Assembly: GCF_000420265.1 (NCBI RefSeq) | Contig: NZ_ATUP01000001.1 | Span: 1,984,001-2,048,000 of the forward strand | Origin: Oceanicaulis alexandrii DSM 11625 | Lineage (GTDB): Bacteria; Pseudomonadota; Alphaproteobacteria; Caulobacterales; Maricaulaceae | DNA length: 64,000 nt | Direction of reading: 5' to 3' | Shown here: in pieces, positions 1 through 64,000 of the stretch | Layout: each line of letters opens with the position of its first letter | Numbering within the stretch: the stretch's first letter is position 1 | The notes under the pieces: model-generated | Databases searched by the model: none | Told to the model about the DNA's origin: nothing | What the model saw: only the letters and a program-made list of their open reading frames with translations | Translations under genes and position numbers: made by a program

Positions 1-741
1 TTGCTCGCGGCGGGCGCGATACCGGTCAAACCTGTCAGCGCGCTGGCGGGACTGCGCGCAACGCTGGAGGCCAATCTCGGTCAGTTGCGGCTTGCGGTGG
101 CGGGCGCTGGCGCGACAGGCGTCGAGATCGCCTTGTCCATGGCCAGCCTGCAGAGACGCCTGGGCGCCCGCCCGCAAACCCTGCTCGCCGGGCCTGAGCT
201 GATGCCGGGCTGGCCGGATCGGGCGCGGCGCCTGGCTCTGGAGGCGATGGCGCGCTGCGGCGTGGAGTATGTGCCCCATCGGGTCGAGGATCTGTCCATG
301 GGGTTGGTGCATTTCGGGCAGCGCAAGGTCGCGCCCGTGGACATTCTGGTGGCGGCGACCGGGCTCAGCGCCAATGTGCCCGATGGATTGGAGGCGCCCG
401 AGGAAGGTTTGCCGGTCAACGCGGATCTATCTTGGACCGGGGATCCCGCGGTGTTCGCAGCGGGCGATTGCGCTCGCATTGTGGACCATCCCCGGCCCAA
501 GCTGGGCGTGTTCGGCGTGCGCGCGGCGCCGATCCTGATCCAGAACCTGATCAACGCCGCATTGGGTCAAAAGGCGCGCCGGCATTACACGCCGCAGTCA
601 AGATGGCTGTCGATACTGGATGTGGGCGACGGGACGGGGCTGGCGCGCTATGGCGATCTGGCGTTTTCAGGTAAGCCGGCCTTGCACCTCAAACGCTGGC
701 TCGATAGCCGTTTCCTGCAACGTTACAGGGTGGAGCACTGA
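1..741 (+). CDS. FAD-dependent NAD(P)H oxidoreductase (NDH-2-like), 5' partial
   Basis: C-terminal part of a pyridine nucleotide-disulfide oxidoreductase; the true start lies upstream of the window, so the TTG at base 1 is only an in-frame codon. Seen: an NAD-binding Rossmann motif VAGAGATGVE near residue 33, the late motif DILVAATGLSANVP, and the FAD-binding VFAAGDCARI followed by KLGVFGVRAAPILIQNL. This arrangement matches the NDH-2-like enzymes that in other bacteria are often fused to or sit beside selenophosphate synthetase (SelD). Here the protein ends without a SelD domain. Its physiological electron acceptor cannot be told from the sequence. The stop overlaps the start of the following phzF-like gene by one base (TGATG), so the two are probably cotranscribed. 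Confidence 0.82.
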   Translation: MLAAGAIPVKPVSALAGLRATLEANLGQLRLAVAGAGATGVEIALSMASLQRRLGARPQTLLAGPELMPGWPDRARRLALEAMARCGVEYVPHRVEDLSMGLVHFGQRKVAPVDILVAATGLSANVPDGLEAPEEGLPVNADLSWTGDPAVFAAGDCARIVDHPRPKLGVFGVRAAPILIQNLINAALGQKARRHYTPQSRWLSILDVGDGTGLARYGDLAFSGKPALHLKRWLDSRFLQRYRVEH

Positions 742-1556
742 TGGAATTTCCCTACGCCGAGATGCATGCCTTTCCCGATGGCCACACTCCGCACACCGGC
801 AATCCGGCAGGCGTGGTGCTGCTGCATCGCGACCTGCCCGACGCCGATCTTCTGGGCGTGGCGCAATCAAACAATCTGTCCGAGACCGCCTATCTGAAGG
901 CCATGGGCGAGAAAGACCAGTGGGCGCTGCGCTGGTTCACGCCCGGACTGGAAGTGGAGCTGTGCGGGCATGCGACGCTCGCCTCGGCTGCCTGGTTGTT
1001 TGAAACCGGACGGGTAATGGGACCTGAAGCGCGCTTTCATACCCTGTCGGGATTATTGAAGGTCATCCGGCTGGACGATGGCCGCTATCAGATGGATTTC
1101 CCGCAGATCGGGTACACGCCGGGGCAGGCGGATGCGCCTGTGGTCGCGGCCATGGGCGGGACTGCGCCCGAAGCGGTTTATGAAATCGAGCGCGTGCACG
1201 GCAATCGCTACCAGATGCTGGTGTATGCGGATGAGGCTGTGGTGGTCGGTCTCAATCCCGACATCAAGGCGCTGGCCGCCACGCGCACCAATGTCATAGC
1301 AACCGCGCCAGGCCGGGCGACCGATTTCGTGTCGCGCTTCTTCGGTCCGGCCAGCGGCGTCGACGAAGATCCTGTGACAGGGTCGGCGCATTGCACGCTG
1401 GCGCCGTACTGGTTCGAGCGGTTAGGGGAAACGGCGCTCAAGGCCCGGCAAGTCGGCCCGCGCCCTGGCGCGCTGGAAGTGCGCGCCGGAGCGGCGGGCC
1501 GTGTGTTGCTGGTCGGATCCGCCAAACGGTATCTGGATGGCGTGATCCGGATCTAG
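741..1556 (+). CDS. PhzF family phenazine-biosynthesis-like isomerase
   Basis: 271 aa, the usual length for the PhzF/YddE diaminopimelate-epimerase-like fold. N-terminal motifs GNPAGVVLL and NNLSETAYL (with the family's catalytic Glu in SET) and WFTPGLEVELCGHATLASA are typical; a second-half motif is GVDEDPVTGSAHCTLAPYW. Known members isomerise small metabolites; outside phenazine producers the substrate is mostly unknown, and no phenazine genes are visible here. The gene starts on the last base of the upstream oxidoreductase stop codon and ends 7 bases from the convergent secreted-protein gene. I am sure of the family and not of the reaction. Confidence 0.9.
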   Translation: MEFPYAEMHAFPDGHTPHTGNPAGVVLLHRDLPDADLLGVAQSNNLSETAYLKAMGEKDQWALRWFTPGLEVELCGHATLASAAWLFETGRVMGPEARFHTLSGLLKVIRLDDGRYQMDFPQIGYTPGQADAPVVAAMGGTAPEAVYEIERVHGNRYQMLVYADEAVVVGLNPDIKALAATRTNVIATAPGRATDFVSRFFGPASGVDEDPVTGSAHCTLAPYWFERLGETALKARQVGPRPGALEVRAGAAGRVLLVGSAKRYLDGVIRI

Positions 1557-1562
1557 CGGGGC

Positions 1563-2126
1563 CTAGTGACGGCTTCGGCCATGGCCCCGTCCGCGCCCGC
1601 GATCATGATGATCCCAATTCCGGTCGCGGCCCCTTGCATGATGATCCCGACCGTGACGGCCGCGCACCACCTGGACCGGCACCGGCCCCCAGCGGGTTTC
1701 CACAAAGAACTCGCCTGTGCGACGGTCCAGATACGCGCGATCCGGGCGCAGCCGTTCGCCGGTGCGGCCCTGGCGCAATTCACGGCGGCTGGGGACATAC
1801 TCCCAGGATCGATCCGGGCAGTCGATGACGCGGCGGTCGCGTCGGTCTTCCCGGCGGTCGCGCCAGCCCGTGTCATAGCGACGGTCGCGGCGATCTTCGC
1901 GCAAATCCGGACAGGTTCTGGCGTAGACGATGAAATGACCCTCCGGGCCATTCCAGCGACCGCCGCGATGATGCGGTTCATATCCACGCTGGCGGCCGTA
2001 ACCCTGAGCGGTCGCAGTCGCCGCCGTCGTGACGCTGGCGGTCGCCGTCTGGGCGACGGCAGGGGCTGCAGTGACGGCCAGTCCCGCGAAGGCGGCGGCC
2101 GCAGCAAGTTTGGCGAACATATGCAT
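1563..2126 (-). CDS. secreted Arg/Asp/His-rich protein of unknown function
   Basis: 187 aa with a clear Sec signal peptide (positive n-region, Ala-rich core, cleavage near AVAQ at about residue 26). The mature part is extremely rich in Arg, Asp and His, with tandem RRDR/REDRRDRR stretches in the middle and an HGRDHHARGRDRNWDHHDRG tail. Two conserved-looking cores are GHFIVYARTCPD and LDRRTGEFFVETRWGPVPV. An AGGAGAG ribosome-binding site precedes the ATG at 2126, which fixes the start. I do not recognise a named family; RcnB-like periplasmic proteins have similar composition, but the match is compositional only. It diverges from the trypsin-like protease gene, and the roughly 165 bp between them must hold both promoters. 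Confidence 0.7.
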   Translation of the reverse strand: MHMFAKLAAAAAFAGLAVTAAPAVAQTATASVTTAATATAQGYGRQRGYEPHHRGGRWNGPEGHFIVYARTCPDLREDRRDRRYDTGWRDRREDRRDRRVIDCPDRSWEYVPSRRELRQGRTGERLRPDRAYLDRRTGEFFVETRWGPVPVQVVRGRHGRDHHARGRDRNWDHHDRGRGRGHGRSRH

Positions 2127-2291
2127 GGTGTCTCTCCTTCATCGAGGGCCTGGCGGCCTGATGGGATGACACTGCCAGTGCGCGCCTGAACGTGGGCTGG
2201 GTCAGGCTTTCATGTTCTATTCAACCAGATGAACGATACTATGGCTCAAAGGCGCACGGGGGCGCGCCGCAGATTCATTGGGGACCAGCTT

Positions 2292-3590
2292 ATGATCAAA
2301 TCCGTCTTGGCCGCTGCGGCGGGGCTCTTGCTGCTCGCGGGCGGCGCGCAGGCCCAGCAGCTTGATTGGCCGCAAGGCTCGACCGACGCGTTCTCCAGTC
2401 GCGATTACCAGCGCCTGCTGCATCAGGTGACCAAGCCGGGCGCAAATCCCGTGGCGGGCGCAAGCGCCGTCGCCGGGGATGACAGCTGTCGCTACGCCAA
2501 TGACAATGAGTGCGATGAGCCAGGGCTGGGCACCGGCGCCTGCTCAGCGGGCACCGACCGGTCTGATTGCTGGCGATTGATGGCGGGGGTCGAGGATGAT
2601 TCATGCCAGTGGGCCAATGATGGCGAGTGCGATGAACCGGGCTTTGGCACCGGCGCCTGCGTTCAGGCCACAGACCGCACCGATTGCGGCCCGTTGATTG
2701 AACTGCGCTTTCGCAACGATCAGTGCGACACGGCCTTTAACGGCATCTGTGAAGAGCCCGGCGTGGGTAATGGCGCCTGTGCGGAACGGTCTGATCGCGC
2801 CGATTGCATTGGCCGCGAACGTCCCATGTCCATCCAGGATCATTATTTCGGCAATGATGACAGGGTCTTGATGGACACTGGCGTGTTTCCTTGGAGCGTG
2901 GTCGGCTATATCGAGTTTGACGCAGGCGGAACCTGCACCGCGACCTTGATTGGCGAGGACGTGCTGGTCACGGCGGCGCATTGCATTTCCGAGGGCGGAC
3001 GCATCGATGCGGCTGGCGTTTTCCGGACAGGCGAGAATTTGCCCGGCGGCGCGCGAACGGCGCGCGTGATCGACTATTTGATGGATGATGACTGGGACGA
3101 AGCGGCGTTCAGCGCAGGCGATACGCTGGACGGGACGGACTGGGCGCTCTTGCGTCTGGACCAGCCTCTGGGCGCCGAGCTGGGTCATGTGGGTTATGAA
3201 GCGCTGGTGGATGACCAGGGGCCGCGCGCGGCCTTGCGCGCCCCGATCCGTCAGGCGGGGTATTCTTGGGATACCGGGTCGAACCTGTCAGGCAATCTCG
3301 ATTGCCGCATCATCGAGGTCTTTGACGACAATACGATGGCGCATAATTGCGACACCACACGGGGCGATTCAGGCTCGCCCTTCATGACCGAGCGCAATGG
3401 CGAATGGCGGATTGTGGCGACGGATTCAAACTTCCGCTCCAACCCGGACGGCCCCTTCATCTATATCGCCGCGCGGTCAGATCGCTGGGCGCCGATGGTT
3501 GAGGATTTTGCCGCGGGCCGGATCGGAAATGGCGGGTTGCGCGCCCAGGGCCCTGGCAAACCGGGCAAGCCTGAGCCGATCAAGAAATAG
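2292..3590 (+). CDS. secreted trypsin-like serine protease with three Cys-rich repeats
   Basis: 432 aa from the ATG at 2292, chosen because it begins a signal peptide (cleavage near AQAQQ, residue 22) and has GGGGA upstream; a longer in-frame start at 2229 would bury the signal. After a short linker come three repeats at about residues 66-93, 105-132 and 145-172, each with four Cys, a CDEPG-like core and a final (T/S)DRxDC. The S1 peptidase domain follows with the full triad: His230 in VTAAHC, Asp283 in GTDWALL, Ser360 in RGDSGSP. The C-terminus is Gly/Pro/Lys rich. The repeats resemble Notch/LNR-type calcium-binding modules in spacing and acidity, which is my inference. An extracytoplasmic peptidase is secure; the substrate is unknown. 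Confidence 0.9.
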   Translation: MIKSVLAAAAGLLLLAGGAQAQQLDWPQGSTDAFSSRDYQRLLHQVTKPGANPVAGASAVAGDDSCRYANDNECDEPGLGTGACSAGTDRSDCWRLMAGVEDDSCQWANDGECDEPGFGTGACVQATDRTDCGPLIELRFRNDQCDTAFNGICEEPGVGNGACAERSDRADCIGRERPMSIQDHYFGNDDRVLMDTGVFPWSVVGYIEFDAGGTCTATLIGEDVLVTAAHCISEGGRIDAAGVFRTGENLPGGARTARVIDYLMDDDWDEAAFSAGDTLDGTDWALLRLDQPLGAELGHVGYEALVDDQGPRAALRAPIRQAGYSWDTGSNLSGNLDCRIIEVFDDNTMAHNCDTTRGDSGSPFMTERNGEWRIVATDSNFRSNPDGPFIYIAARSDRWAPMVEDFAAGRIGNGGLRAQGPGKPGKPEPIKK

Positions 3591-3599
3591 GTCGAGCGC

Positions 3600-4613
3600 C
3601 TAGAACTCCCGGATCAAAGCGAGGTCGGTGCGGCTGTCACCGGCCTCGAATCCGGGTTCCGGGTCAAACTCATAGCGATAGCGATAGCGCACCTCCAGGG
3701 ACCATAAATCGCCCAGATCGGTGTTCAGGCGGAACAACTGGTCGGCGCGCGCGCTATTGGAGGCCAGAAGTCGCGTTTCAGATTCAAGGCGCATGGTGTC
3801 GCTGAGCTGCAGCTCCATGTCCGACAACAGATCGAACGCGCCCTCCAGATAGTCGCCATTATCCACTTCGCTGATATAGCGCAGGCCTGGCGCGGCGCGC
3901 AGCGTCCACTCGACAGCGTCTCTCTGCAGCGCGCGATAGCCGGCGCCGACGCCCAGAAACCCGGTCCAGTCAAAGCCCGATAATTGATCGCGCTCCCATT
4001 CAGTGTTGGCGAACAGGGTCCAGCGCTCCCCGGCTTCGCGTTCGCCGCGCGCTTTCACGATCAGCTCGTCGCGTCCCACATTGTCGTCGGTTTCCGAGTA
4101 GGAATAGATCGCGCTGGTCTCAAAGCCCCAGCCGACCAGCTCACGTTCTGCATCCAGGCCAAGGGTATAGTCCAGACGCTCAGTGTCGCCGCTATCTGCG
4201 CGCACGCCCAGACGAACCTTGCCCGTCCAGAGTTCAGAGTGCGCCCGGGTGATCAGCTCGACGGCGCTCGCCGGCGCCGCGATCCAGAACGGGTCGATTT
4301 TGGACGCCTGCGCCGCGTCCAGACCTGCGTCAGTTTCAACGGCGATTACGGCCGGCTCCGGCGCCGGGGTCACGGGCGCCACCGGCAGGCCGAGAATACG
4401 GCGGGCGATCACGCCATGGCTGTGTGAGATGCGCGCTGCGCCCGCTGCAATGCGCTCCGCGGACCGGGTCAGCGCCAGCACGGTCACTGCATTGGTGAAA
4501 ATCGCGATGTCGTCTTCGGCCGCCGCCGCCATCAGCAAAGCCTGATAGGGCGGCTCTAGCCCCTCCGCCGGGGACAGGGCGAGCGCGGAGGCGGCGAGGG
4601 CGGGCAAGATCAT
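3600..4613 (-). CDS. DUF481 family (YdiY-like) outer-membrane protein
   Basis: 337 aa. A short signal-like N-terminus (MILPALAASALALSPAEG) is followed by an Ala-rich helical region, then a C-terminal half made of alternating polar/aromatic strands (WTGKVRLGVRADSGDTERLDYTLGL, LDAERELVGWGFETSAIY, LRYISEVDNGDYLEG) ending in a terminal Phe (LALIREF). This is the beta-barrel signature of DUF481/YdiY proteins, which are predicted outer-membrane or salt-induced proteins of unknown function. The start at 4613 has no strong ribosome-binding site, so the N-terminus could differ slightly. It is convergent with the protease gene, 9 bases apart. Confidence 0.82.
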   Translation of the reverse strand: MILPALAASALALSPAEGLEPPYQALLMAAAAEDDIAIFTNAVTVLALTRSAERIAAGAARISHSHGVIARRILGLPVAPVTPAPEPAVIAVETDAGLDAAQASKIDPFWIAAPASAVELITRAHSELWTGKVRLGVRADSGDTERLDYTLGLDAERELVGWGFETSAIYSYSETDDNVGRDELIVKARGEREAGERWTLFANTEWERDQLSGFDWTGFLGVGAGYRALQRDAVEWTLRAAPGLRYISEVDNGDYLEGAFDLLSDMELQLSDTMRLESETRLLASNSARADQLFRLNTDLGDLWSLEVRYRYRYEFDPEPGFEAGDSRTDLALIREF

Positions 4614-4752
4614 CGGTGAGAGGCTCCAGACACGGGCGTAATATCAAACACATCAGACGAAATGTGACAAATCCCCGGGCGTGCAAAATGGCCCGGCGAC
4701 TTGACGCTTGCGCAGGAAAGCGGCACGCCTTTGACCTGAATGGCGCCCAAAC

Positions 4753-5502
4753 ATGACGAGACCGTTTATGACCGACCCTGTCGCTGATCGCTACGCCCGC
4801 ACCGAGCCTTTGTTTCCGGACTGGGCGGCGCCCATCTATCTGTGGGTGTCTGTGGCGGCCTCGGTGATTTATCTGGGCCTGGATCTGACCACCTATTCCA
4901 TGCCGGGCCTGGCGCTGACCAAGGCGTTGGGGATCATCTTGCTCGGCGTATTCGCGCTTTTGAAGCGGGCGCCGGTGCTGGCTTTGGCGCTGATGCTGTC
5001 AGCAGGCGGCGATTATGCGCTGGCGATGAGCCCGCCCCAGCTGGAGGCCGGGATCGGCTTTTTCGGCGCGGCGCACCTGACATATATTTCGATTTTCGCC
5101 CTCATGGTCGTGAGCGGCGGTCTGAAGCGCGAAGGGCTGGTCCTGGCGGGCGGCCTGTTTGTCTTCGGCGTCGCCATGTGGTTGTGGCTCAGCCCCGGCA
5201 TGGGCGCGCTGACCGTGCCTGTCAGCCTTTATCTGGGCATCATACTCGTCATGGCGATGGCGGCGGGCCTGGTCAAAGGTCCCAATCTGATCATCATCGG
5301 CGCGCTGTTGTTCGTGGTTTCAGATTCCGTCATCGCCATGCGCTGGTTCGGCGACGTGTTGGTCTTTGAAGACAGCCTCGATTGGGGCGGGGTGATCGTC
5401 TGGGTCACCTATTACGCGGCGCAGCTCTGCCTCACCCTGGGCGTGCTTCGCGCCAGGGCTGAGGCTAAAGCTCAAACCGTGGACACGGAAGTCTCCGCCT
5501 AG
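4753..5502 (+). CDS. lysoplasmalogenase / YhhN family membrane protein
   Basis: 249 aa polytopic protein with about eight hydrophobic segments. Family hallmarks visible are LMLSAGGDYALAM (about residue 80), FGAAHLTYISIF (about 110) and ALLFVVSDSVIAMRWFG (about 195), matching the YhhN/TMEM86 family, which contains vertebrate lysoplasmalogenase (vinyl-ether hydrolysis of lysoplasmalogen). Plasmalogens are not expected in an aerobic alphaproteobacterium, so the bacterial substrate may differ. The start could be 4753 or the in-frame ATG at 4768. The TAG stop interlocks with the rpoH stop on the other strand in the sequence CCTAGG. Confidence 0.88.
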   Translation: MTRPFMTDPVADRYARTEPLFPDWAAPIYLWVSVAASVIYLGLDLTTYSMPGLALTKALGIILLGVFALLKRAPVLALALMLSAGGDYALAMSPPQLEAGIGFFGAAHLTYISIFALMVVSGGLKREGLVLAGGLFVFGVAMWLWLSPGMGALTVPVSLYLGIILVMAMAAGLVKGPNLIIIGALLFVVSDSVIAMRWFGDVLVFEDSLDWGGVIVWVTYYAAQLCLTLGVLRARAEAKAQTVDTEVSA

Positions 5503-6389
5503 GCGGGCATCAGGCCGCGTTCTTCAGCCAGCCGCTTCATCTCGTTTTGCAGCTTTTCAAACGCGCGCACCTCGATCTGGCGGATGCGTTCGCGGCTGAC
5601 GCCATAAACCTGCGCCAGATCTTCGAGGGTTTTCGGCTCTTCGGTCAGGCGACGTTCCTGAATGATGTTCTGCTCACGCTCGTTGAGCGCGCCCATGGCC
5701 TCCTGCAGCAGGGTCATGCGGGTGCTGAATTCATCAGATTCCGCCAGCTCTTCCTCGGCGTCGTCCGCATCATCGTCGGCCAGCCAGTCCTGCCATTCCG
5801 CTTCGCCGTCCGCGCGCATGGGCGCGTTGAGCGAGGCGTCAGGGCCGGACAGGCGCCGGTTCATCGAGATCACGTCGTCATCAGTGACGCCCAGCTTGGT
5901 GGCGATATGCTCGACCTGATCGGGGTGCAGATCGCCTTCGTCCAGCGCGCGCATCTGGCTTTTCATCCGGCGTAGATTGAAGAAGAGCTTCTTCTGAGCC
6001 GCCGTGGTGCCCATTTTCACCAGCGACCAGGAGCGCAGGATGTATTCCTGGATCGAGGCGCGGATCCACCACATGGCGTAGGTGGCCAGGCGGAACCCCT
6101 TGTCGGGATCAAACTTCTTCACTGCCTGCATCAGGCCCACATTGCCTTCGCTGATCACTTCCGCGATCGGCAGGCCATAGCCGCGATAGCCCATGGCGAT
6201 CTTGGCGACGAGGCGCAAATGGGAGGTGACAAGCTGGTGGGCGGCGTCGGAATCTTCATGCTCCTGCCAGCGCTTGGCCAGCATGAACTCCTGATCTTTT
6301 TCCAACATGGGGAATTTGCGGATCTCCGCGAGATACCGCGACAGACCGGCTTCCGGCGACATTGTCAGCGCTGATTTCATATTCGCCAT
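5499..6389 (-). CDS. rpoH: RNA polymerase sigma-32 (heat-shock) factor
   Basis: 296 aa, standard RpoH length. Region 2 (residues about 50-120) includes LVTSHLRLVAKIAMGYRGYG and FRLATYAMWWIRASIQEYIL. The diagnostic RpoH box QKKLFFNLR is at 132-140. Region 4 ends with TLEDLAQVYGVSRERIRQIE, the -35-recognising helix-turn-helix. An acidic insert (DWLADDDADDAEEELAESDE) lies between regions 3 and 4, as in other alphaproteobacterial RpoH proteins. It directs transcription of chaperone and protease genes. About 200 bp of intergenic sequence precedes it, enough for several promoters. The last four bases overlap the convergent YhhN gene. Confidence 0.97.
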   Translation of the reverse strand: MANMKSALTMSPEAGLSRYLAEIRKFPMLEKDQEFMLAKRWQEHEDSDAAHQLVTSHLRLVAKIAMGYRGYGLPIAEVISEGNVGLMQAVKKFDPDKGFRLATYAMWWIRASIQEYILRSWSLVKMGTTAAQKKLFFNLRRMKSQMRALDEGDLHPDQVEHIATKLGVTDDDVISMNRRLSGPDASLNAPMRADGEAEWQDWLADDDADDAEEELAESDEFSTRMTLLQEAMGALNEREQNIIQERRLTEEPKTLEDLAQVYGVSRERIRQIEVRAFEKLQNEMKRLAEERGLMPA

Positions 6390-6604
6390 GTGTCACTCCC
6401 CAGTGAGCCCTTGGCGCCGACAGAATGAGCAGCGCCGCGTTCATTTAGGTAGCCCATTTCCAGATTAACAGGGGTCACAAGCCAGTGAGGCTGAAACACA
6501 ATCCGTCAGGCCTTGAGATTAAAGCAAAAAACGGCGCCCGGATTAAGGCGTCTCACGGAAACAATGTATTGCCCTGACGGACGGGCCTCGTGAAAACTCC
6601 GCTT

Positions 6605-7123
6605 ATGGATATCTCAGTACGACAGGCCCGTCCGGGCGATCAGGACGCCCTTGCCCTTGTGGGCGCGGCGACATTTCTGGAAAGCTATGCCGGCGTCGTG
6701 GACGGCGGCGCCATCATTCGTCATTGCGCTGAGCGGCATACGCCGGAGGTTTATGCGCAGGCGCTTGAAACGCCCGGCCAGGCGCTCTGGCTGGCCGAAC
6801 AGGACCCTGGTGCGGCGCCCGTGGGGTATCTTCACCTGACCGAGCCCGATCTGCCGGTTGAAACACGCGCCGCCGATCTTGAGATCAAGCGTATCTATGT
6901 TCTTGCGAGCCTGCATCGCTCGGGCCTGGGACGGCGTTTTCTTGACGCGGCGCGTGATCATGCGGGCGCCGCAGGCGCCCGACGCCTCTTGCTGGGCGTC
7001 TATCAGGGCAACACCCGGGCGCTCGCCTTTTATGACCGTATGGGGTTTGAAAAAATCGGGACGCGCCAGTTTGATGTGGGTGGGCGCATCTATGACGACT
7101 GGGTGTTGGCGCTGACGGTGTGA
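6605..7123 (+). CDS. GNAT family N-acetyltransferase
   Basis: 172 aa from the ATG at 6605; an in-frame GTG at 6590 would add five residues and cannot be excluded. The acetyl-CoA-binding motif A is clear: LEIKRIYVLASLHRSGLGRR, with the Q/R-x-x-G-x-G/A signature as HRSGLGRR. Motif B follows as LLLGVYQGNTRALAFYDRMGF, ending in the typical KIGTRQFDVGG strand. The acceptor could be a small molecule, an antibiotic or a protein N-terminus; nothing in the neighbourhood decides. It stands alone between rpoH (divergent) and the symporter gene. Confidence 0.9.
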   Translation: MDISVRQARPGDQDALALVGAATFLESYAGVVDGGAIIRHCAERHTPEVYAQALETPGQALWLAEQDPGAAPVGYLHLTEPDLPVETRAADLEIKRIYVLASLHRSGLGRRFLDAARDHAGAAGARRLLLGVYQGNTRALAFYDRMGFEKIGTRQFDVGGRIYDDWVLALTV

Positions 7124-7197
7124 GCGCCCCAGGGAACAGAAAAACCACAATTGAAATATGCCTTTATGCGCTCTCTTAAGCGCTTTAGGGTGTGGGC

Positions 7198-8085
7198 ATG
7201 GATACTCTGTTCGCCCAAGTTCTGCTGCCGCTCGCCCTGGCCTTTATCATGTTCACCCTCGGGGTGGGGCTGACGGCGGCTGATTTCAAACGCATCGCGC
7301 TCCAGCCCAGGGCGTTTCTCGTGGGCACGGCGCTGCAATTCATCTCGCTGCCCTTGATCGCCATCGCGCTGGTGGCGTTTTTGCCGATCCCGCCGATTGT
7401 GAAAGTGGGCGTGGTATTGTTGGCGGCCTGTCCGGGCGGAACCACATCCAATCTGCTCACCCATATGGCGCGGGGCGATGTGGCGTTGTCGGTCTCTTTG
7501 ACCGCGATCACGTCGCTGGCGTCTGTGGTGACCGTGCCGCTGGTTTTGATGGTGGCGCTGGCGCTGTTCATGGGGCCGGACGCGCCACAGGTGGGCATGG
7601 TGTCCACAGGCGTGGTGATTTTCGCGCTGACTGTGATCCCGGTCGCGCTGGGCATGGTGTTGCGCAAGTTGGCGCCTGGCGTTGCGCTGGGGCTGGAACG
7701 CAATTCACGCTTCATGTCAGCTTTGGTGTTCACCGCGGTCGTTCTGGCGACCATCATCAATGAAGGGCTGGGCGAAACCCTGCGCCGCCTGACCCAGGCA
7801 GGCGCGGTGTCACTGGCGCTGAATGTGGCCGCCATGGCGGTCGCGTTCGCTGTGTCGAGCTGGATGGCGTTCAAGATGCGCCAGCGGATCGCGCTGACGC
7901 TGGAGTGCGGCTTGCAGAACGCCACGCTCGCCATTGTGGTGGCGAGCTCGCTCCTGGGCGATATCGACTACGCCATGCCCGCAGCGATCTACGGCCTGAT
8001 GATGTTCGCCACGGCGGGCGTATTCATCCTGTGGGCGCGGCGCTGGTCAAAGGCGGCGGTGCGCGCCCGGGCGATGGCGCGTTAG
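7198..8085 (+). CDS. bile acid:sodium symporter family transporter
   Basis: 295 aa with about nine or ten transmembrane helices. Motifs of the SBF/BASS family are visible: FIMFTLGVGLTAADF near the N-terminus, AACPGGTTSNLLTHMARGDVALSVSLTAI (the discontinuous helix that binds Na+) and CGLQNATLAIVVASSLL, the second Na+-binding crossover. Bacterial members import organic anions, but substrates vary. The ATG at 7198 is preferred over the GTG at 7192 because AGGG lies seven bases before it. The stop overlaps the convergent pseudouridine synthase by four bases. Confidence 0.9.
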   Translation: MDTLFAQVLLPLALAFIMFTLGVGLTAADFKRIALQPRAFLVGTALQFISLPLIAIALVAFLPIPPIVKVGVVLLAACPGGTTSNLLTHMARGDVALSVSLTAITSLASVVTVPLVLMVALALFMGPDAPQVGMVSTGVVIFALTVIPVALGMVLRKLAPGVALGLERNSRFMSALVFTAVVLATIINEGLGETLRRLTQAGAVSLALNVAAMAVAFAVSSWMAFKMRQRIALTLECGLQNATLAIVVASSLLGDIDYAMPAAIYGLMMFATAGVFILWARRWSKAAVRARAMAR

Positions 8086-9092
8086 ATCCGCTCCAGAAAG
8101 CCTTCCAGCCTTTGCATGTCCTTGGGCAGCTCGGTTTCAAATCTTACAGCTTCGCCTGTCACGGGGTGTTCAAAGCCCAGCACGGCGGCGTGCAGCGCCT
8201 GGCGGCGGAAATCCTTGAAGTCCTTGCCGCTGTCGAGTTTCGCCAGCGGGGTGGAGCGGCCCCGCCCATAGACCGGATCGCCCAGCAACGGGCAGCCGAT
8301 ATGGGCCATATGCACCCGGATCTGGTGGGTGCGCCCGGTTTCAAGACGGCAGCGTACCAAAGCGCACATGGGATGGCCCACAGACTTGCCCGGCTCCTGG
8401 CCAAAGGTTTTCAGCGTCTCGTAATTGGTGATGGCGTGTTTGCCGGCGTTCGACTCCGGTCTGTCTATCACCGCCATTTTCTTGCGGTCATGGCTGGAGC
8501 GCGCCAGCCGCGTTTCGATCCGCCCTGTGCGGGGTTGCGGTGCGGCGCGCGTGAAAGCCAGATAGGCGCGTTCGACCGTGTGGGCCGCGAATTGCTCGGA
8601 CAGGCCCTGATGCGCCTTGTCGGTCTTGGCGGCCACCATGACGCCGGAGGTGTCCTTGTCCAGGCGATGCACGATGCCTGGGCGCTCCACCCCGCCAATG
8701 CCTGACAGCGATCCGGCGCAATGATACAGCAGGGCGTGCACCAGCGTGCCGGTCCAGTGTCCGGCGGCGGGATGCACCGCCATGCCCGCGGGCTTGTTGA
8801 TGACGATCAGATGGTCGTCTTCAAACAGGACCTCCAGCGGAATGTCCTCAGGTGTCGGCGTCGCTTCCACAGGGGCGGGCACGTCGAGACGATACACTGC
8901 GCCTTCGCGCACTTTCGCAGACGGATCGGTCAGCGCTTCGCCATCCACACTCAGACAGCCCTGCTCGACCAACGCCTTGCAGCGCGAGCGGGAGAGGTCG
9001 TCCCACACTCCGGCCATCCAGCGGTCCAGGCGCGCGCCGGAATCTTCGGCGGCCGCAACCTGTTCTCTGGGCGTATTTTCGTTCAGTTTCAA
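8082..9092 (-). CDS. rluD: RluA/RluD family 23S rRNA pseudouridine synthase
   Basis: 336 aa. An N-terminal S4 RNA-binding domain (residues about 18-80, SRSRCKALVEQGCLSVDGE) is followed by the catalytic domain, with the active-site Asp in GIVHRLDKDTSGVMVAAKT, the strand VINKPAGMAVHPA, and GRTHQIRVHMAHIGCPLLGDPVY. This order is that of RluD (U1911/1915/1917 of helix 69) and RluC; S4 plus the HRLDKDTSG motif fit RluD slightly better. The specific rRNA target is inferred. Its promoter region abuts the start of the TonB receptor leader, so the two diverge. Confidence 0.88.
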   Translation of the reverse strand: MKLNENTPREQVAAAEDSGARLDRWMAGVWDDLSRSRCKALVEQGCLSVDGEALTDPSAKVREGAVYRLDVPAPVEATPTPEDIPLEVLFEDDHLIVINKPAGMAVHPAAGHWTGTLVHALLYHCAGSLSGIGGVERPGIVHRLDKDTSGVMVAAKTDKAHQGLSEQFAAHTVERAYLAFTRAAPQPRTGRIETRLARSSHDRKKMAVIDRPESNAGKHAITNYETLKTFGQEPGKSVGHPMCALVRCRLETGRTHQIRVHMAHIGCPLLGDPVYGRGRSTPLAKLDSGKDFKDFRRQALHAAVLGFEHPVTGEAVRFETELPKDMQRLEGFLERI

Positions 9093-9133
9093 ATGAATGC
9101 GCCTATTCGTTTATGCATATTGAGTGGCTTTTG

Positions 9134-9246
9134 GGTGACGTCACCTGTATTAAGCCGAACCGTAACCATTCTTTGTCCGAGCCGTTAGCGAAGCGTCACA
9201 CTTCGCCCCTAACAGCACCAGGTCAGCGTTCATTCCGGTGAACGCT
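9134..9246 (+). promoter_or_regulatory. leader of TonB-receptor gene with three inverted repeats
   Basis: The 180 bp between rluD and the receptor holds a perfect 12-bp palindrome GGTGACGTCACC (9134-9145), an inverted repeat GCGAAG-N7-CTTCGC (9188-9206) and an inverted repeat AGCGTTCA-N6-TGAACGCT (9225-9246). A GGGG ribosome-binding stretch and the ATG at 9273 follow. They could be operator sites or stems of a structured 5' UTR. No cobalamin or other known riboswitch core is evident by eye. Confidence 0.45.
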
Positions 9247-9272
9247 ATGTAACAAGTTCAGGGGTCCTTACA

Positions 9273-11606
9273 ATGACGTTCAAAGCTCGCTTGTCTGCTT
9301 GCGCTGCGCTGATCGCGCTTGCGCCCGCCGCGCCCGCCTTCGCACAAGAGGTCAATTCCCAGGTCACTGATGTGATCACGGTGACCACGCAGTTCCGCGA
9401 ACAGTCTCTGGCCGATGTGCCGATCAACGTCTCGGCGTTCAACGAAGAGCTGATCGAACGTCTCGACATCCGCAATCTTGAAGACATGGCCCTGTTCACC
9501 CCGGGTCTCGTCATTCAGGAGCAGAGCCCGAACAATACCGGCTACTCCCTGCGCGGCATCACCACCGATAGCGGCGTCGCCACCGCCGAAGCGCGCGTGG
9601 CCATGTTCCAGGACGGCCTGTCCATCTCGCGTTCGCGCGGCTCTTATGTGGAGCTGTTTGATATCGAGCGCCTGGAAGTCGCCAAAGGCCCGCAGCCGAC
9701 CCTGTTTGGTCGCGGCGCGCTGATCGGCGGCATCAACATCATCCAGAACAAGGCCGAGTTTGAAAACTCCGCCAGCGCGTTTGCAGGCCTTGGCAATTTC
9801 AACGCCTATGAAGTCGGCGGCCATGTGAACTACGCCCTGGCTGACAATTATGGTCTGCGCTTCGCCGCGGTGAACCGTGTGCGCGAAGGTTATATCGACA
9901 ATCTCGGCGACGGCGACGACCTGCAGGGCCGTGACGTCCTGGCGGGCCGTCTGGTTCTGTCGGGCGAGCCGATGAGCAATTTCAGCTTCGACCTGATCGC
10001 CAACTGGCAGCAGGACAGCGGTCCGGGCACCTCGTTCAAGTCCGGCGTTCTGGCGCCCGTGGGCGGCGACACCTCGCCCTACACGGCTGCGGACCTGCGC
10101 GTCATTGACGGCTTCCTGGGCGATGAAGGCCTGGGTCTGGACCGTTGGGTCTGGGGCGTCACTGCGCTCACCAGCTGGGACATCAACTCAAGCTGGAACC
10201 TCTCCACGGTCACCGGCTATCGCGCCTATGACTCTCTCGAGATCTTTGATCCGATCGGCGGCGGCATCGAATTCCTGAACTTTGCTGAGGACGCAACTGG
10301 TCGTCAGACCAGCCATGAAATGCGCCTCAGCTTTGACAATGGCGGCCCGCTCACCGCGTTCGGCGGCGTCACCTATTTCTACGAAGCCAACACCCAGCGT
10401 ATTCCGGGCATCTACAACGAAGCCGCTGTGCAGGCCTTCTTCGTCGGCGCGGGCTCGTTCGGCGATCCGGCGGTTATCGCGGGCGCCCTGGGCGTGCCGG
10501 TTTCAGCCATCACGGATGTGACCAACCCGTTCCCGTACTCCATTGCGGCTCTGACCAGCGGCCTCGGCTTCGTGCCGCTGCGTCCGAACTATTACGAGGA
10601 ATCCGCCAACGCCGGCTCGACCGAAGCACTGGATTTCTTCGCGGACGCATCCTACGCCGTCACGGATCGTCTGACCCTGACCGCGGGCGTGCGCTACACC
10701 GATGAGAGCAAGAGCTCGACCGGCTATGGCGGCACGGCCATGGGCCCGAACCGCGTGACCTTCGGTCCGGCCCTGATCCTGACGGCGACGCCGGGCGGCG
10801 CAGCCTTCACCGACACTGCCGATTTCGACGCCTGGACCTATCGTGTGAACGCGGCCTACACGCTGACCGACCGCATCAACACCTGGGTCAGCTATGCCCG
10901 CGGCCGCAGCCCCGACCTGCTGTCGCTCGACAGCAACTCGCCGACCCTGTTCTCGACCTCCCCGGCCGAGATTGTGGACTCGCTGGAAGCGGGCGCCTTC
11001 GTCACGCTTGATCGCGGCACGCTGACCGCCTCGGTTTATCGCTCCGAGTACGAAAACTTCCGCACCTCGGTCTTTGATCCGCTGACGGCGACCTTCACCC
11101 CGCAAAACAATGGTGAAGCCACCCAGACCGGCGCCGAGATCCAGGGCGATTTCCGCGTCACCGACACCTTCGACCTGATGGTCAGCTATTCCTACAACAT
11201 GGCCAAGTTCAACGACACGTCGGGCGGCCAGCCGCAGGCGCTGGGCGGCAATCGCTTCCGCTACGCGCCGGAGCATTCGGTCGCTCTGGGCGGCCGTTGG
11301 GAAGTCGCGGCGGGCGATTGGGGCAATCTGACCGTGCTGCCGAGCTATTCCTGGCAGTCCCACGTCTTCACCGATAACGACAATGATCGTTTCGTCGGCG
11401 TGCGTCAGGACGCTTACGGCCTGCTGCGGGCGCGTGTGCGTTATGAGAGCGCGGACGCGGGCTATTACGCGGAAGTCTATGGCAACAACCTGACCGATGA
11501 GGAATACCTGATCGACGCCGGCAATACCGGCGCCGGCTTTGGTCTGCCGAGCTTCATCGCCGGTTCGCCGCTGACTTACGGCTTCCGCGTCGGCGCGACC
11601 TTCTAG
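9273..11606 (+). CDS. TonB-dependent outer-membrane receptor
   Basis: 777 aa. Signal peptide to about residue 25 (APAFAQ), then a TonB-box-like segment DVITVT at about 36. The plug domain contains DVPINVSAFNEELIERLD, GYSLRGITTDSG and VELFDIERLEVAKGPQPTLFGRG, followed by GGINIIQ. A long 22-strand-type barrel ends in the aromatic terminus GFRVGATF. The plug motifs are those of the broad family used by Sphingomonadales and Caulobacterales for siderophores, vitamin B12, oligosaccharides and other carbon sources, so the substrate is open. The gene is monocistronic, with a strong terminator after it. The next gene on the same strand encodes a Tat-exported PhoD phosphatase, which may hint at phosphate-ester use, but that is inference. 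Confidence 0.95.
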   Translation: MTFKARLSACAALIALAPAAPAFAQEVNSQVTDVITVTTQFREQSLADVPINVSAFNEELIERLDIRNLEDMALFTPGLVIQEQSPNNTGYSLRGITTDSGVATAEARVAMFQDGLSISRSRGSYVELFDIERLEVAKGPQPTLFGRGALIGGINIIQNKAEFENSASAFAGLGNFNAYEVGGHVNYALADNYGLRFAAVNRVREGYIDNLGDGDDLQGRDVLAGRLVLSGEPMSNFSFDLIANWQQDSGPGTSFKSGVLAPVGGDTSPYTAADLRVIDGFLGDEGLGLDRWVWGVTALTSWDINSSWNLSTVTGYRAYDSLEIFDPIGGGIEFLNFAEDATGRQTSHEMRLSFDNGGPLTAFGGVTYFYEANTQRIPGIYNEAAVQAFFVGAGSFGDPAVIAGALGVPVSAITDVTNPFPYSIAALTSGLGFVPLRPNYYEESANAGSTEALDFFADASYAVTDRLTLTAGVRYTDESKSSTGYGGTAMGPNRVTFGPALILTATPGGAAFTDTADFDAWTYRVNAAYTLTDRINTWVSYARGRSPDLLSLDSNSPTLFSTSPAEIVDSLEAGAFVTLDRGTLTASVYRSEYENFRTSVFDPLTATFTPQNNGEATQTGAEIQGDFRVTDTFDLMVSYSYNMAKFNDTSGGQPQALGGNRFRYAPEHSVALGGRWEVAAGDWGNLTVLPSYSWQSHVFTDNDNDRFVGVRQDAYGLLRARVRYESADAGYYAEVYGNNLTDEEYLIDAGNTGAGFGLPSFIAGSPLTYGFRVGATF

Positions 11607-11647
11607 GTCAGCCAGACGAAAAGGCTCGTCTGGGGGGACGGGGCTGT

Positions 11648-11686
11648 GGCCGGCGCAAGGAGAGGGGCCTTGCGCCGGCCTTCTTA
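11648..11686 (+). terminator. intrinsic terminator after TonB receptor
   Basis: A 13-bp perfect stem GGCCGGCGCAAGG / CCTTGCGCCGGCC (11648-11660 and 11668-11680, 7-base loop) followed by TTCTTATTTG. A smaller 8-bp hairpin CCAGACGA/TCGTCTGG (11612-11633) sits just ahead of it. Confidence 0.9.
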
Positions 11687-11742
11687 TTTGTTCTCTACTT
11701 TTCCGCGACTCGTCGTGGATGAGCGCAATCGGGGGGAAGACC

Positions 11743-13470
11743 ATGTCGGATGAAATGAAACTCACGCGCCGGGCGGCGCTGGCGGGCGTCGCCGGACTGG
11801 GACTGGCGGCCACCGCCTGCAGCCGCGAGAGCGCCGCGCCCAGCTTTGCGCCGCGCCCGCCCGCAGACGGGCCTTTCAAGCACGGCGTCGCCAGCGGCGA
11901 TCCCGATCAGAGCTCGATCATGCTGTGGACGGCGATCACCGCCGACAGCCTTGACGCTCCCGTGCGGGTTCAGCTGGCGGAAGACCCCGACTTCCAGTCC
12001 GTCCTGATCGACGCCGAGGCGGCGCCCGCCGCCGAAGCGGTGCGCGCCATGACGCCGTTCAAATTGCTGGCGGACGGGCTGCAGCCGGGCCGGACGTATT
12101 GGTACCGCTTCTCCTTTGGCGGCGAGCTGAGCGAAACGGGCCAGACCCGCACCCTGCCTGAAGGCGCGGTGGACAGCTTCAAGATCGCCGCGTTCTCATG
12201 CTCGAACTATCCGGCGGGCTTCTTCAACGCCTATCGCGCGGCCGCCGAGCGCGGCGATATCGATCTGGTCGTGCATCTGGGCGATTATCTCTACGAATAT
12301 GGCCGCGGCGGATACGCCATGGACGACGATGAGCGTCTGGGCCGGGTGGTCGAACCCGCCCATGAGATCGTCAGCTATGAAGATTATGTGCTGCGTTACG
12401 CCCAGTATAACGCCGATCCGGACCTCAAGGCGCTGAAAGCCGCTGCGCCCTGGCTGACGATCTGGGACGATCACGAGACGGCGAACAACGCCCATCGCAC
12501 GGGCGCGGAAAATCATGACCCCGATGAAGGCGAGGGGCCTTGGCCAGTGCGCGTGAACGACGCCATGCGCGCCTATTATGGCTGGCTGCCGGTGCGTGAG
12601 CCCGACAATCGCCTGGCGCGTTATGGCGCTCTGGAGATCGGCGATCTGGCCACGCTGATCTTCCTGGAAAGCCGGCTGCTGGCGCGGTCTCAGGAAATGA
12701 CGATGGAGGGCTTCCCCATACCGCTCGATTCCGACCCTGAAGACCCCGAGGTGCAGGCGCAGGTACAAGCCTGGCTGGACGAGACGGTCGGCGGCGAGGA
12801 CCGCACCTTGCTGGGCGCCGAGCAGTTTGATTTTGTCATTCGCACGCTCGAACAGTCAGTGGCCGCGGGCAAGCCGTGGCGCATCTTCGCCAATCAGGTG
12901 CTGATGGGGTCGGCCACCGCGCCGGATTATACGCGGGAGACACCGTTCTGGCTGCGCTGGGGCATGCGGATTGCGGGTGGCGACATCTGGGATTTTGCCC
13001 GTCAGACCCAGTTTGGCGTTCCCATGACGCTGGACACCTGGGACGGGTTCCCGGCGGAACGTGAGCGTCTGTTTGAAGCGGCCCGAAACGCCAACGCCGA
13101 TTTCATCGTGCTGACCGGCGATAGCCATAATTTCTGGACGGTGGACCTGAAGACCGAAGCCGGAGAGCGTGTCGGCGTCGAATTTGGCGTCACCTCGGTG
13201 ACCAGTCCGTCCGACTATGAATTCGTCAATGCGCCGAGCGTGGATTTCGGCCAGATGACCCTGCAGGCCAACCCGCACATCCTTCACCACAGCGTGTACG
13301 CCAAGGGCTTTGTCTTGTTGACCCTGACGCCGGACGAGGCGATCGCGGACTTTGTTACGGTCTCCACCATCAAGGATACGGCCTTTGAAGCCGGGCTCGA
13401 CAGCCGTTGGCGCGTCACGCCCGCTGCTGGCGGGTCTGTGCCGACGGTCGAGCGACTGCCTGGCGCCTGA
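11743..13470 (+). CDS. phoD: PhoD-like alkaline phosphatase/phosphodiesterase, Tat-exported
   Basis: 575 aa from the ATG at 11743, chosen because GGGGGGAAGA precedes it. The twin-arginine signal is LTRRAALAGVAGLGLAATAC, and the Cys after the hydrophobic core could make it a lipoprotein. PhoD metal-site motifs are FKIAAFSCSNYPAGFFNAY, DLVVHLGDYLYEYG, WLTIWDDHETANN and IVLTGDSHNFWTVDL, in the usual order. PhoD enzymes use Ca2+ and Fe3+ to release phosphate from mono- and diesters in the periplasm. A Pho-box was not identified upstream. It follows the TonB-receptor terminator and so has its own promoter in about 60 bp. Confidence 0.92.
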   Translation: MSDEMKLTRRAALAGVAGLGLAATACSRESAAPSFAPRPPADGPFKHGVASGDPDQSSIMLWTAITADSLDAPVRVQLAEDPDFQSVLIDAEAAPAAEAVRAMTPFKLLADGLQPGRTYWYRFSFGGELSETGQTRTLPEGAVDSFKIAAFSCSNYPAGFFNAYRAAAERGDIDLVVHLGDYLYEYGRGGYAMDDDERLGRVVEPAHEIVSYEDYVLRYAQYNADPDLKALKAAAPWLTIWDDHETANNAHRTGAENHDPDEGEGPWPVRVNDAMRAYYGWLPVREPDNRLARYGALEIGDLATLIFLESRLLARSQEMTMEGFPIPLDSDPEDPEVQAQVQAWLDETVGGEDRTLLGAEQFDFVIRTLEQSVAAGKPWRIFANQVLMGSATAPDYTRETPFWLRWGMRIAGGDIWDFARQTQFGVPMTLDTWDGFPAERERLFEAARNANADFIVLTGDSHNFWTVDLKTEAGERVGVEFGVTSVTSPSDYEFVNAPSVDFGQMTLQANPHILHHSVYAKGFVLLTLTPDEAIADFVTVSTIKDTAFEAGLDSRWRVTPAAGGSVPTVERLPGA

Positions 13471-13566
13471 CCGGGGGTTGCATCATTTTAAGGTTCATAC
13501 GCCTAGACAGGGCCAGGGCCGTAGGCCAACGTGAACGTTCATTCGGGGGTGAAATAAGGGGTTCCC

Positions 13567-15432
13567 ATGTCGTCTGACGAAAACATTGTGGCGCGCATCT
13601 GGCGCTATATCGGCGCCTTCCAGCACGGAATATTGCGCGTCTTCGGGATCTTCGTGATCGGGTTTTTCCTGATCGCCTTCATCGGCAGCCTGTTCTCCAG
13701 TGACGAGTTCGACATGGCCGATAGCGGCGTTCTGATCTTTGCGCCTGAAGGTCCGATCGTGGAAGAACCCACCACCCTGTCGCCCAATGACGCCTTCACC
13801 GCGTCCTTGCTGGGCGGCGGCCCGGGCGAGGAAGTGCTTCTTCGCGATGTTATCGATGGGTTCCGCCAGGCTGCCGAGGACGATGACGTCACCGCCATTG
13901 TGATGAACCTGGAGCGCTTTGGCGGCGGCTATCCCGCAGCCCTGCATGAGGTCGCTCACGAAATGGAGGCCTTCCGCGAGGCCGGCAAAGAGATCATCGT
14001 CTATGGCGATAATTTCTCGATGAGCGGCTATTTCCTGGCGGCGCACGCCAGCTCGGTCTATTTGCATGACATGGGCGGTGCGAGCGTCAACGGCTATGCG
14101 GTCTATCGCACCTTCTTCCGCTCCCTGCTGGATCGTCTGTATGTGACGCTCAACGTCTATCGCGTCGGCACCTTCAAATCCGCTCTTGAACCCTATCTGG
14201 GCAATGAGATGTCGGAACCGGCCGCCGAGGCGAACCTCTACGTCTTCGGCGATCTGTGGAACGCCTATCAGGAGCGTGTTGAAGCGGCTCGCGGTCTGTC
14301 TGACGGCGCCTTGCAGACCTATGCCGACACCTTCCCGGAGCTGCTTGTGGCCCAGAATGGCGACACCGCTGCCGTGTCGCTGAACGCTGGTCTCGTGGAC
14401 CATGTGATCGGCCGCGGCGCGTATCGCGATCTACTGGCGGAACGCTATGGCCGTGATGATGAAACCGGCGGCATCGTCGCCAGCAATTTCTTTGACTATG
14501 TGGAAGCCAATCGCGAGTTCCAGCTGGTCCCTGCGGACAAGATCGTCGTGATCAAGGCTGTGGGCGGCATCGTCGACGGTGATGGCGATGGCGGCGTGAT
14601 CGGTGGTGATCAGCATGCCGAGCTGGTGCGTCGGGCGCGTCTTGACGACAATGTTCGCGCCATTGTTCTGCGCATCGATTCAGGCGGCGGCTCGGCCTTC
14701 GCCTCCGAACTGATCCGCGAAGAGCTGGAAATGGCTCGTGTTGAAGGCAAGATCGTCATCGCCTCCATGGGCGGCGTGGCGGCTTCGGGCGGCTATTGGA
14801 TCGCAACGCCGGCCCATGAGATCTGGGCGGAGCCGACCACCATCACCGGCTCGATCGGCATCTTCGGCTTCATCCCGACCTTTGAGAACTCTCTGGCCGA
14901 GATCGGCGTCTATGAGGACGGCGTCGCCACGACTGCGACCGCCCGTCAGCCGTCCCAGTTCGGTGGCGTGACCGAGGAATGGGACACCGTGCTGCAAAGC
15001 TCCATCGAGGCGGGGTATGAGCGCTTCCTGTCCATCGTGGCGGAGTCGCGCGATATGACCCGCGATGAAGTGGACGCCGTGGCTCAGGGTCGCATCTGGA
15101 CCGGCCAGCAAGCGTTTGACCGGGGCCTTGTGGATTCTATCGGCGGCTATGACGACGCCATCGCCGCCGCCGCCGAGCGCGCGGGTCTGGAAGAGGGCGA
15201 TTACCGGGTTGTGGAGTTCCGCGACGAGGTCGATCCCTTCGCGCAGATCCTGCAAATGCTGGGTCAGGACGCCCGTCTCGCCGTCTTCGGCGAAGGGCTC
15301 TTGGGTTCGGGCTGGCTGGGCGATATGGCCCGCGACGCGCAGGACGAGATCGAAACCATCAACATGATGAACGATCCCAACGGCGTTTACGCCAGCTGCG
15401 TGGAGTGCAACGCCTTCCGCATCAACCCATAG
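13567..15432 (+). CDS. sppA: signal peptide peptidase SppA, long (67K) type
   Basis: 621 aa, the long tandem form as in E. coli. One N-terminal transmembrane anchor (residues about 24-43, VFGIFVIGFFLIAFIGSLF), then two ClpP/crotonase-fold halves. The catalytic dyad is visible as Lys204 in YRVGTFKSALEPY (first half) and Ser407 in SMGGVAASGGYW (second half), preceded by VLRIDSGGGSAFAS. It degrades signal peptides left in the inner membrane after secretion. It is a single-gene unit with its own terminator. The C-terminal CVECNAFRINP contains two Cys whose role is unknown. Confidence 0.96.
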   Translation: MSSDENIVARIWRYIGAFQHGILRVFGIFVIGFFLIAFIGSLFSSDEFDMADSGVLIFAPEGPIVEEPTTLSPNDAFTASLLGGGPGEEVLLRDVIDGFRQAAEDDDVTAIVMNLERFGGGYPAALHEVAHEMEAFREAGKEIIVYGDNFSMSGYFLAAHASSVYLHDMGGASVNGYAVYRTFFRSLLDRLYVTLNVYRVGTFKSALEPYLGNEMSEPAAEANLYVFGDLWNAYQERVEAARGLSDGALQTYADTFPELLVAQNGDTAAVSLNAGLVDHVIGRGAYRDLLAERYGRDDETGGIVASNFFDYVEANREFQLVPADKIVVIKAVGGIVDGDGDGGVIGGDQHAELVRRARLDDNVRAIVLRIDSGGGSAFASELIREELEMARVEGKIVIASMGGVAASGGYWIATPAHEIWAEPTTITGSIGIFGFIPTFENSLAEIGVYEDGVATTATARQPSQFGGVTEEWDTVLQSSIEAGYERFLSIVAESRDMTRDEVDAVAQGRIWTGQQAFDRGLVDSIGGYDDAIAAAAERAGLEEGDYRVVEFRDEVDPFAQILQMLGQDARLAVFGEGLLGSGWLGDMARDAQDEIETINMMNDPNGVYASCVECNAFRINP

Positions 15433-15455
15433 GCTGACGCATCTCTGAAACGAGA

Positions 15456-15486
15456 AGGCCCGGCTGGTTCAGCCGGGCCTTTTTTG
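15456..15486 (+). terminator. intrinsic terminator after sppA
   Basis: An 11-bp perfect stem AGGCCCGGCTG / CAGCCGGGCCT with a GTT loop, followed by TTTTTT. It lies between sppA and the convergent LysR gene, which ends at 15494. Confidence 0.95.
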
Positions 15487-15493
15487 TTGGGGG

Positions 15494-16360
15494 TCAGCCC
15501 CGAAACTGGGCGCGAAGCCAGCGCAGGAATTTGCGGACCTTGCCGGACTGAAGCGCTTCCTCCCGACCGGCGATCTTGTAGGCGGGGCCTTTCAGCCGCA
15601 TGACAGGGCTCACAGGAACCAGCAAGCCGCGCTGGATGAGAAGGCTCAGCAAATGGGGGCTGCCCAAGAGCACGCCCTGTCCTGCGAGCGCGCACTGAAC
15701 GGCGAACTGTTCATCCTCGAAGGCGCGGTCCTGCGCGATCTTGATCCGCGGGCCCGCCGGCTCTGACAGATCTCGCCATGTGGGGGCAGCGCCAATCGGC
15801 ATCCGCCAGCTTGGGCTGAGCAGATCCACGCTGCGCCCGGCCAGCGCCTTGTCTCTGAGGGCGGGCGTGGCGAAGGCGCCAAATTCATCTTCCACGAGGA
15901 TGTCCTCATCCCCACGGACCGGCCCATAGCGGATCGCGAGATCAATCTGGGTCGCGCGTTTCAGGTCGACAGGCGCATAGGAGGTTTCGATCCGGAGGCT
16001 CAAATCGGGAAGCTCCGCTTCGAGCTGGGCCAACCTGGGCGCCAGCCACAGGCTGGCGAAGGCGGGGGTCACGGCGAGGGTTATGCGTCCTGATTGGGGT
16101 TCGAGTTCGGACAGGGCGATGTCGATCTCCCTGAACGCGCCGGCCAGGCGTTCGGCCAATCGCCTGCCTTCAGCTGTGGCGGTCACGCCGCGAGATGAGC
16201 GGATGAGCAATGGCAGGCCCAGCTGAGCCTCCAGCGCCTTGATGGCGTGTGACAGCGCGGTTGGCGTCACCCCCAGCTCTTCGGCGGCGCGCGCCAGGGT
16301 TCCGTGTCGCGAAGCGGCCTCGAAAGCTCGCAGCGCGCGATGGGAGGTATGAGCGGACAT
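15494..16360 (-). CDS. LysR family transcriptional regulator
   Basis: 288 aa. N-terminal winged HTH at residues about 6-65: ALRAFEAASRHGTLARAAEELGVTPTALSHAIKALEAQLGLPLL, the LysR signature with GcvA-like spacing. The C-terminal part is the usual periplasmic-binding-protein-type effector domain (ITLAVTPAFASLWLAPRLAQLE). It diverges from the azoreductase gene with about 105 bp between, the classic arrangement for a LysR protein that controls its neighbour; that target is inferred. A repeated octamer lies in the shared region. Confidence 0.93.
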   Translation of the reverse strand: MSAHTSHRALRAFEAASRHGTLARAAEELGVTPTALSHAIKALEAQLGLPLLIRSSRGVTATAEGRRLAERLAGAFREIDIALSELEPQSGRITLAVTPAFASLWLAPRLAQLEAELPDLSLRIETSYAPVDLKRATQIDLAIRYGPVRGDEDILVEDEFGAFATPALRDKALAGRSVDLLSPSWRMPIGAAPTWRDLSEPAGPRIKIAQDRAFEDEQFAVQCALAGQGVLLGSPHLLSLLIQRGLLVPVSPVMRLKGPAYKIAGREEALQSGKVRKFLRWLRAQFRG

Positions 16361-16369
16361 GAGAAAATC

Positions 16370-16393
16370 TCATCTCTAATTGAAGTCATCTCT
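16370..16393. promoter_or_regulatory. direct repeat in LysR/azoR intergenic region
   Basis: TCATCTCT occurs at 16370-16377 and again at 16386-16393, a 16-bp period, in an otherwise unique AT-richer stretch directly upstream of the LysR start and about 75 bp before azoR. The position and spacing suit a LysR-type operator; the assignment is inferred. Confidence 0.4.
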
Positions 16394-16465
16394 ATAGCGC
16401 ACTAGCGCGATATGCTGAAATTCATAAGCCTCTTTCAACCCTAAAAAGGATTAGAGGTGAAGAAA

Positions 16466-17098
16466 ATGCATGTCTTGAGAGTGGATTCGAGTGTCCGGAA
16501 GGACGGCTCGTTGAGCCGGAAAATCGGAGACGCCTTCATGGAGGCGCTCCAGAAAACTCATCCCACGGTCAAACTGACCGAACGCGATGTGGGGCTGAAC
16601 CCGCCCTCCATCATCACGTCCGACTGGGTGGCGGCGGCCTTCACGCCTGAGGCGGACAGAAGCGCCGCGCAAGCACAGCTTCTGGCGCACAGTGATCAGG
16701 CCATCGCCGAGCTTCGCGAGGCGGAGATCATCCTGATCACAGCCCCCATGTATAATTACGGCATGCCGGCGGGTCTCAAAGCCTGGGTGGACAGCGTCGT
16801 ACGCAAGGACGAGACCTTCACCTTTGACCTGGCGCGTGGCGACTTTCCCTTGAAACCGGTCCTGTCAGGCAAGACGCTTGTTCTGGCGACGGCCTGGGGC
16901 GAGTTCGGCTTTGAGCCGGGCGGCGTGCGGGACGGGCAGGGCCATCTGGTGGGCCATGTGCAAGCGGTCTCGGGCTATCTGGGCGCGGACCGGGTCGAGC
17001 ATGTGGGTGTGGAGTATCAGGAGTTCGCCGATGACCGCTTTCAGGCCTCCATGCAGGCGGCGCTGGAGCGAGCCAGCGCTCTGGGCGCAAGCCTTTGA
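16466..17098 (+). CDS. azoR: FMN-dependent NADH-azoreductase / quinone reductase
   Basis: 210 aa flavodoxin-fold protein. Motifs: VDSSVRKDGSLSRKIGDAF (FMN phosphate loop), IILITAPMYNYGMPAGLKAWVD (the AzoR PMYNFGxPxxLKxWxD signature) and a late VLATAWGEF strand. The ATG at 16466 is chosen over the GTG at 16457 because GAGGTGA lies six bases upstream of it. AzoR enzymes reduce quinones and azo or nitro compounds with two electrons and protect against thiol or quinone stress. The divergent LysR gene is the likely regulator. A terminator follows at once. Confidence 0.92.
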   Translation: MHVLRVDSSVRKDGSLSRKIGDAFMEALQKTHPTVKLTERDVGLNPPSIITSDWVAAAFTPEADRSAAQAQLLAHSDQAIAELREAEIILITAPMYNYGMPAGLKAWVDSVVRKDETFTFDLARGDFPLKPVLSGKTLVLATAWGEFGFEPGGVRDGQGHLVGHVQAVSGYLGADRVEHVGVEYQEFADDRFQASMQAALERASALGASL

Positions 17099-17103
17099 AA
17101 AAC

Positions 17104-17136
17104 AAAAAGCCCGGGAGCTGCGCTCCCGGGCTTTTT
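17104..17136. terminator. bidirectional terminator between azoR and folE
   Basis: A 15-bp perfect stem AAAAAGCCCGGGAGC / GCTCCCGGGCTTTTT with a TGC loop. T-runs on both strands mean it can serve both convergent genes. Confidence 0.95.
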
Positions 17137-17159
17137 CCTGATTGCGGTGTTATCCGCGC

Positions 17160-17789
17160 CTAGCGCTTGGATTGCTCGCACAGATTCATGAAGCGCTGGC
17201 GAAGTTCGGCGTTCGCCTTGAACTCGCCGCGGAACATGGTGGTGATCGTTGAGACGTTGGGGTGGTGCACGCCGCGGGTGGTCATGCACTGGTGCTTGGC
17301 GTCCACGAAGATGGCGACGCCCAGCGGGCTCATGGCGTCTTCGATCGCATCGGCGATCTGGGCGGTCATGGTCTCTTGCGTCTGCAGGCGCTTGGAGAAG
17401 GCCTCGACCACCTTGGCGATCTTGGAGATGCCCACCACCGCGCGGTCGGGCAGATACGCAACGCACGCGGTGCCCAGGATCGGCGCCATGTGGTGCTCGC
17501 AATGGCTCTCCACGTCGATATTGGTCAGCATGACCATGTCGTCATAGCCCTGCACGTCCTCAAAGCGCTTGCCGAGGATCTTGTGCGGGTCTTCGTCATA
17601 GCCGCGGAACCAGTCGTTATAGGCGTTCACAACGCGCTTGGGCGTTTCCAGAAGGCCTTCGCGTCGTGGATCATCGCCGGCCCAGCGCAACAGGGTGCGC
17701 ACGGCTTCTTCGGCTTCATCGCGGGTCGGGCGGACGACGCTGTCGTCGGTGACGTTCACCAGGTTTTTCTTATCAGTCATGGCGTCCAT
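17160..17789 (-). CDS. folE: GTP cyclohydrolase I
   Basis: 209 aa, homodecameric type IA enzyme. Conserved segments are FEDVQGYDDMVMLTNIDVES, the zinc-binding SHCEHHMAPILGTACVAYLP (Cys/His ligands), GISKIAKVVEAFSKRLQTQE and HQCMTTRGVHHPNVSTITTMF, which carries the third ligand and catalytic His. It converts GTP to dihydroneopterin triphosphate, the first step of folate synthesis. An AGGA sequence lies about 11 bases before the first ATG; an in-frame ATG at 17780 is possible. It is single and convergent with azoR. Confidence 0.97.
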   Translation of the reverse strand: MDAMTDKKNLVNVTDDSVVRPTRDEAEEAVRTLLRWAGDDPRREGLLETPKRVVNAYNDWFRGYDEDPHKILGKRFEDVQGYDDMVMLTNIDVESHCEHHMAPILGTACVAYLPDRAVVGISKIAKVVEAFSKRLQTQETMTAQIADAIEDAMSPLGVAIFVDAKHQCMTTRGVHHPNVSTITTMFRGEFKANAELRQRFMNLCEQSKR

Positions 17790-18080
17790 GAGTGGCGGAT
17801 CCTTTCGTTGACGGGCGCCGCCGCATCAACACAGACACGACGACGAAGTACCGGTTTCCGGATCCAGCAAGGGCGTGACGGTCGGAGCCGCAGGCGCGTG
17901 CCGGGTCTAGATGGTTTCCTCCGGGAAGCGGTGATCACCGCGTCCAGCGCTTAGTTAGTTTCGGCATTTGAAATGTCCAATGCCGTAAGAAGTCTTTTTC
18001 CCAAGCGAGCGACGTTGTAGACCGGCGCACTGGTGCAACGCAAATCCCTGCGCTGCGCTCAGACTTTTGGAAAAGCTCAG
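17790..18080. other. folE-cysS intergenic region (291 bp)
   Basis: No gene found. It holds the divergent promoters of folE and cysS. The only structure I see is an inverted repeat CGGCATT-N10-AATGCCG (17962-17985), followed 8-10 bases later by CTTTTTC. This could be a weak attenuator-like hairpin ahead of cysS or an operator. There is no T-box or other known leader by inspection. Confidence 0.4.
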
Positions 18081-19469
18081 ATGACCGTCCTTCGACTGTA
18101 TGACACCGCCGCTCGCAAAAAGCGCGACTTCGTCCCGATCAATCCAGAGCGGGTGACGATGTATGTGTGTGGTCCGACGGTGTATTCTGAAGCCCATATT
18201 GGAAATTTCCGCCCGCCAGTGGCGTTTGACGTGCTGTTCCGTCTGCTGCGACACATCTATGGCGCGGACCATGTGGTCTATGCGCGCAACATCACCGACG
18301 TGGACGACAAGATCAACAAGGCGGCGGCTGACGCCGGCGTTGATATTTCCGTGATCACGGACAAATACGCCGCAATCTATCGCGAAGACAGCGCCGCTCT
18401 GGCGATCCTGCCGCCTTCACTGGAACCGGCCGCCACCGCGCACATGCCGCAAATGATCGCGATGATCGAAAAACTGATGGCGGACGGCTTCGCCTACGCC
18501 GCCGAAGGGCATGTGCTGTTTTCCGTCAGCGCCTATGACAATTACGGCAAGCTCTCTGGGCGGGATCTGGAAGACATGATCGCGGGCGCGCGTGTGGAAG
18601 TCGCGCCCTATAAGCGTGACCCTGCTGATTTTGTTTTGTGGAAGCCCTCCAAAACGGGTGAGCCGGAATGGGACGCGCCTTTCGGGGCGGGACGTCCGGG
18701 CTGGCATCTTGAATGCTCGGCCATGATCGAGGCGACCTTGGGGGAAACCATCGACATTCATGGCGGCGGCGGAGACCTCGTCTTCCCGCACCATGAGAAC
18801 GAAGTGGCCCAGTCTGTCTGCGCCCATGGCGGCGCGGCGCTGGCCAATTACTGGCTGCATAACGGCTTCCTCTCCATGGCGTCCGAGAAGATGTCCAAGT
18901 CTCTGGGCAATGTGATCAAGCCCAATGACCTGCTGCAGGCCGGGGTTAAGGGCGAGACCATTCGCTACGCCCTGATGACGGGCCATTACCGGGCGCCGCT
19001 GGACTGGAACGCCAAGCTTCTCGAGGTCACGCAGCGGTCGCTGGATCGTCTGTATGGCGTCCTGCGGCGGCTCAAGGATGTCGAGGCGGCTGAGGTGGAC
19101 GTGCCCGCGGCAGTGCTGGAGGCGCTGCTCGATGATCTGAACACCCCCAAGGCGCTGGCCGCGCTGTTTGAGATCGCCGGTCGCGCCAACAAGGCCGAGA
19201 GCGAGCAAGAGCAGGCGCAAGCCAAGGGCGAACTGCTGGCGGCGGGACGCCTGCTTGGATTGTTTGAAGCGGACCCTGACGCCTGGTTTGGTCTCGATAC
19301 GGTCGATGAAGCGCTGCGTGCGGAGATCGACCAATTGCTCGCAGAGCGTCTTGAAGCGCGCCAGGCCAAGGACTTCGCCAAGGCGGACTCCATCCGTGAA
19401 ATCCTGACGTCGAAAAACGTTCAGGTGGATGATGGTCCGGAAGGCGCCACCTGGCGGCTGAAGGGCTGA
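18081..19469 (+). CDS. cysS: cysteinyl-tRNA synthetase
   Basis: 462 aa from the ATG at 18081 (MTVLRLYDTAARKK); an upstream in-frame start would add residues not found in the family. Class I motifs are YVCGPTVYSEAHIGNFRP (HIGH as HIGN, with the zinc-binding Cys) and EKMSKSLGNVI (KMSKS). Zn ligands continue in WHLECSAMIEATLGETIDIHGGGGDLVFPHHENE. The C-terminal DALR-like and anticodon-binding region ends RQAKDFAKADSIREILT, as usual. It charges tRNA-Cys. It is followed within 40 bp by the Fe-S scaffold gene, a sensible partner for cysteine use. Confidence 0.97.
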   Translation: MTVLRLYDTAARKKRDFVPINPERVTMYVCGPTVYSEAHIGNFRPPVAFDVLFRLLRHIYGADHVVYARNITDVDDKINKAAADAGVDISVITDKYAAIYREDSAALAILPPSLEPAATAHMPQMIAMIEKLMADGFAYAAEGHVLFSVSAYDNYGKLSGRDLEDMIAGARVEVAPYKRDPADFVLWKPSKTGEPEWDAPFGAGRPGWHLECSAMIEATLGETIDIHGGGGDLVFPHHENEVAQSVCAHGGAALANYWLHNGFLSMASEKMSKSLGNVIKPNDLLQAGVKGETIRYALMTGHYRAPLDWNAKLLEVTQRSLDRLYGVLRRLKDVEAAEVDVPAAVLEALLDDLNTPKALAALFEIAGRANKAESEQEQAQAKGELLAAGRLLGLFEADPDAWFGLDTVDEALRAEIDQLLAERLEARQAKDFAKADSIREILTSKNVQVDDGPEGATWRLKG

Positions 19470-19508
19470 GGCCTTGAAATCGACCGCTTGGGAGCGGACA
19501 TAACGCTC

Positions 19509-19943
19509 ATGAGCGACATCTATTCCAACGACCTGCTCGAACTGGCGGCTGATATCCCGCATATCGGCCGCCTGAGCGCTCCCCATGGCAGCGCCCACAA
19601 GGTCTCCCGGATTTGCGGGTCCGAGCTGACGCTGGACCTCAAACTGGATGAAGGGCGTATTTCCGAAATCGGGCTTGAGCTGCAAGCCTGTGCGCTGGGC
19701 CAGGCCAGCGCCAGCGTGTTCGCCCGGTCGGCGATCGGGGCTGACCTGGACGAAATTCGCGCCGCGCGGGAAGCGCTACGGGCGATGCTGAAAGAGGGTG
19801 CGCCGCCGCCAGGCGGCCGGTTTTCCGCCCTGGTCGCGCTTCAGCCCGCCGCCGCCTATCGCCAGCGTCATGGGTCTATACTGCTGGCGTTTGACGCGGC
19901 GCTGGAGGCTTTTGAGGCGGCGCTCGCTCAAACTCAGGCCTAA
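19509..19943 (+). CDS. iron-sulfur cluster assembly scaffold protein, NifU/IscU N-terminal type
   Basis: 144 aa from the ATG at 19509. The IscU-like fold is recognisable from LLELAADIPHIGRL, then KVSRICGSELTLDL and LELQACALGQASASVFARSAIG. Only two of the three canonical scaffold Cys are present (Cys36, Cys61); the third position, late in the fold (ALQPAAAYRQRHGSILLAFDA), has none. This variant is common in alphaproteobacteria, where it sits next to yidD, so it may be a cluster carrier rather than a classical scaffold. It lies between cysS and yidD on the same strand. Confidence 0.85.
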   Translation: MSDIYSNDLLELAADIPHIGRLSAPHGSAHKVSRICGSELTLDLKLDEGRISEIGLELQACALGQASASVFARSAIGADLDEIRAAREALRAMLKEGAPPPGGRFSALVALQPAAAYRQRHGSILLAFDAALEAFEAALAQTQA

Positions 19944-19995
19944 TAGGGGACTCGGAACGAGTTTTGGATTGATCACGTGCGGAACTGGGCTTCTA

Positions 19996-20352
19996 ATGTG
20001 TAGACGAGCTGGACTTGCACGCTTGCCGACTCGCGTTGGACTGGTATTGCTGCGCGCTTATCAAATCGGACTGTCTCCGATCCTTTACGCGTTTGGCGTG
20101 CGTTGCCGACATCAGCCCAGTTGTTCGAACTACGCAACCGATTGCGTTCGCGAACAAGGGTTGTGGCGCGGCTCCTGGCTGGCGGCGGGTCGAGTGCTTC
20201 GGTGCCGGCCAGGCGGCAGCTGGGGATATGACCCGGCTCCCGCACCTCGCCCGAGAACGGCGTGGTGGAAAGTCTGGGCGCTGCGCGAGGGGCCAGTGCG
20301 AGACAGGCAAGGCTACATACATCCGGCGGGTGAAACGCCGGATCGTGAATGA
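19996..20352 (+). CDS. yidD: membrane protein insertion efficiency factor YidD
   Basis: 118 aa from the ATG at 19996; the frame is open further upstream but the extra sequence is not YidD-like. The diagnostic core is LLRAYQIGLSPIL followed by CRHQPSCSNYATDCV, with paired Cys, and a basic RCRPGGSWGYDP segment. YidD assists YidC-dependent membrane insertion through an amphipathic N-terminal helix. The C-terminal tail (about 40 residues, Arg/Trp rich) is longer than in E. coli. Its last codons overlap the next gene's start in ATGA. Confidence 0.9.
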   Translation: MCRRAGLARLPTRVGLVLLRAYQIGLSPILYAFGVRCRHQPSCSNYATDCVREQGLWRGSWLAAGRVLRCRPGGSWGYDPAPAPRPRTAWWKVWALREGPVRDRQGYIHPAGETPDRE

Positions 20353-21251
20353 GTGGGGGAACGGACGTGGATCAACCAGTCCGATCGGGCATCTCGGCGG
20401 TCATCGTGACCTTTCGCACAGGTGACGTCCTGCTTGAGTGCGTGGATTCCGTGCTGGCGGCGCCCGATGTGGACGAGCTTGTGCTCGTCAATCACGATAA
20501 TCCGTCCGACATGGTCGACCAGCTTGAACAGCGCGCCCGTCATGACGGGCGGCTGAAGCTGATTCATACCGGCGCCAATCTGGGCTTCTCCCGCGGCTGC
20601 AATATCGGAGCGAAGTCCGCCCAAGGCGATGTTCTGTTGTTCCTCAACCCGGATGCGGTTCTGAAACCGGGCGACGCCATCCGCCTGCGCGAGACCCTGC
20701 AGGGGCGAACCGAGCCCGCCATTATCGGCGCCCGTCTGATCGGACCTGATGGCAAGGAGCAGCGCGGGGCTCGTCGCGGCGCCCTGACCCTGGGCTCTGC
20801 GTTCACGGGGTTCCTGGGTCTGTCGTGCGCCTTTCACCGCGAACATGAACCGCTTCCCGGCGAGCCGGTGCAGATGCCGACGGTTTCAGGGGCGGCCATG
20901 GTGATGACCCGCCATGGATTTGAGATGCTTGACGGGTTTGACGAGGGTTATTTCCTCCATGTGGAGGATATCGACATCTGCAAGCGCGCCCGGGACGCGG
21001 GCGGTGAGGTCGTGTTTGAACCGCGCGTGGAGATCGCCCATGTGGGATCAACCTCCAAGATCAGCCAGGTGAAGGTGGAAATCTTCAAGGCGCTGGGGCT
21101 GGCGCGCTATTTCACCCTGCATGGCGGCCTGATCGGTCCGGTGCAGGGCTTTGTGCTGGGACCGGTCTTTCTGATGGGCGCGCTGGCGCGTTCGCTTGTC
21201 TCGCGCCTGCAGGCGCGCTCTGGCGCCAAGCTGTCAGCGACCGATCTCTGA
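20349..21251 (+). CDS. glycosyltransferase family 2, rhamnosyltransferase-like
   Basis: 300 aa GT-A fold enzyme. Motifs: SAVIVTFRTGDVLLECVDSV (nucleotide-binding N-terminus), NLGFSRGCNIGAKSAQGDVLLFLNPDAVL (metal/sugar-nucleotide motif), and FDEGYFLHVEDIDICKRARDAG, the ED-D-x-x-x-R acceptor-site motif of WbbL/RfbF-type enzymes. A hydrophobic C-terminal stretch (GLIGPVQGFVLGPVFLMGAL) suggests membrane association. The likely role is transfer of a deoxysugar or similar to a polysaccharide or LPS core. It is translationally coupled to yidD through a 4-base overlap. Confidence 0.88.
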   Translation: MSGGTDVDQPVRSGISAVIVTFRTGDVLLECVDSVLAAPDVDELVLVNHDNPSDMVDQLEQRARHDGRLKLIHTGANLGFSRGCNIGAKSAQGDVLLFLNPDAVLKPGDAIRLRETLQGRTEPAIIGARLIGPDGKEQRGARRGALTLGSAFTGFLGLSCAFHREHEPLPGEPVQMPTVSGAAMVMTRHGFEMLDGFDEGYFLHVEDIDICKRARDAGGEVVFEPRVEIAHVGSTSKISQVKVEIFKALGLARYFTLHGGLIGPVQGFVLGPVFLMGALARSLVSRLQARSGAKLSATDL

Positions 21252-21264
21252 AGGACAAGCAGCC

Positions 21265-21819
21265 CTAGGGCGTATCAGCACCTGCCGCATCTTGCACGGT
21301 GAGATCGTCTCCGAACTCTGGAACCGGACGAGCGTTCGCCTCGACGTTTGTGGCCGCGACGCCGTTTTCGGCGATATCACGGATCAACCAGTTCATTTCC
21401 TCGATCTCGCGCCGTTGAGCTTGAATGATTTCATCGGCCAACTGGCGCACACGAGCGTCTTCAAGAGCTGCGCGTTCGCTCGTCATGATGGCGATGGAAT
21501 GGTGCGGGATCATCGCCCTCATGTAGGACTGGTCGCCGACAGTGACCTGGGATCGGACCAGAAACAGCGCCAGGATGAAAACCAAGGCGCTGCCGGCGTA
21601 GATGCCGAGATTGAGTTTGGTGTTCTTGTACATGCCTAGCATGAAGGAGAGCATGACCACCGCCATCGCCGCGCCCATTACAAAGGTCATGTAGAACCGG
21701 GTTTCGCTCCAGCGTAGATGCTCGAATGCGAAGGTGTTGAAATACATCAGGATGAACATGATCAGGGATGACGTCCCGATCATGGCGGCGAAGCGCCAGT
21801 ACTTGTTGTTGTCGGTCAT
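21265..21819 (-). CDS. DUF305 domain membrane protein
   Basis: 184 aa. Three predicted transmembrane helices fill the first 95 residues (MIGTSSLIMFILMYF; FYMTFVMGAAMAVVMLSFMLGMY; LGIYAGSALVFILALFLV), followed by a DUF305 domain whose signature is MRAMIPHHSIAIMTSERA and LADEIIQAQRREIEEMNWLI. The His pair and Met residues resemble the metal-binding four-helix core of the family, members of which are linked to copper handling. The C-terminal tail (about 35 residues) is acidic and likely disordered. It is convergent with the GT2 gene, 13 bases away. Confidence 0.87.
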   Translation of the reverse strand: MTDNNKYWRFAAMIGTSSLIMFILMYFNTFAFEHLRWSETRFYMTFVMGAAMAVVMLSFMLGMYKNTKLNLGIYAGSALVFILALFLVRSQVTVGDQSYMRAMIPHHSIAIMTSERAALEDARVRQLADEIIQAQRREIEEMNWLIRDIAENGVAATNVEANARPVPEFGDDLTVQDAAGADTP

Positions 21820-21921
21820 CAGAACCCTCAGTTTCGAAAAACTAGGAGGACTTGCAACGCTGTTCAGGCGCAGTTGTTCCGAGATTTGGGTCTGAAAAAC
21901 AGACGCGCCGGACGCAGGGCG

Positions 21922-22824
21922 TCAACGCGGTGGAAACGGCCCTGCCTTGCTGAGCGCGGATTCGATGGGGTGTTTAAGCGCAACCTGTTCGAGCCAGTGG
22001 GCTGTCTCAATCATCTTGTCCAGATCAATGCCGGTGCTGAACCCGCCGCGTTCGAGCATGTAAACCACGTCCTCGGTCGCCACATTACCGGTTGCTTTCG
22101 GAGCGAACGGACAGCCGCCAATCCCGCCCGCTGACGCGTCGATCACATCCACGCCTGCCTCGACGGCGGCGTAGACATTGGCGATGGCGGTGTTTCGGGT
22201 GTTGTGAAAGTGAAGGCGCAGGCGCGCTTTCGGCGCGGCCTTGCGGACGATCTCCACGGCTTTGCTGACCTGCCAGGGCGTCGCAACGCCAATGGTGTCG
22301 CCCAGCGCGATTTCGGTCGCCCCGGCGGCTGCGGCGCGTCCGGCCAGCTCGCCCAGGATCGCGGGATCCACCTCACCGTCAAACGGGTCTCCGAACGCGA
22401 CCGAGATGGTGGCGGAAAGCGGGATGCCCGCATCATGGGCGAGCACTGCGATGCGGTCCAGCAGATCGGCGGTGTCTTGTGGGGTGGCGTTCTGGTTGCG
22501 CTTTCCAAAGCCTTCAGAAGCGACCATGACGTAATTGATCTCGTCACAGCGCGACTCGATCGCCTGGCGCATGCCGCGCTCATTGAGCGCCAGCCCGATG
22601 AAGGACACGCCCTTGTGACGGTGGACCTGCTCCATCACGGCGACGGAGTCCGCCATTTTCGGCACCGCCTTGGGATTGACGAAGCTCGCCGCTTCCATGC
22701 GCTTGACCCCGGCGTCGATCAGCCGGTCGATGAAGTCCAGCTTTACGGAGGTTTCAAGCAGGACCGGGTCGTTTTGCAGGCCGTCGCGCGGTCCGACTTC
22801 AACGATCTCGATAGAACGGCTCAT
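21922..22824 (-). CDS. mvaB: hydroxymethylglutaryl-CoA lyase
   Basis: 300 aa TIM-barrel of the HMGL-like family. The N-terminal signature VEVGPRDGLQND has the metal-binding Asp and catalytic Arg. AASFVNPKAVPKMAD and LHFHNTRNTAIANVYAAVEAG follow, with the metal-ligand His pair in HFHNT, and then the active-site Cys loop GIGGCPFAPKATGNVATED. It cleaves HMG-CoA to acetyl-CoA and acetoacetate at the end of leucine breakdown. No other leucine genes are nearby. Instead it overlaps by four bases with the GT39 gene that precedes it on the minus strand. Confidence 0.94.
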   Translation of the reverse strand: MSRSIEIVEVGPRDGLQNDPVLLETSVKLDFIDRLIDAGVKRMEAASFVNPKAVPKMADSVAVMEQVHRHKGVSFIGLALNERGMRQAIESRCDEINYVMVASEGFGKRNQNATPQDTADLLDRIAVLAHDAGIPLSATISVAFGDPFDGEVDPAILGELAGRAAAAGATEIALGDTIGVATPWQVSKAVEIVRKAAPKARLRLHFHNTRNTAIANVYAAVEAGVDVIDASAGGIGGCPFAPKATGNVATEDVVYMLERGGFSTGIDLDKMIETAHWLEQVALKHPIESALSKAGPFPPR

Positions 22825-24524
22825 GGTCTGCTCCCAGAAGTTTCGGCGGCGCTGGCGTCGCAGCCGGTCGCGGCGATCAGCAACACCGTGTCGTCGCCGC
22901 GTGAATAATTGAACCCGTCCACAAGCCGCACCGCACAGGCGCGCTGCACAAACGGGCGCAGGGTCTCCGCCGCATTATCGCTCCAGCGGCTCAGATCAAA
23001 TACGTAAAGTCGCGGTGTGGAGAAATCGAGGCGCCCGGCCGCCAGATCTGCAGCGATCTCATCCGCATCGCGCAAATGCACCGCGCCGCGCGTCAGGAAG
23101 ACGAAGCTGGGCTCGGTGTAGGTGGAGACCAGTTCTGCATCCCCGACAAGCGCACGCATGTCCGCGACTTCCGCTGCTGCGGGGCCGGAGGGGAACAGGA
23201 TTTCGGCCGATGGCGCGACCACGCCCCGGCCCAGCCCATGCCAGCTGAGCCCGATCACCACCAGACCGATCAACGCCAGATCATAGCGTCGCATGTAAAG
23301 CGCGAAGGTCGCCGCGAGCCCGCAAAACACCATGATCCCGGTCGCCAGAAAGGCCGCCCATTGCGCGCCGGAAAACCGCCAGGCGAGCGCGATCAGAAGG
23401 CCGCTCGCCAAAAGGACGCCCAGACCCAGCAATCCCAGCCCCACAAGCCGCCAGCGGCGTTTCACCCGCCCCCAGCGGGCCAGACCGAGCCCGGCGATGA
23501 CGGCGAGGGCGGGATAGATCGGCAAGGGGTAGTGGGGCAGCTTGGTGGGGATCAGCTCCACCAGCAGCCAGGCAGGCGCGATAAAGGCGACTAGAAGGCG
23601 CGCGGCTTGTGCGTCTTGCGTCTGGTCGCGCCAATCCTTGACCAGGCTCGCCAGTCCCGTAGGCAGGCTGACGATCGCGGGCAGGAACAGAATGGGGAGG
23701 AGCAACAGATGACTGCCCGGCGGCGCGCCATGGCCTTCATGGCCAGAGACCAGCTTGGGCGCCATGTCGCCGCCCAGCGCGTCGGACAGGAAGGCGCCGT
23801 CCGTCGCAATCTGAACGCCGATCAGCCAGGGCAGAAGGATCAGCGCGGCCAGCACCGGGCCCGGCCAGTAGAAGAACACTTTCAGCCAGATCACGCGGCG
23901 TTCGAGCGCGCAAAGCGTCACCACCGCCAGCCCCATCATGGCGGGTGTTACCGGGCCCTTGATGAGCGCTCCCAACGCCACAAACACCCACATCAACATC
24001 GCCCAGCGGCGGCGGTGAGAGTCCGTTTTCGCCAACCAGACCTCGACAAGGGCGAGAAAGCTCAGCCCGGTCATGGCGCACAGAAGCGCGTCGGTCTTGG
24101 CGATGCCGCCTTCCGACGCCAGCAATAACGTGACGGACACCAGCGCCCCGGCGAAGACGCCCGTGCGATGATCGTAAAGGCGCCGGCCCGCCCAGAAGGC
24201 GCTCAGCGCAGCCAGGATCGCACCGAGCGCCGATGGCAGTCGGTAGGCCCAGATGTCACGCGCCTCCGGCCCGGTGGTCACCGCGACGCTCAGGCTTTGC
24301 AGCCAGTAGATCCCGATGGGCTTTTTGTGGCGCGGCTCGTCCTGAAACCGGATCTCGACGAAATCACCGCTTTCAAGCATTTGCGCGCTGGCCTGAGCGA
24401 AGCGCGCTTCGTCGCGGTCGAGCACGGGCAAGGTAAATACGCCCAGAAGACTGGCGATCAGGGCCAGGCCGGCGATGAACAGGCTGGCCCATTCGGTGTT
24501 TATCAGGCGATCTTGCAACGACAT
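22821..24524 (-). CDS. GT39 family (ArnT-like) lipid-linked sugar transferase
   Basis: 567 aa from the ATG at 24524 (MSLQDRLINTEW); longer in-frame starts add a non-conserved, non-hydrophobic leader. About 11-12 hydrophobic segments plus a periplasmic C-terminal domain. The N-terminal loop carries the PMT/ArnT acidic signature VLDRDEARFAQASAQMLESG and then RHKKPIGIYWLQ. ArnT enzymes move a sugar (L-Ara4N, GalN or mannose) from undecaprenyl phosphate to lipid A or another periplasmic acceptor. It diverges from a GT2 gene that could make the undecaprenyl-phosphate sugar, and its stop overlaps mvaB by four bases. Confidence 0.9.
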   Translation of the reverse strand: MSLQDRLINTEWASLFIAGLALIASLLGVFTLPVLDRDEARFAQASAQMLESGDFVEIRFQDEPRHKKPIGIYWLQSLSVAVTTGPEARDIWAYRLPSALGAILAALSAFWAGRRLYDHRTGVFAGALVSVTLLLASEGGIAKTDALLCAMTGLSFLALVEVWLAKTDSHRRRWAMLMWVFVALGALIKGPVTPAMMGLAVVTLCALERRVIWLKVFFYWPGPVLAALILLPWLIGVQIATDGAFLSDALGGDMAPKLVSGHEGHGAPPGSHLLLLPILFLPAIVSLPTGLASLVKDWRDQTQDAQAARLLVAFIAPAWLLVELIPTKLPHYPLPIYPALAVIAGLGLARWGRVKRRWRLVGLGLLGLGVLLASGLLIALAWRFSGAQWAAFLATGIMVFCGLAATFALYMRRYDLALIGLVVIGLSWHGLGRGVVAPSAEILFPSGPAAAEVADMRALVGDAELVSTYTEPSFVFLTRGAVHLRDADEIAADLAAGRLDFSTPRLYVFDLSRWSDNAAETLRPFVQRACAVRLVDGFNYSRGDDTVLLIAATGCDASAAETSGSRP

Positions 24525-24635
24525 GAACGGCCCGGGCGCAGAGAAAAAAGAAAAAGGTCGTGCGTCTGTGTGAATAATCGGTATGAAACGCGGCAAGATA
24601 TTCTTCAAGCAAGTCCGTCCAAGACGAAGCGTTTC

Positions 24636-25364
24636 ATGACTGATCCCCGCCCAGAGCTGAGTATTATCGCACCGATGCATAACGAGGCAGGTAACGCTGC
24701 GCGTCTTGCCGAAGAAATCTATAGCGTTCTGAAGGACCGGTCGCACGAAATCGTTCTGGTCAATGACGCCAGCACCGATGAGACGCTGGCTGAATTGCTG
24801 GCGGCGAAGGAGACCATCCCGACGCTGCGGATCGTGACGCACCGCAAGAACGCCGGCCAGTCTCGTGCGATCCGCACCGGCGTTCTGGCCGCCAAGGCGC
24901 CGCTGATCTGCATGCTGGATGGCGATGGCCAGAACCCGCCCGCCGATATTCCGACCCTAATCGACGCCCTGACAGCGGCGCCGGAGACCACCGGAATGGT
25001 GGCGGGGCGCCGCGTGGGACGCCAGGACAGCGCGTGGAAGAAAACCGCCTCGCGGCTTGGCAATGGCGTGCGCAAAGCCTTGCTGAATGACGATGCCGAC
25101 GACACAGGCTGCGGGCTCAAGGCCTTCCGTCGGGACGCCTATTTGCTATTGCCCTTCTTTGATCACCAGCACCGTTTCCTCCCCGCCTTGATGAAGCGCG
25201 AAGGCTTTGATGTGGGCTTTCGGGATGTGGGCCATAGGCCACGCACCGCCGGCCAATCGAAATATACCAATCTGGGACGTCTTTTCGCCTCTTTGAGCGA
25301 TATGCTAGGTATGATGTGGCTTAACAGTCGTGCGCGTCAGCCCGGCGGCTGGGACGAGGCCTGA
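24636..25364 (+). CDS. GT2 glycosyltransferase, polyprenyl-phosphate sugar synthase-like
   Basis: 242 aa from the ATG at 24636. DPM1/ArnC-like motifs: ELSIIAPMHNEAGNAARLAEE, EIVLVNDASTDETLAELLAA, ICMLDGDGQNPPADIPTLID (DxD and QxP motif) and DTGCGLKAFRRDAYL. It lacks the C-terminal transmembrane pair of ArnC, like soluble DPM1-type enzymes. A likely product is undecaprenyl-phosphate-linked hexose or aminosugar, which the divergent GT39 protein would use on the periplasmic side. No flippase or deacetylase is adjacent. The sugar identity is unknown. Confidence 0.88.
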   Translation: MTDPRPELSIIAPMHNEAGNAARLAEEIYSVLKDRSHEIVLVNDASTDETLAELLAAKETIPTLRIVTHRKNAGQSRAIRTGVLAAKAPLICMLDGDGQNPPADIPTLIDALTAAPETTGMVAGRRVGRQDSAWKKTASRLGNGVRKALLNDDADDTGCGLKAFRRDAYLLLPFFDHQHRFLPALMKREGFDVGFRDVGHRPRTAGQSKYTNLGRLFASLSDMLGMMWLNSRARQPGGWDEA

Positions 25365-25424
25365 TCAGGCGACCGAGATCTTCGGCGCCGGTGGTGGACG
25401 GGCGACGGGGATAGGAGAACGGTC

Positions 25425-25913
25425 ATGACCGGTCCGACGGGTTCAGGTGTCGCTGTGGGGCTCGCCAGCTCTGAAGCGCAGGTTCAACAGAGCGGGGGGC
25501 TCAACGTGTTTACGATTTTTCCGAAACTACTCATTCCCATGGCGGTTTATGCCCTGGTTGCCTATAGCGACGCTTTTTTTGGCGGCGAAGGCGCGTCCAT
25601 GCTGACCAATCCGCTGATCACCCTGGGCCTGCCCAGCGGAGAGTGGGCGGTGTCCGCCGCTGACCTGATCCTCACGCTGGCTCTGGCCATGCTGTTTATT
25701 GAAATGGTGGGATCCGCCAGTTCGGGCACGTCGTCCTTGCTCAATCATGGTCTGTCCATGGCGACCTTGCTGGTGGGCATTCTGCTCTTCCTGCTGGTTC
25801 CGGTCTTCGCCACCTCCACTTTCTTCCTGCTCATCGTGATGAGTCTTCTGGATGTGGTGGCGGGCTTCACCGTGACGGCCATTTCGGCGCGCCGCGATCT
25901 CGGCGCCGGCTAG
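25425..25913 (+). CDS. four-helix membrane protein of unknown function
   Basis: 162 aa. After a Gly/Ser-rich N-terminus of about 25 residues there are four hydrophobic segments: IFPKLLIPMAVYALVAY, ADLILTLALAMLFIEMVG, MATLLVGILLFLLVPVF and FFLLIVMSLLDVVAGFTV. Short loops separate them and an ARRDLGAG tail ends the protein. I do not recognise a named domain. It follows the GT2 gene by 60 bp on the same strand and precedes a terminator, so it could be the last gene of a GT2 transcript. A role in the same envelope pathway is possible but not shown. Confidence 0.75.
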   Translation: MTGPTGSGVAVGLASSEAQVQQSGGLNVFTIFPKLLIPMAVYALVAYSDAFFGGEGASMLTNPLITLGLPSGEWAVSAADLILTLALAMLFIEMVGSASSGTSSLLNHGLSMATLLVGILLFLLVPVFATSTFFLLIVMSLLDVVAGFTVTAISARRDLGAG

Positions 25914-25933
25914 TCGACAAGTCTGACGTAATG

Positions 25934-25966
25934 AAAACGGCCGGTTCCATGATGGAGCCGGCCGTT
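25934..25966. terminator. bidirectional terminator
   Basis: AAACGGCCGG (25935-25944) pairs with CCGGCCGTTT (25957-25966), and the inner TTCC/GGAG extends the stem with one wobble. On the minus strand it reads GCCGTTTTCATT, so it can end both the membrane-protein gene and the convergent small-ORF pair. Confidence 0.85.
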
Positions 25967-26003
25967 TGTGTTTCAGGCGAAGCCTGCGCTCTTGCTTCGG
26001 GTC

Positions 26004-26099
26004 TCAGATCATCACGAACAACAGCGCGAAGACCCAGGCGCCATCCCACAACGGACTGAACCGGTCCTGAAGGTCTTTCAGCGTGTAGAGCCTGCTCAT
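26004..26099 (-). CDS. 31-aa membrane-anchored small protein (candidate)
   Basis: An ORF of 31 codons plus stop, read directly from the sequence. It begins MSRLYTLKDLQDRFSP, a charged amphipathic-looking half, and ends in a hydrophobic half, AWVFALLFVMI. Its ATG overlaps the stop of the 118-aa ORF upstream in ATGA (26096-26099), the usual sign of translational coupling, and a terminator sits 38 bases after its stop. No homologue or function is recognised. The coupling and terminator position are the evidence; the size means chance cannot be ruled out. Confidence 0.5.
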   Translation of the reverse strand: MSRLYTLKDLQDRFSPLWDGAWVFALLFVMI

Positions 26100-26452
26100 G
26101 CCGACCGCTCCTGCGAACGGGGGCCGGGTTGGCCGCTCAGGGTCTGCTGGGCGCTGTCATAGGCGCGGGCATAGCGCGTCCGTTCACTGGCGTCTGCCCG
26201 CAGGCCGCGCCGCGGGTGCGGGAAGTCTGCCTGAACTTGAACCCCCACCGCGCTTGTCGCACGGGAGACGGCGGGGGGAGGCGCCAGCTCTGCGTCACGT
26301 TTGGCTGCGCGACGGTCCGGTCGGCCCGACGCGCGGCGATCCTCGCGCCGGCTCGGCGCGCCCGGCGTCGCAGGCTGAACCTGATCGGCGCGAGAGCGGG
26401 CGGGCGCGGGCAGCGCCAGACGGCGCGGAGAATTGGAACCAGAAACAAACAT
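26096..26452 (-). CDS. 118-aa Pro/Ala/Arg-rich protein of unknown function
   Basis: The protein starts MFVSGSNSPRRLALPAPARS, has a long low-complexity Arg/Ala/Pro middle, and a more ordered C-terminal third containing RADASERTRYARAYDSAQQT. All frames are open in this GC-rich stretch. I chose this one because its third positions are strongly G/C, its stop couples to the 31-codon ORF, and an AT-rich promoter-like region (26480-26520) lies directly upstream. It is probably intrinsically disordered at the N-terminus. No domain is recognised. Confidence 0.55.
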   Translation of the reverse strand: MFVSGSNSPRRLALPAPARSRADQVQPATPGAPSRREDRRASGRPDRRAAKRDAELAPPPAVSRATSAVGVQVQADFPHPRRGLRADASERTRYARAYDSAQQTLSGQPGPRSQERSA

Positions 26453-26546
26453 GACCTGAACCGAGCAAGGTCCAGGCCAAGTTTAACGCTTCGTTTACGT
26501 CTCTAAACGCGTCATTAACCGTGTTCGCGTTTCAAAACGGAACGGA

Positions 26547-27143
26547 TCAGTCCTTGTCCGCTAGCTGATCAAGTTTCTGACGCATGGCTTCAAGCTCGGC
26601 GCGCAGAGATTGCACATCGTCACTGCGCGGGTTGTCGGAGGCGGGTGCGGGGGGCGCGTCGCCCATGCCGGCGCCCGTGGAGAAGGGCGTGAACATCGAC
26701 ATCGCCTGCTGGAACATCGCCATGTTGCGCTTGGTCTGTTCTTCAAGCATAGCCATGGAATTGCCGCCCATCGCATCCCCCATGGCGCCGGTCATCTTGT
26801 CGCGCATGGCTTTGTGCTGGCGCGATAAGGTGTCCATCGACATTTGAAGATAGCTGGGGACCATGGATTGCATCGAGTCTCCGTAAAACGAGATCAGCTG
26901 GCGCAGGAACTCCACCGGAAGCAGCGTCTCGCCCTTGGATTCTTCTTCGAAGATGATCTGGGCCAGAACGCCCCGCGTCAGATCGTCTCCCGATTTGGCG
27001 TCGATGACCTTGAAGTCACGGCCCTCCCGGACGAGTTCTCGCAGATGGTCCAACGTCACATAACGGCTTGCGGACGTGTCGTATAAGCGGCGGTTCGCAT
27101 ACTTCTTGATGGTTACGACGTCAGACTTCTTGGTCTCGGTCAC
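26547..27143 (-). CDS. phaR: polyhydroxyalkanoate synthesis repressor PhaR
   Basis: 198 aa. The N-terminal DNA- and granule-binding domain is diagnostic: VVTIKKYANRRLYDTSASRYVTL, followed by LVREGRDFKVIDAKSGDDLTRGVLAQIIFEEESKG and LLPVEFLRQLISFYGDSMQ. The C-terminal half is Met/Gln rich with a predicted coiled coil at the end (VQSLRAELEAMRQKLDQLADKD). PhaR senses PHB granules and represses phasin and PHA genes. It diverges from phaB across about 205 bp holding a perfect 20-bp palindrome, a plausible operator. Confidence 0.95.
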   Translation of the reverse strand: MTETKKSDVVTIKKYANRRLYDTSASRYVTLDHLRELVREGRDFKVIDAKSGDDLTRGVLAQIIFEEESKGETLLPVEFLRQLISFYGDSMQSMVPSYLQMSMDTLSRQHKAMRDKMTGAMGDAMGGNSMAMLEEQTKRNMAMFQQAMSMFTPFSTGAGMGDAPPAPASDNPRSDDVQSLRAELEAMRQKLDQLADKD

Positions 27144-27293
27144 GCGGTGTCCTCCCTAAGATCCCTCTTGGATACTCCGATGGTCCCACAACATCCGGCT
27201 CGACTCAGCTGCAATTCAACGTCATTAATCATAGGGGCGGCGCCAGGGGTCGGAGTGTGGCCGTCACAGCTGGATTGCTGCGCGCGCCACATT

Positions 27294-27313
27294 GTTATGC
27301 TGCGCAGCATAAC
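27294..27313. promoter_or_regulatory. 20-bp perfect palindrome between phaR and phaB (putative PhaR operator)
   Basis: GTTATGCTGCGCAGCATAAC is fully self-complementary and lies 36 bp upstream of the phaB start. Its core CTGCGCAG matches the TGC...GCA dyad character reported for PhaR sites. PhaR as the binding protein is inferred from position. Confidence 0.6.
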
Positions 27314-27348
27314 CCGGATTTGTACTGAAGGACAAAGGGGAAATCGTA

Positions 27349-28071
27349 ATGCGGCGAACAGCTTTGGTGACAGGCGGTACACGAGGGATCGGGCGCGCAA
27401 TTTCGATTGCATTGAAAACGGCGGGATATTCTGTCGGCGCCAATTATGCGGGCAATGACGAAGTCGCAACCGCATTCACCGAAGAGACCGGCATTCCAAG
27501 CTTCAAATGGTCAGTCGCCGATTACGATGCGTGCGTTGAGGGCCTCAAAGAGGTGGAAAGCCAGCTGGGTCCTGTGGACGTGCTGGTCAACAACGCCGGC
27601 ATCACCCGTGACGCGCCCTTTCACAAAATGTCGCCTGAGCAATGGCGAGAGGTGATCGACACCAATCTCAGCGGCGTTTTCAATATGACCCACCCTGTGT
27701 GGCCGGGCATGCGCGAGCGCGGCTTTGGGCGGATCATCACGATTTCTTCCATCAACGGCCAGAAAGGCCAGTTCGCTCAAGCCAATTATTCCGCCGCCAA
27801 GGCGGGGGATCTGGGCTTCACCAAGGCGCTGGCGCAGGAAGGCGCGCGCAAGGGCATCACCGTCAATGCGATTTGCCCCGGCTATATCGCCACGGAAATG
27901 GTGATGGCGGTTCCCGAAGATGTGAGGCAGCAGATTATCTCCACGATACCTGTGGGTCGTCTGGGCGAAGCGCAGGAGATCGCGCGTTGCGTGGTGTTCC
28001 TGTCCTCTGACGATGCGGGCTTCATCACGGGCGCCACATTGACCGCCAATGGCGGTCAGTACATGGCCTAA
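27349..28071 (+). CDS. phaB: acetoacetyl-CoA reductase
   Basis: 240 aa short-chain dehydrogenase. The N-terminal TGGTRGIGRAISIAL dinucleotide motif, DVLVNNAGITRDAPFHKMS and the catalytic ISSINGQKGQFAQANYSAAKAG (Ser-Tyr-Lys) are all present. The INGQKGQFGQxNYSAAKAG block is specific to PhaB/PhbB. It reduces acetoacetyl-CoA to (R)-3-hydroxybutyryl-CoA with NADPH for PHB synthesis. The usual partner phaA is not adjacent. The start at 27349 has a GGGGAAA sequence upstream. Divergent phaR is the likely regulator. Confidence 0.95.
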   Translation: MRRTALVTGGTRGIGRAISIALKTAGYSVGANYAGNDEVATAFTEETGIPSFKWSVADYDACVEGLKEVESQLGPVDVLVNNAGITRDAPFHKMSPEQWREVIDTNLSGVFNMTHPVWPGMRERGFGRIITISSINGQKGQFAQANYSAAKAGDLGFTKALAQEGARKGITVNAICPGYIATEMVMAVPEDVRQQIISTIPVGRLGEAQEIARCVVFLSSDDAGFITGATLTANGGQYMA

Positions 28072-28141
28072 CTGTCATCGGTCGCAGACACACCTTGCTT
28101 GCGCCTCGAAATCGCCCTGAAGCGGCTTAATCTCCATCGCC

Positions 28142-28873
28142 ATGAAACGTGGTATTTTTGGCCTTCTTGTCATTGGCGCCGGGCTATGTGCGCTGGGGAC
28201 TGCAGAAGGCGTCGCTCAACCCAACCCGTTCCGGCGCATGCTGGGGCAGGAGGTTCAGGCCGTGGAGCGCTCGCTATGGTTCGAGCGCGCTGATGGTCGT
28301 GGCGGCTTCATTTTTGACCGCTCGGCGCGTATGCCGCTGATCCAGGCGGACAGCGATGACGAAGTGCTGGCCGTGCATCAGGCGCGCGCAGCGGGGGGCG
28401 GCGAGGTCTGGCTCACAGATACCGGACGCGTGATGTTGCGGCAGTCCAATCTGGGCGGCTGGACCTATTTCCCCTCTGATCGGCCTGATGGCGTGATTGT
28501 GGAACCGGTCGGCCAGGCGCGAGGTTTTGAAGTCCAGCCCATGGAAGACTCCGCACTGGAGCGTGCCGCCACTGATATGGCGCAAGCGCTTGCAGAGCTG
28601 TCTCGCAACGAGGTGCGCGCCGAGCTGACTGCGCTTGATCCTGAAGGCAACGCGTATATGGCGGACGCCATGCGCATGGTGCGTCGGGGCGCGGATCTGG
28701 CGCCGCGGCGCAGTGTCCGCGACTTGCAAGTTGTTCGGCTGGGCGTCGGCGAGCGTCCGCGCGTGTCCTATGACGGGCAAGTTCTGGACATCTCCATCAC
28801 CCCGTCCATGGGGTATGGCGGGCGACCCAGCTCGGCCCTGATCCGTCAGAGCCTTGAGAGTCAGAGCCGCTGA
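28142..28873 (+). CDS. secreted protein, DUF4908-like
   Basis: 243 aa. Signal peptide with hydrophobic core IFGLLVIGAGLCALG, cleaved near GVAQ (about residue 26). The mature N-terminus FRRMLGQEVQAVERSLWFERADG and the internal FIFDRSARMPLIQADSDDEVLAV and LTDTGRVMLRQSNLGGWTYFPSDRPDG blocks match my recollection of DUF4908, a Caulobacterales/Maricaulales periplasmic family of unknown function. It has a compact beta-rich look and no catalytic motif. It is monocistronic and convergent with the cupin gene, 9 bases apart. Confidence 0.7.
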   Translation: MKRGIFGLLVIGAGLCALGTAEGVAQPNPFRRMLGQEVQAVERSLWFERADGRGGFIFDRSARMPLIQADSDDEVLAVHQARAAGGGEVWLTDTGRVMLRQSNLGGWTYFPSDRPDGVIVEPVGQARGFEVQPMEDSALERAATDMAQALAELSRNEVRAELTALDPEGNAYMADAMRMVRRGADLAPRRSVRDLQVVRLGVGERPRVSYDGQVLDISITPSMGYGGRPSSALIRQSLESQSR

Positions 28874-28882
28874 TCGGCTCAG

Positions 28883-29335
28883 CTAGGGCGCGCCGTCCGG
28901 GCCGGGGCGCCAGTCCTTTGGCGCCAGTTCAAATCCCTCAAATTCAAATCCGGGCGCGACCAGACAGCTGACCAGAGTCCAGGCGCCCAGCGATTCCGCC
29001 GTCTGCCAGGCGTGCGGCGGTATGACGAGTTGCGGTCGCTCACCAGATCTCAGATTGGGGCCAAGCCTCTGATTGCGCGCGGAGACGCCATCCTCGCTCC
29101 AGCTCAACGACAAGGGCGCGCCGGCTTGCCACAGCCAGGTTTCGGCGGCGTCGACCTTGTGCCAGGCTGAAACTTGGTCAGCAGCGAGCAGAAAATAGAT
29201 CGCGGTGAAGCGCGACCGGCCGTCCGGTCCCGGCTCGGCGCGATGGGTTTCGACATAATGGCCGCCCTCCGGATGGGGCCTCATGCCGAGCATGCGAATG
29301 ATCTCGTTCACGCCCAAATCACCGGTTGGCGTCAT
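28883..29335 (-). CDS. cupin DUF985 family protein
   Basis: 150 aa from the ATG at 29335, chosen for the AGGAAG six bases upstream; an in-frame ATG at 29377 lacks one. The DUF985 cupin signature is visible: LGMRPHPEGGHYVETHR near the N-terminus, AIYFLLAADQVSAWHKVDAAETWLW, and LVIPPHAWQTAESLGAWTLVSCLVAPGFEFEGFEL. His and Glu in these blocks form the usual cupin metal pocket. The enzymatic role of the family is poorly defined. It diverges from the 373-aa unknown gene with about 60 bp between. Confidence 0.9.
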   Translation of the reverse strand: MTPTGDLGVNEIIRMLGMRPHPEGGHYVETHRAEPGPDGRSRFTAIYFLLAADQVSAWHKVDAAETWLWQAGAPLSLSWSEDGVSARNQRLGPNLRSGERPQLVIPPHAWQTAESLGAWTLVSCLVAPGFEFEGFELAPKDWRPGPDGAP

Positions 29336-29397
29336 GATGCACTTCCTTTTGGCCTGAAATTTGCAAAGCATTCTCAAAGTAGAACAGGTGCAGGTCC

Positions 29398-30519
29398 ATG
29401 GCCCAGAACACGTTCGGAAAACTGAAATTGCTCAAATCAGGCGGCTCGACAAGCCGTGTGATTGATTTGTTGTCGGTTCACGAATGCGCCGGTCCGCTGG
29501 GCATGACCAGCAAGACCGCCATGTTCAACACCAAACGCCTCAACACCAGCTTCATTGTGAAACACACTTTGCGGCCGTGGGAGCGCGAACAGCTGAGCGG
29601 CGCACGCATCTCAGCCACGAAGATCATCATCCCGATTTCCGAACGCAATCTGGATACCGGCGGTCATAGCATTTTTGTCGAGGACCCGGCTCTGGATGAG
29701 AAGCTGAGCAGCCATCTGGGCGTGTCGCGCGCCTTGCCGCGTTTCCGTGAAGACATCACGCGCCTGCGCGAGCTGTCCAAGCTGCCGTCTTTTGACCCGT
29801 ATTTGCTGTCTGACCATTTCCGTCTGGATAAGCGCCCGGTGTCTGACGCGTATTTCGAGATGAACGAGCGTGAGCTCAGCGCCATCAGCGAGTTTGTGGC
29901 GGGTCAGATCAATCTTCTGGTTCGCCGGGCGATGAATTCAGATCAGGATGGCTCACTGTCCAAGGCGCGCAAGCTGGCGTCGACCCTGTTTGAGGATCAC
30001 ACCTCTTCCAAGCTCGATGTGTTGCGTCTGGCGCTGAACATGTCGCCCGAACAGTATCGCGACGGCGTCAACGGCTGGAAGGGCACGCTGTACTATTGCT
30101 GGCGCGCGGGCAGCTGCAATACGGAATTGTCGGAGTTCATCGCATCCCTCAAGCAGCTCAATCTGGGACAGCTGAACGCCAGTGACCGCGATGAGTATCG
30201 CCAGGCCATGGGCGGACTCGCCCGGCTGGCGGGACAGCGCTGGGCGCGGGTCCAGAACCGCCTGTCGCAATACCATGAGCAGTTCTCACGCTTCATCAAG
30301 GATGGCGACGGCGCCGCCCTGTCGCAATTTTTGATCATGGCGCCGGATATGTTCGTGGAAATGGGCGAGGATATGAGCCGCATCCAGCATGTGTGCGCCT
30401 CCTGGCGCTTCTGGGTCGGCGACAGACAAGCCTGTGACCTGCCGGTCGCCGAAGCACGCAGCCTGCTTGAAGATTTCGACGCTGCGCTCAGCCTGGAGCC
30501 GCACGCTCAGGCGGCTTGA
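29398..30519 (+). CDS. 373-aa protein of unknown function
   Basis: A soluble, largely alpha-helical protein with no signal or transmembrane segment. The N-terminus has beta-rich blocks (VIDLLSVHECAGPLGMTSKTAMFNTKRLNT, SATKIIIPISERNLDTGGHSIFVED). The rest is helical with a Cys/Trp-rich core, LYYCWRAGSCNTELSEFI, and a late HVCASWRFWVGDRQACDL; such Cys/Trp clustering suggests a fixed fold or ligand site. I know of no named domain. It ends back-to-back with gloB (TGATCA holds both stops). Confidence 0.8.
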   Translation: MAQNTFGKLKLLKSGGSTSRVIDLLSVHECAGPLGMTSKTAMFNTKRLNTSFIVKHTLRPWEREQLSGARISATKIIIPISERNLDTGGHSIFVEDPALDEKLSSHLGVSRALPRFREDITRLRELSKLPSFDPYLLSDHFRLDKRPVSDAYFEMNERELSAISEFVAGQINLLVRRAMNSDQDGSLSKARKLASTLFEDHTSSKLDVLRLALNMSPEQYRDGVNGWKGTLYYCWRAGSCNTELSEFIASLKQLNLGQLNASDRDEYRQAMGGLARLAGQRWARVQNRLSQYHEQFSRFIKDGDGAALSQFLIMAPDMFVEMGEDMSRIQHVCASWRFWVGDRQACDLPVAEARSLLEDFDAALSLEPHAQAA

Positions 30520-31287
30520 TCAGAACGTGTCCTTGCGCCGCCGCAATTCGGCGAAAACTTGCGCATCGCTGGCCGTTTGAAGGCCGAGGCGCGCCCGCAG
30601 CCCCTCATCATCCCATCGTAAGAACGGATTGGCTTCGCACTCCGCCGCCAGAACGGTGGGGATGGTCGGCTGATCGTCTGCGCGCAAGGCGTCCACGCGG
30701 CGCGCATAGCTTTGCAAAGCCTGATTGTCGGGATCGATGCTCAACGCAAAGCGGGCGTTGGCCTGGGTGTATTCATGGGCGCAATAGATCACGGTTTCCG
30801 GCGGCAGATTGCGAAGGCGCGCCAGCCCGGCCTGCATTTGCTCGGGCGTGCCTTCAAACATCCGGCCGCAGCCCAACGCGAACAGGCTGTCGCCCACAAA
30901 GGCCACCCCCGCATCCTCGAACCAGTACGCCACATGGCCCAGCGTGTGGCCGCCCACATCAATCACTTGCGCGCGCTCATCGCCCAGCATCACCGTGTCG
31001 CCGGGGCTGACCGGCTGGTCCACATGACCGATCGTCGCCTGTTCAGCACGCGGCGCGATGATCTGCGCGCCGGTGGCTTTGGCTATGGCGGCGTTGCCGC
31101 CAGCATGGTCCCAATGGTGATGGGTGTTCCAGATCGCGGAGATCGGCCAGCCCAGCGTCTGGGCCTCTTCAAGAATGACTTCGGCTTCGGGCGTGTCGAT
31201 CACAGCGACCTCTCCGGTTTCGGAGCACCGGACCAGAAACCCGTAATTGTCCTGAAGGCAGGGAAACTGCCGGATTTCGAGCGCCAT
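30520..31287 (-). CDS. gloB: hydroxyacylglutathione hydrolase (glyoxalase II)
   Basis: 255 aa from the ATG at 31287 (MALEIRQFPCLQDNYGF), which matches the family N-terminus. The metallo-beta-lactamase motif THHHWDHAGG (His56/58, Asp60, His61) is followed by DVGGHTLGHVAYWF, FVGDSLFALGCGRMFEGTPEQM and IYCAHEYTQANARFAL. The C-terminal substrate-binding region NPFLRWDD is the GloB hallmark. It completes detoxification of methylglyoxal by hydrolysing S-lactoylglutathione. It diverges from a methyltransferase gene, a pairing often seen in alphaproteobacteria. Confidence 0.96.
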   Translation of the reverse strand: MALEIRQFPCLQDNYGFLVRCSETGEVAVIDTPEAEVILEEAQTLGWPISAIWNTHHHWDHAGGNAAIAKATGAQIIAPRAEQATIGHVDQPVSPGDTVMLGDERAQVIDVGGHTLGHVAYWFEDAGVAFVGDSLFALGCGRMFEGTPEQMQAGLARLRNLPPETVIYCAHEYTQANARFALSIDPDNQALQSYARRVDALRADDQPTIPTVLAAECEANPFLRWDDEGLRARLGLQTASDAQVFAELRRRKDTF

Positions 31288-31391
31288 GAAGTCGCCTTTC
31301 ACAGATTGGACTCTTTGAATGGAGCCAAGCCTTACCCAGATGAAGGGAACAGCCTAGCATGGGGCTGAACCCTGTTTCCATGAGCTGACTG

Positions 31392-32177
31392 ATGCGAACC
31401 GACGCGCTGGACATCGCCCGCTTTTACCGCACGCCCCCCGGCCGGGCGGCGCGCGACATGGTGCAGCGCCGGATCCAGGCGCTTTGGCCGGATGTGGAGG
31501 GGCTGGACATGCTCGGTTTTGGCTATGCGCCGCCTTTTCTTGAGCCGTTCAGCGACAGGGCGCGCCGCGCCATCGCCTTCATGCCCGCCGCACAGGGGGC
31601 GGTGCCCTGGCCGGCGCAAGGCGTGGGCAAGGGCGGCCTGACCATGCTGGGCGATGAACAGCGTTTTGGTTTCAAAGAGGCCCTCTTTGATCGCGTCATC
31701 CTGGTGCACGCTCTTGAAGAAGCCGCCGATCCGGCGCGTCTGCTGCGAGAAGTGTGGCGTGTGATGGCCCCTGAAGGCCGGCTGCTGGTGATCGCCGCGC
31801 ATCGCTCAGGATTGTGGTCGCGTGTAGATTCAACGCCGTTTGGGCACGGCCGACCGTTTTCGCGCAGCCAGCTTGGCGGTTTGCTCAGCGATGCTCTGTT
31901 TGAACCCGTCGCCTGGTCACGCGCGCTCTACGCGCCGCCCTGGCGGTTCGCCTGCGGCCCCAAGACTGTCCGCGCGTTTGAGTCGACAGGTGAGCGGCTC
32001 TGGCCGGCCTTCGGGGGATTGATCCTCAGCGAGGCGGTCAAGCATGTGGGCGCGGTGCGTCCGGGCGGCGCGACGCAGCGTGTGCGCAGAAAGAGCCTTG
32101 AAGGCGCGACAAGGCCCGCGCTATCTCCTCGCTCAGATACGACCTCGCATTCAGATGAGCAGAAAGGCGCATCATGA
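31392..32177 (+). CDS. class I SAM-dependent methyltransferase
   Basis: 261 aa. Motif I is a divergent LDMLGFGYAPPFLEPF. The methyltransferase type 11 post-I region DRVILVHALEEAADPARLLREVWRVMAPEGRLLVIAAH is clear, with the typical P-G-G/E turn. The C-terminal part is Arg/Pro rich and probably flexible. The substrate is unknown; homologues beside gloB are commonly annotated only as methyltransferases. The stop overlaps hisC by four bases (ATGA), so the two are coupled, but a shared pathway is not obvious. Confidence 0.88.
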   Translation: MRTDALDIARFYRTPPGRAARDMVQRRIQALWPDVEGLDMLGFGYAPPFLEPFSDRARRAIAFMPAAQGAVPWPAQGVGKGGLTMLGDEQRFGFKEALFDRVILVHALEEAADPARLLREVWRVMAPEGRLLVIAAHRSGLWSRVDSTPFGHGRPFSRSQLGGLLSDALFEPVAWSRALYAPPWRFACGPKTVRAFESTGERLWPAFGGLILSEAVKHVGAVRPGGATQRVRRKSLEGATRPALSPRSDTTSHSDEQKGAS

Positions 32178-33253
32178 CGCTTCAGCCCCGTCCCGGTCTT
32201 CTCGACATCAAACCCTATGTGCCCGGCGCCGCCGCGCCCGAGGGGGCGGTGAAGCTGTCCTCCAACGAGAACGCGCTGGGGTGCAGCCCGAAAGCCGCCG
32301 AGGCGTTCAAGGCGTCGGCGAGCGTCCTGCACACCTATCCGGACGGCGGCGCGACCGCGTTGCGCGAAGCCATCGCCAAGATGGAGAACATCAAGGCTGA
32401 ACAGATCGTCTGCGGGGCCGGCTCGGATGAATTGCTGCAGCTGATCGGCAAGGCTTATCTGGCGCCGGGCGACAAGGTCGTTCAGAGCCAGTACGGCTTT
32501 CTGGTCTATCGTCTGGTGGCGATGCAATCGGGCGCCGAGATCGTCTCCGCCCCGGAAAAGCATTACACGGCGGATGTGGATGCGCTGATCGAGACCGCGG
32601 GCGATGACGCCAAGATCGTGTTCCTCGCCAATCCCAACAATCCCACCGGGACCTGGATTCCGGGCTCGGAAATCCGCCGTCTTCGCGAAGGTCTTCCGGA
32701 GTCCACGCTGCTGGTGGTCGACTGCGCCTATGGCGAGTTTGTCGATGCGCCGGATTATGAAGACCCGCTGGCGCTGGTGAGCGAATACGACAATGTGGTC
32801 GTCACGCGCACCTTCTCTAAAATTCATGGCCTCGCCGGCCTGCGCCTGGGCTGGATGTATGGCCCCAAAGAGGTGGTGGACGTCATTCACCGCGTCCGCG
32901 GCCCGTTCAACGTCAACCTGCCGGCGATCGAAGCTGGCGTTGAAGCGATCCAGGATGTCGAGTTCGTCGCGAAATCAAAAGCGCATAACGATCAGTCGCT
33001 CGCCTTCCTGACCCAGCAACTGGGCGGCCTGGGTCTCGAAGTGACGCCGTCGGTCTGCAATTTCGTGCTGGTCCATTTCCCTGAAACGCCGGGCAAGACC
33101 GCTGACGATGCCAATAAATTCCTCGCTGAACGTGGTCTGATCGTACGCGGCGTACAGCCCTATGGCCTGCCCAATGCGCTGCGCATTTCTGTGGGGCTGG
33201 ACGCGCATAACCGCGCTGTCGTGGATGCGCTGACGGCGTTCACCCAAGGCTAG
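32174..33253 (+). CDS. hisC: histidinol-phosphate aminotransferase
   Basis: 359 aa fold-type I PLP enzyme. KLSSNENALGCSPKA (substrate/PLP loop), the LANPNNPTGTWIP segment, DCAYGEF with PLP-contacting Asp, and the Schiff-base Lys216 in TRTFSKIHGLAGLRLGW are all present. HisC converts imidazole-acetol phosphate to histidinol phosphate; paralogues of this type can also act on phenylalanine or tyrosine precursors, so substrate preference is inferred. It is followed by a strong terminator. Confidence 0.93.
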   Translation: MTLQPRPGLLDIKPYVPGAAAPEGAVKLSSNENALGCSPKAAEAFKASASVLHTYPDGGATALREAIAKMENIKAEQIVCGAGSDELLQLIGKAYLAPGDKVVQSQYGFLVYRLVAMQSGAEIVSAPEKHYTADVDALIETAGDDAKIVFLANPNNPTGTWIPGSEIRRLREGLPESTLLVVDCAYGEFVDAPDYEDPLALVSEYDNVVVTRTFSKIHGLAGLRLGWMYGPKEVVDVIHRVRGPFNVNLPAIEAGVEAIQDVEFVAKSKAHNDQSLAFLTQQLGGLGLEVTPSVCNFVLVHFPETPGKTADDANKFLAERGLIVRGVQPYGLPNALRISVGLDAHNRAVVDALTAFTQG

Positions 33254-33274
33254 CCGGGCTCCTCGATCAATTAG

Positions 33275-33310
33275 AAAAACCCCGGACGGTCTGACCGTCC
33301 GGGGTTTTTT
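33275..33310. terminator. bidirectional terminator between hisC and DUF2125 gene
   Basis: A 16-bp perfect stem AAAAACCCCGGACGGT / ACCGTCCGGGGTTTTT with a CTG loop and T-runs on both strands. It serves hisC and the convergent minus-strand operon ending at 33330. Confidence 0.96.
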
Positions 33311-33329
33311 ATGCCCTCAGCCAAGAAGC

Positions 33330-34373
33330 CTAATTCAGTGCGCCCAGATCGCCGATCCGGGCCGGCCCCAGGAACAGACCGCCATCTTGCAACAGGAAGG
33401 GCAGGGCGATGCCCTCATCCCGACGCGGCGCCATCATCGCGGCGAGGCGCAAGGCTGCGCCCTGTTCGTCATAGACCAGCCGGGCGTCTTCCAGGGCCGA
33501 GATCAGACTTTCAGGATCAGACACGACCACGCTCAGCCGTCCGGCCGGGCGGATCTGGCGATCCAGCGTCACCTCTCCCGAACCCGTCAACGCCGCCGGG
33601 CCCCAGTCCAGACGTGTCTGGCGGATGATCAGACGTCCATCCGCGCGGGTCCAGGCCAGCGGGTCGCCCTCCAGAGACAGGGTGTCAAATTCGGTCAGGA
33701 CACTGTCGAGCTGCAACAGCTGGACAGTCTCGCCGAACGCAGCCTGTAGCGGATTGTCCAGTCGGGAGGCGTCAAAGCGCAGACCTTCCACAATAAACCC
33801 GCTGAGCAGTTCTCCGGTCTCTGACATGCGCCCGGTCATCGCGAGGCGGTCCACGGCGGAGGCCAGCGGTTGCGGTCCTGACAGCGCTTGCACCGTGAGG
33901 CCCGTGATCTCGGCTCCGATCTGGCGGGTGACGCCGTTCCGGGTCATCAGGCTGAACTGCGCCTGCTCGCTCAACAGCTCGTACTGCGCGTCTTCGGCGC
34001 CGATCACAGTGTCCAGCACCACGCGCTCGTCCAGGCCGACAATCCAGTGATTGAGGTTGTAGAACTGGGCGCTGGCGGTGGCGTGCTCGACAGAAATGCG
34101 CCAGCCCCCAGCACTTGCGGGAGCCGAGACGTCATTGTCAGACAGATGCAGGGTGAAGCGGAACGGATAACCGCGCACGTTCATCGCGCTGTACTCGATT
34201 GCGTATCCCGCTTCGATCTTGTCTTCGATCCAGGCTTGCGCCGATTGATGGATCCGCCCGGACATCATGACCCAGTAGACCGCGTGCACCAGGATCGCGG
34301 CCGCCAGCAGGGCGAAAGGCACGTAAAGACCAAGCCGTGACGGCGGTGTGTCGGTGGCCGGTTTGCCGATCAT
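33330..34373 (-). CDS. DUF2125 family envelope protein
   Basis: 347 aa with one N-terminal transmembrane helix (LGLYVPFALLAAAILVHAVYWVMM) and a long, beta-rich periplasmic domain. The segment YSAMNVRGYPFRFTLHLSDNDVSAP is the DUF2125 signature, and repeated amphipathic strands (LSVVVSDPESLISALED) resemble AsmA-like lipid-transfer folds. The function is unknown; the family is alphaproteobacterial. It overlaps the plsC gene upstream by four bases, so it belongs to the ftsE-ftsX-YdcF-plsC transcript or its 3' part. Confidence 0.87.
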   Translation of the reverse strand: MIGKPATDTPPSRLGLYVPFALLAAAILVHAVYWVMMSGRIHQSAQAWIEDKIEAGYAIEYSAMNVRGYPFRFTLHLSDNDVSAPASAGGWRISVEHATASAQFYNLNHWIVGLDERVVLDTVIGAEDAQYELLSEQAQFSLMTRNGVTRQIGAEITGLTVQALSGPQPLASAVDRLAMTGRMSETGELLSGFIVEGLRFDASRLDNPLQAAFGETVQLLQLDSVLTEFDTLSLEGDPLAWTRADGRLIIRQTRLDWGPAALTGSGEVTLDRQIRPAGRLSVVVSDPESLISALEDARLVYDEQGAALRLAAMMAPRRDEGIALPFLLQDGGLFLGPARIGDLGALN

Positions 34374-35104
34374 GCTGCGTCTTTCTGGTTCGTGTCCGTC
34401 AACAGGGCGTCGGACGCGGTTTCAATCCGGGTTTGAAGTTCGGTCATGAAGGCGTCTTTGCTCAGTCCCGGCTCAATAGCGGGCAGAAACTCGACAATGA
34501 TCAGTCCGGGCTTGCGTACAAAACCATGGGGCGGCCAGTACAGACCCGAATTGAGCGCGACGGGCACGCAGGGTGTTTTCATGGCGTTGTACAGTCCGAT
34601 CACGCCCGGCTTGTAGGTGTCGTGTTCACCCGGCTCAAGCCGGGTGCCTTGGGGGAAGATCACCACCTGCCGACCTTCGGACGCCCGCTCCCGCGATTGC
34701 TTGAGCATGTTGCGCAGAGCCTTGGCCCCGGCGGCGCGATCCACTTTGATGTTTTTGAGCTTCATCGCGTACCAGCCGAAGACGGGCAGGTAGGACAATT
34801 CCTTTTTCAGGATGATCGCGGGATCGTCGAGAATCGCCCAGAAGGCCAGGGTCTCAAACATGGACTGGTGTTTGGAGGCGATCAGCGCGCCGCCCTCAGG
34901 CAGGTGCTCGCGGCCCCGCACCTCGTAACGGATGCCGCAGATCCAATGCAGGCCGCCGAACACCAGCGCCAGATAGAGCCGCATGCAGGCTTTTACGCCA
35001 GAGCGCGGCCCCAGCAAGAAGGGCGCGCATAACAGGCCCATCACAAGCATCAGCCCATACATCCAGACGACAAAAATTGCTGACCTGAGTGCGGCCACAG
35101 GCAT
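34370..35104 (-). CDS. plsC: 1-acyl-sn-glycerol-3-phosphate acyltransferase
   Basis: 244 aa. An N-terminal membrane helix (IFVVWMYGLMLVMGLLCAPFLL) precedes the acyltransferase domain: ALIASKHQSMFETLAFW carries the HX4-acidic motif (His79; Glu84 instead of the usual Asp), and VVIFPQGTRLEPGE the glycerophosphate motif (Gln instead of Glu). Then comes PCVPVALNSGLYW. PlsC makes phosphatidic acid. These substitutions occur in alphaproteobacterial relatives, so activity is likely retained. It is coupled by overlap to DUF2125 and lies 22 bp after YdcF. Confidence 0.92.
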   Translation of the reverse strand: MPVAALRSAIFVVWMYGLMLVMGLLCAPFLLGPRSGVKACMRLYLALVFGGLHWICGIRYEVRGREHLPEGGALIASKHQSMFETLAFWAILDDPAIILKKELSYLPVFGWYAMKLKNIKVDRAAGAKALRNMLKQSRERASEGRQVVIFPQGTRLEPGEHDTYKPGVIGLYNAMKTPCVPVALNSGLYWPPHGFVRKPGLIIVEFLPAIEPGLSKDAFMTELQTRIETASDALLTDTNQKDAA

Positions 35105-35126
35105 CTCCCCGACAGTTCAGAAGCGC

Positions 35127-35696
35127 TTAAAGCGTGCGAAAGCGTTCGCGTCCATAGACGGCGGCGTATTTTACATACTCCACCATCCAGCGCCGGGCCT
35201 CGTGGCCGCCGCTCCAGGGCGCCGGCGCGGGCACGCCATAGGCGCTCAGGCGCACATCCGGCATGGCCGCCTGCAGCTCTAACAAGGCGCGCGGCATATG
35301 ATAATCGCTGGTGACCACGATCAGATGCTCATAGCCGTGTGACCGCGCCCAGGCGGCGGTCTCGGCGGCATTGCCGATGGTGTCAGACGCTTGCAATCCG
35401 AAATCCACACAGCATTCAAACAGGTCTTCGGACGCGCCGGCGGCGGCGGCGATGTCGGAGGGCGGACTGTCGGGGTTCACCCCTGAAATCAACAAGCGCT
35501 GGCCTGATCCGTCTCGCAACAAGGCGGCGGCTGAGCTGACCCGGTTCGGTCCGCCTGTGAGCACCACAATGGCTTCTGCACGAACCGTCGCCTCGGGCAT
35601 GAAGGTGCGCGCCTGGCGCACGAACAGGGCGAAGCCCACCACATAGGCGGTCAGCAGGATGAAGGCGGCAAGCCTGAAGAACCGTCCGCTGCTCAT
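35127..35696 (-). CDS. YdcF/SanA/ElyC family protein
   Basis: 189 aa from the ATG at 35696, chosen because it forms an ATGA overlap with ftsX; an ATG six bases further upstream is also possible. One N-terminal transmembrane helix, then the DUF218 domain: AEAIVVLTGGPNRVSSAAALL, LISGVNPDSPPSD, AAETAAWARSHGYEHLIVVTSDYHMPRALLEL. The family includes ElyC and SanA, which affect envelope and peptidoglycan-precursor homeostasis. Its position between ftsX and plsC fits an envelope role; the exact activity is unknown. Confidence 0.9.
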   Translation of the reverse strand: MSSGRFFRLAAFILLTAYVVGFALFVRQARTFMPEATVRAEAIVVLTGGPNRVSSAAALLRDGSGQRLLISGVNPDSPPSDIAAAAGASEDLFECCVDFGLQASDTIGNAAETAAWARSHGYEHLIVVTSDYHMPRALLELQAAMPDVRLSAYGVPAPAPWSGGHEARRWMVEYVKYAAVYGRERFRTL

Positions 35697-36595
35697 ATCC
35701 ATCTCGCCTTCAAATCACTGGCGACGGCGGAGCGCGCCGCCAGGGCTGCGATCAGCGCCGCGATCAGGGCGGCCAGGGGCGGGATCAGCAAGGCGCTCCA
35801 GCCCAGCTCCAGCGTGGGGACGAAGAACAAACCGCCTGACGCTGCCCCCGCTTGCGCGAGCCCCAGGGCGGCGAGCGCTGCAGCGGCTGAGCCCGCCAGC
35901 CCTGATTTCAGGCCCAGAAAGAAAAACCGTTCCTGGAACAGGCCGGTGACATAGCGGTCCGGCGCGCCGACCAGATGCAGGGCTTCCGCCACATCCCAGC
36001 GCGCGGCGAGCGAGGCGCGGGCGGCGAACGCGACCACGGCGGCGGCGGCGACCGTCAACAGCAGCACCAGTCCCAGCGCAAAATAGCGCACGGCGTTGGC
36101 GGCGCGCTGCACCGCATCTTCCCAGCGCTGATGATCATCCACCAGGATCTCATAGGGTTCGTCAGATAACAGGGCTTCAATTGCGCCTGTGGCCGGTGGA
36201 GCCTCGGCGTCGATCTGAACCGCGACCAGACGCGGGATGGGCAGGTCTTCAGGCAAATCCGCCGAGCCAAGCCAGGGGCTGACCAGGCGCTCGGCCTCGG
36301 CCCGATCCAGCGCGGTCACTCCTGTCACGCCGGGCAGGCGGGCGATGGCCTCAGCGGCGGCCACGGCGTCCGCATCCGCGTCCCGCCCATCACCGGGCAG
36401 GATCTGCACCGTGATTTCAGCGGTCAGCTGATCGGTCCAGCCATCCGCGGCGCGCCAGGCGCCTGCCGCGCCAAAGGCGGAGAGGCAGGCGAGAAAGACC
36501 AGGATGGCCGCCACCGCAAACAAGGGCCGGTCTCGCCCCGAATCAGGGGGCAGCAAGGGGGCGACGCGCGGGGATTTGCTCTGCTTTTCACTCAT
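35693..36595 (-). CDS. ftsX: cell division ABC transporter permease FtsX
   Basis: 300 aa with four transmembrane helices: one near residue 25 and three in the C-terminal half (VRYFALGLVLLLTVAAAAVVAFA, FFFLGLKSGLAGSAAAALAALGLA, WSALLIPPLAALIAALIAALAA). A large periplasmic loop follows the first helix (LTAEITVQILPGDGR, LPGVTGVTALDRAEAERLV), as in FtsX. With FtsE it couples ATP hydrolysis to activation of peptidoglycan hydrolases at the septum. The family is weakly conserved; context with ftsE makes the call firm. Confidence 0.93.
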   Translation of the reverse strand: MSEKQSKSPRVAPLLPPDSGRDRPLFAVAAILVFLACLSAFGAAGAWRAADGWTDQLTAEITVQILPGDGRDADADAVAAAEAIARLPGVTGVTALDRAEAERLVSPWLGSADLPEDLPIPRLVAVQIDAEAPPATGAIEALLSDEPYEILVDDHQRWEDAVQRAANAVRYFALGLVLLLTVAAAAVVAFAARASLAARWDVAEALHLVGAPDRYVTGLFQERFFFLGLKSGLAGSAAAALAALGLAQAGAASGGLFFVPTLELGWSALLIPPLAALIAALIAALAARSAVASDLKARWI

Positions 36596-37311
36596 GCGGC
36601 GCGCACCTTGCCCACCAGCCGGCCGTCAGACAGCTCCAGAACCGGGGCGTTCAGGCTGTTGACCAGGGTCAGGTCGTGGGTGGCCATCAGAACGGTTGCG
36701 CCCAGCCGGTTCAGCTCGACGAACAGGCGCAGCAGACGGCGCGCCATTTCCGGGTCCACATTGCCCGTAGGCTCGTCCGCAATCAGAAGATCCGGCTTTG
36801 AGATGACGGCGCGGGCGATGGCAGCGCGCTGTTGTTCGCCGCCTGACAAGGTCGAGGGGAACGCGTCCATACGCTCGCCCAGCCCTACCCAGGCTAGGAG
36901 TTCAGCCACATCCTCGGCATAGGCGGAGCGCGCCTGACCCGCCACACGCAGGGGCAAGGCCACATTGTCAAACACGGTGAGATGGTCGAGCAGGCGGAAA
37001 TCCTGAAACACCACGCCGATTCGCCGACGCAAGGTCGGCAGGGCGTCGCGCGGCAAAAGCGAGGCGTCCCGGCCGAACAGATTGATCAACCCGCGGGACG
37101 GCCGTTCAGCGCGATAAATAAGTCGCAGCAGAGAAGACTTTCCCGCGCCGGACGGACCGGTGAGGAAATGGAAACTTCCGCTTGGTAACTCAAAGCTTAG
37201 GTCGCTGAGCACTTCGGGCCCCCGACCATAGCGCATGCCCACGGAATCAAAGCGCACTGTCGTCTCATTGGCGTGAGCTTCTGGTGTCGTATCGTTCGGG
37301 TTTGAGCTCAT
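36592..37311 (-). CDS. ftsE: cell division ABC transporter ATP-binding protein FtsE
   Basis: 239 aa ABC ATPase. Walker A TGPSGAGKSS (51-60), Q-loop VVFQDFRLLDHLTVFDNVALP, signature LSGGEQQRAAIARA (155-168), Walker B LLIADEPTGNVD and switch His in ATHDLTL. YRAERPSRGLINLFGRD and FQDFRLL are FtsE-like. A roughly 18-residue N-terminal extension precedes the core. It overlaps ftsX by four bases and diverges from the zinc-ribbon gene. Confidence 0.95.
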   Translation of the reverse strand: MSSNPNDTTPEAHANETTVRFDSVGMRYGRGPEVLSDLSFELPSGSFHFLTGPSGAGKSSLLRLIYRAERPSRGLINLFGRDASLLPRDALPTLRRRIGVVFQDFRLLDHLTVFDNVALPLRVAGQARSAYAEDVAELLAWVGLGERMDAFPSTLSGGEQQRAAIARAVISKPDLLIADEPTGNVDPEMARRLLRLFVELNRLGATVLMATHDLTLVNSLNAPVLELSDGRLVGKVRAA

Positions 37312-37379
37312 GGGTCTGGCGTACCGCAGCTTGGCGAGAATTCGAAACTGACTATGCAGGACAAGCGAGGCGTCCGTCC

Positions 37380-38225
37380 ATGATCGTGACCTGTCCCAGC
37401 TGCGAGGCGAAATATCGCGTGGATGCAGCAGCCCTGGCCGCCCGCGGCAATAAGGTGAAGTGCGCCGCGTGCGCGCACTCTTGGGTCGTGGAAGATGAAG
37501 GCCTGACGCTGAACGAACCCGTGGAGCCGAGCTTTGATGTGAGCGAGGCGGCTCCCGAACCCTCTGCTGCGGAGTTTGAAGACGATCCTGCGCCGTCCAT
37601 TCGCGAAAAGCCGGCCGCCGCCGTGCGCGCCCGCGCCGAACAACAGCGCCGCAAGCAAGCCATGGCTGTCGAAGGCGCAGGCTGGGCAGGCGTCGCCGCC
37701 TGTGTGGCTGTCGCCCTGATCAGCGCGGTGATCTTCCGCGTCAATATCGTCCAGACCTGGCCGCGTACCGCTGGCGCCTATGCGGCGGTGGGCATGGACA
37801 TCAATCCCTACGGCCTGGAAGTGGGCATGCTGACCGCCAGCTTTGAAGACGGCGGGCTGTATGTGGAAGGCGTTCTGGAGAACATCACTGGCGGGGAACG
37901 CCCGACCGTGCCGCTGAACGCCCGTGTGCTTGATTCACACGGCGCGGTTCTGAACAGCTGGCCGGTGCAGCTGGAATCTGCGGTTTTGCCGGGCGGCGGC
38001 GCCGAGCGGTTCTACACCAGCCTGGACACCGTGCCCGAGAGCGCTGTGCGGGTTGAGGTGATTATTGCGGAAGCGGGTGTGGCCGATCTCGCAGACGCTC
38101 AGGCGCATGAGGGTGAAACCCACGCTGCGCCAACATCACACGAGACACCGGCTGCAGAAGGCGAACATGGGTTTTCAGATCATGGCCAGCCATCTGCCGA
38201 ACCGCATGCATCCGAGCATCACTGA
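37380..38225 (+). CDS. MJ0042-type zinc-ribbon membrane protein (DUF3426-like)
   Basis: 281 aa from the ATG at 37380 (MIVTCPSCEAKYRVD), the canonical MJ0042 start; an upstream in-frame start is less likely. The zinc ribbon uses Cys5, Cys8, Cys28 and Cys31. An acidic linker follows, then one transmembrane helix (WAGVAACVAVALISAVIF) and a periplasmic DUF3426-like domain (GLEVGMLTASFEDGGLYVEGVLENITGGER), with a His/Glu-rich tail. The function is unknown; it faces ftsE in many alphaproteobacteria, which suggests an envelope or division link. The two starts are about 70 bp apart. Confidence 0.88.
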   Translation: MIVTCPSCEAKYRVDAAALAARGNKVKCAACAHSWVVEDEGLTLNEPVEPSFDVSEAAPEPSAAEFEDDPAPSIREKPAAAVRARAEQQRRKQAMAVEGAGWAGVAACVAVALISAVIFRVNIVQTWPRTAGAYAAVGMDINPYGLEVGMLTASFEDGGLYVEGVLENITGGERPTVPLNARVLDSHGAVLNSWPVQLESAVLPGGGAERFYTSLDTVPESAVRVEVIIAEAGVADLADAQAHEGETHAAPTSHETPAAEGEHGFSDHGQPSAEPHASEHH

Positions 38226-38228
38226 GGC

Positions 38229-40757
38229 TCAGAAACGCTCCAGCAAGCGGTCGATATAATCGAGCTCTTCCTGGGGGCGGCCACGTTCGGCGGCGCGGCG
38301 GCGCAGTTCTTCCAAGATGTCACGGGCGCGCTGGCGCTCGCTTTCACTGGGTAAATTGGTGTCCTGACCTTCAGCAGCGCCGCGGCCGAGCGGATCTGAG
38401 CCCTCGCCGTCTTCGCCCTGGCGCAGTTCTTCTTCCAGCGCCTGGGCTGCGGACTGGGCGGCGCTGCGCAGACCCGCCAGCGCTTCATCCTGTCGCGCCA
38501 GAGCATCCTCGCCATCGCCTTCGCGCAGGGCGCGGGCGGCGTCCTCCATGGCGCGGCGTGCGTCATCGAGCGCCTGACGCGCCTCTTCCCCGGCCTCCCC
38601 GCCGGAGAGTGAATCGTCCACATCGTCCAGGCTGCCGGGCAGGTCTTCTTGCGGCCCGGCCAGATCGCGCAGGCTCGCGCCTCCGCCATTGTCCTGACGC
38701 TCAAAACTCTGGGCGCCATCATCTTCAGGTCCGCCGCCGGGCTCAGCCTCGCCCGGCGCCAGCGGATCAGACAGGGGATCGCGGCCTGTCTCGCCGTTCT
38801 GGCCCTGTTGGCCGTCACGCTGGGCGTTGAAGGTATCCTCCATCAGACCGCGTTGTTCGGTGATGGTTTCGCTCAACTCTTCCAATGCTTCGCGCAGGGC
38901 CTGAGCTGCGGCGCTTTCCCCCTCGCCGTCGCCATCGCCCTGACCCAGGGTCACCTGCATGTTGCGCAGAAGTTCTGCGAGCATGGCCAGAGCCTGTCGC
39001 GAACCTTGCGTATCGCCCAGCTCCGTCGCTTCACGCAGGGCTTCCAGCAATTGCTCGAGCATGTCCGCGCTCATGCCGCCGCCTCCGCCCTCGGCGAAGC
39101 GGCCCGCCTCGGCGGCTTCGCGCATCAGAAGCTGCATATAACGGTCCATGGCCTGCTCGAACGCATCCAGAAGAGCGGAGATTTCGATCTGGTCCGCCCC
39201 ACGCGCCAGCGCATCCGCCAGAGCGCGTTCGGCGGCGGCGAGGGCGGCTTCCGCATCCGCCAGACTGCCCAGTTCCGCACGCAGGGCGATCTCCCACAGA
39301 TCGCTCTCCATATGATCAAGTTCGCCCAACTCACGCGCCCGGCGGACTTCCATCAAGGCGGTCCGGAGTCCCATCCAGACGATGGGATCATCGAAATAGC
39401 GCGGCGGCGCGTCGCTGGCGGCGTTCAGCGCCAGCGCCAGTCGCTGGACTTCATCCGGCGCGCGTTCCAGGCGGCGGCGGGGCTGATCATCGAGAAAGCC
39501 GGTATTGCGCGGCGGTCCGTCGGGCATGGCCGCATAATCGTTTGAGACCTGGAGAAAGCGGCGGCGTTCACTGGCGACAGAGCGCGCCAGCGGATCCAGA
39601 AACACGCGCTGGGGCAGGGTGATCGTCATGTCGCCGCTTTGCCCACGCTGACCGGCGCCGTCGACGCCCGCCAGACGGATCACCACGCGCTCGCCGGCGA
39701 GCGGATCGCGCGACAAGTCGATCTCGGCCAGGCTGAACCCGTCCTCCTCGGAGGGACGGATCTGGCCGGGGCTGATCTCATAGCGCTTGAAGTCTGACAC
39801 GGTCGCGCCGTCGCTGCCCGTTGCTTGGGCGTATTCAAGATAAATCGTCTCCAGCCCGTAATCGTCTTCGGCGACGAATTCGAGTTTCAGCCGGCCTTGT
39901 GCATCGCCTTCGGGTTCCGCGGCGAAGGTCAGACGGGGCGGCGTGTCCTCAATGAGGGTTAGATCGACAGTTTCGCGCAAACGCCCGGCGCGCAGACTGA
40001 TCACGCCATCTGATTGCGGTTCGATGCGCGCCAGCTGTACGCCGTCTGAGAGGGTTTCGGTGCTGGATGGCGCGCCGGAAATGCTGGGCGCGCGGTTCAG
40101 GCCTGCGATGCGGGCGAACAGCACCGAGCCTTCAGGAATCTCCGCGCTGCGCCGGTCGCGCAGGAACAAGGCGGGGCGGTTTGTGTAGTCCGGCGCCTCA
40201 ACCCACAGATCCACGCGCGCATCCTGTCCTCCGCCCGCCAGCAGGCGTGGCGCAAAGGCGTCCGACAGGCGCGGTCCCGCCAGCTCGCCGGACAGGAACG
40301 CGCCGGTGAGCAGAACCAGCATGACGCCGGCGCGCAAACCATAAGGATCAAGTCGGCCCCAGGCCGCTTTCGGGCGACGCGCATGGGCGTGTTCGAGCCG
40401 GGCCTTCATGCGCGCGATGTGCGCGTCCCACAGGGCTGGATCGCCGGACGCCGGAACATCGCGCATAGCCTCGAACGGGCGGTCCGTCAGGCCGCTATCA
40501 TCCTCGATCCGGCGTTCGATTTCGGTCTGGTTCGGCCAGGAAAAGGCAGGCAGGCGCCAGCGGATGAAGGCGGCGGCGCCGCCAAGGGTCAGCGCCAGGC
40601 TGATCAGACGCCATGGATCACCCAGACGCTCGAAAACGCCGAACAGAGCCAGCGCGAGATACAGGCCCAGCAGAGCCGCCGGGCCGATCAGCACCGGGGC
40701 GGCGCGCTCCCATAAAAGCGCGGCGCGGGCTCGGAAGAAGGCGGTGGCGCGTCGCAT
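38229..40757 (-). CDS. TIGR02302/DUF4175 family protein
   Basis: 842 aa, near the family norm. Two N-terminal transmembrane helices (VLIGPAALLGLYLALALFG; PWRLISLALTLGGAAAF), a third near 140 (LRAGVMLVLLTGAFLSGEL), then a beta-rich extracytoplasmic part (LWVEAPDYTNRPALFLRD). A long acidic, Gln/Gly/Arg-rich helical region runs to the C-terminus (QALREALEELSETITEQRG; DDARRAMEDAARALREGDG). The ending LEELRRRAAERGRPQEELDY fits the family, whose function is unknown. It is convergent with the zinc-ribbon gene, 3 bases apart, and downstream of argH-lptM. Confidence 0.9.
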   Translation of the reverse strand: MRRATAFFRARAALLWERAAPVLIGPAALLGLYLALALFGVFERLGDPWRLISLALTLGGAAAFIRWRLPAFSWPNQTEIERRIEDDSGLTDRPFEAMRDVPASGDPALWDAHIARMKARLEHAHARRPKAAWGRLDPYGLRAGVMLVLLTGAFLSGELAGPRLSDAFAPRLLAGGGQDARVDLWVEAPDYTNRPALFLRDRRSAEIPEGSVLFARIAGLNRAPSISGAPSSTETLSDGVQLARIEPQSDGVISLRAGRLRETVDLTLIEDTPPRLTFAAEPEGDAQGRLKLEFVAEDDYGLETIYLEYAQATGSDGATVSDFKRYEISPGQIRPSEEDGFSLAEIDLSRDPLAGERVVIRLAGVDGAGQRGQSGDMTITLPQRVFLDPLARSVASERRRFLQVSNDYAAMPDGPPRNTGFLDDQPRRRLERAPDEVQRLALALNAASDAPPRYFDDPIVWMGLRTALMEVRRARELGELDHMESDLWEIALRAELGSLADAEAALAAAERALADALARGADQIEISALLDAFEQAMDRYMQLLMREAAEAGRFAEGGGGGMSADMLEQLLEALREATELGDTQGSRQALAMLAELLRNMQVTLGQGDGDGEGESAAAQALREALEELSETITEQRGLMEDTFNAQRDGQQGQNGETGRDPLSDPLAPGEAEPGGGPEDDGAQSFERQDNGGGASLRDLAGPQEDLPGSLDDVDDSLSGGEAGEEARQALDDARRAMEDAARALREGDGEDALARQDEALAGLRSAAQSAAQALEEELRQGEDGEGSDPLGRGAAEGQDTNLPSESERQRARDILEELRRRAAERGRPQEELDYIDRLLERF

Positions 40758-40804
40758 GATGTGAAAGCTAGACCGTCAGGCGCGGGTTTGCACGGGGGAA
40801 TGGC

Positions 40805-41002
40805 CTAGCGCGTTTGCTCACTTGCAGTGGGTTCGGGTTCAACCTGTTCAGACGCTTCATCATTCTCATAGGCGCGCTCGTCCGCGGTGCGTTCGTCCGC
40901 GCCCCAGAAGGGCGGCGGGCGTTCAAGATCGCCGCGAATGCCGCACCCGGACAGCACCAGAGCCGCCGCGAAGCCCAGAAAGGCGAGGGTCAGTCGTTTC
41001 AT
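40805..41002 (-). CDS. lptM: small lipoprotein LptM (YifL-like)
   Basis: 65 aa lipoprotein. The lipobox LVLSGC (Cys20) is followed at once by [14 protein letters not shown], the LptM hallmark (CGxxGPL/DLxxP). The tail is acidic and disordered. LptM binds the LptDE translocon and aids disulfide maturation of LptD. It overlaps argH by four bases, the common argH-lptM order. The lysA gene that often follows in this group is absent here. Confidence 0.85.
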
Positions 41003-42453
41003 GCCGTCTCTCCATCATCGCCGCTGGCATAGAGGTCCAGCTCGAATTCGAAATGCTCCTGCCAGGCTTTCACCTGTTCCATAACCCGGACCGGGGCCGT
41101 GCCGCCATAGCTGGTGCGGCTTTCCATCGAGGCGCGGGCGGACAGGACCGAGAAGACCCGGTCGTCGATCTTCGGCTCGATGGCCTGATAGTCTGATAGC
41201 GGCAAATCCTTCAGCGGCAGGCCCTTGGCTTCGGCGGCCTTCACGGCCGAGCCCGACACATGGTGGGCGTCGCGGAAGGGCATGCCCAGCTCACGCACCA
41301 GCCAGTCGGCGAGATCCGTGGCGTCGGAATAGGATTCCCCCGCCGCCGCTTCCAGCGTCTCGCGATTAAAGCTCAGATCGGCCGCCATGCCGGTCATCGC
41401 CGCGATGGCGAGCGCCAGATCGTCGAATGCATCGAAGACGAGCTGTTTGTCTTCCTGCATGTCCTTGGAATAGGCGAGCGGCAGACCCTTGCAGACGATA
41501 ATCAGGCCTTGCAGCGCGCCAGAAATCCGGCCCGGCTTGGCGCGCACCAGCTCGGCGGCGTCCGGGTTGCGCTTTTGCGGCATGATCGAGCTGCCGGTGG
41601 AGAAGGCGTCCGTCAGCTGGGCGAAGCCGAACCGCCCCGACGTCCAGAGCACGATTTCCTCGGCGAAGCGCGACAGGTTCACCGCCGTGATGGCGGCGGC
41701 GGCCAGAGCCTCCAGCGCGAAGTCGCGCGAGGAGACCGCGTCCAGCGAGTTCGCCATCGGCACGTCAAAGCCAAGCGCGGCGGCGGTCATGCTGCGATCA
41801 ATCGGGAAGGCGGTCCCCGCCAGCGCCGCAGCGCCCAGCGGACTTTCATTCAGACGATCACGGGCGTCCAGAAGCCTACCCCGGTCGCGTTCCGCCGCTT
41901 CGACCCAGCACAGAAGGTGGTGGCCCAGAGAAATCGGTTGCGCGGTCTGAAGATGGGTGAAGCCCGGCATGACCCAGTCGGCATGGGCTTCGGCCTGTTT
42001 GACCAGCGCTTCCTGGTAAGCGCGCAGGCCCTGGGCGGCGTCATCGAGCGCGCCGCGCAGCCACAGCCGGAAATCGGTGGCGACCTGATCATTGCGCGAA
42101 CGCGCGGTGTGAAGTCGTCCCGCAGGCGCGCCGATTTTCTCTCTCAGCGCCGCCTCGATATTCATGTGGACGTCTTCAAGCTCGGGCTTCCACTCAAACT
42201 CACCGGCGATGATGTCATCACGGATGGCGATGAGGCCGGACGAGATGGCATGCTCGTCTTCGCTTGAAATCACGCCGCAGGCGGCCAACATCCGGGCATG
42301 GGCGAGGGATCCGGCGATATCCTGTTCAAAAAGTCGTTTGTCCACGTCCACAGACGCATTGATCGCTTGCATCACGGCGGAAGGTCCGGCGTTAAATCGG
42401 CCGCCCCAGATGCCGCTAGCTTTTGCGTTCTGGGATTTTACATCTTCGGTCAT
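40999..42453 (-). CDS. argH: argininosuccinate lyase
   Basis: 484 aa of the fumarase/aspartase superfamily. Near the N-terminus are [18 protein letters not shown] and [19 protein letters not shown]. The signature [18 protein letters not shown] holds the catalytic Ser loop, and [16 protein letters not shown] lies near the end. It splits argininosuccinate to arginine and fumarate. It diverges from tlpA across 57 bp, the standard alphaproteobacterial pairing. Confidence 0.97.
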
Positions 42454-42510
42454 GGGCGATGCGTCCTTGGGCGGGGTTCTGAAGCGGAACCGGTAGGAAA
42501 GAGGGTCGCT

Positions 42511-43104
42511 ATGAAAGCGCCGAGTTTGAAAACAGGCATTCTCACAGTCGGCGCGATTGGCGTTGCTGGCATCCTATACGTCATTTCCAGCGCGCTTGTC
42601 AGTTCCACCCATGGTCCGCTCGACAGTTTTGCAACCGGCGAAATGTCAAAGTTTCGCACCGTGCCTGAAGCGCCCGAGCAGCCGCGCAACACGCTGATCA
42701 CCGGCGAAGGCGATGAGATCACCCTGGCCGACATGCGCGGCAAGATCCTGCTGGTCAATTTCTGGGCGACCTGGTGCGCGCCCTGCGTTGTCGAAATGCC
42801 CTATCTCAATGAGCTGCAGGGGGCGTATGGCTCAGATGATTTTGAGGTGGTGACCATCTCCATGGATCGCCGGATCGAAGAGCCGCAGGCGTTTTTCGAA
42901 GAGTATGAGCTTGATCATCTGAACTTTTATTTTGATCCGGGCATGAGCATCGCCTTCGGCGTCATGGGCAGCGCCAATCGCGGCCTGCCGCTGACCATTC
43001 TGTATGATCGCAACGGCGTCGAGATCGGCCGCGTTGCGGGCGAGGCGGAATGGAACAGCCCGGACGCCTACGCCCTGATCGAGGCGGCGCTGGAGCGGTA
43101 TTAA
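42511..43104 (+). CDS. tlpA: TlpA-type thioredoxin-like disulfide reductase
   Basis: 197 aa from the ATG at 42511, with AGGAAAGAGGG just upstream. An N-terminal signal-anchor ([20 protein letters not shown]) is followed by the thioredoxin fold with active site [20 protein letters not shown] (CxxC = CAPC) and the cis-Pro strand [12 protein letters not shown]. The region near [19 protein letters not shown] has the TlpA insertion. It acts in the periplasm, reducing thiols for cytochrome c or copper-site assembly. It diverges from argH. Confidence 0.92.
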
Positions 43105-43174
43105 CCCGCATTCACTTGCCTTTTGCGCGATAGAGCGTCCCCAATGAGGTTTTCAGTCTGGGGAGGACGGTCTC

Positions 43175-43675
43175 ATGAAAAACCTGTTGATCGCTGGCGC
43201 GGGTGTCGCAGCACTGAGCTGGGTCATGCCCGCGCACGCTCAGGAGACGCCCGGCGAGGCCGTTGAGGCGCTCTATGAGGTGATATCCGGTCCGGTGGGG
43301 GAGCCGCGGGACTGGGAGCGTTTTCGGACGATGTTCCTGGACGGCGCGCAGATGACCGTGCTGGCGCCTATGCCCGAAGGCGAGGAGCGCGTGGTGACGC
43401 TGACTGTCGAGGAGTATGTCAGCCGCAATGCTGAGCGTCTGTCCGAGATGGGGTTCACCGAAGCTGAAACCCGTCGACAGACCCATGTCTATGGCGGCCT
43501 CGCCACAATTCTCAGCGCCTATGAAGCGACCCGTTCGGATACGGGCGAGACCTTTGCGACCGGCGTGAACACCATCGTGCTGGCGCGCGAAGAGGGCGTG
43601 TGGAAAGTTGCGAGCCTGGCCTGGCGGTCTGAAACCGAAGACTGGCCGGTTGAGCGAGCATTCGAGGCGCAATGA
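43175..43675 (+). CDS. secreted NTF2/SnoaL-like small protein
   Basis: 166 aa. Signal peptide (IAGAGVAALSWVMPAHAQ) then a single compact domain with an NTF2/DUF4440-like pattern: PGEAVEALYEVISGPVGEPRDWERF, a central VTLTVEEYVSRNAERL, and strands ending NTIVLAREEGVWKVASLAW. The ligand or enzyme activity is unknown. The last 17 residues plus stop are mirrored in a decayed form at 44247-44300, past the next gene. It overlaps the downstream membrane-protein gene by four bases (ATGA). Confidence 0.75.
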   Translation: MKNLLIAGAGVAALSWVMPAHAQETPGEAVEALYEVISGPVGEPRDWERFRTMFLDGAQMTVLAPMPEGEERVVTLTVEEYVSRNAERLSEMGFTEAETRRQTHVYGGLATILSAYEATRSDTGETFATGVNTIVLAREEGVWKVASLAWRSETEDWPVERAFEAQ

Positions 43676-44244
43676 CACACTCACAAGATATTGCAGCGGC
43701 TGAGGCTCTGTTTGATCAGGCCCAGAAACAGCATGGTGTATTGGCTATCCTTCGTTCAGCGTTGAACCTCGGCGCTCTGATCGGCTTCAACGGCAGAACG
43801 CGCAATAATCGCGTGAAGGCTCTACGGCGCTCAAACCAGTCAAAGATGTTGGCGCAAGGGCTGTCAGGCCTGGGGGCCGCGGGGCTGTCTTATTTCAATG
43901 GACTGGCGGTTGTGAACAAGGAGCAGGCCGAGGCGGCGTTCCGGTATACGGCCATCGTCAATTTCACGGCGCCCATCACGGTTCTCGTGATCTTCAACCA
44001 GATCATCGAGGGCGGGCTCATGGGTGTGTTTGAGACGGCCTCGGAGTTCGATAGTTGGAAATTCGCCGCGTTGGCGGCGTCCTTCATGACCGTTGTGATC
44101 GGCGTGATTTCCTATGCCTATATCGGCGCCCAGATGGCTCGGGACATCCTGCACCTGACCACTCTGGAACAGGCGCGACGAGGCGGCTTCAGCGCAGCTG
44201 CGCCAGACGAGGATGACGGGATGGTCGAGCCGGCCGATCTGTAG
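43672..44244 (+). CDS. membrane protein of unknown function
   Basis: 190 aa. A cytosolic, basic N-terminal region (residues 1-55) is followed by two or three hydrophobic segments: LSGLGAAGLSYFNGLAVV, YTAIVNFTAPITVLVIFNQIIEGGLMGVF and FAALAASFMTVVIGVISYAYIGAQMA. It ends in an acidic tail. No domain is recognised. It begins inside the stop of the secreted protein gene and ends just before a fragment homologous to that gene's 3' end, so it lies inside a rearranged locus. Confidence 0.7.
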   Translation: MTHSQDIAAAEALFDQAQKQHGVLAILRSALNLGALIGFNGRTRNNRVKALRRSNQSKMLAQGLSGLGAAGLSYFNGLAVVNKEQAEAAFRYTAIVNFTAPITVLVIFNQIIEGGLMGVFETASEFDSWKFAALAASFMTVVIGVISYAYIGAQMARDILHLTTLEQARRGGFSAAAPDEDDGMVEPADL

Positions 44245-44246
44245 TC

Positions 44247-44300
44247 TGGCGTCCAGAAACAGAAGGCTGGCCGGTCGAGCGCGCGTTCTCGGCGCTTTAG
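44247..44300 (+). pseudogene. decayed 3' end of a second copy of the 166-aa secreted protein gene
   Basis: The 18 codons read WRPETEGWPVERAFSAL plus stop, against WRSETEDWPVERAFEAQ plus stop at 43622-43675. By my count 40 of 54 bases and 13 of 17 residues agree, and most differences are at third positions. There is no start codon or upstream continuation; the membrane-protein gene occupies that place. It is a remnant of a tandem paralogue or of a rearrangement. Confidence 0.7.
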
Positions 44301-44303
44301 CGT

Positions 44304-44552
44304 CTAGTCCTCGGGCGTGTCGGAAGGCGCTTCGGAGGGACCGGGCACGTAATCGAGAATGTCGCCGGGTTTGCAGTCAAGATACTCGCACATCATCTCG
44401 AGATTCTTGAACCGGATGCCCTTCAGCTTGCCGGACTTGAACAGGGACAGGCTGGTTTCGGTCAGGCCCAGATGTTTGGCGAGATCCTTGGACTTCACCT
44501 TCCGTTTGGCCAGCATGACGTCGAGATTGATGATCAGGGGCATGGCGGTCAC
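44304..44552 (-). CDS. small Cro/C1-type HTH regulator
   Basis: 82 aa. The XRE helix-turn-helix spans residues about 13-68: INLDVMLAKRKVKSKDLAKH, TETSLSLFKSGKLKGIRFKNLEMMCEYLDCKPGDILDY. It is close to the YozG-type short regulators usually encoded with DUF2975 proteins. The GTG at 44552 overlaps the DUF2975 stop; an ATG at 44543 is an alternative. It probably binds the palindrome upstream of its own operon. Confidence 0.9.
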   Translation of the reverse strand: MTAMPLIINLDVMLAKRKVKSKDLAKHLGLTETSLSLFKSGKLKGIRFKNLEMMCEYLDCKPGDILDYVPGPSEAPSDTPED

Positions 44553-45052
44553 AGAAACTGCTGGTTTTCAGACAGGGCGGCCTGCCCGCGTCTGAGCTCA
44601 CGGCAGACCAGAAACAATACAAGGCTGATCGCAAGAAAAGTCAGGGACTGCATGTCCAGCACGAGTGCGATGCCAACAGCGCCCGCGCGCCAGTTGGCGA
44701 GACTTGCGAGCAGGACGTCCCCGACCACACTCAGTCCAGCATAGACCGCCAGACCTAGCGCCAGCCGGGTGATCGCGCTGATGACGGCGTCGGGTCGTTC
44801 CTGCGCCGTATCGAGGGCGCGGACCGCGCCCCGCAATAGCCAGAGCACGGTCAGTAGCGCCGCTGTGGTCAGACTCGTCAGGATGAAATCGCTCAGGCCA
44901 ACGTGCGGGCCAGACGCGCCAAGGCTGTAGACGACCTGGAACCAGCTGCTGTCGAGATTGAACGCGGCGCCCAACCAGTACGACAGATGCGCGAGCAGGA
45001 CGAGCGCGGCCCAAAGCAGAATGCCCGCTTGCAAAAGACGTGACCGAGACAT
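44549..45052 (-). CDS. DUF2975 family membrane protein
   Basis: 167 aa with four transmembrane helices (LLQAGILLWAALVLLAHLSYWLG; FILTSLTTAALLTVLWLLRG; ITRLALGLAVYAGLSVVGDVLLA; SLTFLAISLVLFLVCREL). DUF2975 proteins are typically paired with a Cro-like regulator, as here. The molecular role is unknown; the pair resembles a membrane sensor with its regulator. The tail carries RRGQAALSENQQF. Upstream is an AT-rich region with a perfect palindrome. Confidence 0.85.
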   Translation of the reverse strand: MSRSRLLQAGILLWAALVLLAHLSYWLGAAFNLDSSWFQVVYSLGASGPHVGLSDFILTSLTTAALLTVLWLLRGAVRALDTAQERPDAVISAITRLALGLAVYAGLSVVGDVLLASLANWRAGAVGIALVLDMQSLTFLAISLVLFLVCRELRRGQAALSENQQFL

Positions 45053-45081
45053 GCTGGAAATCCAACTCCGATTGACATAAA

Positions 45082-45098
45082 TTTAAATACGATTTAAA
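45082..45098. promoter_or_regulatory. AT-rich palindrome between DUF2975/XRE and CPBP protease (putative operator)
   Basis: TTTAAAT-ACG-ATTTAAA is a perfect inverted repeat in a GC-rich genome, 30 bp before the DUF2975 start and 81 bp before the protease start. A TTGACA-like sequence (45073-45078) is next to it. Its position fits an operator for the small XRE regulator; the binding is inferred. Confidence 0.55.
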
Positions 45099-45178
45099 GA
45101 AATCGCAATCCGGCAAAGAGATGCGAGGTAAGCTCGCACAGCCGGTTGGTTGTGTCGAACAGAAAAACGAGATCAGAC

Positions 45179-45880
45179 ATGAACGGTCAGGTTCAGCTGC
45201 GCGAAGCGGCTTTGAGCATAGTCGCCATCATCGGCGGCTATTTCCTTGTGGGCTACGCCCTCAAATTCACCCTCGGGCATGCCGCCATAGGCGGTTACGC
45301 CATTTCCTGGAGCGTCTGGGCGTCTTTGATCCTGTCGCTTGGGGTGATGGGGTTCGTGTGTAAGCGCCGGGGTGCGCTGGACAGTCTGGGGCTGTCGCGT
45401 CCTCGCTCGATCCTCAAGGGTGGGCTGACCGGCCTTGTCGGAGGGGTGGTGATCTTTGCGGGCGTGGCCCTGCCCGTCTCCCTGTTGAGCGCCGCCGGCC
45501 TTATCAGCCCCCCAGCAGCCGCGTCCTCGCTTCTGGTGGAGGGGCCGAACGCCCAGCTCAGTCTGGCGCTGTCGCTGGCGGTCATGTGGATCAACGCCGC
45601 CTTTGGCGAAGAGCTGCTGTTTCGCGGTTTTCTGATGAACACGCTGATGCGGGCGCTGGGAGACACCCGCCGGGCCGGGGTCGCGGCGAGCCTGATCATC
45701 GCTCTGGCCTTCGGCGTGATGCATATGCCCTCTCAAGGGCTCTATGGCCTGGTGGTCACCGGCATTGTGGGCTTCCTGATGGGATTGCTGTTCCTGTTCG
45801 GTAAACGCAATCTCCTGCCGGTCGTCATCGCGCACGGGCTGATCAACACGGTGAGCATGATCGCGGCCTCGGCCGGTTAG
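45179..45880 (+). CDS. CPBP family intramembrane metalloprotease
   Basis: 233 aa from the ATG at 45179; the preceding in-frame sequence is polar and not conserved. Seven or so hydrophobic helices. The Abi/CAAX motif GEELLFRG (Glu144, Glu145, Arg149) is followed by the first His in FGVMHMPSQGLYG (His182) and the second in PVVIAHGLINT (His219), so all catalytic residues are present. Such proteases act in prenyl-protein processing, bacteriocin immunity or regulated proteolysis. Divergence from a DUF2975/XRE pair suggests co-regulation. Confidence 0.92.
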   Translation: MNGQVQLREAALSIVAIIGGYFLVGYALKFTLGHAAIGGYAISWSVWASLILSLGVMGFVCKRRGALDSLGLSRPRSILKGGLTGLVGGVVIFAGVALPVSLLSAAGLISPPAAASSLLVEGPNAQLSLALSLAVMWINAAFGEELLFRGFLMNTLMRALGDTRRAGVAASLIIALAFGVMHMPSQGLYGLVVTGIVGFLMGLLFLFGKRNLLPVVIAHGLINTVSMIAASAG

Positions 45881-45903
45881 GGCTCAGCGGGTAGAAAGCA
45901 CAA

Positions 45904-45934
45904 AAAACCCCGGAAGCGCGGCTTCCGGGGTTTT
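45904..45934. terminator. bidirectional terminator between CPBP gene and etfA
   Basis: A 14-bp perfect stem AAAACCCCGGAAGC / GCTTCCGGGGTTTT with a GCG loop (45918-45920) and T-runs on both strands, between the convergent stops at 45880 and 45958. Confidence 0.95.
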
Positions 45935-45957
45935 CTGTTTTCAGCTGAAGCCGCGGC

Positions 45958-46899
45958 TTAGAGGCCGACTTTGCCCAGCTCGGCTTCGAACTCGGGCACA
46001 GCCTGGAACAGGTCGGCGACGAGACCGTAATCGGCGACGGAGAAGATCGGAGCTTCCTCGTCCTTGTTGATCGCGACGATGACCTTGGAGTCCTTCATGC
46101 CGGCCAGGTGCTGGATCGCGCCGGAAATCCCGACGGCGATGTACAGCTCAGGCGCGACGACCTTGCCGGTCTGGCCGACCTGATAGTCGTTCGGCACGAA
46201 GCCCGCATCCACAGCGGCGCGCGAGGCGCCGACGGCGGCGTTGAGCTTGTCGGCGACCTTTTCGAGAATGGCGAAGTTCTCGCCATTGCCCATGCCGCGA
46301 CCGCCGGAGATGACGATCTTGGCGGCGGTCAGCTCGGGGCGGTCCGATTTGGACAGCTCTTCGGAGACGAACTCGGAGTTGGCGGAAGCCGCAGGCGCGT
46401 CGAGGCTCTCTACGGACGCCGAACCGCCATCACCCGCCTTTTCAAAGGTGGTCGGGCGCACGGTGATGACTTTCTTGGCGTCGTTGGACTTCACCGTCAG
46501 CATCGCATTGCCCGCATAGATCGGACGCACGAAGGTGTCAGCGCTTTCAACAGCGGTGATGTCGGAAATCAGCATCACGTCGAGCTTGGCGGCGACGCGC
46601 GGCATGAAGTTCTTACCCACGGTCGTCGCCGGGGTGAGAATGGCGTCGTAATCGCCAGCGATGGAGACCACGACGGCTTCCATGGCTTCGGCGAGCTTCT
46701 TCTCGAGCGTGTCGGAATCCGCGTGCAGGACCTTGGAGACGCCGTCGAGTTTGGCGGCGGCGTCGGCAACAGCGCTCGCGCCCTTGCCGGCGACCAGCAC
46801 ATGAATGTCGCCGCCGATCTTGGAGGCCGCGGTCACAGCGGCGCGCGTGGCGTCGTTGAGTTCCGCGTTGTCGTGCTCAGCAATAACCAGAACAGTCAT
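45958..46899 (-). CDS. etfA: electron transfer flavoprotein alpha subunit
   Basis: 313 aa. The N-terminal ETF domain ([22 protein letters not shown]) precedes the FAD-binding C-terminal domain with [27 protein letters not shown] and [41 protein letters not shown], which contains the TGKxVxPxLYIAxGISG signature. With EtfB it carries electrons from acyl-CoA dehydrogenases to ETF:ubiquinone oxidoreductase. It is one base downstream of etfB. Confidence 0.97.
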
Positions 46900-46900
46900 T

Positions 46901-47650
46901 TTAGATCACCCCCGCTTCGTTCTTCAGCTTGTCGACCAGCTCTGCGACGGTCTCGACCTTGACGCCGGCTTCACGCTTGGGCGGCTCGGAGACCTTGACC
47001 ACGTCCAGGCGCGGCGTGATGTCCACGCCGAAATCGTCCGGGGTCTTGGCGTCGATCGGCTTGCGCTTGGCCTTCATGATGTTGGGCAGAGACGCGTAAC
47101 GCGGCTCATTCAGGCGCAGATCGGTGGTGATGATCGCCGGGGACGGAATGGCGAGGGTCTGCAGACCGCCGTCAATCTCGCGGGTCACCTTGAAGCCGGA
47201 ATCGGTTTTCTCGACTTCAGAGGCGAAGGTGGCCTGCGGCCAGCCCATCAGGGCGGCGAGCATCTGACCGGTGGCGTTGGCGTCGTCGTCAATCGCCTGC
47301 TTGCCCAGAAGGACCAGCTCGGGGGATTCCGCTTCCACCACGCCTTTGAGGATTTTCGCCACGGCGAGCGGTTCAACCGTCGCGTCCGTGGTCACATGGA
47401 TGCCGCGATCCGCGCCCATGGCGAGCGCAGTGCGGATCGTCTCCTGAGCCTGGGCCGGACCGATGGAGACCACGACGATCTCTTCGGCGACGCCCTTTTC
47501 CTTCAGCCGGATCGCTTCTTCGACAGCGATCTCGCAGAAGGGGTTCATGCTCATCTTGACGTTGGCCAGGTCGACCCCGGTCTGATCCGGTTTGACGCGG
47601 ACCTTCACGTTGTAATCGACTACCCGTTTGACGGGGACGAGGATCTTCAT
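46901..47650 (-). CDS. etfB: electron transfer flavoprotein beta subunit
   Basis: 249 aa from the ATG at 47650 ([20 protein letters not shown]), the family's fixed N-terminus; longer open sequence upstream is not conserved. [31 protein letters not shown] and [33 protein letters not shown] (AMP-binding) are canonical. It forms the etfBA operon with one base between the genes. Confidence 0.97.
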
Positions 47651-47938
47651 CGACGGCTCCGGTTTCTCTTCGTTTGAACTGCTCGGCGCGAGGGAGCCGA
47701 TTGCTCCCGAGACCTGGCGCCGACTATGGTCAGGCTTGAACTTAGGCGCGGAAACTGCCCTTGCCACCCCCATAAGTCAACGCGGCATGCCTGAAGGTCC
47801 GGACAAGACGTTGCAGCGCAGCACTCGGAACCTGCGACAGCCGCCTCACCCTGCGGGGAGCGGACATGAAAACGGCCGGCGCTCACGATGGAGGCCGGCC
47901 GTTGATCGCGCCATCAGAAACAAGACGCTTCTGGCTGA
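47651..47938. other. etfB-YceI intergenic region (288 bp)
   Basis: No gene found. It holds the etfB promoter region on its left part and the YceI terminator hairpin (47871-47903) on its right. Short open frames here lack a ribosome-binding site and have no recognisable product. Confidence 0.5.
47868..47903 (-). terminator. terminator after YceI gene
   Basis: AACGGCCGGC (47871-47880) pairs with GCCGGCCGTT (47894-47903). On the minus strand the stem is followed by TTTTCATG. It is almost the same stem as the terminator at 25934-25966. Confidence 0.85.
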
Positions 47939-48547
47939 TTATTCTTCAGTGACGACGGTCAGCTCGGTGTTGATCTCGATGCGGACTTCATCAGAGACAG
48001 CCGGGGCCGCGTAGCCCAGACCCCATTGCGAGCGAAGAATCTCGCCGGTGGCTGTGAAACCTGCAGTGGGGGTCTCGGAGAACGGGTTCGGGCCGCGCTG
48101 GTTCAGCGTAACGTCCAGGGTCACCGGATGGGTCTGACCCAGCAGCGTAAGATCGCCCATCATCTGGCCGGTTTCGCCATCCTCGGTTTCAAAGCCGGTG
48201 GCGACAAAGCGCGCGGTCGGATATTCGGCGATGTTGAACAGGTCCGGCGAGCTCAGATGGCCCACGAAACGGTCCTGATCTGCGCCAACCCAGAAGCCGT
48301 CTGCAAGATTGAACGTCACGTCCACAGTGGAGTTCGCAGGCTCTTCAAAGTCCAGCATCAGAACGCCGTCGAAATCGGTGAACTGGATGGCCTGATGGGA
48401 GAACCCCAGATGGGTCCAGGTCGCGCGGATCGCAGTGTGAGTCTTGTCAAACTCGTACTCGACCGGATCAGCGAAAGCTGAGGGGGTGAGTGCGGCGGCG
48501 CCCAGGAAGGCCGCGAGCGAGGCGGCGGCGTATGCGGTCTTCATCAT
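47939..48547 (-). CDS. YceI family periplasmic protein
   Basis: 202 aa. Signal peptide cleaved near AFAD (residue about 27), then the lipocalin-like YceI domain: VEYEFDKTHTAIRATWTHLGFSHQAIQFTDFDGVLMLD and ADQDRFVGHLSSPDLFNIAEYPTARFVATGFE, then VTLDVTLNQRGPNP. YceI proteins bind polyisoprenoids and are induced by base or osmotic stress. It is a single gene with its own terminator. The ATG pair at 48547/48544 leaves a one-codon ambiguity. Confidence 0.94.
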   Translation of the reverse strand: MMKTAYAAASLAAFLGAAALTPSAFADPVEYEFDKTHTAIRATWTHLGFSHQAIQFTDFDGVLMLDFEEPANSTVDVTFNLADGFWVGADQDRFVGHLSSPDLFNIAEYPTARFVATGFETEDGETGQMMGDLTLLGQTHPVTLDVTLNQRGPNPFSETPTAGFTATGEILRSQWGLGYAAPAVSDEVRIEINTELTVVTEE

Positions 48548-48705
48548 GCTCTGTCCCTATATGTGAACTGCGTAACTGCGGCGACGGGCCGCACGCTGAT
48601 ACATAGGGAGGGGCGCCCGCCTATTGCTACCCGTCTGGCGTGAATTTCGTTGTTTCCGGAATGGAAACGCTTCACGAGTTGGTGAGCGGGCGGCGTTTTC
48701 GAGCG

Positions 48706-49281
48706 TCAGCGGTTCGCGCCGGGAATCCACTTCACATCGCGCGCGCCGTCATCATTGGCGATCCGCGCCGCCACGAACAGATAATCAGACACACGGTTGA
48801 GATAGGTGATCGCCGGCGCGCCCACGACGTCGCCCCGGCTCGCCAACTCGACGGTCCGGCGTTCGGCGCGGCGGGCGATGGTGCGGGCCAGATGCAGGCG
48901 CGCGGACAATTCCGCGCCGCCGGGCAGAATGAAGCTGTCCAGCGGTTCCAGCTTTTCATTGTGGGCGTCGATGCGCGCTTCCAGCCAGTCGGTCTGCGCA
49001 GGCGTCATGCGCAGAGGCTCCCAGTCGAGCGTTTCACCCCGGTCCGGTACGCACAGATCCGCGCCCAGATCAAAGAGGTCATTCTGGATGCGCGTCAGCT
49101 CAGGCGTCAGCGGGTGGTCGTCTCCTGCGCCGCAAACCGCCAGGCCTAACGCGGCGTTCAGTTCGTCCACCGCGCCATAGGCCTCGACCCGAAGGTCGTG
49201 CTTGTCGGTCTCGCTCATATCGCCCAGCCGGGTGCGGCCCTTGTCACCGGTGCGCGTATAAATTTTCGTGAGCCGGACCAT
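48706..49281 (-). CDS. cob(I)yrinic acid a,c-diamide adenosyltransferase, PduO type
   Basis: 191 aa from the ATG at 49281, fixed by GGAGAG upstream and the family N-terminus MVRLTKIYTRTGDKGRTRLGD (ATP-binding). Further blocks are VEAYGAVDELNAALGLA, LTRIQNDLFDLGADLCVP, FILPGGAELSARLHLARTIARRAERR (the catalytic Arg region) and YLNRVSDYLFVAARI. It adenosylates cob(I)alamin for B12-dependent enzymes. In many alphaproteobacteria this gene lies with a HIG1-type gene and etfBA; here they are near but interrupted. Confidence 0.94.
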   Translation of the reverse strand: MVRLTKIYTRTGDKGRTRLGDMSETDKHDLRVEAYGAVDELNAALGLAVCGAGDDHPLTPELTRIQNDLFDLGADLCVPDRGETLDWEPLRMTPAQTDWLEARIDAHNEKLEPLDSFILPGGAELSARLHLARTIARRAERRTVELASRGDVVGAPAITYLNRVSDYLFVAARIANDDGARDVKWIPGANR

Positions 49282-49445
49282 GGCGCTCTCCTTTGATTGC
49301 ACGGGCAAACTATCGAGCGGACTGAACTAGGACAATGGGCGGCTGCCGCCCATTGGTGTCACCTAGAAGTTACTCTTGACGGGGGCTTTTCAGGCTGGCA
49401 GAACTCAAAAAGTCACCTTTGCGTAACACACATCAGGAGCCTGAC

Positions 49446-50543
49446 ATGAAAGTCTTGTTCGCTGCGACGGCGCTGGCCTGCCTGCCGGTCGCCCATGCCC
49501 AGCCGCTGACGGAGTTGCAGTCAGTTGCGGATTCAGCGCTCACGGAAAGCGGCGCTCCGGCTGCAGGCGTGGCGTGGGTGACGCGCGCCGGGGAGCGCAG
49601 CGTCGCCGTGGCAGGCGTGCGCAGTCTGGACGCGCCAGACCAAGTGACGTCAGACGATCTGTGGCATCTGGGGTCAAACACCAAGGCGATGACGGCGACG
49701 CTTGCGGCGCGCCTGGTGGAAGCGGGCGTGATCGATTGGGACACGACGCTGGGCGAGGCGCTGTCAGACTTGGGGCTTGAAATCCGTGCGGAGTTCGGAC
49801 CGGCGACGCTGGCGGATCTGCTGCACCATCGCTCCGGGCTGCCGGCTAATCTGGGACGGTTCTCGACGATTCGTTTTCTGGGATCCGATGACAGCCGCGA
49901 CGTTCAGGAGGACCGTCTCCGCTACGCCGAAATCATTCTGGCGCAAGAGCCGGCACAGCCGCGCGGCGCGTTCGTTTATTCCAACGCCGGGTATGTCATC
50001 GCCGCATTGATGATGGAGCAGGCCGCGGGCCAGCCTTACGAGACGCTGATGCGCGAAGAGGTGTTCTCACCCCTGGGCATGGACAGCGCAGGCTGGGGGC
50101 CGCCGGGCGAGGTGGGCGCGAATGACCAGCCGCGTGGTCATGGCGCGGGCTTGTTTGGCGGTTTGTCAGCGCGAGAGCCGGACGAGAGAGCGGATAACCC
50201 GCCCGTTTTAAACTCGGCGGGCCGGGCGCATATGACCCTTGATGACGTGCTGGATTTTCTTCAGGCGCATCTGGCCGCTGAAGACGGGCCGTATCTCAGT
50301 GCGCGCAGTTGGGAGACCCTGCATCGGCCAGTGGGAGAGGAAGCCTACGCCATGGGATGGGGCGTCACCTCAGAGGGCGCGCTGGGCCATAGCGGCTCCA
50401 ATACCATGTGGTTGATCCGGGCGCGCATCAATCCGGTGCAAGGCCGCGCTGCGGCGGCTGTCGTCAATGATGGACGGATTCAGCAAATGTCGCCGGTTCT
50501 GGGAGACGCGCTGACGCACATGCTGGAGGCGGAGACGCCCTAG
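49446..50543 (+). CDS. class C beta-lactamase-like serine hydrolase
   Basis: 365 aa from the ATG at 49446, chosen for AGGAG upstream and a signal peptide (VLFAATALACLPVAHAQ). The active-site SxxK is LGSNTKAMTATLAARL (Ser77, Lys80), the YxN motif is VYSNAGYVIAALMM (Tyr178, Asn180) and the third element is LGHSGSNTMW. This matches the beta-lactamase/penicillin-binding-like esterase family. It may be an esterase, D-aminopeptidase or peptidase; beta-lactam resistance is not implied. It lies between the adenosyltransferase (divergent) and the HIG1 gene (convergent). Confidence 0.9.
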   Translation: MKVLFAATALACLPVAHAQPLTELQSVADSALTESGAPAAGVAWVTRAGERSVAVAGVRSLDAPDQVTSDDLWHLGSNTKAMTATLAARLVEAGVIDWDTTLGEALSDLGLEIRAEFGPATLADLLHHRSGLPANLGRFSTIRFLGSDDSRDVQEDRLRYAEIILAQEPAQPRGAFVYSNAGYVIAALMMEQAAGQPYETLMREEVFSPLGMDSAGWGPPGEVGANDQPRGHGAGLFGGLSAREPDERADNPPVLNSAGRAHMTLDDVLDFLQAHLAAEDGPYLSARSWETLHRPVGEEAYAMGWGVTSEGALGHSGSNTMWLIRARINPVQGRAAAAVVNDGRIQQMSPVLGDALTHMLEAETP

Positions 50544-50755
50544 GCGCCCAGCTGGTTTTTCAGCCAGAAGCCGGCGACCAGCACCAGAATGGCGACGAAC
50601 TGGATCGCCACGCGCGCCCGCATGAGCTTGTTGGACCAGGACCGTCCGAACTCTCCACCCTTGAACAGGGAGAAAATCCCGACGCACAGGACAACAAAGA
50701 CGACAACGAGCAGGATGTAGAGCAGGATATCGACGACTGTGATCATGTCGCTCAT
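50540..50755 (-). CDS. HIG1-domain twin transmembrane protein
   Basis: 71 aa from the ATG at 50755. Two transmembrane helices (DILLYILLVVVFVVLCVGIFSLF and VAIQFVAILVLVAGFWL) flank the conserved basic loop SNKLMRARVAIQF, as in HIG1-domain proteins, which in mitochondria associate with respiratory complexes. It sits close to the cobalamin adenosyltransferase as in relatives. Its stop shares the bases CTAG with the convergent serine hydrolase gene. Confidence 0.87.
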   Translation of the reverse strand: MSDMITVVDILLYILLVVVFVVLCVGIFSLFKGGEFGRSWSNKLMRARVAIQFVAILVLVAGFWLKNQLGA

Positions 50756-50941
50756 GTAGGCTGGAAGCCTCAAGCTGGCAATGGCGCGGTCTCAGACCAG
50801 TCAGAAGGTCGCACTACTTCCGCGATAGGATAAATAATACTCGCCTTTGGCGGGCATAATGAAGGCGCTGCCTGTTCATCTGAATGGAAAGCCCTCATAC
50901 TCCGCGAATCGATGAATGCATTTAACGCCAGGACGAACGAA

Positions 50942-51565
50942 ATGCGTGATCTTGCCGGGGGCCGCGTAACGCGCCGTGATATGAGGCGCGAAGCGACGAA
51001 GGCCGCTGTTCTTGAAGCGGCCGAAAAAGTCTTCCTGTCCCAAGGTTATGAAGGGGCGACCATCAAGGCCATCGCCGATGAAGCCGGCGTGTCTCCGGGG
51101 ACCGTTCTGAACGCGGAACCCTCCAAGGCGGCTTTGCTGATGGCTATTCTGAGCAATGAAGTCGAAATCATTGCGGAATCTGTCGAGCAGATGGAAGCGG
51201 CGCTGTCAGGCGGTCTGGCTGACCGGATCATCGCGCTGTTGCAGATCATGCTTGAAGCCCAGTCGCGCAATAGCGAGCTGTTCGCCGCCGCAGTAGGCCA
51301 TAGCTGGATGGTGGCCGACCCCACCTATCAAGCTGCATTTGACCAGATGGAGCTCGCCTGGCGGCCTATCCGTCGCGTCATTGAATCAGGGATCGCCTCT
51401 GGTGAGCTGCGACAGGATGTCAGCCCGGACACGATTATCGCTGTCCTCAGCGATCAGTTCCTGGGCGCGATGCGCGCCAAGCGCCGCAGCGAATACGAAG
51501 AGCGTCCCATGGTGTCTCTCGAGGAGCGCGTCCGCCTGGTGATCGAGGGAATTCTGACGCGCTAG
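50942..51565 (+). CDS. TetR/AcrR family transcriptional regulator
   Basis: 207 aa from the ATG at 50942, with AGGACGA upstream; an in-frame ATG at 50912 lacks one. The HTH region is ATKAAVLEAAEKVFLSQGYEGATIKAIADEAGVSPGTVLNAEPSKAALL (residues about 20-67). The C-terminal helical domain has a TetR_C-like pattern (DRIIALLQIMLEAQSRNSELFA). It is convergent with the Rieske oxygenase operon, so a regulatory link is possible but unproven. Confidence 0.9.
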   Translation: MRDLAGGRVTRRDMRREATKAAVLEAAEKVFLSQGYEGATIKAIADEAGVSPGTVLNAEPSKAALLMAILSNEVEIIAESVEQMEAALSGGLADRIIALLQIMLEAQSRNSELFAAAVGHSWMVADPTYQAAFDQMELAWRPIRRVIESGIASGELRQDVSPDTIIAVLSDQFLGAMRAKRRSEYEERPMVSLEERVRLVIEGILTR

Positions 51566-51569
51566 GCGT

Positions 51570-52718
51570 CTAGGTTCTCCAACGCAGGACGGCGGGTTTG
51601 ACGGGGTTCTTGAACGCCCGGCCTTCCGCCTTCGCACTCATCCATTCGCGCTTGAGCCGCCGGTACCAGACCATCAGCGTATCGGCGTCCGGGATCTGCA
51701 TCAGCGGCGGATCATAGGACAGGCCTTCGCCTTGGAGCTTCATGATCCGGGCGTCCTGCTGCAGGAAGGCATGGGTGAAGGGACGGGCGATCAGCTTCAC
51801 CAGGTTCAGGATCGGCACGTCCCAGTACATGATCTCGCGGATTTCACACAGATTTTCATCAATCGGCGTGATCGCCGCCAGCCCGATGAAGCCGTACTTC
51901 TCGTTGCGGATGGATTCCGAGCGCAGGCCGGGCAGCAGGAACTGGATCTCCACCCGGATCTCGCCGCCGATAATGTTGTAAATGTAGGAATTGACCGGCT
52001 TGTGAGAGAGCATGGTGAAGCCCATCTCGCTGGGCGCGTAATGCTTCTCTTTTTCCTTCAGCGTTTTGGAGCTGCGCCAGAGCGGGCTCTTGTGCACAAA
52101 AGGCGTATGGGCCGGGTCCAGAAGGCCGATCACGGCGTGGTCCTGGTGACAGGCCAGTTCGGCGCGCTGGACGAACTTCACCTTGCCTTCGCTCTGGCCC
52201 TTGTGAAGCACCATATTCTCAAAACGCGGCGGTTCGCTGTCGGGTTCGCTCGCCGGGTCGGTGGGCATATAGATCCAGACCAGCCCGTCCTGTTCGCGCA
52301 GGGCGTATTTGCGCACCTGGATCTTGCTCAGGTCAAAGGGCTGCCCCTCCACCAGTGACGGAATATGTGCGCAGCCGCCATCCGTGCGGAAGCGCCAGCC
52401 ATGATAGGGGCATTCCACGGTCTTGCCGCCATCGGGCTCGTCCAGCATCTGTCCTGAAGACAGCGGCACGGCCCGGTGCGGACACAGATCGCGCAGGGCG
52501 AAGGGGGCGCCGCGCCCGTCGCGCCCCATGACGATGGGTTCGCTCAGGAACTTCTTCTTGTAGAGCTTGCCCGCTTTCAGCTCGTCAGACGTCATCGCCA
52601 CATACCAGATGTCGCGGATCAGCGGGCCGCCCAAAGCGCGGAACGGGTCGTCGCCGGTCTTGGGCGTGGACGAGGCGCCCGGGGCGCTGGCGGAGGCGGA
52701 AGCGGCGGTGTCGGTCAT
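51570..52718 (-). CDS. Rieske [2Fe-2S] oxygenase, VanA-like alpha subunit
   Basis: 382 aa. The N-terminal Rieske domain has LRDLCPHRAVPLSSGQ (Cys79, His81) and VECPYHGWRF (Cys103, His106). The catalytic mononuclear-iron region has LDPAHTPFVHKS with His204 and His209, preceded by a bridging Asp201. The layout matches vanillate O-demethylase and related aryl-ether or steroid oxygenases. A reductase partner is not adjacent, so electrons must come from elsewhere. It is coupled by a 4-base overlap to the EamA transporter gene upstream. Confidence 0.93.
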   Translation of the reverse strand: MTDTAASASASAPGASSTPKTGDDPFRALGGPLIRDIWYVAMTSDELKAGKLYKKKFLSEPIVMGRDGRGAPFALRDLCPHRAVPLSSGQMLDEPDGGKTVECPYHGWRFRTDGGCAHIPSLVEGQPFDLSKIQVRKYALREQDGLVWIYMPTDPASEPDSEPPRFENMVLHKGQSEGKVKFVQRAELACHQDHAVIGLLDPAHTPFVHKSPLWRSSKTLKEKEKHYAPSEMGFTMLSHKPVNSYIYNIIGGEIRVEIQFLLPGLRSESIRNEKYGFIGLAAITPIDENLCEIREIMYWDVPILNLVKLIARPFTHAFLQQDARIMKLQGEGLSYDPPLMQIPDADTLMVWYRRLKREWMSAKAEGRAFKNPVKPAVLRWRT

Positions 52719-53659
52719 GGGTCGGGTTTAGCCGCGCCTGCGCCCGGGGTCGAGACTTGAACGCCAGCGCGTTGTGCGGCGTAAACGCCGACCATGACCA
52801 GCGCGGCGCCGATCCATTGCAGCGGTGTGAAGGCTTCGCCGAACAAAACCCATCCTGCAAAGGCGGAGACCACGGGCTGGATCAGGATGATCAAGGTGGC
52901 GAGGGCGGCGGGCGTGTGGCCCAGCCCATAGGCGACCCCGCCCTGACCGCCCACATGAACGATCAGCGCCAGCGCCAGCAGCGGCCACCAGCCTGAAGGG
53001 TCCGGCGGCAAGAGCGGTTCATTGAAACCGGTCGCCACCAGAAGCGCGATGGGCGCGCCCACGAAAGCGGACCAGAACATGACCTCAACCGTCGCAGCGC
53101 CCGCCTTGCGCGCCGCGCGGATGCTGAGAATGTATCCGGTGTACCAGACGGCGGTCAGGGCGGAGAGGATGTCTCCGCTGACCCGTTCAGGGGCGAAGCG
53201 CACATTGCCGCCCGCCAGGCACACCGCGCCCAAAATCGCCAGTACGCCCGCGACGAACATGCCGCGCGTGGGACGTTCCTGAAACAGGAACCAGGCGGCG
53301 ATCGCCACCAGAATGGGCGTCAGATTGGCCAGCAAGGTCGCATTGGCGGCGGTGGTGATCTTGATGCCGGCGTGCCAGAAGGCGAGATCGCCGGCAAAGA
53401 AGACGCCCGCCAGCGCCAGGGCGCGCCAGCCCGGCGGTTTGAGCTGGAGCGGTTCGCCTGCGCGTCGCCGTGCCCAGAGGCGTCGGCCCAGCAGAGCCGC
53501 GAGCAGCGGCAATCCCAGCGACAAACGCCAGAAGGCGATGGCTTGCGGGCCAAGGTCTGACGCTTTCACCAGAATGGACGCGAATCCCAGGATGGCGGCG
53601 CTGACAGCCAGCACGACGACGCCGGGGACTTGCAGGCGCGTAGACGAAGAATTCGGCAT
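52715..53659 (-). CDS. EamA/DMT family transporter
   Basis: 314 aa from the ATG at 53659 (AGG about nine bases upstream; an ATG at 53689 is possible). Ten transmembrane helices form two EamA repeats. The first repeat has LAVSAAILGFASILVKASDLGPQAIAFWRL. The second starts near ILSALTAVWYTGYILSIRAARKAG and ends VVSAFAGWVLFGEAFTPLQWIGAALVMVGVY, the EamA signature. It is a likely exporter of metabolites. It shares an operon with the Rieske oxygenase, perhaps moving its substrate or product. Confidence 0.91.
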   Translation of the reverse strand: MPNSSSTRLQVPGVVVLAVSAAILGFASILVKASDLGPQAIAFWRLSLGLPLLAALLGRRLWARRRAGEPLQLKPPGWRALALAGVFFAGDLAFWHAGIKITTAANATLLANLTPILVAIAAWFLFQERPTRGMFVAGVLAILGAVCLAGGNVRFAPERVSGDILSALTAVWYTGYILSIRAARKAGAATVEVMFWSAFVGAPIALLVATGFNEPLLPPDPSGWWPLLALALIVHVGGQGGVAYGLGHTPAALATLIILIQPVVSAFAGWVLFGEAFTPLQWIGAALVMVGVYAAQRAGVQVSTPGAGAAKPDP

Positions 53660-53818
53660 GGGCGAACGCCTGACAGAGAGTGAGCGCAATCAGATCAGGC
53701 CATTTGCTGGACCGGTTGGGGGCTTGTCCAGTTTTGTCTTTACGCTTGCGGCGCAGAAAGGGGCTGTGCGCCAGCGCTTTGAGTTTGCATAGTCGGCCAT
53801 AAGAGATGGGGGATACGC

Positions 53819-55291
53819 ATGGATGATCTTGGATCGACCGCCGGCGTCGTGTTGATCACACTGATCGCTTACAAGCTGGGGCTGATTTCGATCGGGGTGC
53901 TGGCGTCGCGCTTCACCCATGATGAAACCGACTTCTTTCTGGGCGGCCGCAAGATGGGACCGTGGGTGGCGGGCCTGTCCTACGCCGCCTCCACCTCTTC
54001 GGCCTGGGTGCTGCTGGGGTATACCGGTTTTGTCTATGATCAGGGGGTGCCGGCCCTGTGGATGGTGCCAGGCATTCTGGGCGCCTATGCCGTCATCTGG
54101 CTGTTTTTCGGCCCGCGCCTGCGCGCAGCGTCGGCACAGGACAAACACATCACCGCCAGCGATTACATGGCGGCGGGCGCGGGGCGCTGGAAGGTCTGGG
54201 TGCGGAGCCTGGCGGGTCTGCTCGTTTTGCTCACCTTCATGGTCTATATCGCCGCCCAGTTCGGCGCCGCGGCGATCGCGTTTGAAAGCCAGTTCAACCT
54301 CACTCATTGGGAAGGCGTGCTGCTGGGCGCCTGGGTCATCCTGATTTACGCCCTGATGGGCGGCTTCTGGGCGGTGTCGCTGACTGACACCCTGCAAGCG
54401 GGCGTCATGGCTGTGATCTCGGTGGTGTTGCCGCTGCTGGCTCTGATCAGTGCTGGCGGGATTGACGGTGTCTGGACAACGCTGTCCGCAACCATGCCCG
54501 CCGCCTATCTGGATCCCATGGGCGGTCGCGGAGTGTTCGCCTTTATCGGCTTTGCGACGGGGCTCGCTTCAATCGGGCTGGGCGCGCTTGGCCAGCCGCA
54601 TCTGCTGGCGCGTCTAATGGCGGTGCGTGATGACAGGGCGCGCAAGCGCGGCTTCGCAATCGCCATCGGCTGGGGCGTGATCGTCCACGCCGGCATGGCG
54701 ATCCTGGCGTTGTCTGGACGAGCGCTCGTCATGGACGCTGCGGACGGCGAGGCGTTGTTTTACCAGATCGCCGCGATGGTCTTGCCCGCAGTGCTGGCGG
54801 GGATCGTCATAGCGGCCGTGCTGTCTGCGGTGATGAGCACTGTGGATTCGCTGCTGATCGCGGCCTCGGCGGCGGCGGTGAACGATCTGGGGCTGGCGCA
54901 GCGTTTTCCGGGCCGCGAAATGCTGATTAGCCGCTCGGTGATGTCCGTGCTTTGCGCCTTGGCCGTGGCGCTCACCCTCAGCCTGCCCGCGTCGATCTTT
55001 GACCGGGTGCTGTTTTCCTGGTCGGCGCTGGGCGCAGCCTTCGGTCCTGTCATCCTGATGCGCGTCTGCTCGGTGGAGCCGCGCGGGCTGGCCATTCTGG
55101 CCTCGATCGTGTCCGGCTTTGTGCTGACGGTGGTGTTTTACGTCTTTGGGCAGGTCAATGGTGAGGCTTTGGGTGGTCTTCCGGCGCTTTTATCGCGCCT
55201 GGCCAGCACGCCCGGTGATCCGTTCGAGCGGATCTTCCCCTGGCTGATCCCGCTCGTCCTCCTCTTCACCTTCCGCCAATCCCGGAGCTGA
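53819..55291 (+). CDS. sodium:solute symporter (SSS family, PutP-like)
   Basis: 490 aa, about 13 transmembrane helices. GGGGGA precedes the ATG. SSS motifs are FFLGGRKMGPWVAGLSYAASTSSAWVLLGYTG (Na+ site region), YMAAGAGRWKVWVRSLAG and GALGQPHLLARLMAVRDDRARKRG, with VMSTVDSLLIAASAAAVNDL near residue 345. The similarity to proline symporter PutP is strongest in the N-terminal third. The substrate is not decided by the neighbours. Confidence 0.93.
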   Translation: MDDLGSTAGVVLITLIAYKLGLISIGVLASRFTHDETDFFLGGRKMGPWVAGLSYAASTSSAWVLLGYTGFVYDQGVPALWMVPGILGAYAVIWLFFGPRLRAASAQDKHITASDYMAAGAGRWKVWVRSLAGLLVLLTFMVYIAAQFGAAAIAFESQFNLTHWEGVLLGAWVILIYALMGGFWAVSLTDTLQAGVMAVISVVLPLLALISAGGIDGVWTTLSATMPAAYLDPMGGRGVFAFIGFATGLASIGLGALGQPHLLARLMAVRDDRARKRGFAIAIGWGVIVHAGMAILALSGRALVMDAADGEALFYQIAAMVLPAVLAGIVIAAVLSAVMSTVDSLLIAASAAAVNDLGLAQRFPGREMLISRSVMSVLCALAVALTLSLPASIFDRVLFSWSALGAAFGPVILMRVCSVEPRGLAILASIVSGFVLTVVFYVFGQVNGEALGGLPALLSRLASTPGDPFERIFPWLIPLVLLFTFRQSRS

Positions 55292-55296
55292 CGTCA

Positions 55297-55839
55297 ATGA
55301 CCGCGACCGCTTGCCCGACCCTGACCACCGAGCGTCTGATCCTGCGCGAGACGCTGTATGAGGATTTTGAGCCCAGCGCGGCGCTCTGGGGTGATGAAAA
55401 CGTCGTGCGCTATATCAGCGGCAAGCCGTCGAGCCGCAGCGACAGCTGGGCGCGGCTGCTACGCTTTCCGGGCCTCTGGGCCTTGCTGGGCTATGGCTAT
55501 TGGACGGTGATTGAGCGAGAGAGCGGACGCTTTGTGGGGCAGGCCGGGCTGGCTGATTTCAAGCGCGACATGACGCCTTCCATCGAAGGCGTGCCGGACG
55601 CCGGTTATGTCATTTCACCGGCCTTTCACGGTCTCGGTTATGCGACAGAAGCCATGCAGGCGGTGATGGGTTGGGCCGATGACGTGCTCAAGGCGCCTTT
55701 GACCTGCGCCATCATTCAAGATGAGAACACCGCGTCGATCCGAGTGGCGGAGAAGCTGGGCTTCGGGCGCGCGGAGACTGCCGATCTGAGCGGAACGCCC
55801 GTGACGCTGTACTGGAGGGACCGGCCCGCCGCTCCGTAA
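55297..55839 (+). CDS. RimJ/RimL-like GNAT acetyltransferase
   Basis: 180 aa. It starts with the RimJ/L-type LTTERLILRETLYEDFEPSAALWG, then FVGQAGLADFKRD, DAGYVISPAFHGLGYATEAMQAVMGWAD (acetyl-CoA loop with G-x-G-x-A) and IIQDENTASIRVAEKLGFGR. The target may be a ribosomal protein, toxin or small molecule. It begins 5 bases after the symporter stop, so it is probably in the same transcript. Confidence 0.92.
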   Translation: MTATACPTLTTERLILRETLYEDFEPSAALWGDENVVRYISGKPSSRSDSWARLLRFPGLWALLGYGYWTVIERESGRFVGQAGLADFKRDMTPSIEGVPDAGYVISPAFHGLGYATEAMQAVMGWADDVLKAPLTCAIIQDENTASIRVAEKLGFGRAETADLSGTPVTLYWRDRPAAP

Positions 55840-55914
55840 GAGCGCGGGCGCGGGTGGGACCCGCCGAGCGGTCGCGCAGGCTTCGATCGCCCCCCTCTGA
55901 CGATTGTGTGCCGC

Positions 55915-55954
55915 GCTGGTACACGCAAGACGAGCCCCAAGCTGGTACACGCAA
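55915..55954. repeat. 14-bp direct repeat
   Basis: GCTGGTACACGCAA at 55915-55928 and again, unchanged, at 55941-55954 (26-bp period). It lies in the 215-bp gap between the convergent acetyltransferase and DUF3299 genes, where no gene is found. The function is unknown. Confidence 0.6.
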
Positions 55955-56054
55955 AGAGCGTGCAGCTCAGCCATTACACGTTCGCGGAACTCTGTGTCCG
56001 GAACTGTTCGATACGGCGCCGAAAATGGGACGAGCGCACACGAAAGCGTGCGTC

Positions 56055-56600
56055 CTAGCTCTCGTAGGGCAGGATTTCTGTCAGCTCGATCGTATAGGCG
56101 GTGTCGCCCAGATCATTGTCATGACGATCAGTGTGCATCACGCCTTTGACGTAGACCGGATCCCATAAGCCCTGAATTCGAATGGGCTCTTCAGCATGCA
56201 CATAGACCAGCTGATTGGGCGGCGGCGGCGGCACGTGAATGCAGGCGCCCACATAGGGCACCAGCAAGAAGCGGCTGATTTCCTGCGACCCGGTAAAGTC
56301 AAACGGCAGCACATAGCCGCCCAGGCGCACGATCTGACCGTCCAGCGCGTCCACCGTGTTGAAGGTCTGCACCTGCGGCATCCGGTCGGCGCCGAAATGG
56401 TCCATGCCGTTCTGGATCGCCTGCATCTGTTGCAATTGGGCGATGCGCTCGGCTTCGCCTTCAGGCAACAGATCAGCCCAGGACAGGTCCAGGAATTGCG
56501 GGGTGGACTGCGCTTCGGCGCGGTCCATGGAAACGGCTGCGGTCGCGCCGGTCAGCGCGGCGCCAGCCAGAAAGGCGGAGAGAAGAAGTTTGCGCATCAT
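56055..56600 (-). CDS. DUF3299 family secreted protein
   Basis: 181 aa from the ATG at 56600 (a second ATG is at 56597). Signal peptide (LLLSAFLAGAALTGATAAV), then DUF3299: FLDLSWADLLPEGE, FNTVDALDGQIVRLGGYVLPF, SRFLLVPYVGACIHVPPPPPNQLVYVHA, and a late GVMHTDRHDNDLGDTAYTIEL. The PYVGACIHVPPPPxNQ block with its Cys and His suggests metal binding. The family is often next to DUF2796 and zinc transport genes, as here. It is the third gene of the ZIP-DUF2796-DUF3299 run. Confidence 0.9.
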   Translation of the reverse strand: MMRKLLLSAFLAGAALTGATAAVSMDRAEAQSTPQFLDLSWADLLPEGEAERIAQLQQMQAIQNGMDHFGADRMPQVQTFNTVDALDGQIVRLGGYVLPFDFTGSQEISRFLLVPYVGACIHVPPPPPNQLVYVHAEEPIRIQGLWDPVYVKGVMHTDRHDNDLGDTAYTIELTEILPYES

Positions 56601-56663
56601 GCCTCGCAAAATGCGCTCGCTGATCCTGAAGCGCAAGTTACGAGGCTGAAAAGAGTGCGCGTC

Positions 56664-57314
56664 TTAGTCCAGACGCAGAACGGGCCTGGCCGGGGTGAGG
56701 TCCTGCGCGGCGGCGCGTGCGCCGTCAAAGTACTGAACTTCCACCGTTTCAAACGGATTGAACGCCTCAAACAGGCCTGACAGGTCCACCTCTGTGAGGC
56801 GCTCGGGGCGGGCGCAATCAAACGTCCAGCTCACCACCACATCGGCATGGCCATGGTTCGTATGGTCGTCGTGACTGTGATCATCATGATCATCATGGTC
56901 ATGGTGGTCATGGGGGGCTGATGCATCCTCATGCATGTGCTCATTATCAGCTTCATGATCATGCTCATGGTGATGATCGTTGGATGCTTCGGCGGGGCCG
57001 CCGCCGACTTGCGTCCCTGTGAGCGTGCATTGTGCGGCGCTGGACAGGGCGATCATGGAGGGGCTCGCCAGCGTGCGCGCCGCTTGCGCGACCACGGCCT
57101 GGTCCTCAGGGGTCTCGGGCGCGTGTTCGAAGACATAAAGATTGAACGCAGGCGTCGTCAGCTCGGCCAGCACGGCGCCGTCCGCATCTGCGGCGACCGC
57201 CAGCTGCGCCGCGCCATGCACGTGCGCGCCGAGCTGTCGCATCGGGTCCGCGCTTTGCGCCAGAGCGGTTGAAGACAGAAGGCAGGCGGTGAGGCAGGCG
57301 ATACCCAAACGCAT
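56664..57314 (-). CDS. DUF2796 (ZrgA-like) periplasmic zinc-binding protein
   Basis: 216 aa. Signal peptide ending LAQ (about residue 20), then HRxL-type start QLGAHVHGAAQLAVAADADGAVLAELTTPAFNLYVFEHAPET, the DUF2796 signature. A long His/Asp stretch near residues 112-155 (DHHHEHDHE; HDHHDHDDHDDHSHDDH) supplies many metal ligands. C-terminal ERLTEVDLSGLFEAFNPFETVEVQYFDG is conserved. It likely gathers Zn2+ in the periplasm. The end of the ZIP gene abuts its start. Confidence 0.92.
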   Translation of the reverse strand: MRLGIACLTACLLSSTALAQSADPMRQLGAHVHGAAQLAVAADADGAVLAELTTPAFNLYVFEHAPETPEDQAVVAQAARTLASPSMIALSSAAQCTLTGTQVGGGPAEASNDHHHEHDHEADNEHMHEDASAPHDHHDHDDHDDHSHDDHTNHGHADVVVSWTFDCARPERLTEVDLSGLFEAFNPFETVEVQYFDGARAAAQDLTPARPVLRLD

Positions 57315-58123
57315 CAGCGGTCTCCTTGGGAATGAGAATATCGGAAGTCAGGCAGGATCGACGCCCCATGTCCATGGGAGTCATGAGAATGCCCGTCTGA
57401 ATGACCCAGCGTCATAATGGCGGCGACGCCGGCGCCCGCGAAAACGGCGCTCAAGCCCTTGAGCCAGCCCGCTTGCGCGGTTTCCCCCAATAGGTGGGAG
57501 GCGCCCACCTGCAGCAGCAGACCCGCGACCACTGCGAACAGCATGCCCAGCAGAGCTGGGTCAACACTGAGGGCGAACGGGCCTGAAATGACCGCGGACA
57601 AAAGGGTGGTCGCGCCCGCCGCCAAAAACGCCAACACGGTGGCGGCGCGATCAGAGAAGCCGCCACGCTGAAGCAGCAAGAAGCAGATCAGCGTCTCCGG
57701 CATTTCGTGCAGGATCAGACCCGTCGCCGTGCTGATCGCCGTGTAGGGATCAATCGCGGAGGTGACGGCGTAGACGGTCCCGTCCAGGGTGGAATGCACG
57801 GCGATCGCCAGAACGGGCGCCAGCGCCCGCATGCGGCCGGCTGTGGTCTGCGTCTGCATGGTGGCGCCCACCAGAACATGCAGCACCAGCCCGAAGCCGA
57901 ACCCGGCCAGCACCAGCCATCCTGCATAGGGATGCAAGACCAGCGCTTCGGGGATCAGCCGCACCAGCGCCAGCGTCACCACCACGCCGCCAGAGAAGGC
58001 GGCGAACAGGGGCGCATTGGCGCGCGTAAAGCCGCTGGCGCGATGCACGAGCATCAGCGCCAGGGCGCAGACAAGCGCGGCGGTCAGCCCAAGGCTGAGC
58101 GTGAGGAGATAGGCGGCAGACAC
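57314..58123 (-). CDS. ZIP family metal transporter
   Basis: 269 aa, about eight transmembrane helices. Metal-site motifs are LAIAVHSTLDGTVYAVTSAI and GLILHEMPETLICFLLL (HEMPE), typical of ZIP. The C-terminal loop is His rich (GHSDGHSHDSHGHGASI). The start is GTG at 58123. It leads a run ZIP-DUF2796-DUF3299, overlapping the DUF2796 gene by one base. It carries Zn2+ (or other divalent metal) into the cytosol. A Zur-like inverted sequence lies 18 bases before its start. Confidence 0.92.
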   Translation of the reverse strand: MSAAYLLTLSLGLTAALVCALALMLVHRASGFTRANAPLFAAFSGGVVVTLALVRLIPEALVLHPYAGWLVLAGFGFGLVLHVLVGATMQTQTTAGRMRALAPVLAIAVHSTLDGTVYAVTSAIDPYTAISTATGLILHEMPETLICFLLLQRGGFSDRAATVLAFLAAGATTLLSAVISGPFALSVDPALLGMLFAVVAGLLLQVGASHLLGETAQAGWLKGLSAVFAGAGVAAIMTLGHSDGHSHDSHGHGASILPDFRYSHSQGDR

Positions 58124-58140
58124 GGAAGCGGGACACCTGA

Positions 58141-58157
58141 GTGTTATATTGTTTCAC
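58141..58157. promoter_or_regulatory. candidate Zur box upstream of ZIP gene
   Basis: GTGTTATATTGTTTCAC is an AT-rich imperfect inverted repeat (GTG...CAC ends; 10 of 17 positions match its reverse complement) in a GC-rich region, directly upstream of the zinc operon. It resembles the TGTTATANNATAACA-type Zur site only loosely. Confidence 0.35.
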
Positions 58158-58264
58158 TCTGATAGCGGCTCCTGTTCACAGGGGCAAGCGTGCTGGGCTG
58201 TACGAACGCCCCTTGGGCAGGGCTGTGTGAATGCCCGTAGAGAAGGGGTGCAAGGTCTGGAAAT

Positions 58265-58295
58265 GAAAACGCCGCCCTGACAGGGGGCGGCGTTT
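58265..58295 (-). terminator. terminator after bacterioferritin gene
   Basis: AAACGCCGCCC (58267-58277) pairs with GGGCGGCGTTT (58285-58295), loop TGACAGG. On the minus strand the stem is followed by TTTTCATT. Confidence 0.85.
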
Positions 58296-58319
58296 CAAAG
58301 TCTGGATTGATTGACAGCC

Positions 58320-58802
58320 TCAGCCCATCTCGCCGGGCGACATCTGGCTTTGCATATAGCGTTCTTCGCCCACTTTCTCGATCAGGCTGAGCTGGGTTTC
58401 GAGATAGTCGATATGCTCTTCTTCAGATTTCAGGATTTCATCAAACAGCTGACGGCTGCCGTAATCGCCGACCTGTTCGCAATACGCGATGGCGTCCTTG
58501 TAAACCGGATGCGCACGGCGCTCCGCCTCAAGGTCGCATTCCAGGCACTCCTTGAGGGTCTCGCCGATCAGCACCTTCCCCAGATCCTGAACATTGGGCA
58601 GGCCTTCCAGAAACAGGATGCGCTCGATCAGCGCATCGGCGTGTTTCATCTCGTCGATGGATTCTTCGTATTCGACCTTGGCGATCTTTGCGAAGCCCCA
58701 GTCTTTGAACATGCGCGCATGAAGGAAGTATTGGTTGACCGTTGTCAGTTCCAGGCGCAGCGCCTTGTTCAGGTGCTCGATAACCTTGGGATCGCCCTTC
58801 AT
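58320..58802 (-). CDS. bfr: bacterioferritin
   Basis: 160 aa from the ATG at 58802 (MKGDPKVIEHLNKALRLELTTVNQYFLHARMF), with GGAG upstream. The ferroxidase ligands (Glu18, Glu51, His54, Glu94, Glu127, His130 by family numbering) are carried by VEYEESIDEMKHADALIERILFLEGLP (with the heme-binding Met), CLECDLEAERRAHPVYKDAI and LFDEILKSEEEHIDYLETQL. It stores iron as a 24-mer. Bfd is encoded 1.5 kb away on the same strand. Confidence 0.97.
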   Translation of the reverse strand: MKGDPKVIEHLNKALRLELTTVNQYFLHARMFKDWGFAKIAKVEYEESIDEMKHADALIERILFLEGLPNVQDLGKVLIGETLKECLECDLEAERRAHPVYKDAIAYCEQVGDYGSRQLFDEILKSEEEHIDYLETQLSLIEKVGEERYMQSQMSPGEMG

Positions 58803-59020
58803 GGCCGTCTCCATTGTGTTGAAAATCAAGACTTGAAACTAGCGAGTTTGGCCTGTGAGGGAAGGGGCTTGGGCCAATTATCTTCGTCACTGATACTGAG
58901 TTGCACCAAAGCCGTCGCTCTACCCAGGTGGTGTCAGCTTTTCTTCACGATGTCTCACCAATCTGATGGTCCGGGGTGCAAAATTCTGGCAGATTACCTC
59001 AAAATAAGAGGGTCATATAT

Positions 59021-60265
59021 ATGCCGAGACCGGCGGATGTTCTTGCCTCTATTAGAGAGCAGCTACGCGGCGCCAAAAGTGTCGCCTTGGGTCAGTTTCA
59101 GATCATTAATCTGGACTTGATTAAGAACGTGGCTGGGAATCGCTGGGAAGACCTCAAGACTAAAATTTTTGATGTCAGCGAAGCGTTTATCGCGCGACGC
59201 CTGCAACCCAGTGACGTGCTGTTCCGCTGCGATGAAGGCTTTCTGGTCATTTTTGACACGGAGCGGGCCAATGCGGCCGAAGCGCAAGCCGCCTGGATTT
59301 CCGAAGAGCTCAACCGGTTTTATGTGGGCGATGAGATTTTTCGCAAGCTGAAGGTCAGCTCTCGGGCGCTGAGGCTTGACCAGAGCGAACTCGCCGCCTT
59401 TTTCGCCGCCCAGGGCGTCAGTCAGGTTTCAGACACAAAGCCGGGCGTTTCAGAAGGACAGAAGGAAGAGCAAGCGCTTCATCCTGAAACCCTGCGCACT
59501 CGTGTAGCCTATGAGCCGGTCTATGACCTGACGCGCCAAGCCTTGATCTCGTCGTTTTGCCTGCCTGTCAGGAATGTCGGGGGCGTGCTTCGGTTCGGCC
59601 ACCGGCATGAATACCCGTTTGAGGCGCATGTGACGGCGCAGCGCGACTTTGACGTCCAGATGCTGGTGCTTGACGCGCTGGAGGCGTGCTGGGCGAAAGG
59701 GCATTCCGCCGCCGTGTGCCTGACCCCGCATTACCGCACCCTGGTCGAGCCTCATGACAGACAGGAATACTATGCCCGCCTTCGCGCCTTGCCGGAGCAT
59801 TTGCACAAGGCGGTGACCATCCGCATAGACGGCACGCCGGACGGCGCGCCCATCAGCCGACTACAGGAAATTACCGGCACGCTCAGAACCTTGAAGATCA
59901 AATGCCTGGTGCAGTGTCATACGCTGGAGTTCGAGATCGAGCGCTATGAGGGCTGCGGCGTGCAGGCCTTCGGCGGCGCGATGAAGGACCTCACGCGGGG
60001 CTCGCCCATCGGCTCGGATTTGCAAGACAAACTGGCGCAACTGGTCGCGCGCGCAGCGCGTCTGGGCGCTGACACCTATGCCGCCGCGGTGGCGAGACAG
60101 ACCAGTTTCATGGTGCTTAGGGAGTTGGGCGTGCGATGGTATAGCGGACCGTTCATCGCGCCCATGCTGACGCGATTGCCGCTCGTGCAGCCTTTGTCGT
60201 TGTCCATGTTGTCTGAGCGTTCAGATACGCTTGAGCCTCAAGCCGCGCCGCTTCCAGCCGAATAA
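59021..60265 (+). CDS. degenerate GGDEF-EAL-like protein
   Basis: 414 aa from the ATG at 59021 with AAGAGGG upstream. The N-terminal part (residues about 18-125) looks like a GGDEF fold (GQFQIINLDLIKNVAG, then PSDVLFRCDEGFLVIFDT), but the catalytic GG(D/E)EF is replaced by CDEGF. The C-terminal part (about 160-385) resembles EAL: RVAYEPVYDLTRQALISSF, VTIRIDGTPDGAPISRLQEI and AARLGADTYAAAVARQTSFMVLRELGVRWYSGPFIAPML, the last aligning with the A-x-G-V-E...LGxxxxQGYLFxxP ending. The EAL triad is missing, so cyclic-di-GMP turnover is not expected; ligand sensing is possible. It lies between bfr and bfd. The domain call is by eye. Confidence 0.65.
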   Translation: MPRPADVLASIREQLRGAKSVALGQFQIINLDLIKNVAGNRWEDLKTKIFDVSEAFIARRLQPSDVLFRCDEGFLVIFDTERANAAEAQAAWISEELNRFYVGDEIFRKLKVSSRALRLDQSELAAFFAAQGVSQVSDTKPGVSEGQKEEQALHPETLRTRVAYEPVYDLTRQALISSFCLPVRNVGGVLRFGHRHEYPFEAHVTAQRDFDVQMLVLDALEACWAKGHSAAVCLTPHYRTLVEPHDRQEYYARLRALPEHLHKAVTIRIDGTPDGAPISRLQEITGTLRTLKIKCLVQCHTLEFEIERYEGCGVQAFGGAMKDLTRGSPIGSDLQDKLAQLVARAARLGADTYAAAVARQTSFMVLRELGVRWYSGPFIAPMLTRLPLVQPLSLSMLSERSDTLEPQAAPLPAE

Positions 60266-60270
60266 ACGGC

Positions 60271-60456
60271 TCAGGCCGCCGCGCCAGCCGTTTCAGCCCG
60301 GTCATGACCCATCACGCGCGCCGCTTCTTCAAAGCACCGGCCGCATCGGGGCTTGGCGCCGCACGCCTTGAACGCACTCGGCACATCGCCGGCGCCGTTT
60401 TTGGCGGCGGCTTTGAATTGGGTGCATTTCAGCGCGTTGCAGAGGCAAACATACAT
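60271..60456 (-). CDS. bfd: bacterioferritin-associated ferredoxin
   Basis: 61 aa from the ATG at 60456 (MYVCLCNALKCTQFKAAAKN). [2Fe-2S] ligands are Cys4 and Cys6 (CLC) and the CGAKPRCGRC cluster. Bfd reduces Bfr-stored Fe3+ to release iron. A 9-bp inverted repeat resembling Fur boxes lies 42-74 bases upstream. The stop is 5 bases from the convergent GGDEF-EAL-like gene. Confidence 0.93.
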   Translation of the reverse strand: MYVCLCNALKCTQFKAAAKNGAGDVPSAFKACGAKPRCGRCFEEAARVMGHDRAETAGAAA

Positions 60457-60497
60457 GGAGCAGATCCGTGATGCGGGTTGCGAGTGTGTACGCAAAT

Positions 60498-60530
60498 CAT
60501 TCGCAACTAATATAGTCATTCTTGCGAATG
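60498..60530. promoter_or_regulatory. candidate Fur-type box upstream of bfd
   Basis: CATTCGCAA (60498-60506) and TTGCGAATG (60522-60530) form a perfect 9-bp inverted repeat, each half flanked by sequence like the GCAAATCATTCGCAA type of Fur site. They are in the bfd promoter region. Fur, Irr or RirA as the binder is undecided. Confidence 0.55.
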
Positions 60531-60732
60531 AGTGTCAACGGCGATCTGGAGGGCGCGACTGCCAAAAGTTTAACAGGTGTAAACGCCCTTGTTTCACTGG
60601 ATTCTGAAGCAAACCGTGTTTGATTGAACGGCCTCATGCTTGCGCTAACTGGCTTTCTCATGATGCAATGCAGCAAGAAAGTCCGAACAAAGAGCGTCAC
60701 AAAGACGTCGCGGACAGCATGAGGAGACGGCT

Positions 60733-62172
60733 GTGCTGAAATTCACAAGCACGGACCAGCGCTATCCGGACAAACGGTCCGCAGACGAGCGCCGGACCGA
60801 CTTTGACGAGATCTATACGCCTTTCAGCCTGGAGCAGGGTGAGGCGCAGGCCGAACGCTGTTCGCAATGCGGGGTGCCGTTCTGCCAATCGGGCTGCCCG
60901 CTGCACAATGACATTCCCGACTGGCTGATGCTGGTCGCCGAAGGGCGTCTGGAAGAGGCGTATGAGCGCTCCTCCGCCACCTCCGCCATGCCAGAGGTCT
61001 GTGGCCGGATCTGCCCGCAGGACCGGTTGTGTGAAGGCGCCTGCGTGATCGAGCAATCGGGCCATGGCGCGGTCACCATCGGCTCGGTGGAGACGTTCAT
61101 CACCGAGACCGCCTGGAAAAACGGCTGGGTCAAACCGATCCGCCCGGCGCGCAAGACTGGTCTGTCCGTGGGCATTGTCGGCTCGGGTCCTGCGGGTTTG
61201 TCCGCCGCCGAGCGTCTGGCCCAGCATGGCCATGACGTGACGATCTATGAGCGTCAGGATCGCGCGGGCGGCTTGCTGATCTACGGCATTCCCAACTTCA
61301 AGCTCGACAAATCCGTGGTCGAGCGCCGCACCCAGCGCCTGGAAGAGGGCGGCGTGGTGTTCAAGCTCAGTTTCGAAGTGGGCCGGGACGCCAGCCTGAC
61401 CGAACTTCGATCACGCCATGACGCGGTTTATGTGGCGGCGGGCGCTTATGCGGCGCGCGCCCTGACGTGTCCGGGCGGCGGCGGGCGCGGCCTGGTTCCG
61501 GCGCTCGACTATCTCACCGCCTCCAACAAGGCGGGGTTTGGCGATGAGGGCGGACAGGGCGGTCGCCTGAACGCCAGCGGCAAGCGCGTTCTGGTGATCG
61601 GCGGCGGGGACACCGCCATGGATTGCGTGCGCACCGCCATCCGTCAGGGGGCGGACAGCGTGGCGTGCCTGTACCGACGCGACCGCGTGAACATGCCCGG
61701 CTCGGCTCGTGAAGTGGTCCATGCCGAGGAAGAGGGCGCGATGTTTGACTGGCTCAGCGCTCCCGCCGCCATTCTCGGCGATGCCGAGACCGCCTCCGGC
61801 GTACGCATTCAGAAAATGACCCTCGGCGCGCCTGACGCCTCGGGCCGCCGTCGTCCGGTGGCGATGGCCGGTCAGGAAGAAGATCGCGCCGCCGACATGG
61901 TGATCGCGGCTTTGGGGTTCGAGCCGGAAAACTTCCCCCAGACTCTGGGCGCGGACGGGCTTGAGCTCAACCCGCGCGGGGCGATCCGCGTGACCGACCG
62001 CAGCCGCACCTCTCTGCCGGGCGTGTATGCGGGCGGCGACGCCGTGCGCGGCGCCTCCCTGGTGGTCTGGGCTGTGAAAGACGGCCTGGACGCCGCTGAG
62101 ACCATCCACGCCGATCTGATGGCGGGCGCGCGCTCTGCGCAGGCGCAGCCGATTGCGGAGCCAGCCGAATGA
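60733..62172 (+). CDS. gltD: glutamate synthase small (beta) subunit
   Basis: 479 aa from the GTG at 60733, with GAGGAGA upstream. The N-terminal Cys-rich segment (Cys43, 46, 51, 55 and 90, 94, 100, 104) forms the two [4Fe-4S] clusters. FAD site VGIVGSGPAGLSAAERLAQHGHDVTIYE (about 147-175), NAD site VLVIGGGDTAMDCVRTAI (about 290) and LPGVYAGGDAVRGASLVVWAVKDG at the end. It feeds NADPH electrons to GltB for glutamate synthesis. It overlaps gltB by four bases. Confidence 0.97.
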   Translation: MLKFTSTDQRYPDKRSADERRTDFDEIYTPFSLEQGEAQAERCSQCGVPFCQSGCPLHNDIPDWLMLVAEGRLEEAYERSSATSAMPEVCGRICPQDRLCEGACVIEQSGHGAVTIGSVETFITETAWKNGWVKPIRPARKTGLSVGIVGSGPAGLSAAERLAQHGHDVTIYERQDRAGGLLIYGIPNFKLDKSVVERRTQRLEEGGVVFKLSFEVGRDASLTELRSRHDAVYVAAGAYAARALTCPGGGGRGLVPALDYLTASNKAGFGDEGGQGGRLNASGKRVLVIGGGDTAMDCVRTAIRQGADSVACLYRRDRVNMPGSAREVVHAEEEGAMFDWLSAPAAILGDAETASGVRIQKMTLGAPDASGRRRPVAMAGQEEDRAADMVIAALGFEPENFPQTLGADGLELNPRGAIRVTDRSRTSLPGVYAGGDAVRGASLVVWAVKDGLDAAETIHADLMAGARSAQAQPIAEPAE

Positions 62173-64000
62173 GCCAGTTTGATTACCTCGCCGAACGCCA
62201 GCGCCTGATTGACGCCGGCGCATATGAGCTTGAGAGCGAGCGCTCCGCCTGCGGCGTCGGCCTGATCGCCGACATCAAGGGCGAGCCGCGGCGTGAAACC
62301 GTGGAGTTGGGTCTGAAAGCCCTGAAGGCGGTCTGGCACCGCGGCGCAGTGGACGCGGACGGCAAGACCGGCGACGGCGCCGGTCTGCGGCTTGGCATTG
62401 CGCAGGATTTCTTCAAGGCGGCGGTGGCCCGCACCGGGCATGAACCCAGCGATCACGCTATTGGCGTCGGCATGGTCTTCCTGCCGCGCACCGATTTTGG
62501 CGCCCAGGAAAAGGGCCGCACCATCGTCGAGACCGAAGTGCTGCGCGCGGGCTTGCGCCTGTTTGGCTGGCGTCAGGTGCCGGTGGACCCATCCTGTCTG
62601 GGGGCCAAGGCTGCGGCGACGCGTCCGGCGATTGAACAAATCCTGTTTGAAGACGCGACCGACCGGAACGCGGACGAGCTGGAACGCACGCTCTATCTGG
62701 TGCGCCGCCGTATCGAGCAACGCGCCCGCGCCGAGGCCGTGCCTGAGCTTTACGTCTGTTCGCTGTCCGCACGCGACGTGGTCTACAAAGGCATGTTCCT
62801 GGCCGAGGCCATCGACCAGTTCTATCCTGATCTGCGCGACGCCCGCTTCGTGTCGCCCTTTGCGATCTTCCATCAGCGCTATTCGACGAACACCTTCCCG
62901 GAATGGAAGCTGGCCCAGCCTTTCCGCATGCTCGCCCATAATGGCGAGATCAATACTCTGAAGGGCAATCGCAACTGGATGAAAAGCCATGAGATCCTCA
63001 TGGCCCATTCCGCGTTCAAGGACGCCGAGGATGTTGTCCGTCCGGTGATCAGCCCCGGCGCGTCGGATTCCGCGGCGCTGGACGAGGTGTTTGAGATTCT
63101 GGTGCGGGCGGGTCGTTCTGCGCCCATGGCGAAAACGCTTCTGATCCCCGAAGCCTGGTCCAAGCGCGGCGAGATCATGCCCGGGTCCTGGCGCGGGCTG
63201 TACGAGTATTGCAACTCTGTGATGGAGCCCTGGGACGGGCCTGCCGCTGTGATCGCGTGCGACGGTCGCTGGGCGATTGCGGGGCTTGATCGCAACGGTC
63301 TGCGTCCGCTGCGCTGGAGCCTGTCTGAAGACGGACTTCTGACCGTCGGCTCTGAAACCGGCATGGCCGAGCTCGAACCGTCGCGCGTCATTGAACGCGG
63401 CGCCGTGGCGCCCGGGCGCCTGATCGCTGTGGATCTGGCCGAAGGCGGTTTCTTGCGCGAAACCGAAATGCTCGATCAGCTCGCCGCCAAGCATCCATAT
63501 GAAGACTGGCTGAAAAACGTCCGCGAGATCGAGTCCGAAGTCGGGCCCGGTCCTGAGCCTCTCCTCTTTGAGGACGCCGAGCGCGCCCGACGCCAGGCCG
63601 CCGCCGGCATGACGATGGAAGAGATCGAGATCATCCTCTCGCCCATGGCCGAGGACGCCAAGGAAGCCATCGGATCCATGGGCGATGACAGCCCGCTGGC
63701 GGTGCTGTCCAATCGTTATCGCCCGATCAGCCATTATTTCCGGCAGAACTTCTCCCAGGTCACCAACCCGCCCATCGACCCGCTGCGCGAAGGCCGGGTG
63801 ATGAGCCTGAAAACCCGGTTCAAGAACTTGGGCAACGTGCTCGAGGAGGACGCGGCGCAAACCGATGTCTTCGTGCTCAACTCTCCGGTTCTGACCAACG
63901 GCATGTATGATCGCCTGCGCGCCATTCTGGGCGAGGGGGTCGCGCTGATCGACGTCACTCTGCCGGCCGCTGACGCCACGGGTTCCGGCGCAGGGCTGCA
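62169..64000 (+). CDS. gltB: glutamate synthase large (alpha) subunit, 3' partial
   Basis: About 610 codons visible; the rest lies past the window. The ATG at 62169 overlaps the gltD stop. After a short propeptide the class II glutamine amidotransferase Cys is Cys28 in ERSACGVGLIADIKG. Family blocks follow: WHRGAVDADGKTGDGAGL, IFHQRYSTNTFPEWKLAQPF, LAHNGEINTLKGNRNWMKS and WAIAGLDRNGLRPLRWS. The order gltD-gltB is reversed relative to E. coli but seen elsewhere. It produces two glutamates from glutamine and 2-oxoglutarate. Confidence 0.97.
   Translation, partial: MSQFDYLAERQRLIDAGAYELESERSACGVGLIADIKGEPRRETVELGLKALKAVWHRGAVDADGKTGDGAGLRLGIAQDFFKAAVARTGHEPSDHAIGVGMVFLPRTDFGAQEKGRTIVETEVLRAGLRLFGWRQVPVDPSCLGAKAAATRPAIEQILFEDATDRNADELERTLYLVRRRIEQRARAEAVPELYVCSLSARDVVYKGMFLAEAIDQFYPDLRDARFVSPFAIFHQRYSTNTFPEWKLAQPFRMLAHNGEINTLKGNRNWMKSHEILMAHSAFKDAEDVVRPVISPGASDSAALDEVFEILVRAGRSAPMAKTLLIPEAWSKRGEIMPGSWRGLYEYCNSVMEPWDGPAAVIACDGRWAIAGLDRNGLRPLRWSLSEDGLLTVGSETGMAELEPSRVIERGAVAPGRLIAVDLAEGGFLRETEMLDQLAAKHPYEDWLKNVREIESEVGPGPEPLLFEDAERARRQAAAGMTMEEIEIILSPMAEDAKEAIGSMGDDSPLAVLSNRYRPISHYFRQNFSQVTNPPIDPLREGRVMSLKTRFKNLGNVLEEDAAQTDVFVLNSPVLTNGMYDRLRAILGEGVALIDVTLPAADATGSGAGL

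Follow-up and report, generated by a model that had tools for sequence, protein, structure and literature searches.

When a circular piece of DNA that carries part of a gene joins a chromosome by a single crossover, that part of the gene becomes duplicated around the added DNA. Tandem duplication of a whole gene, followed by decay of one of the copies, is another known process. In the case of Escherichia coli conjugation, the available excerpt of the published report describes single crossovers of partly shortened circles that led to partial duplications of the lacZ end, of 109-950 bp, around the added DNA; PCR pointed to such duplications in 56 of 60 clones, sequencing confirmed them in 14, and the clones were Lac-minus (PMC3240628). 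The same excerpt describes homology-facilitated illegitimate recombination (HFIR), which generally deletes resident DNA, about 1 kb on average (PMC3240628). Among the ten of 380 and the ten of 216 literature matches that were listed, none concerned the locus analyzed here.

The window, i.e., the whole 64,000-nucleotide stretch of Oceanicaulis alexandrii DSM 11625 DNA that was analyzed, contains a gene of a putative secreted protein (SEC) which is followed by a membrane-protein gene (MEM), by a repeat of the SEC 3' end (the two copies are referred to as tail1 and tail2), and by three further genes that separate this repeat from etfA (Table 1).

Table 1. Features of the SEC-etfA region, in window coordinates.
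Feature	Coordinates	Strand	Basis
SEC, 166-aa protein, signal-peptide-like start (by eye), predicted NTF2-like fold, intact copy	43175..43675	+	ORF, structure model, Foldseek
tail1, final 18 SEC codons; the repeat's intact counterpart	43622..43675	+	base comparison, repeat finder
MEM, complete 190-aa membrane-protein gene; start overlaps SEC stop in ATGA	43672..44244	+	ORF, relatives
left TAGTC direct repeat (MEM stop + TC)	44242..44246		sequence
tail2, relic of the 3' end of a second SEC, truncated at its 5' side and devoid of a start codon	44247..44300	+	base comparison, repeat finder, genome search, ORF control
HTH_26 (XRE-type) regulator gene, convergent with MEM; the first module gene of three	44304..44552	-	PF13443, E 1.5e-20
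right TAGTC direct repeat, 63 bp onward; single TAGTC and no tail copy in G007	44305..44309		sequence, G007 comparison
gene of a small membrane protein, next to the regulator gene	44549..45052	-	ORF; 36% identical over 92 aa in G007
gene of a CPBP (Rce1-like) intramembrane protease, at the right end of the variable stretch	45179..45880	+	PF02517, E 9e-18
terminator-like hairpin that G014 and G007 also have; borders the variable stretch on the right, ahead of etfA	45900..45938		repeat finder, junction comparison

Tail2 repeats the final 18 codons of SEC with the SEC reading frame and the stop codon preserved. The two copies, which flank MEM as a direct repeat with a spacing of 625 bp, are identical at 40 of 54 positions in an ungapped comparison, and the encoded peptides (WRSETEDWPVERAFEAQ and WRPETEGWPVERAFSAL, each followed by the stop) share 13 of 17 residues. 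The differences fall on codon positions 1, 2, and 3 in the numbers 2, 4, and 8. The repeat finder placed the start of the match one base further to the left (43621/44246) and its end within the last codons. The reading frame of tail2, which differs from that of MEM, is closed at 44214 by a stop codon, with no ATG, GTG, or TTG between that stop and tail2. Tail2 begins two bases past the MEM stop codon and ends three bases short of the regulator stop codon. A sequence-only reading of this DNA had claimed that about 40 of 54 bases are repeated with frame and stop kept and that the second copy has lost its 5' part, and our comparison agrees with it on both points.

Chance similarity of the two tails, for which one could argue only from the shortness of the segment (merely 54 bp), retains next to no probability and was rejected. 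In 2000 first-order Markov shuffles of the region 43676-44400, a kind of test that the sequence-only reading had asked for, the best match to tail1 reached 30 identical positions (mean 24.8) vs. 40 in the real sequence, and the best further 54-mer in the 64-kb window, on both strands, also reached 30. A control was made with 63 ORFs of the window that start with ATG and encode at least 100 aa, with overlapping ones removed; these are ORFs rather than proven genes. When the final 54 nt of each were compared with the 2 kb that follow it, SEC scored 40 and the runner-up 31. A search of 149 genomes, the own genome included, with positions 44230-44310 as a query, gave as the best non-self match the SEC tail of the close relative G014 (80% over 56 nt, E 3.3e-8), and many of the remaining matches were short and weak. 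This match supports the assignment of the 54 bp as a truncated second copy of a SEC end. In ungapped comparisons, tail2 is identical to the SEC tail of G014 at 43, to that of the window at 40, and to that of G007 at 37 of 54 positions.

The preservation of frame and stop, together with the location of 8 of the 14 differences at third codon positions, might suggest that tail2 is functional, e.g., as an attachment site or as a spacer between converging genes. We consider such a role very improbable, as the two copies are only 74% identical, tail2 has no start codon, and the related genome G007 does without tail2. Additionally, no recombinase or transposase family is present among the Pfam hits of the four genes of the added stretch (MEM, the HTH_26 regulator, the small membrane protein, and CPBP, two of which have no Pfam family at all). 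An attachment site in particular was rejected on account of this Pfam result and of repeats too unlike each other, and no sign of tail2 function was found in our analysis.

The structure model of the 166-aa SEC product has a mean pLDDT of 88.4. Foldseek ranks a designed protein first (E 3.4e-6) and the NTF2-like protein 3cnx second (E 6.5e-6, TM 0.60), and gives many further NTF2-like matches with TM of about 0.5-0.6 by query length. The predicted fold of SEC is NTF2-like, and the similarity to Pfam SnoaL_4 (E 0.085) is under the cut-off. In the case of MEM, no family above the cut-off was found in Pfam or NCBIfam, and the structure model is weak (mean pLDDT 69.7). MEM has matches in 17 of the 149 genomes, the own one included, and in three of the 14 other genomes of the genus (G003, G005, and G007). 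The alignment of MEM with its relatives, which covered nine of 16 relative loci (L041-L047 not in), revealed a conserved central motif. Since the proteins of the window, G007, G003, and G005 all end with DL, MEM has its natural end and is a whole gene. In G003 and G005, the relatives of MEM lie between an ABC-transporter ATPase gene and an apparent symporter gene pair, as named from sequence. The sequence-only reading was correct in describing a membrane gene of 190 aa that fills the space between the two tails and whose ATG overlaps the SEC TGA, and in calling this gene unrelated to SEC.

SEC matches were found in 48 of the 149 genomes, the own one included, and the alignment of SEC covered 25 of 29 relative loci (all but L019, L022, L026, and L029). 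We viewed the neighbourhoods of 16 of the 48 genomes, namely the window, ten genomes of the genus, and five of the family. The order argH (- strand), TlpA (+), SEC (+) is present in 13 of these 16; in G011, G001, and G008, argH and TlpA do not adjoin SEC. SEC and etfA share a contig in 15 of the 16 neighbourhoods, and spacer counts refer to these 15 (in G003, etfA is not on the contig of SEC). The SEC-etfA spacer is shorter than 100 bp in five of them (G014, G009, G005, G077, and, measured from the second SEC, G023) and about 0.25-2.7 kb long in the ten others, nine of which contain open frames of at least 70 aa, with none in G001. Thus, to judge from these genomes, the argH-TlpA-SEC-etfA frame is conserved and the SEC-etfA stretch variable. 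As the spacer varies and nine of the ten longer spacers contain open frames, DNA has often been added here.

The window and G007 share MEM, the HTH_26 regulator, the small membrane protein, and the CPBP protease, none of which is present at this locus in the close relative G014, which belongs to the same genus as they do. In G014, the SEC stop is followed directly by the shared terminator and etfA, with a SEC-etfA gap of 66 bp; G014 is therefore an example of the genome without the membrane gene that the sequence-only reading had proposed to look for. In G007, the genes follow the order SEC-MEM-XRE without a tail copy, and the stops of MEM and of the regulator gene overlap in CTAG, with one TAGTC. 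The G007 junction reads as that of the window minus one 63-bp TAGTC unit. A one-step deletion between the TAGTC repeats would explain the G007 state; possibly, the difference arose instead by an insertion in the window that duplicated TAGTC.

Certain other genomes carry different genes at the SEC-etfA site. In G041 and G011 (L051 8528-9495, + strand coordinates, and L054 7275-8242, respectively), a P-loop gene with a small partner gene is present, and we presume that its product resembles a zeta-type toxin. In G002 and G003 (L060 7145-7633 and L058 3735-4214, respectively), similar genes, which by eye are response-regulator-like, face the SEC end at the same site.

A more complex arrangement was found in G023, which represents another genus of the same family. 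Its interval comprises TlpA, SEC, a small ORF (Y), an insert, a copy of the Y tail, a copy of the TlpA tail, a second full SEC, and etfA. The insert has a GC content of 37.2%, vs. 61.2 and 60.7% in the adjoining pieces. The second Y tail matches over 79 nt at 90% and over 23 nt at 96%, and the TlpA-tail copy ahead of the second SEC matches over 135 nt at 92%. The pair of SEC genes has diverged strongly, with 74% identity along the best 197 nt. We also scanned the whole stretch, ungapped and on both strands, in a 12-kb window piece and 15 loci for copies of the final 60 nt of argH, TlpA, SEC, and etfA, where present, and only the window SEC (43/60) and the G023 TlpA (58/60) stood out, the rest giving at most 36; the Y-tail copy came from the repeat finder, which was run on G023 and the window. 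The arrangement in G023 indicates that SEC can occur twice at this locus and that added DNA can precede a displaced gene tail. The AT-rich insert of G023 (L062 7070-9619) contains two small ORFs, one of them membrane-like by eye.

The reading that we tentatively put first, with a probability that we place somewhat short of one half, is that tail2 is the dead remnant of a second SEC 3' end that arose as DNA joined the variable SEC-etfA site. On the incoming DNA, a SEC-like end would have been joined to MEM, and this DNA would have recombined with the resident SEC, leaving one SEC whole and displacing the other SEC end downstream of MEM. Either one crossover with a circular or re-circularised piece or a one-sided crossover with an illegitimate joint at the other side could account for this. 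The displaced end, devoid of a start codon, would then have been trimmed to 54 bp, and in the G007 lineage tail2 would later have been deleted between the two TAGTC repeats. We count in favor of this reading the frequent addition of DNA at the site, the absence of all four genes from G014, the completeness of MEM, the G007 junction, the parallel in G023, and the lacZ-end duplications published for E. coli (PMC3240628). The gain of MEM at SEC is plausible because G014 has SEC without MEM and because MEM has matches in only three of the 14 other genomes of the genus. The own genome has genes of the ComEC and DprA families, but their support for gene gain is weak, since most control genomes have both (10 and 11 of 14, respectively).

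Several observations count against the gain of MEM by recombination. In the nucleotide sequences of the flanking genes, G007 resembles G014 more than either of them resembles the window: argH (90.0% identity vs. 86.5 and 86.3% with the window), TlpA (87.5% vs. 80.8 and 82.7%), SEC (84.0% vs. 81.4 and 79.8%), and etfA (93.6% vs. 90.5 and 88.8%), although the 4-fold sites of TlpA disagree with that grouping (0.40 vs. 0.42 and 0.33). The MEM stretch common to the window and G007 therefore calls for either loss from G014 or transfer. The 4-fold divergence between the window and G007 is 35/76 in MEM, 42/89 in SEC, and 48/101 in CPBP, as well as 98/260 in argH, 47/175 in etfA, and 9/35 in the regulator gene. 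As the value for MEM resembles that for SEC, MEM would be old, and the similarity of the two values is in line with common descent; a neutral relic as old as MEM might be expected to have decayed more than tail2 has. There is also no chimeric break in SEC, whose 3' quarter in the window is 83.7% identical to those of both G007 and G014, and a donor SEC end common to the window and G007, sought by comparing SEC by quarters, gave no signal and was rejected. A donor or intermediate in which a SEC end like tail2 lies beside the XRE gene or etfA was not found.

Alternatively, SEC may have been duplicated in tandem, after which the second copy would have lost its 5' part and MEM would have been gained between the two. 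We regard this as possible but doubtful. In its favor, G023 has two full SEC genes at the locus, and its repeated TlpA tail, at 92%, marks a border of duplication. In a tree of ten tails over 48 nt, the placement of tail1 and tail2 together has the best likelihood, but by only 0.39 log units (AU p 0.81 vs. 0.19, 0.19, and 0.19 for three other placements). None of the four placements is rejected by the AU test, so that 48 nt do not place tail2, and the dating of tail2 by a tree was abandoned. On the other hand, the two SEC genes of G023 are, as noted, strongly diverged, and SEC has a single match in the own genome and in each of the ten of 14 other genus genomes that have a match. Two SEC matches occur in six of the 48 genomes (G022, G023, G049, G094, G110, and G140), on the same contig in G023 only. 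Tail1 is also nearer to its orthologues in G014 and G007 (47 and 46 of 54, respectively) than to tail2 (40 of 54), which a faster decay of a relic would also give. Of the two routes named in the sequence-only reading, tandem duplication followed by deletion and gene gain inside a duplicated locus, both are possible in view of G023; however, its call for a relative with two full copies was answered only in this other genus and by none of the 14 other genomes of the genus, and neither the tail1 comparison nor the trees bring it further.

It is also conceivable, albeit unlikely, that tail2 arrived with the genes to its right: in a donor, a SEC beside the converging regulator gene could have contributed its end by recombination on that side. 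These genes (window 44304-45880: regulator, small membrane protein, CPBP protease) form a module, of which the regulator and CPBP genes occur together again, at another locus, in G010 (L068), which indicates that the module itself moves. The regulator is 90% identical in G007 and 94% identical over residues 4-73 in G010. The middle gene of the module, for which no Pfam family was found, is far more diverged between the window and G007 than its neighbours (36% identity), and the stretch is in this respect a mosaic. The end of tail2 so close to the regulator stop codon also fits the arrival of tail2 with the module. However, none of the 16 neighbourhoods has a SEC abutting the regulator gene, and there is no SEC end in the 3.2 kb around the G010 module.

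The 54 bp do not decide between recombination at gene gain, tandem duplication with deletion, and arrival with the module. A broader idea, to which we give a low probability, is that the argH-etfA interval is a capture site: single non-mobile genes would arrive joined to a replacement 3' end, the host gene would be rebuilt, and its old end would be left behind, with no recombinase involved. The window (SEC, MEM, tail2) and G023 (Y, AT-rich insert, Y tail) would then be two independent cases. As an evolutionary scar, tail2 is real but ordinary; it can help one to understand the gain of small genes between housekeeping genes of marine alphaproteobacteria without visible mobile elements; alone, it does not change known biology.

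Among known systems, transposition and site-specific integration would be marked by a recombinase or transposase gene, and Pfam revealed none in the added stretch. A product of HFIR would be marked by 3-10 bp of microhomology where the illegitimate joint lies. Tandem duplication with decay of one copy resembles the window in the same orientation, the same locus, and the truncation of the second copy, and differs from it in that the window has an intact unrelated gene between the copies. HFIR, as described in the excerpt, would likewise join foreign DNA to a resident gene by means of one-sided homology, but resident DNA is generally deleted there, whereas in the window the SEC end is duplicated, and the G014-type site has just 66 bp between SEC and etfA (PMC3240628). 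The lacZ-end duplications differ, so far as the excerpt goes, in that the gene is not whole, the clones being Lac-minus, which counts against gene gain by this route, and in that 109-950 bp are repeated, while the window has a whole SEC, 54 bp left at 74% identity, and a donor that was not found (PMC3240628). They are like the window in the partial copy of one gene's end beyond the added DNA (PMC3240628). A single crossover of the Campbell type would leave the added gene flanked by a direct repeat of part of its target gene, and such a repeat is present here as tail1 and tail2 around MEM.

Follow-up and report, generated by a model that had tools for sequence, protein, structure and literature searches.

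A gene between bfr and bfd

A gene that separates bacterioferritin (bfr) from its associated ferredoxin (bfd) raises the question of what its product does, and whether that has anything to do with iron. Such a gene lies in the 64,000-nucleotide stretch of the Oceanicaulis alexandrii genome analysed here (the window), at 59021..60265 on the forward strand, and encodes a protein of 414 aa. On one side is bfr (58320..58805, reverse strand; TIGR00754, E = 3.4e-71), and on the other is bfd (60271..60456, reverse strand; Fer2_BFD, E = 4.5e-5, with the cysteines visible and a score of 24.1 bits, below the cut-off of 26). The gene order is thus bfr (-), 59021-60265 (+), bfd (-), in agreement with a preliminary description that placed the gene between the two in opposite orientation. 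Being divergent from bfr and convergent with bfd, the gene forms an operon with neither. The same description took the product to be a catalytically dead GGDEF-EAL-like protein and proposed a link to iron status.

The coordinates and strand of the open reading frame stand as described. The ATG at 59021 is preceded by a ribosome-binding-like stretch, AGAGGG, and the orthologues start with methionine at the same residue; the frame is already open from a GTG further upstream, at 58976. We compared three orthologues, from the window, L003/L005 and L004, which share pairwise identities of 80-81% or 91%. The dN/dS pairs were 0.14/1.57, 0.14/1.33 and 0.05/1.10, a ratio of about 0.05-0.1, indicating purifying selection. 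We conclude that 59021-60265 is a real, conserved gene.

The C-terminal half resembles the EAL domain of FimX

Comparison of the orthologues divides the protein into two halves, each 84-86% identical, on either side of an unconserved linker at about residues 136-154 (59426..59482, forward strand), where identity falls to 26% (residues 136-158). The C-terminal half (residues 155-395; 59483..60205, forward strand) had been described as ending like an EAL domain. Pfam detected exactly this, matching only the tail of EAL (PF00563) over 53 residues (329-381) with E = 3.5e-4; the score of 20.5 bits is below the cut-off of 31.3. PF00563 also matched 11 of 27 relatives, with a best E of 7e-5, and a search of NCBIfam with the 414-aa protein gave no match.

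Profile searches extended the likeness to the whole C-terminal half. When a family profile built from an alignment of the 27 relatives was compared with the PDB, FimX EAL domains came out on top (4foj, E = 3.4e-8; 4f3h, 5e-8; 7lkq, 1.4e-7), followed by degenerate EAL entries that bind c-di-GMP (3pjt, 9.7e-5; 3pjw) and by YkuI. We also aligned the C-terminal half, using hhalign, with six good EAL domains of the same genome. The alignment covered 226 columns, a whole domain, with P = 2.6e-10 and a score of 72; none of 200 column-shuffled controls scored above 20.6, and the reversed alignment scored 14.4. Cross-comparisons of the N-terminal half with EAL and of the C-terminal half with GGDEF gave nothing. 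An AlphaFold model built from a two-sequence alignment (window and L003) had a mean pLDDT of 33, too low for a fold to be read from it. We conclude from the profile comparisons that the C-terminal half shares ancestry with EAL domains.

Loss of the EAL catalytic residues

We located the EAL active-site residues by aligning the protein with the L033 EAL domain in hhalign, and determined their conservation over 32 relatives. The glutamate of the EAL motif itself is replaced by F179, the catalytic asparagine by T235, the ELTE glutamate by R268 (I267 by hand count), the catalytic lysine by G318, the two AEGVE glutamates by A355 and A358, and the catalytic glutamine by S375. The first aspartate of DDFG is replaced by Q298, and the second falls in a gap. 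Of the nine residues that active phosphodiesterases have at these sites (E, N, E, DD, K, E, E, Q), eight are thus substituted and one is gapped. At none of these positions is the catalytic residue the commonest one among the 32 relatives. The absence of the EAL glutamates, read by eye in the preliminary description, is therefore seen again in the residue mapping (F179, A355, A358).

A protein that has lost its activity may still sense a ligand, and the degenerate EAL half could in principle bind c-di-GMP or another ligand and signal to a partner, as FimX or LapD does. The nearest solved relatives are indeed the c-di-GMP-binding domains of FimX, and the genome encodes GGDEF and EAL proteins that exceed the Pfam cut-offs, so that c-di-GMP signalling is probably present. 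However, the arginine of the ExLxR motif is replaced by V183 and is not conserved, being present in only 8 of 32 relatives, and the remaining positions (N, D, K, E, Q) are likewise replaced or gapped. The EXLXR site reads F179-C-L-P-V183, which does not match the c-di-GMP binding motif. Moreover, the best conserved residues are mostly not ligand positions: P166 is kept in 32 of 32 relatives and G376 in 31 of 32, and W42, F100 and G103 are invariant in the N-terminal half of the family alignment. We consider a nucleotide receptor of this kind unlikely, if worth keeping in mind.

Described pseudoenzymes offer points of comparison. LapD (PDB 3pjt and 3pjw, entered as cyclic dimeric GMP binding protein) resembles the protein in its degenerate EAL domain and ranks next among the PDB matches, but LapD is a membrane receptor and the 414-aa sequence shows no evident membrane or HAMP part. 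EAL-only pseudoenzymes of the YdiV type are non-catalytic and act through protein contacts. They are set apart, by description, in having a single EAL domain and no GGDEF-like half; the group is discussed in PMC10333796. The closest parallel is FimX of Xanthomonas and Pseudomonas, a cytoplasmic degenerate GGDEF-EAL tandem and the protein that the family profile matches best in the PDB. FimX has additional REC and PAS domains, and an EXLXR-type motif for c-di-GMP binding that is also found in LapD, the other degenerate receptor (PMC10333796); the 414-aa protein has neither a sensor domain nor such a motif.

A probable GGDEF relationship for the N-terminal half

The N-terminal half (residues 1-135; 59021..59425, forward strand) is more divergent. 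Pfam GGDEF (PF00990) did not match the 414-aa protein itself. Alignment by hhalign with nine GGDEF domains of the same genome gave a weak match over 70 columns (P = 4e-4, probability 34%). Nonetheless, its score of 28.8 was reached by none of 200 shuffles, the highest being 19.9, and the reversed alignment scored 14.7. A relative found at class level, L053, matches Pfam GGDEF (E = 1e-4) and then EAL (E = 3e-4), in that order, and a second relative, L058, matches Pfam GGDEF at 0.013. These results suggest that the N-terminal half is probably related to GGDEF domains, weakly but reproducibly.

The statistics are weak enough to consider that EAL ancestry is confined to the C-terminal half, with an unrelated alpha/beta domain in front of it. 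Searching the PDB with the N-terminal profile gave no significant match; the top hit was an unrelated protein and the second a diguanylate cyclase with E = 0.4. The shuffle control, the Pfam matches of L053 and L058, and the order of GGDEF before EAL all argue against an unrelated domain, which we regard as improbable. Thus, the original reading of a degenerate GGDEF-EAL protein holds firmly for the EAL half, through the shuffles and FimX, and with probable strength for the GGDEF half, through the shuffles and L053.

The hhalign alignment also places CDEGF at the position of the GGDEF active site, as first noticed by eye. The loop reads RCDEGF, which departs from GG[DE]EF and lacks the GGDEF glycines; in the family alignment, G73 and F74 are nearly invariant and the rest is unconserved. 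Because the GGDEF motif is degenerate and the EAL catalytic positions are substituted or gapped, both diguanylate cyclase and phosphodiesterase activities are predicted to be lost. The gene would then encode a soluble protein whose GGDEF-like and EAL-like halves, both degenerate, lack enzymatic activity, and which may serve as a scaffold or adaptor through protein contacts, like FimX or other dead EAL proteins. We consider it fairly likely that this doubly degenerate protein has lost both activities and works, most probably, by protein-protein contacts; the interaction role itself we infer from these comparisons.

The bfr/bfd neighbourhood is restricted to three genomes

The protein might regulate iron storage together with Bfr and Bfd, for example by sensing iron status or binding bacterioferritin. 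The placement is maintained in three species, and P. aeruginosa has a c-di-GMP module linked to iron, IsmP-ImcA, that includes a degenerate GGDEF domain (PMC10904736). We compared the locus across the genus. All 15 genomes contain bfr, but the gene lies between bfr and bfd in only three, the closely related Oceanicaulis genomes G000, G085 and G096. In six of the 12 congeners that lack the gene, bfr and bfd are adjacent and share a strand, with 133-545 bp separating them (L059, L061, L067, L068, L071 and L073), and in the other six no bfd match lies within the 1.5 kb covered. We also examined 93 loci that carry a family member, many of which overlap: bfr or bfd is present only at the places in G000, G085 and G096, and outside these genomes none of the other family loci examined adjoins either gene. 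The gene is co-directional with neither neighbour. IsmP detects iron with its CHASE4 domain, and its target is a working diguanylate cyclase (PMC10904736); no CHASE4-type domain is present in the 414-aa protein. A regulator of iron storage is therefore very improbable, and the proposed link to iron status is not supported: the arrangement is confined to the three genomes that have the 80%-identical orthologue. The simplest reading is that the gene arrived between bfr and bfd in a single Oceanicaulis lineage, and we infer that its position is an insertion without functional meaning.

The intergenic region between bfr and the gene contains a conserved block (58866..58922, reverse strand) that is kept in the orthologous loci and is probably the bfr promoter. 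We considered a promoter shared by the two genes and dropped it, since the conserved half is on the bfr side and stretches resembling the block, recognised by eye, also precede bfr in some of the genomes that lack the gene, L073 and L071 among them. A Fur-like pattern matched three times in the window, where 3.9 matches are expected, no excess over chance; two Fur-like motifs lie upstream of bfd (60491-60537), again not above chance over the window.

Next to bfr, genes for a ZIP transporter, a ZrgA zinc-uptake protein and a DUF3299 protein stand in a row (56055-58123, reverse strand). Upstream of this row is a palindrome-like sequence, TGTTATATTGTTTCA, at 58142-58156, which differs from a Zur-like pattern at one position; 0.11 such matches are expected by chance, for a pattern picked after the sequence was seen.

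An unnamed family in Alphaproteobacteria

Within the taxonomic family, 61 of 137 genomes have relatives of the protein, and within the class 80 of 385 do, often several per genome. A search of viral contigs for relatives found none. Phylogenetically, the window belongs to a clade of three with a long branch (1.32), whose closest neighbours in the tree are L006 and L007 (grouping support 87/86). The family, which is alphaproteobacterial and uncharacterised, is unnamed in Pfam and NCBIfam, and no paper naming or treating it was found in the literature library searched. Since its members fall under the Pfam cut-offs, they are likely to be annotated as hypothetical proteins, as are the relatives on two Azospirillum plasmids.

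Several genomes have tandem family members (G067, G077, G447 and G515; L052), suggesting repeated duplication. At another locus (L080:3962-10020, in G003), a family member adjoins a PAS-histidine kinase-receiver protein and is divergent from a TonB receptor.

The O. alexandrii genome contains a dead GGDEF-EAL paralogue of its own (L074:6466-7632, reverse strand), in a block annotated with Pfam (L074:4340-10483) that also includes a divergent TonB-dependent receptor and, close by on the same strand, an S9 peptidase. The block is kept in 15 genomes from three genera (L074, L083, L086-L091, L097-L100, L116, L117 and L119), and outside the two nearest relatives its dead GGDEF-EAL proteins are 38-50% identical. 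With 31 TonB plug domains in the genome, a single TonB neighbour would be unremarkable; the kept gene order is remarkable, and is a possible clue to the family's role. It is tempting to extend this to a widespread set of alphaproteobacterial adaptors, all dead GGDEF-EAL proteins with a part in handling nutrients or metals, with one subfamily at TonB-receptor/S9-peptidase uptake loci and the window copy recruited to the bacterioferritin locus, but we think so broad a scheme very doubtful.

The bfr/bfd position itself is probably uninformative. About a fifth of the sampled alphaproteobacterial genomes carry doubly degenerate GGDEF-EAL proteins of this family, which is multi-copy and has no name. 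If a role for the family came to light, for instance at the conserved locus with the TonB receptor and the S9 peptidase, this would represent a new kind of output for domains derived from c-di-GMP signalling.
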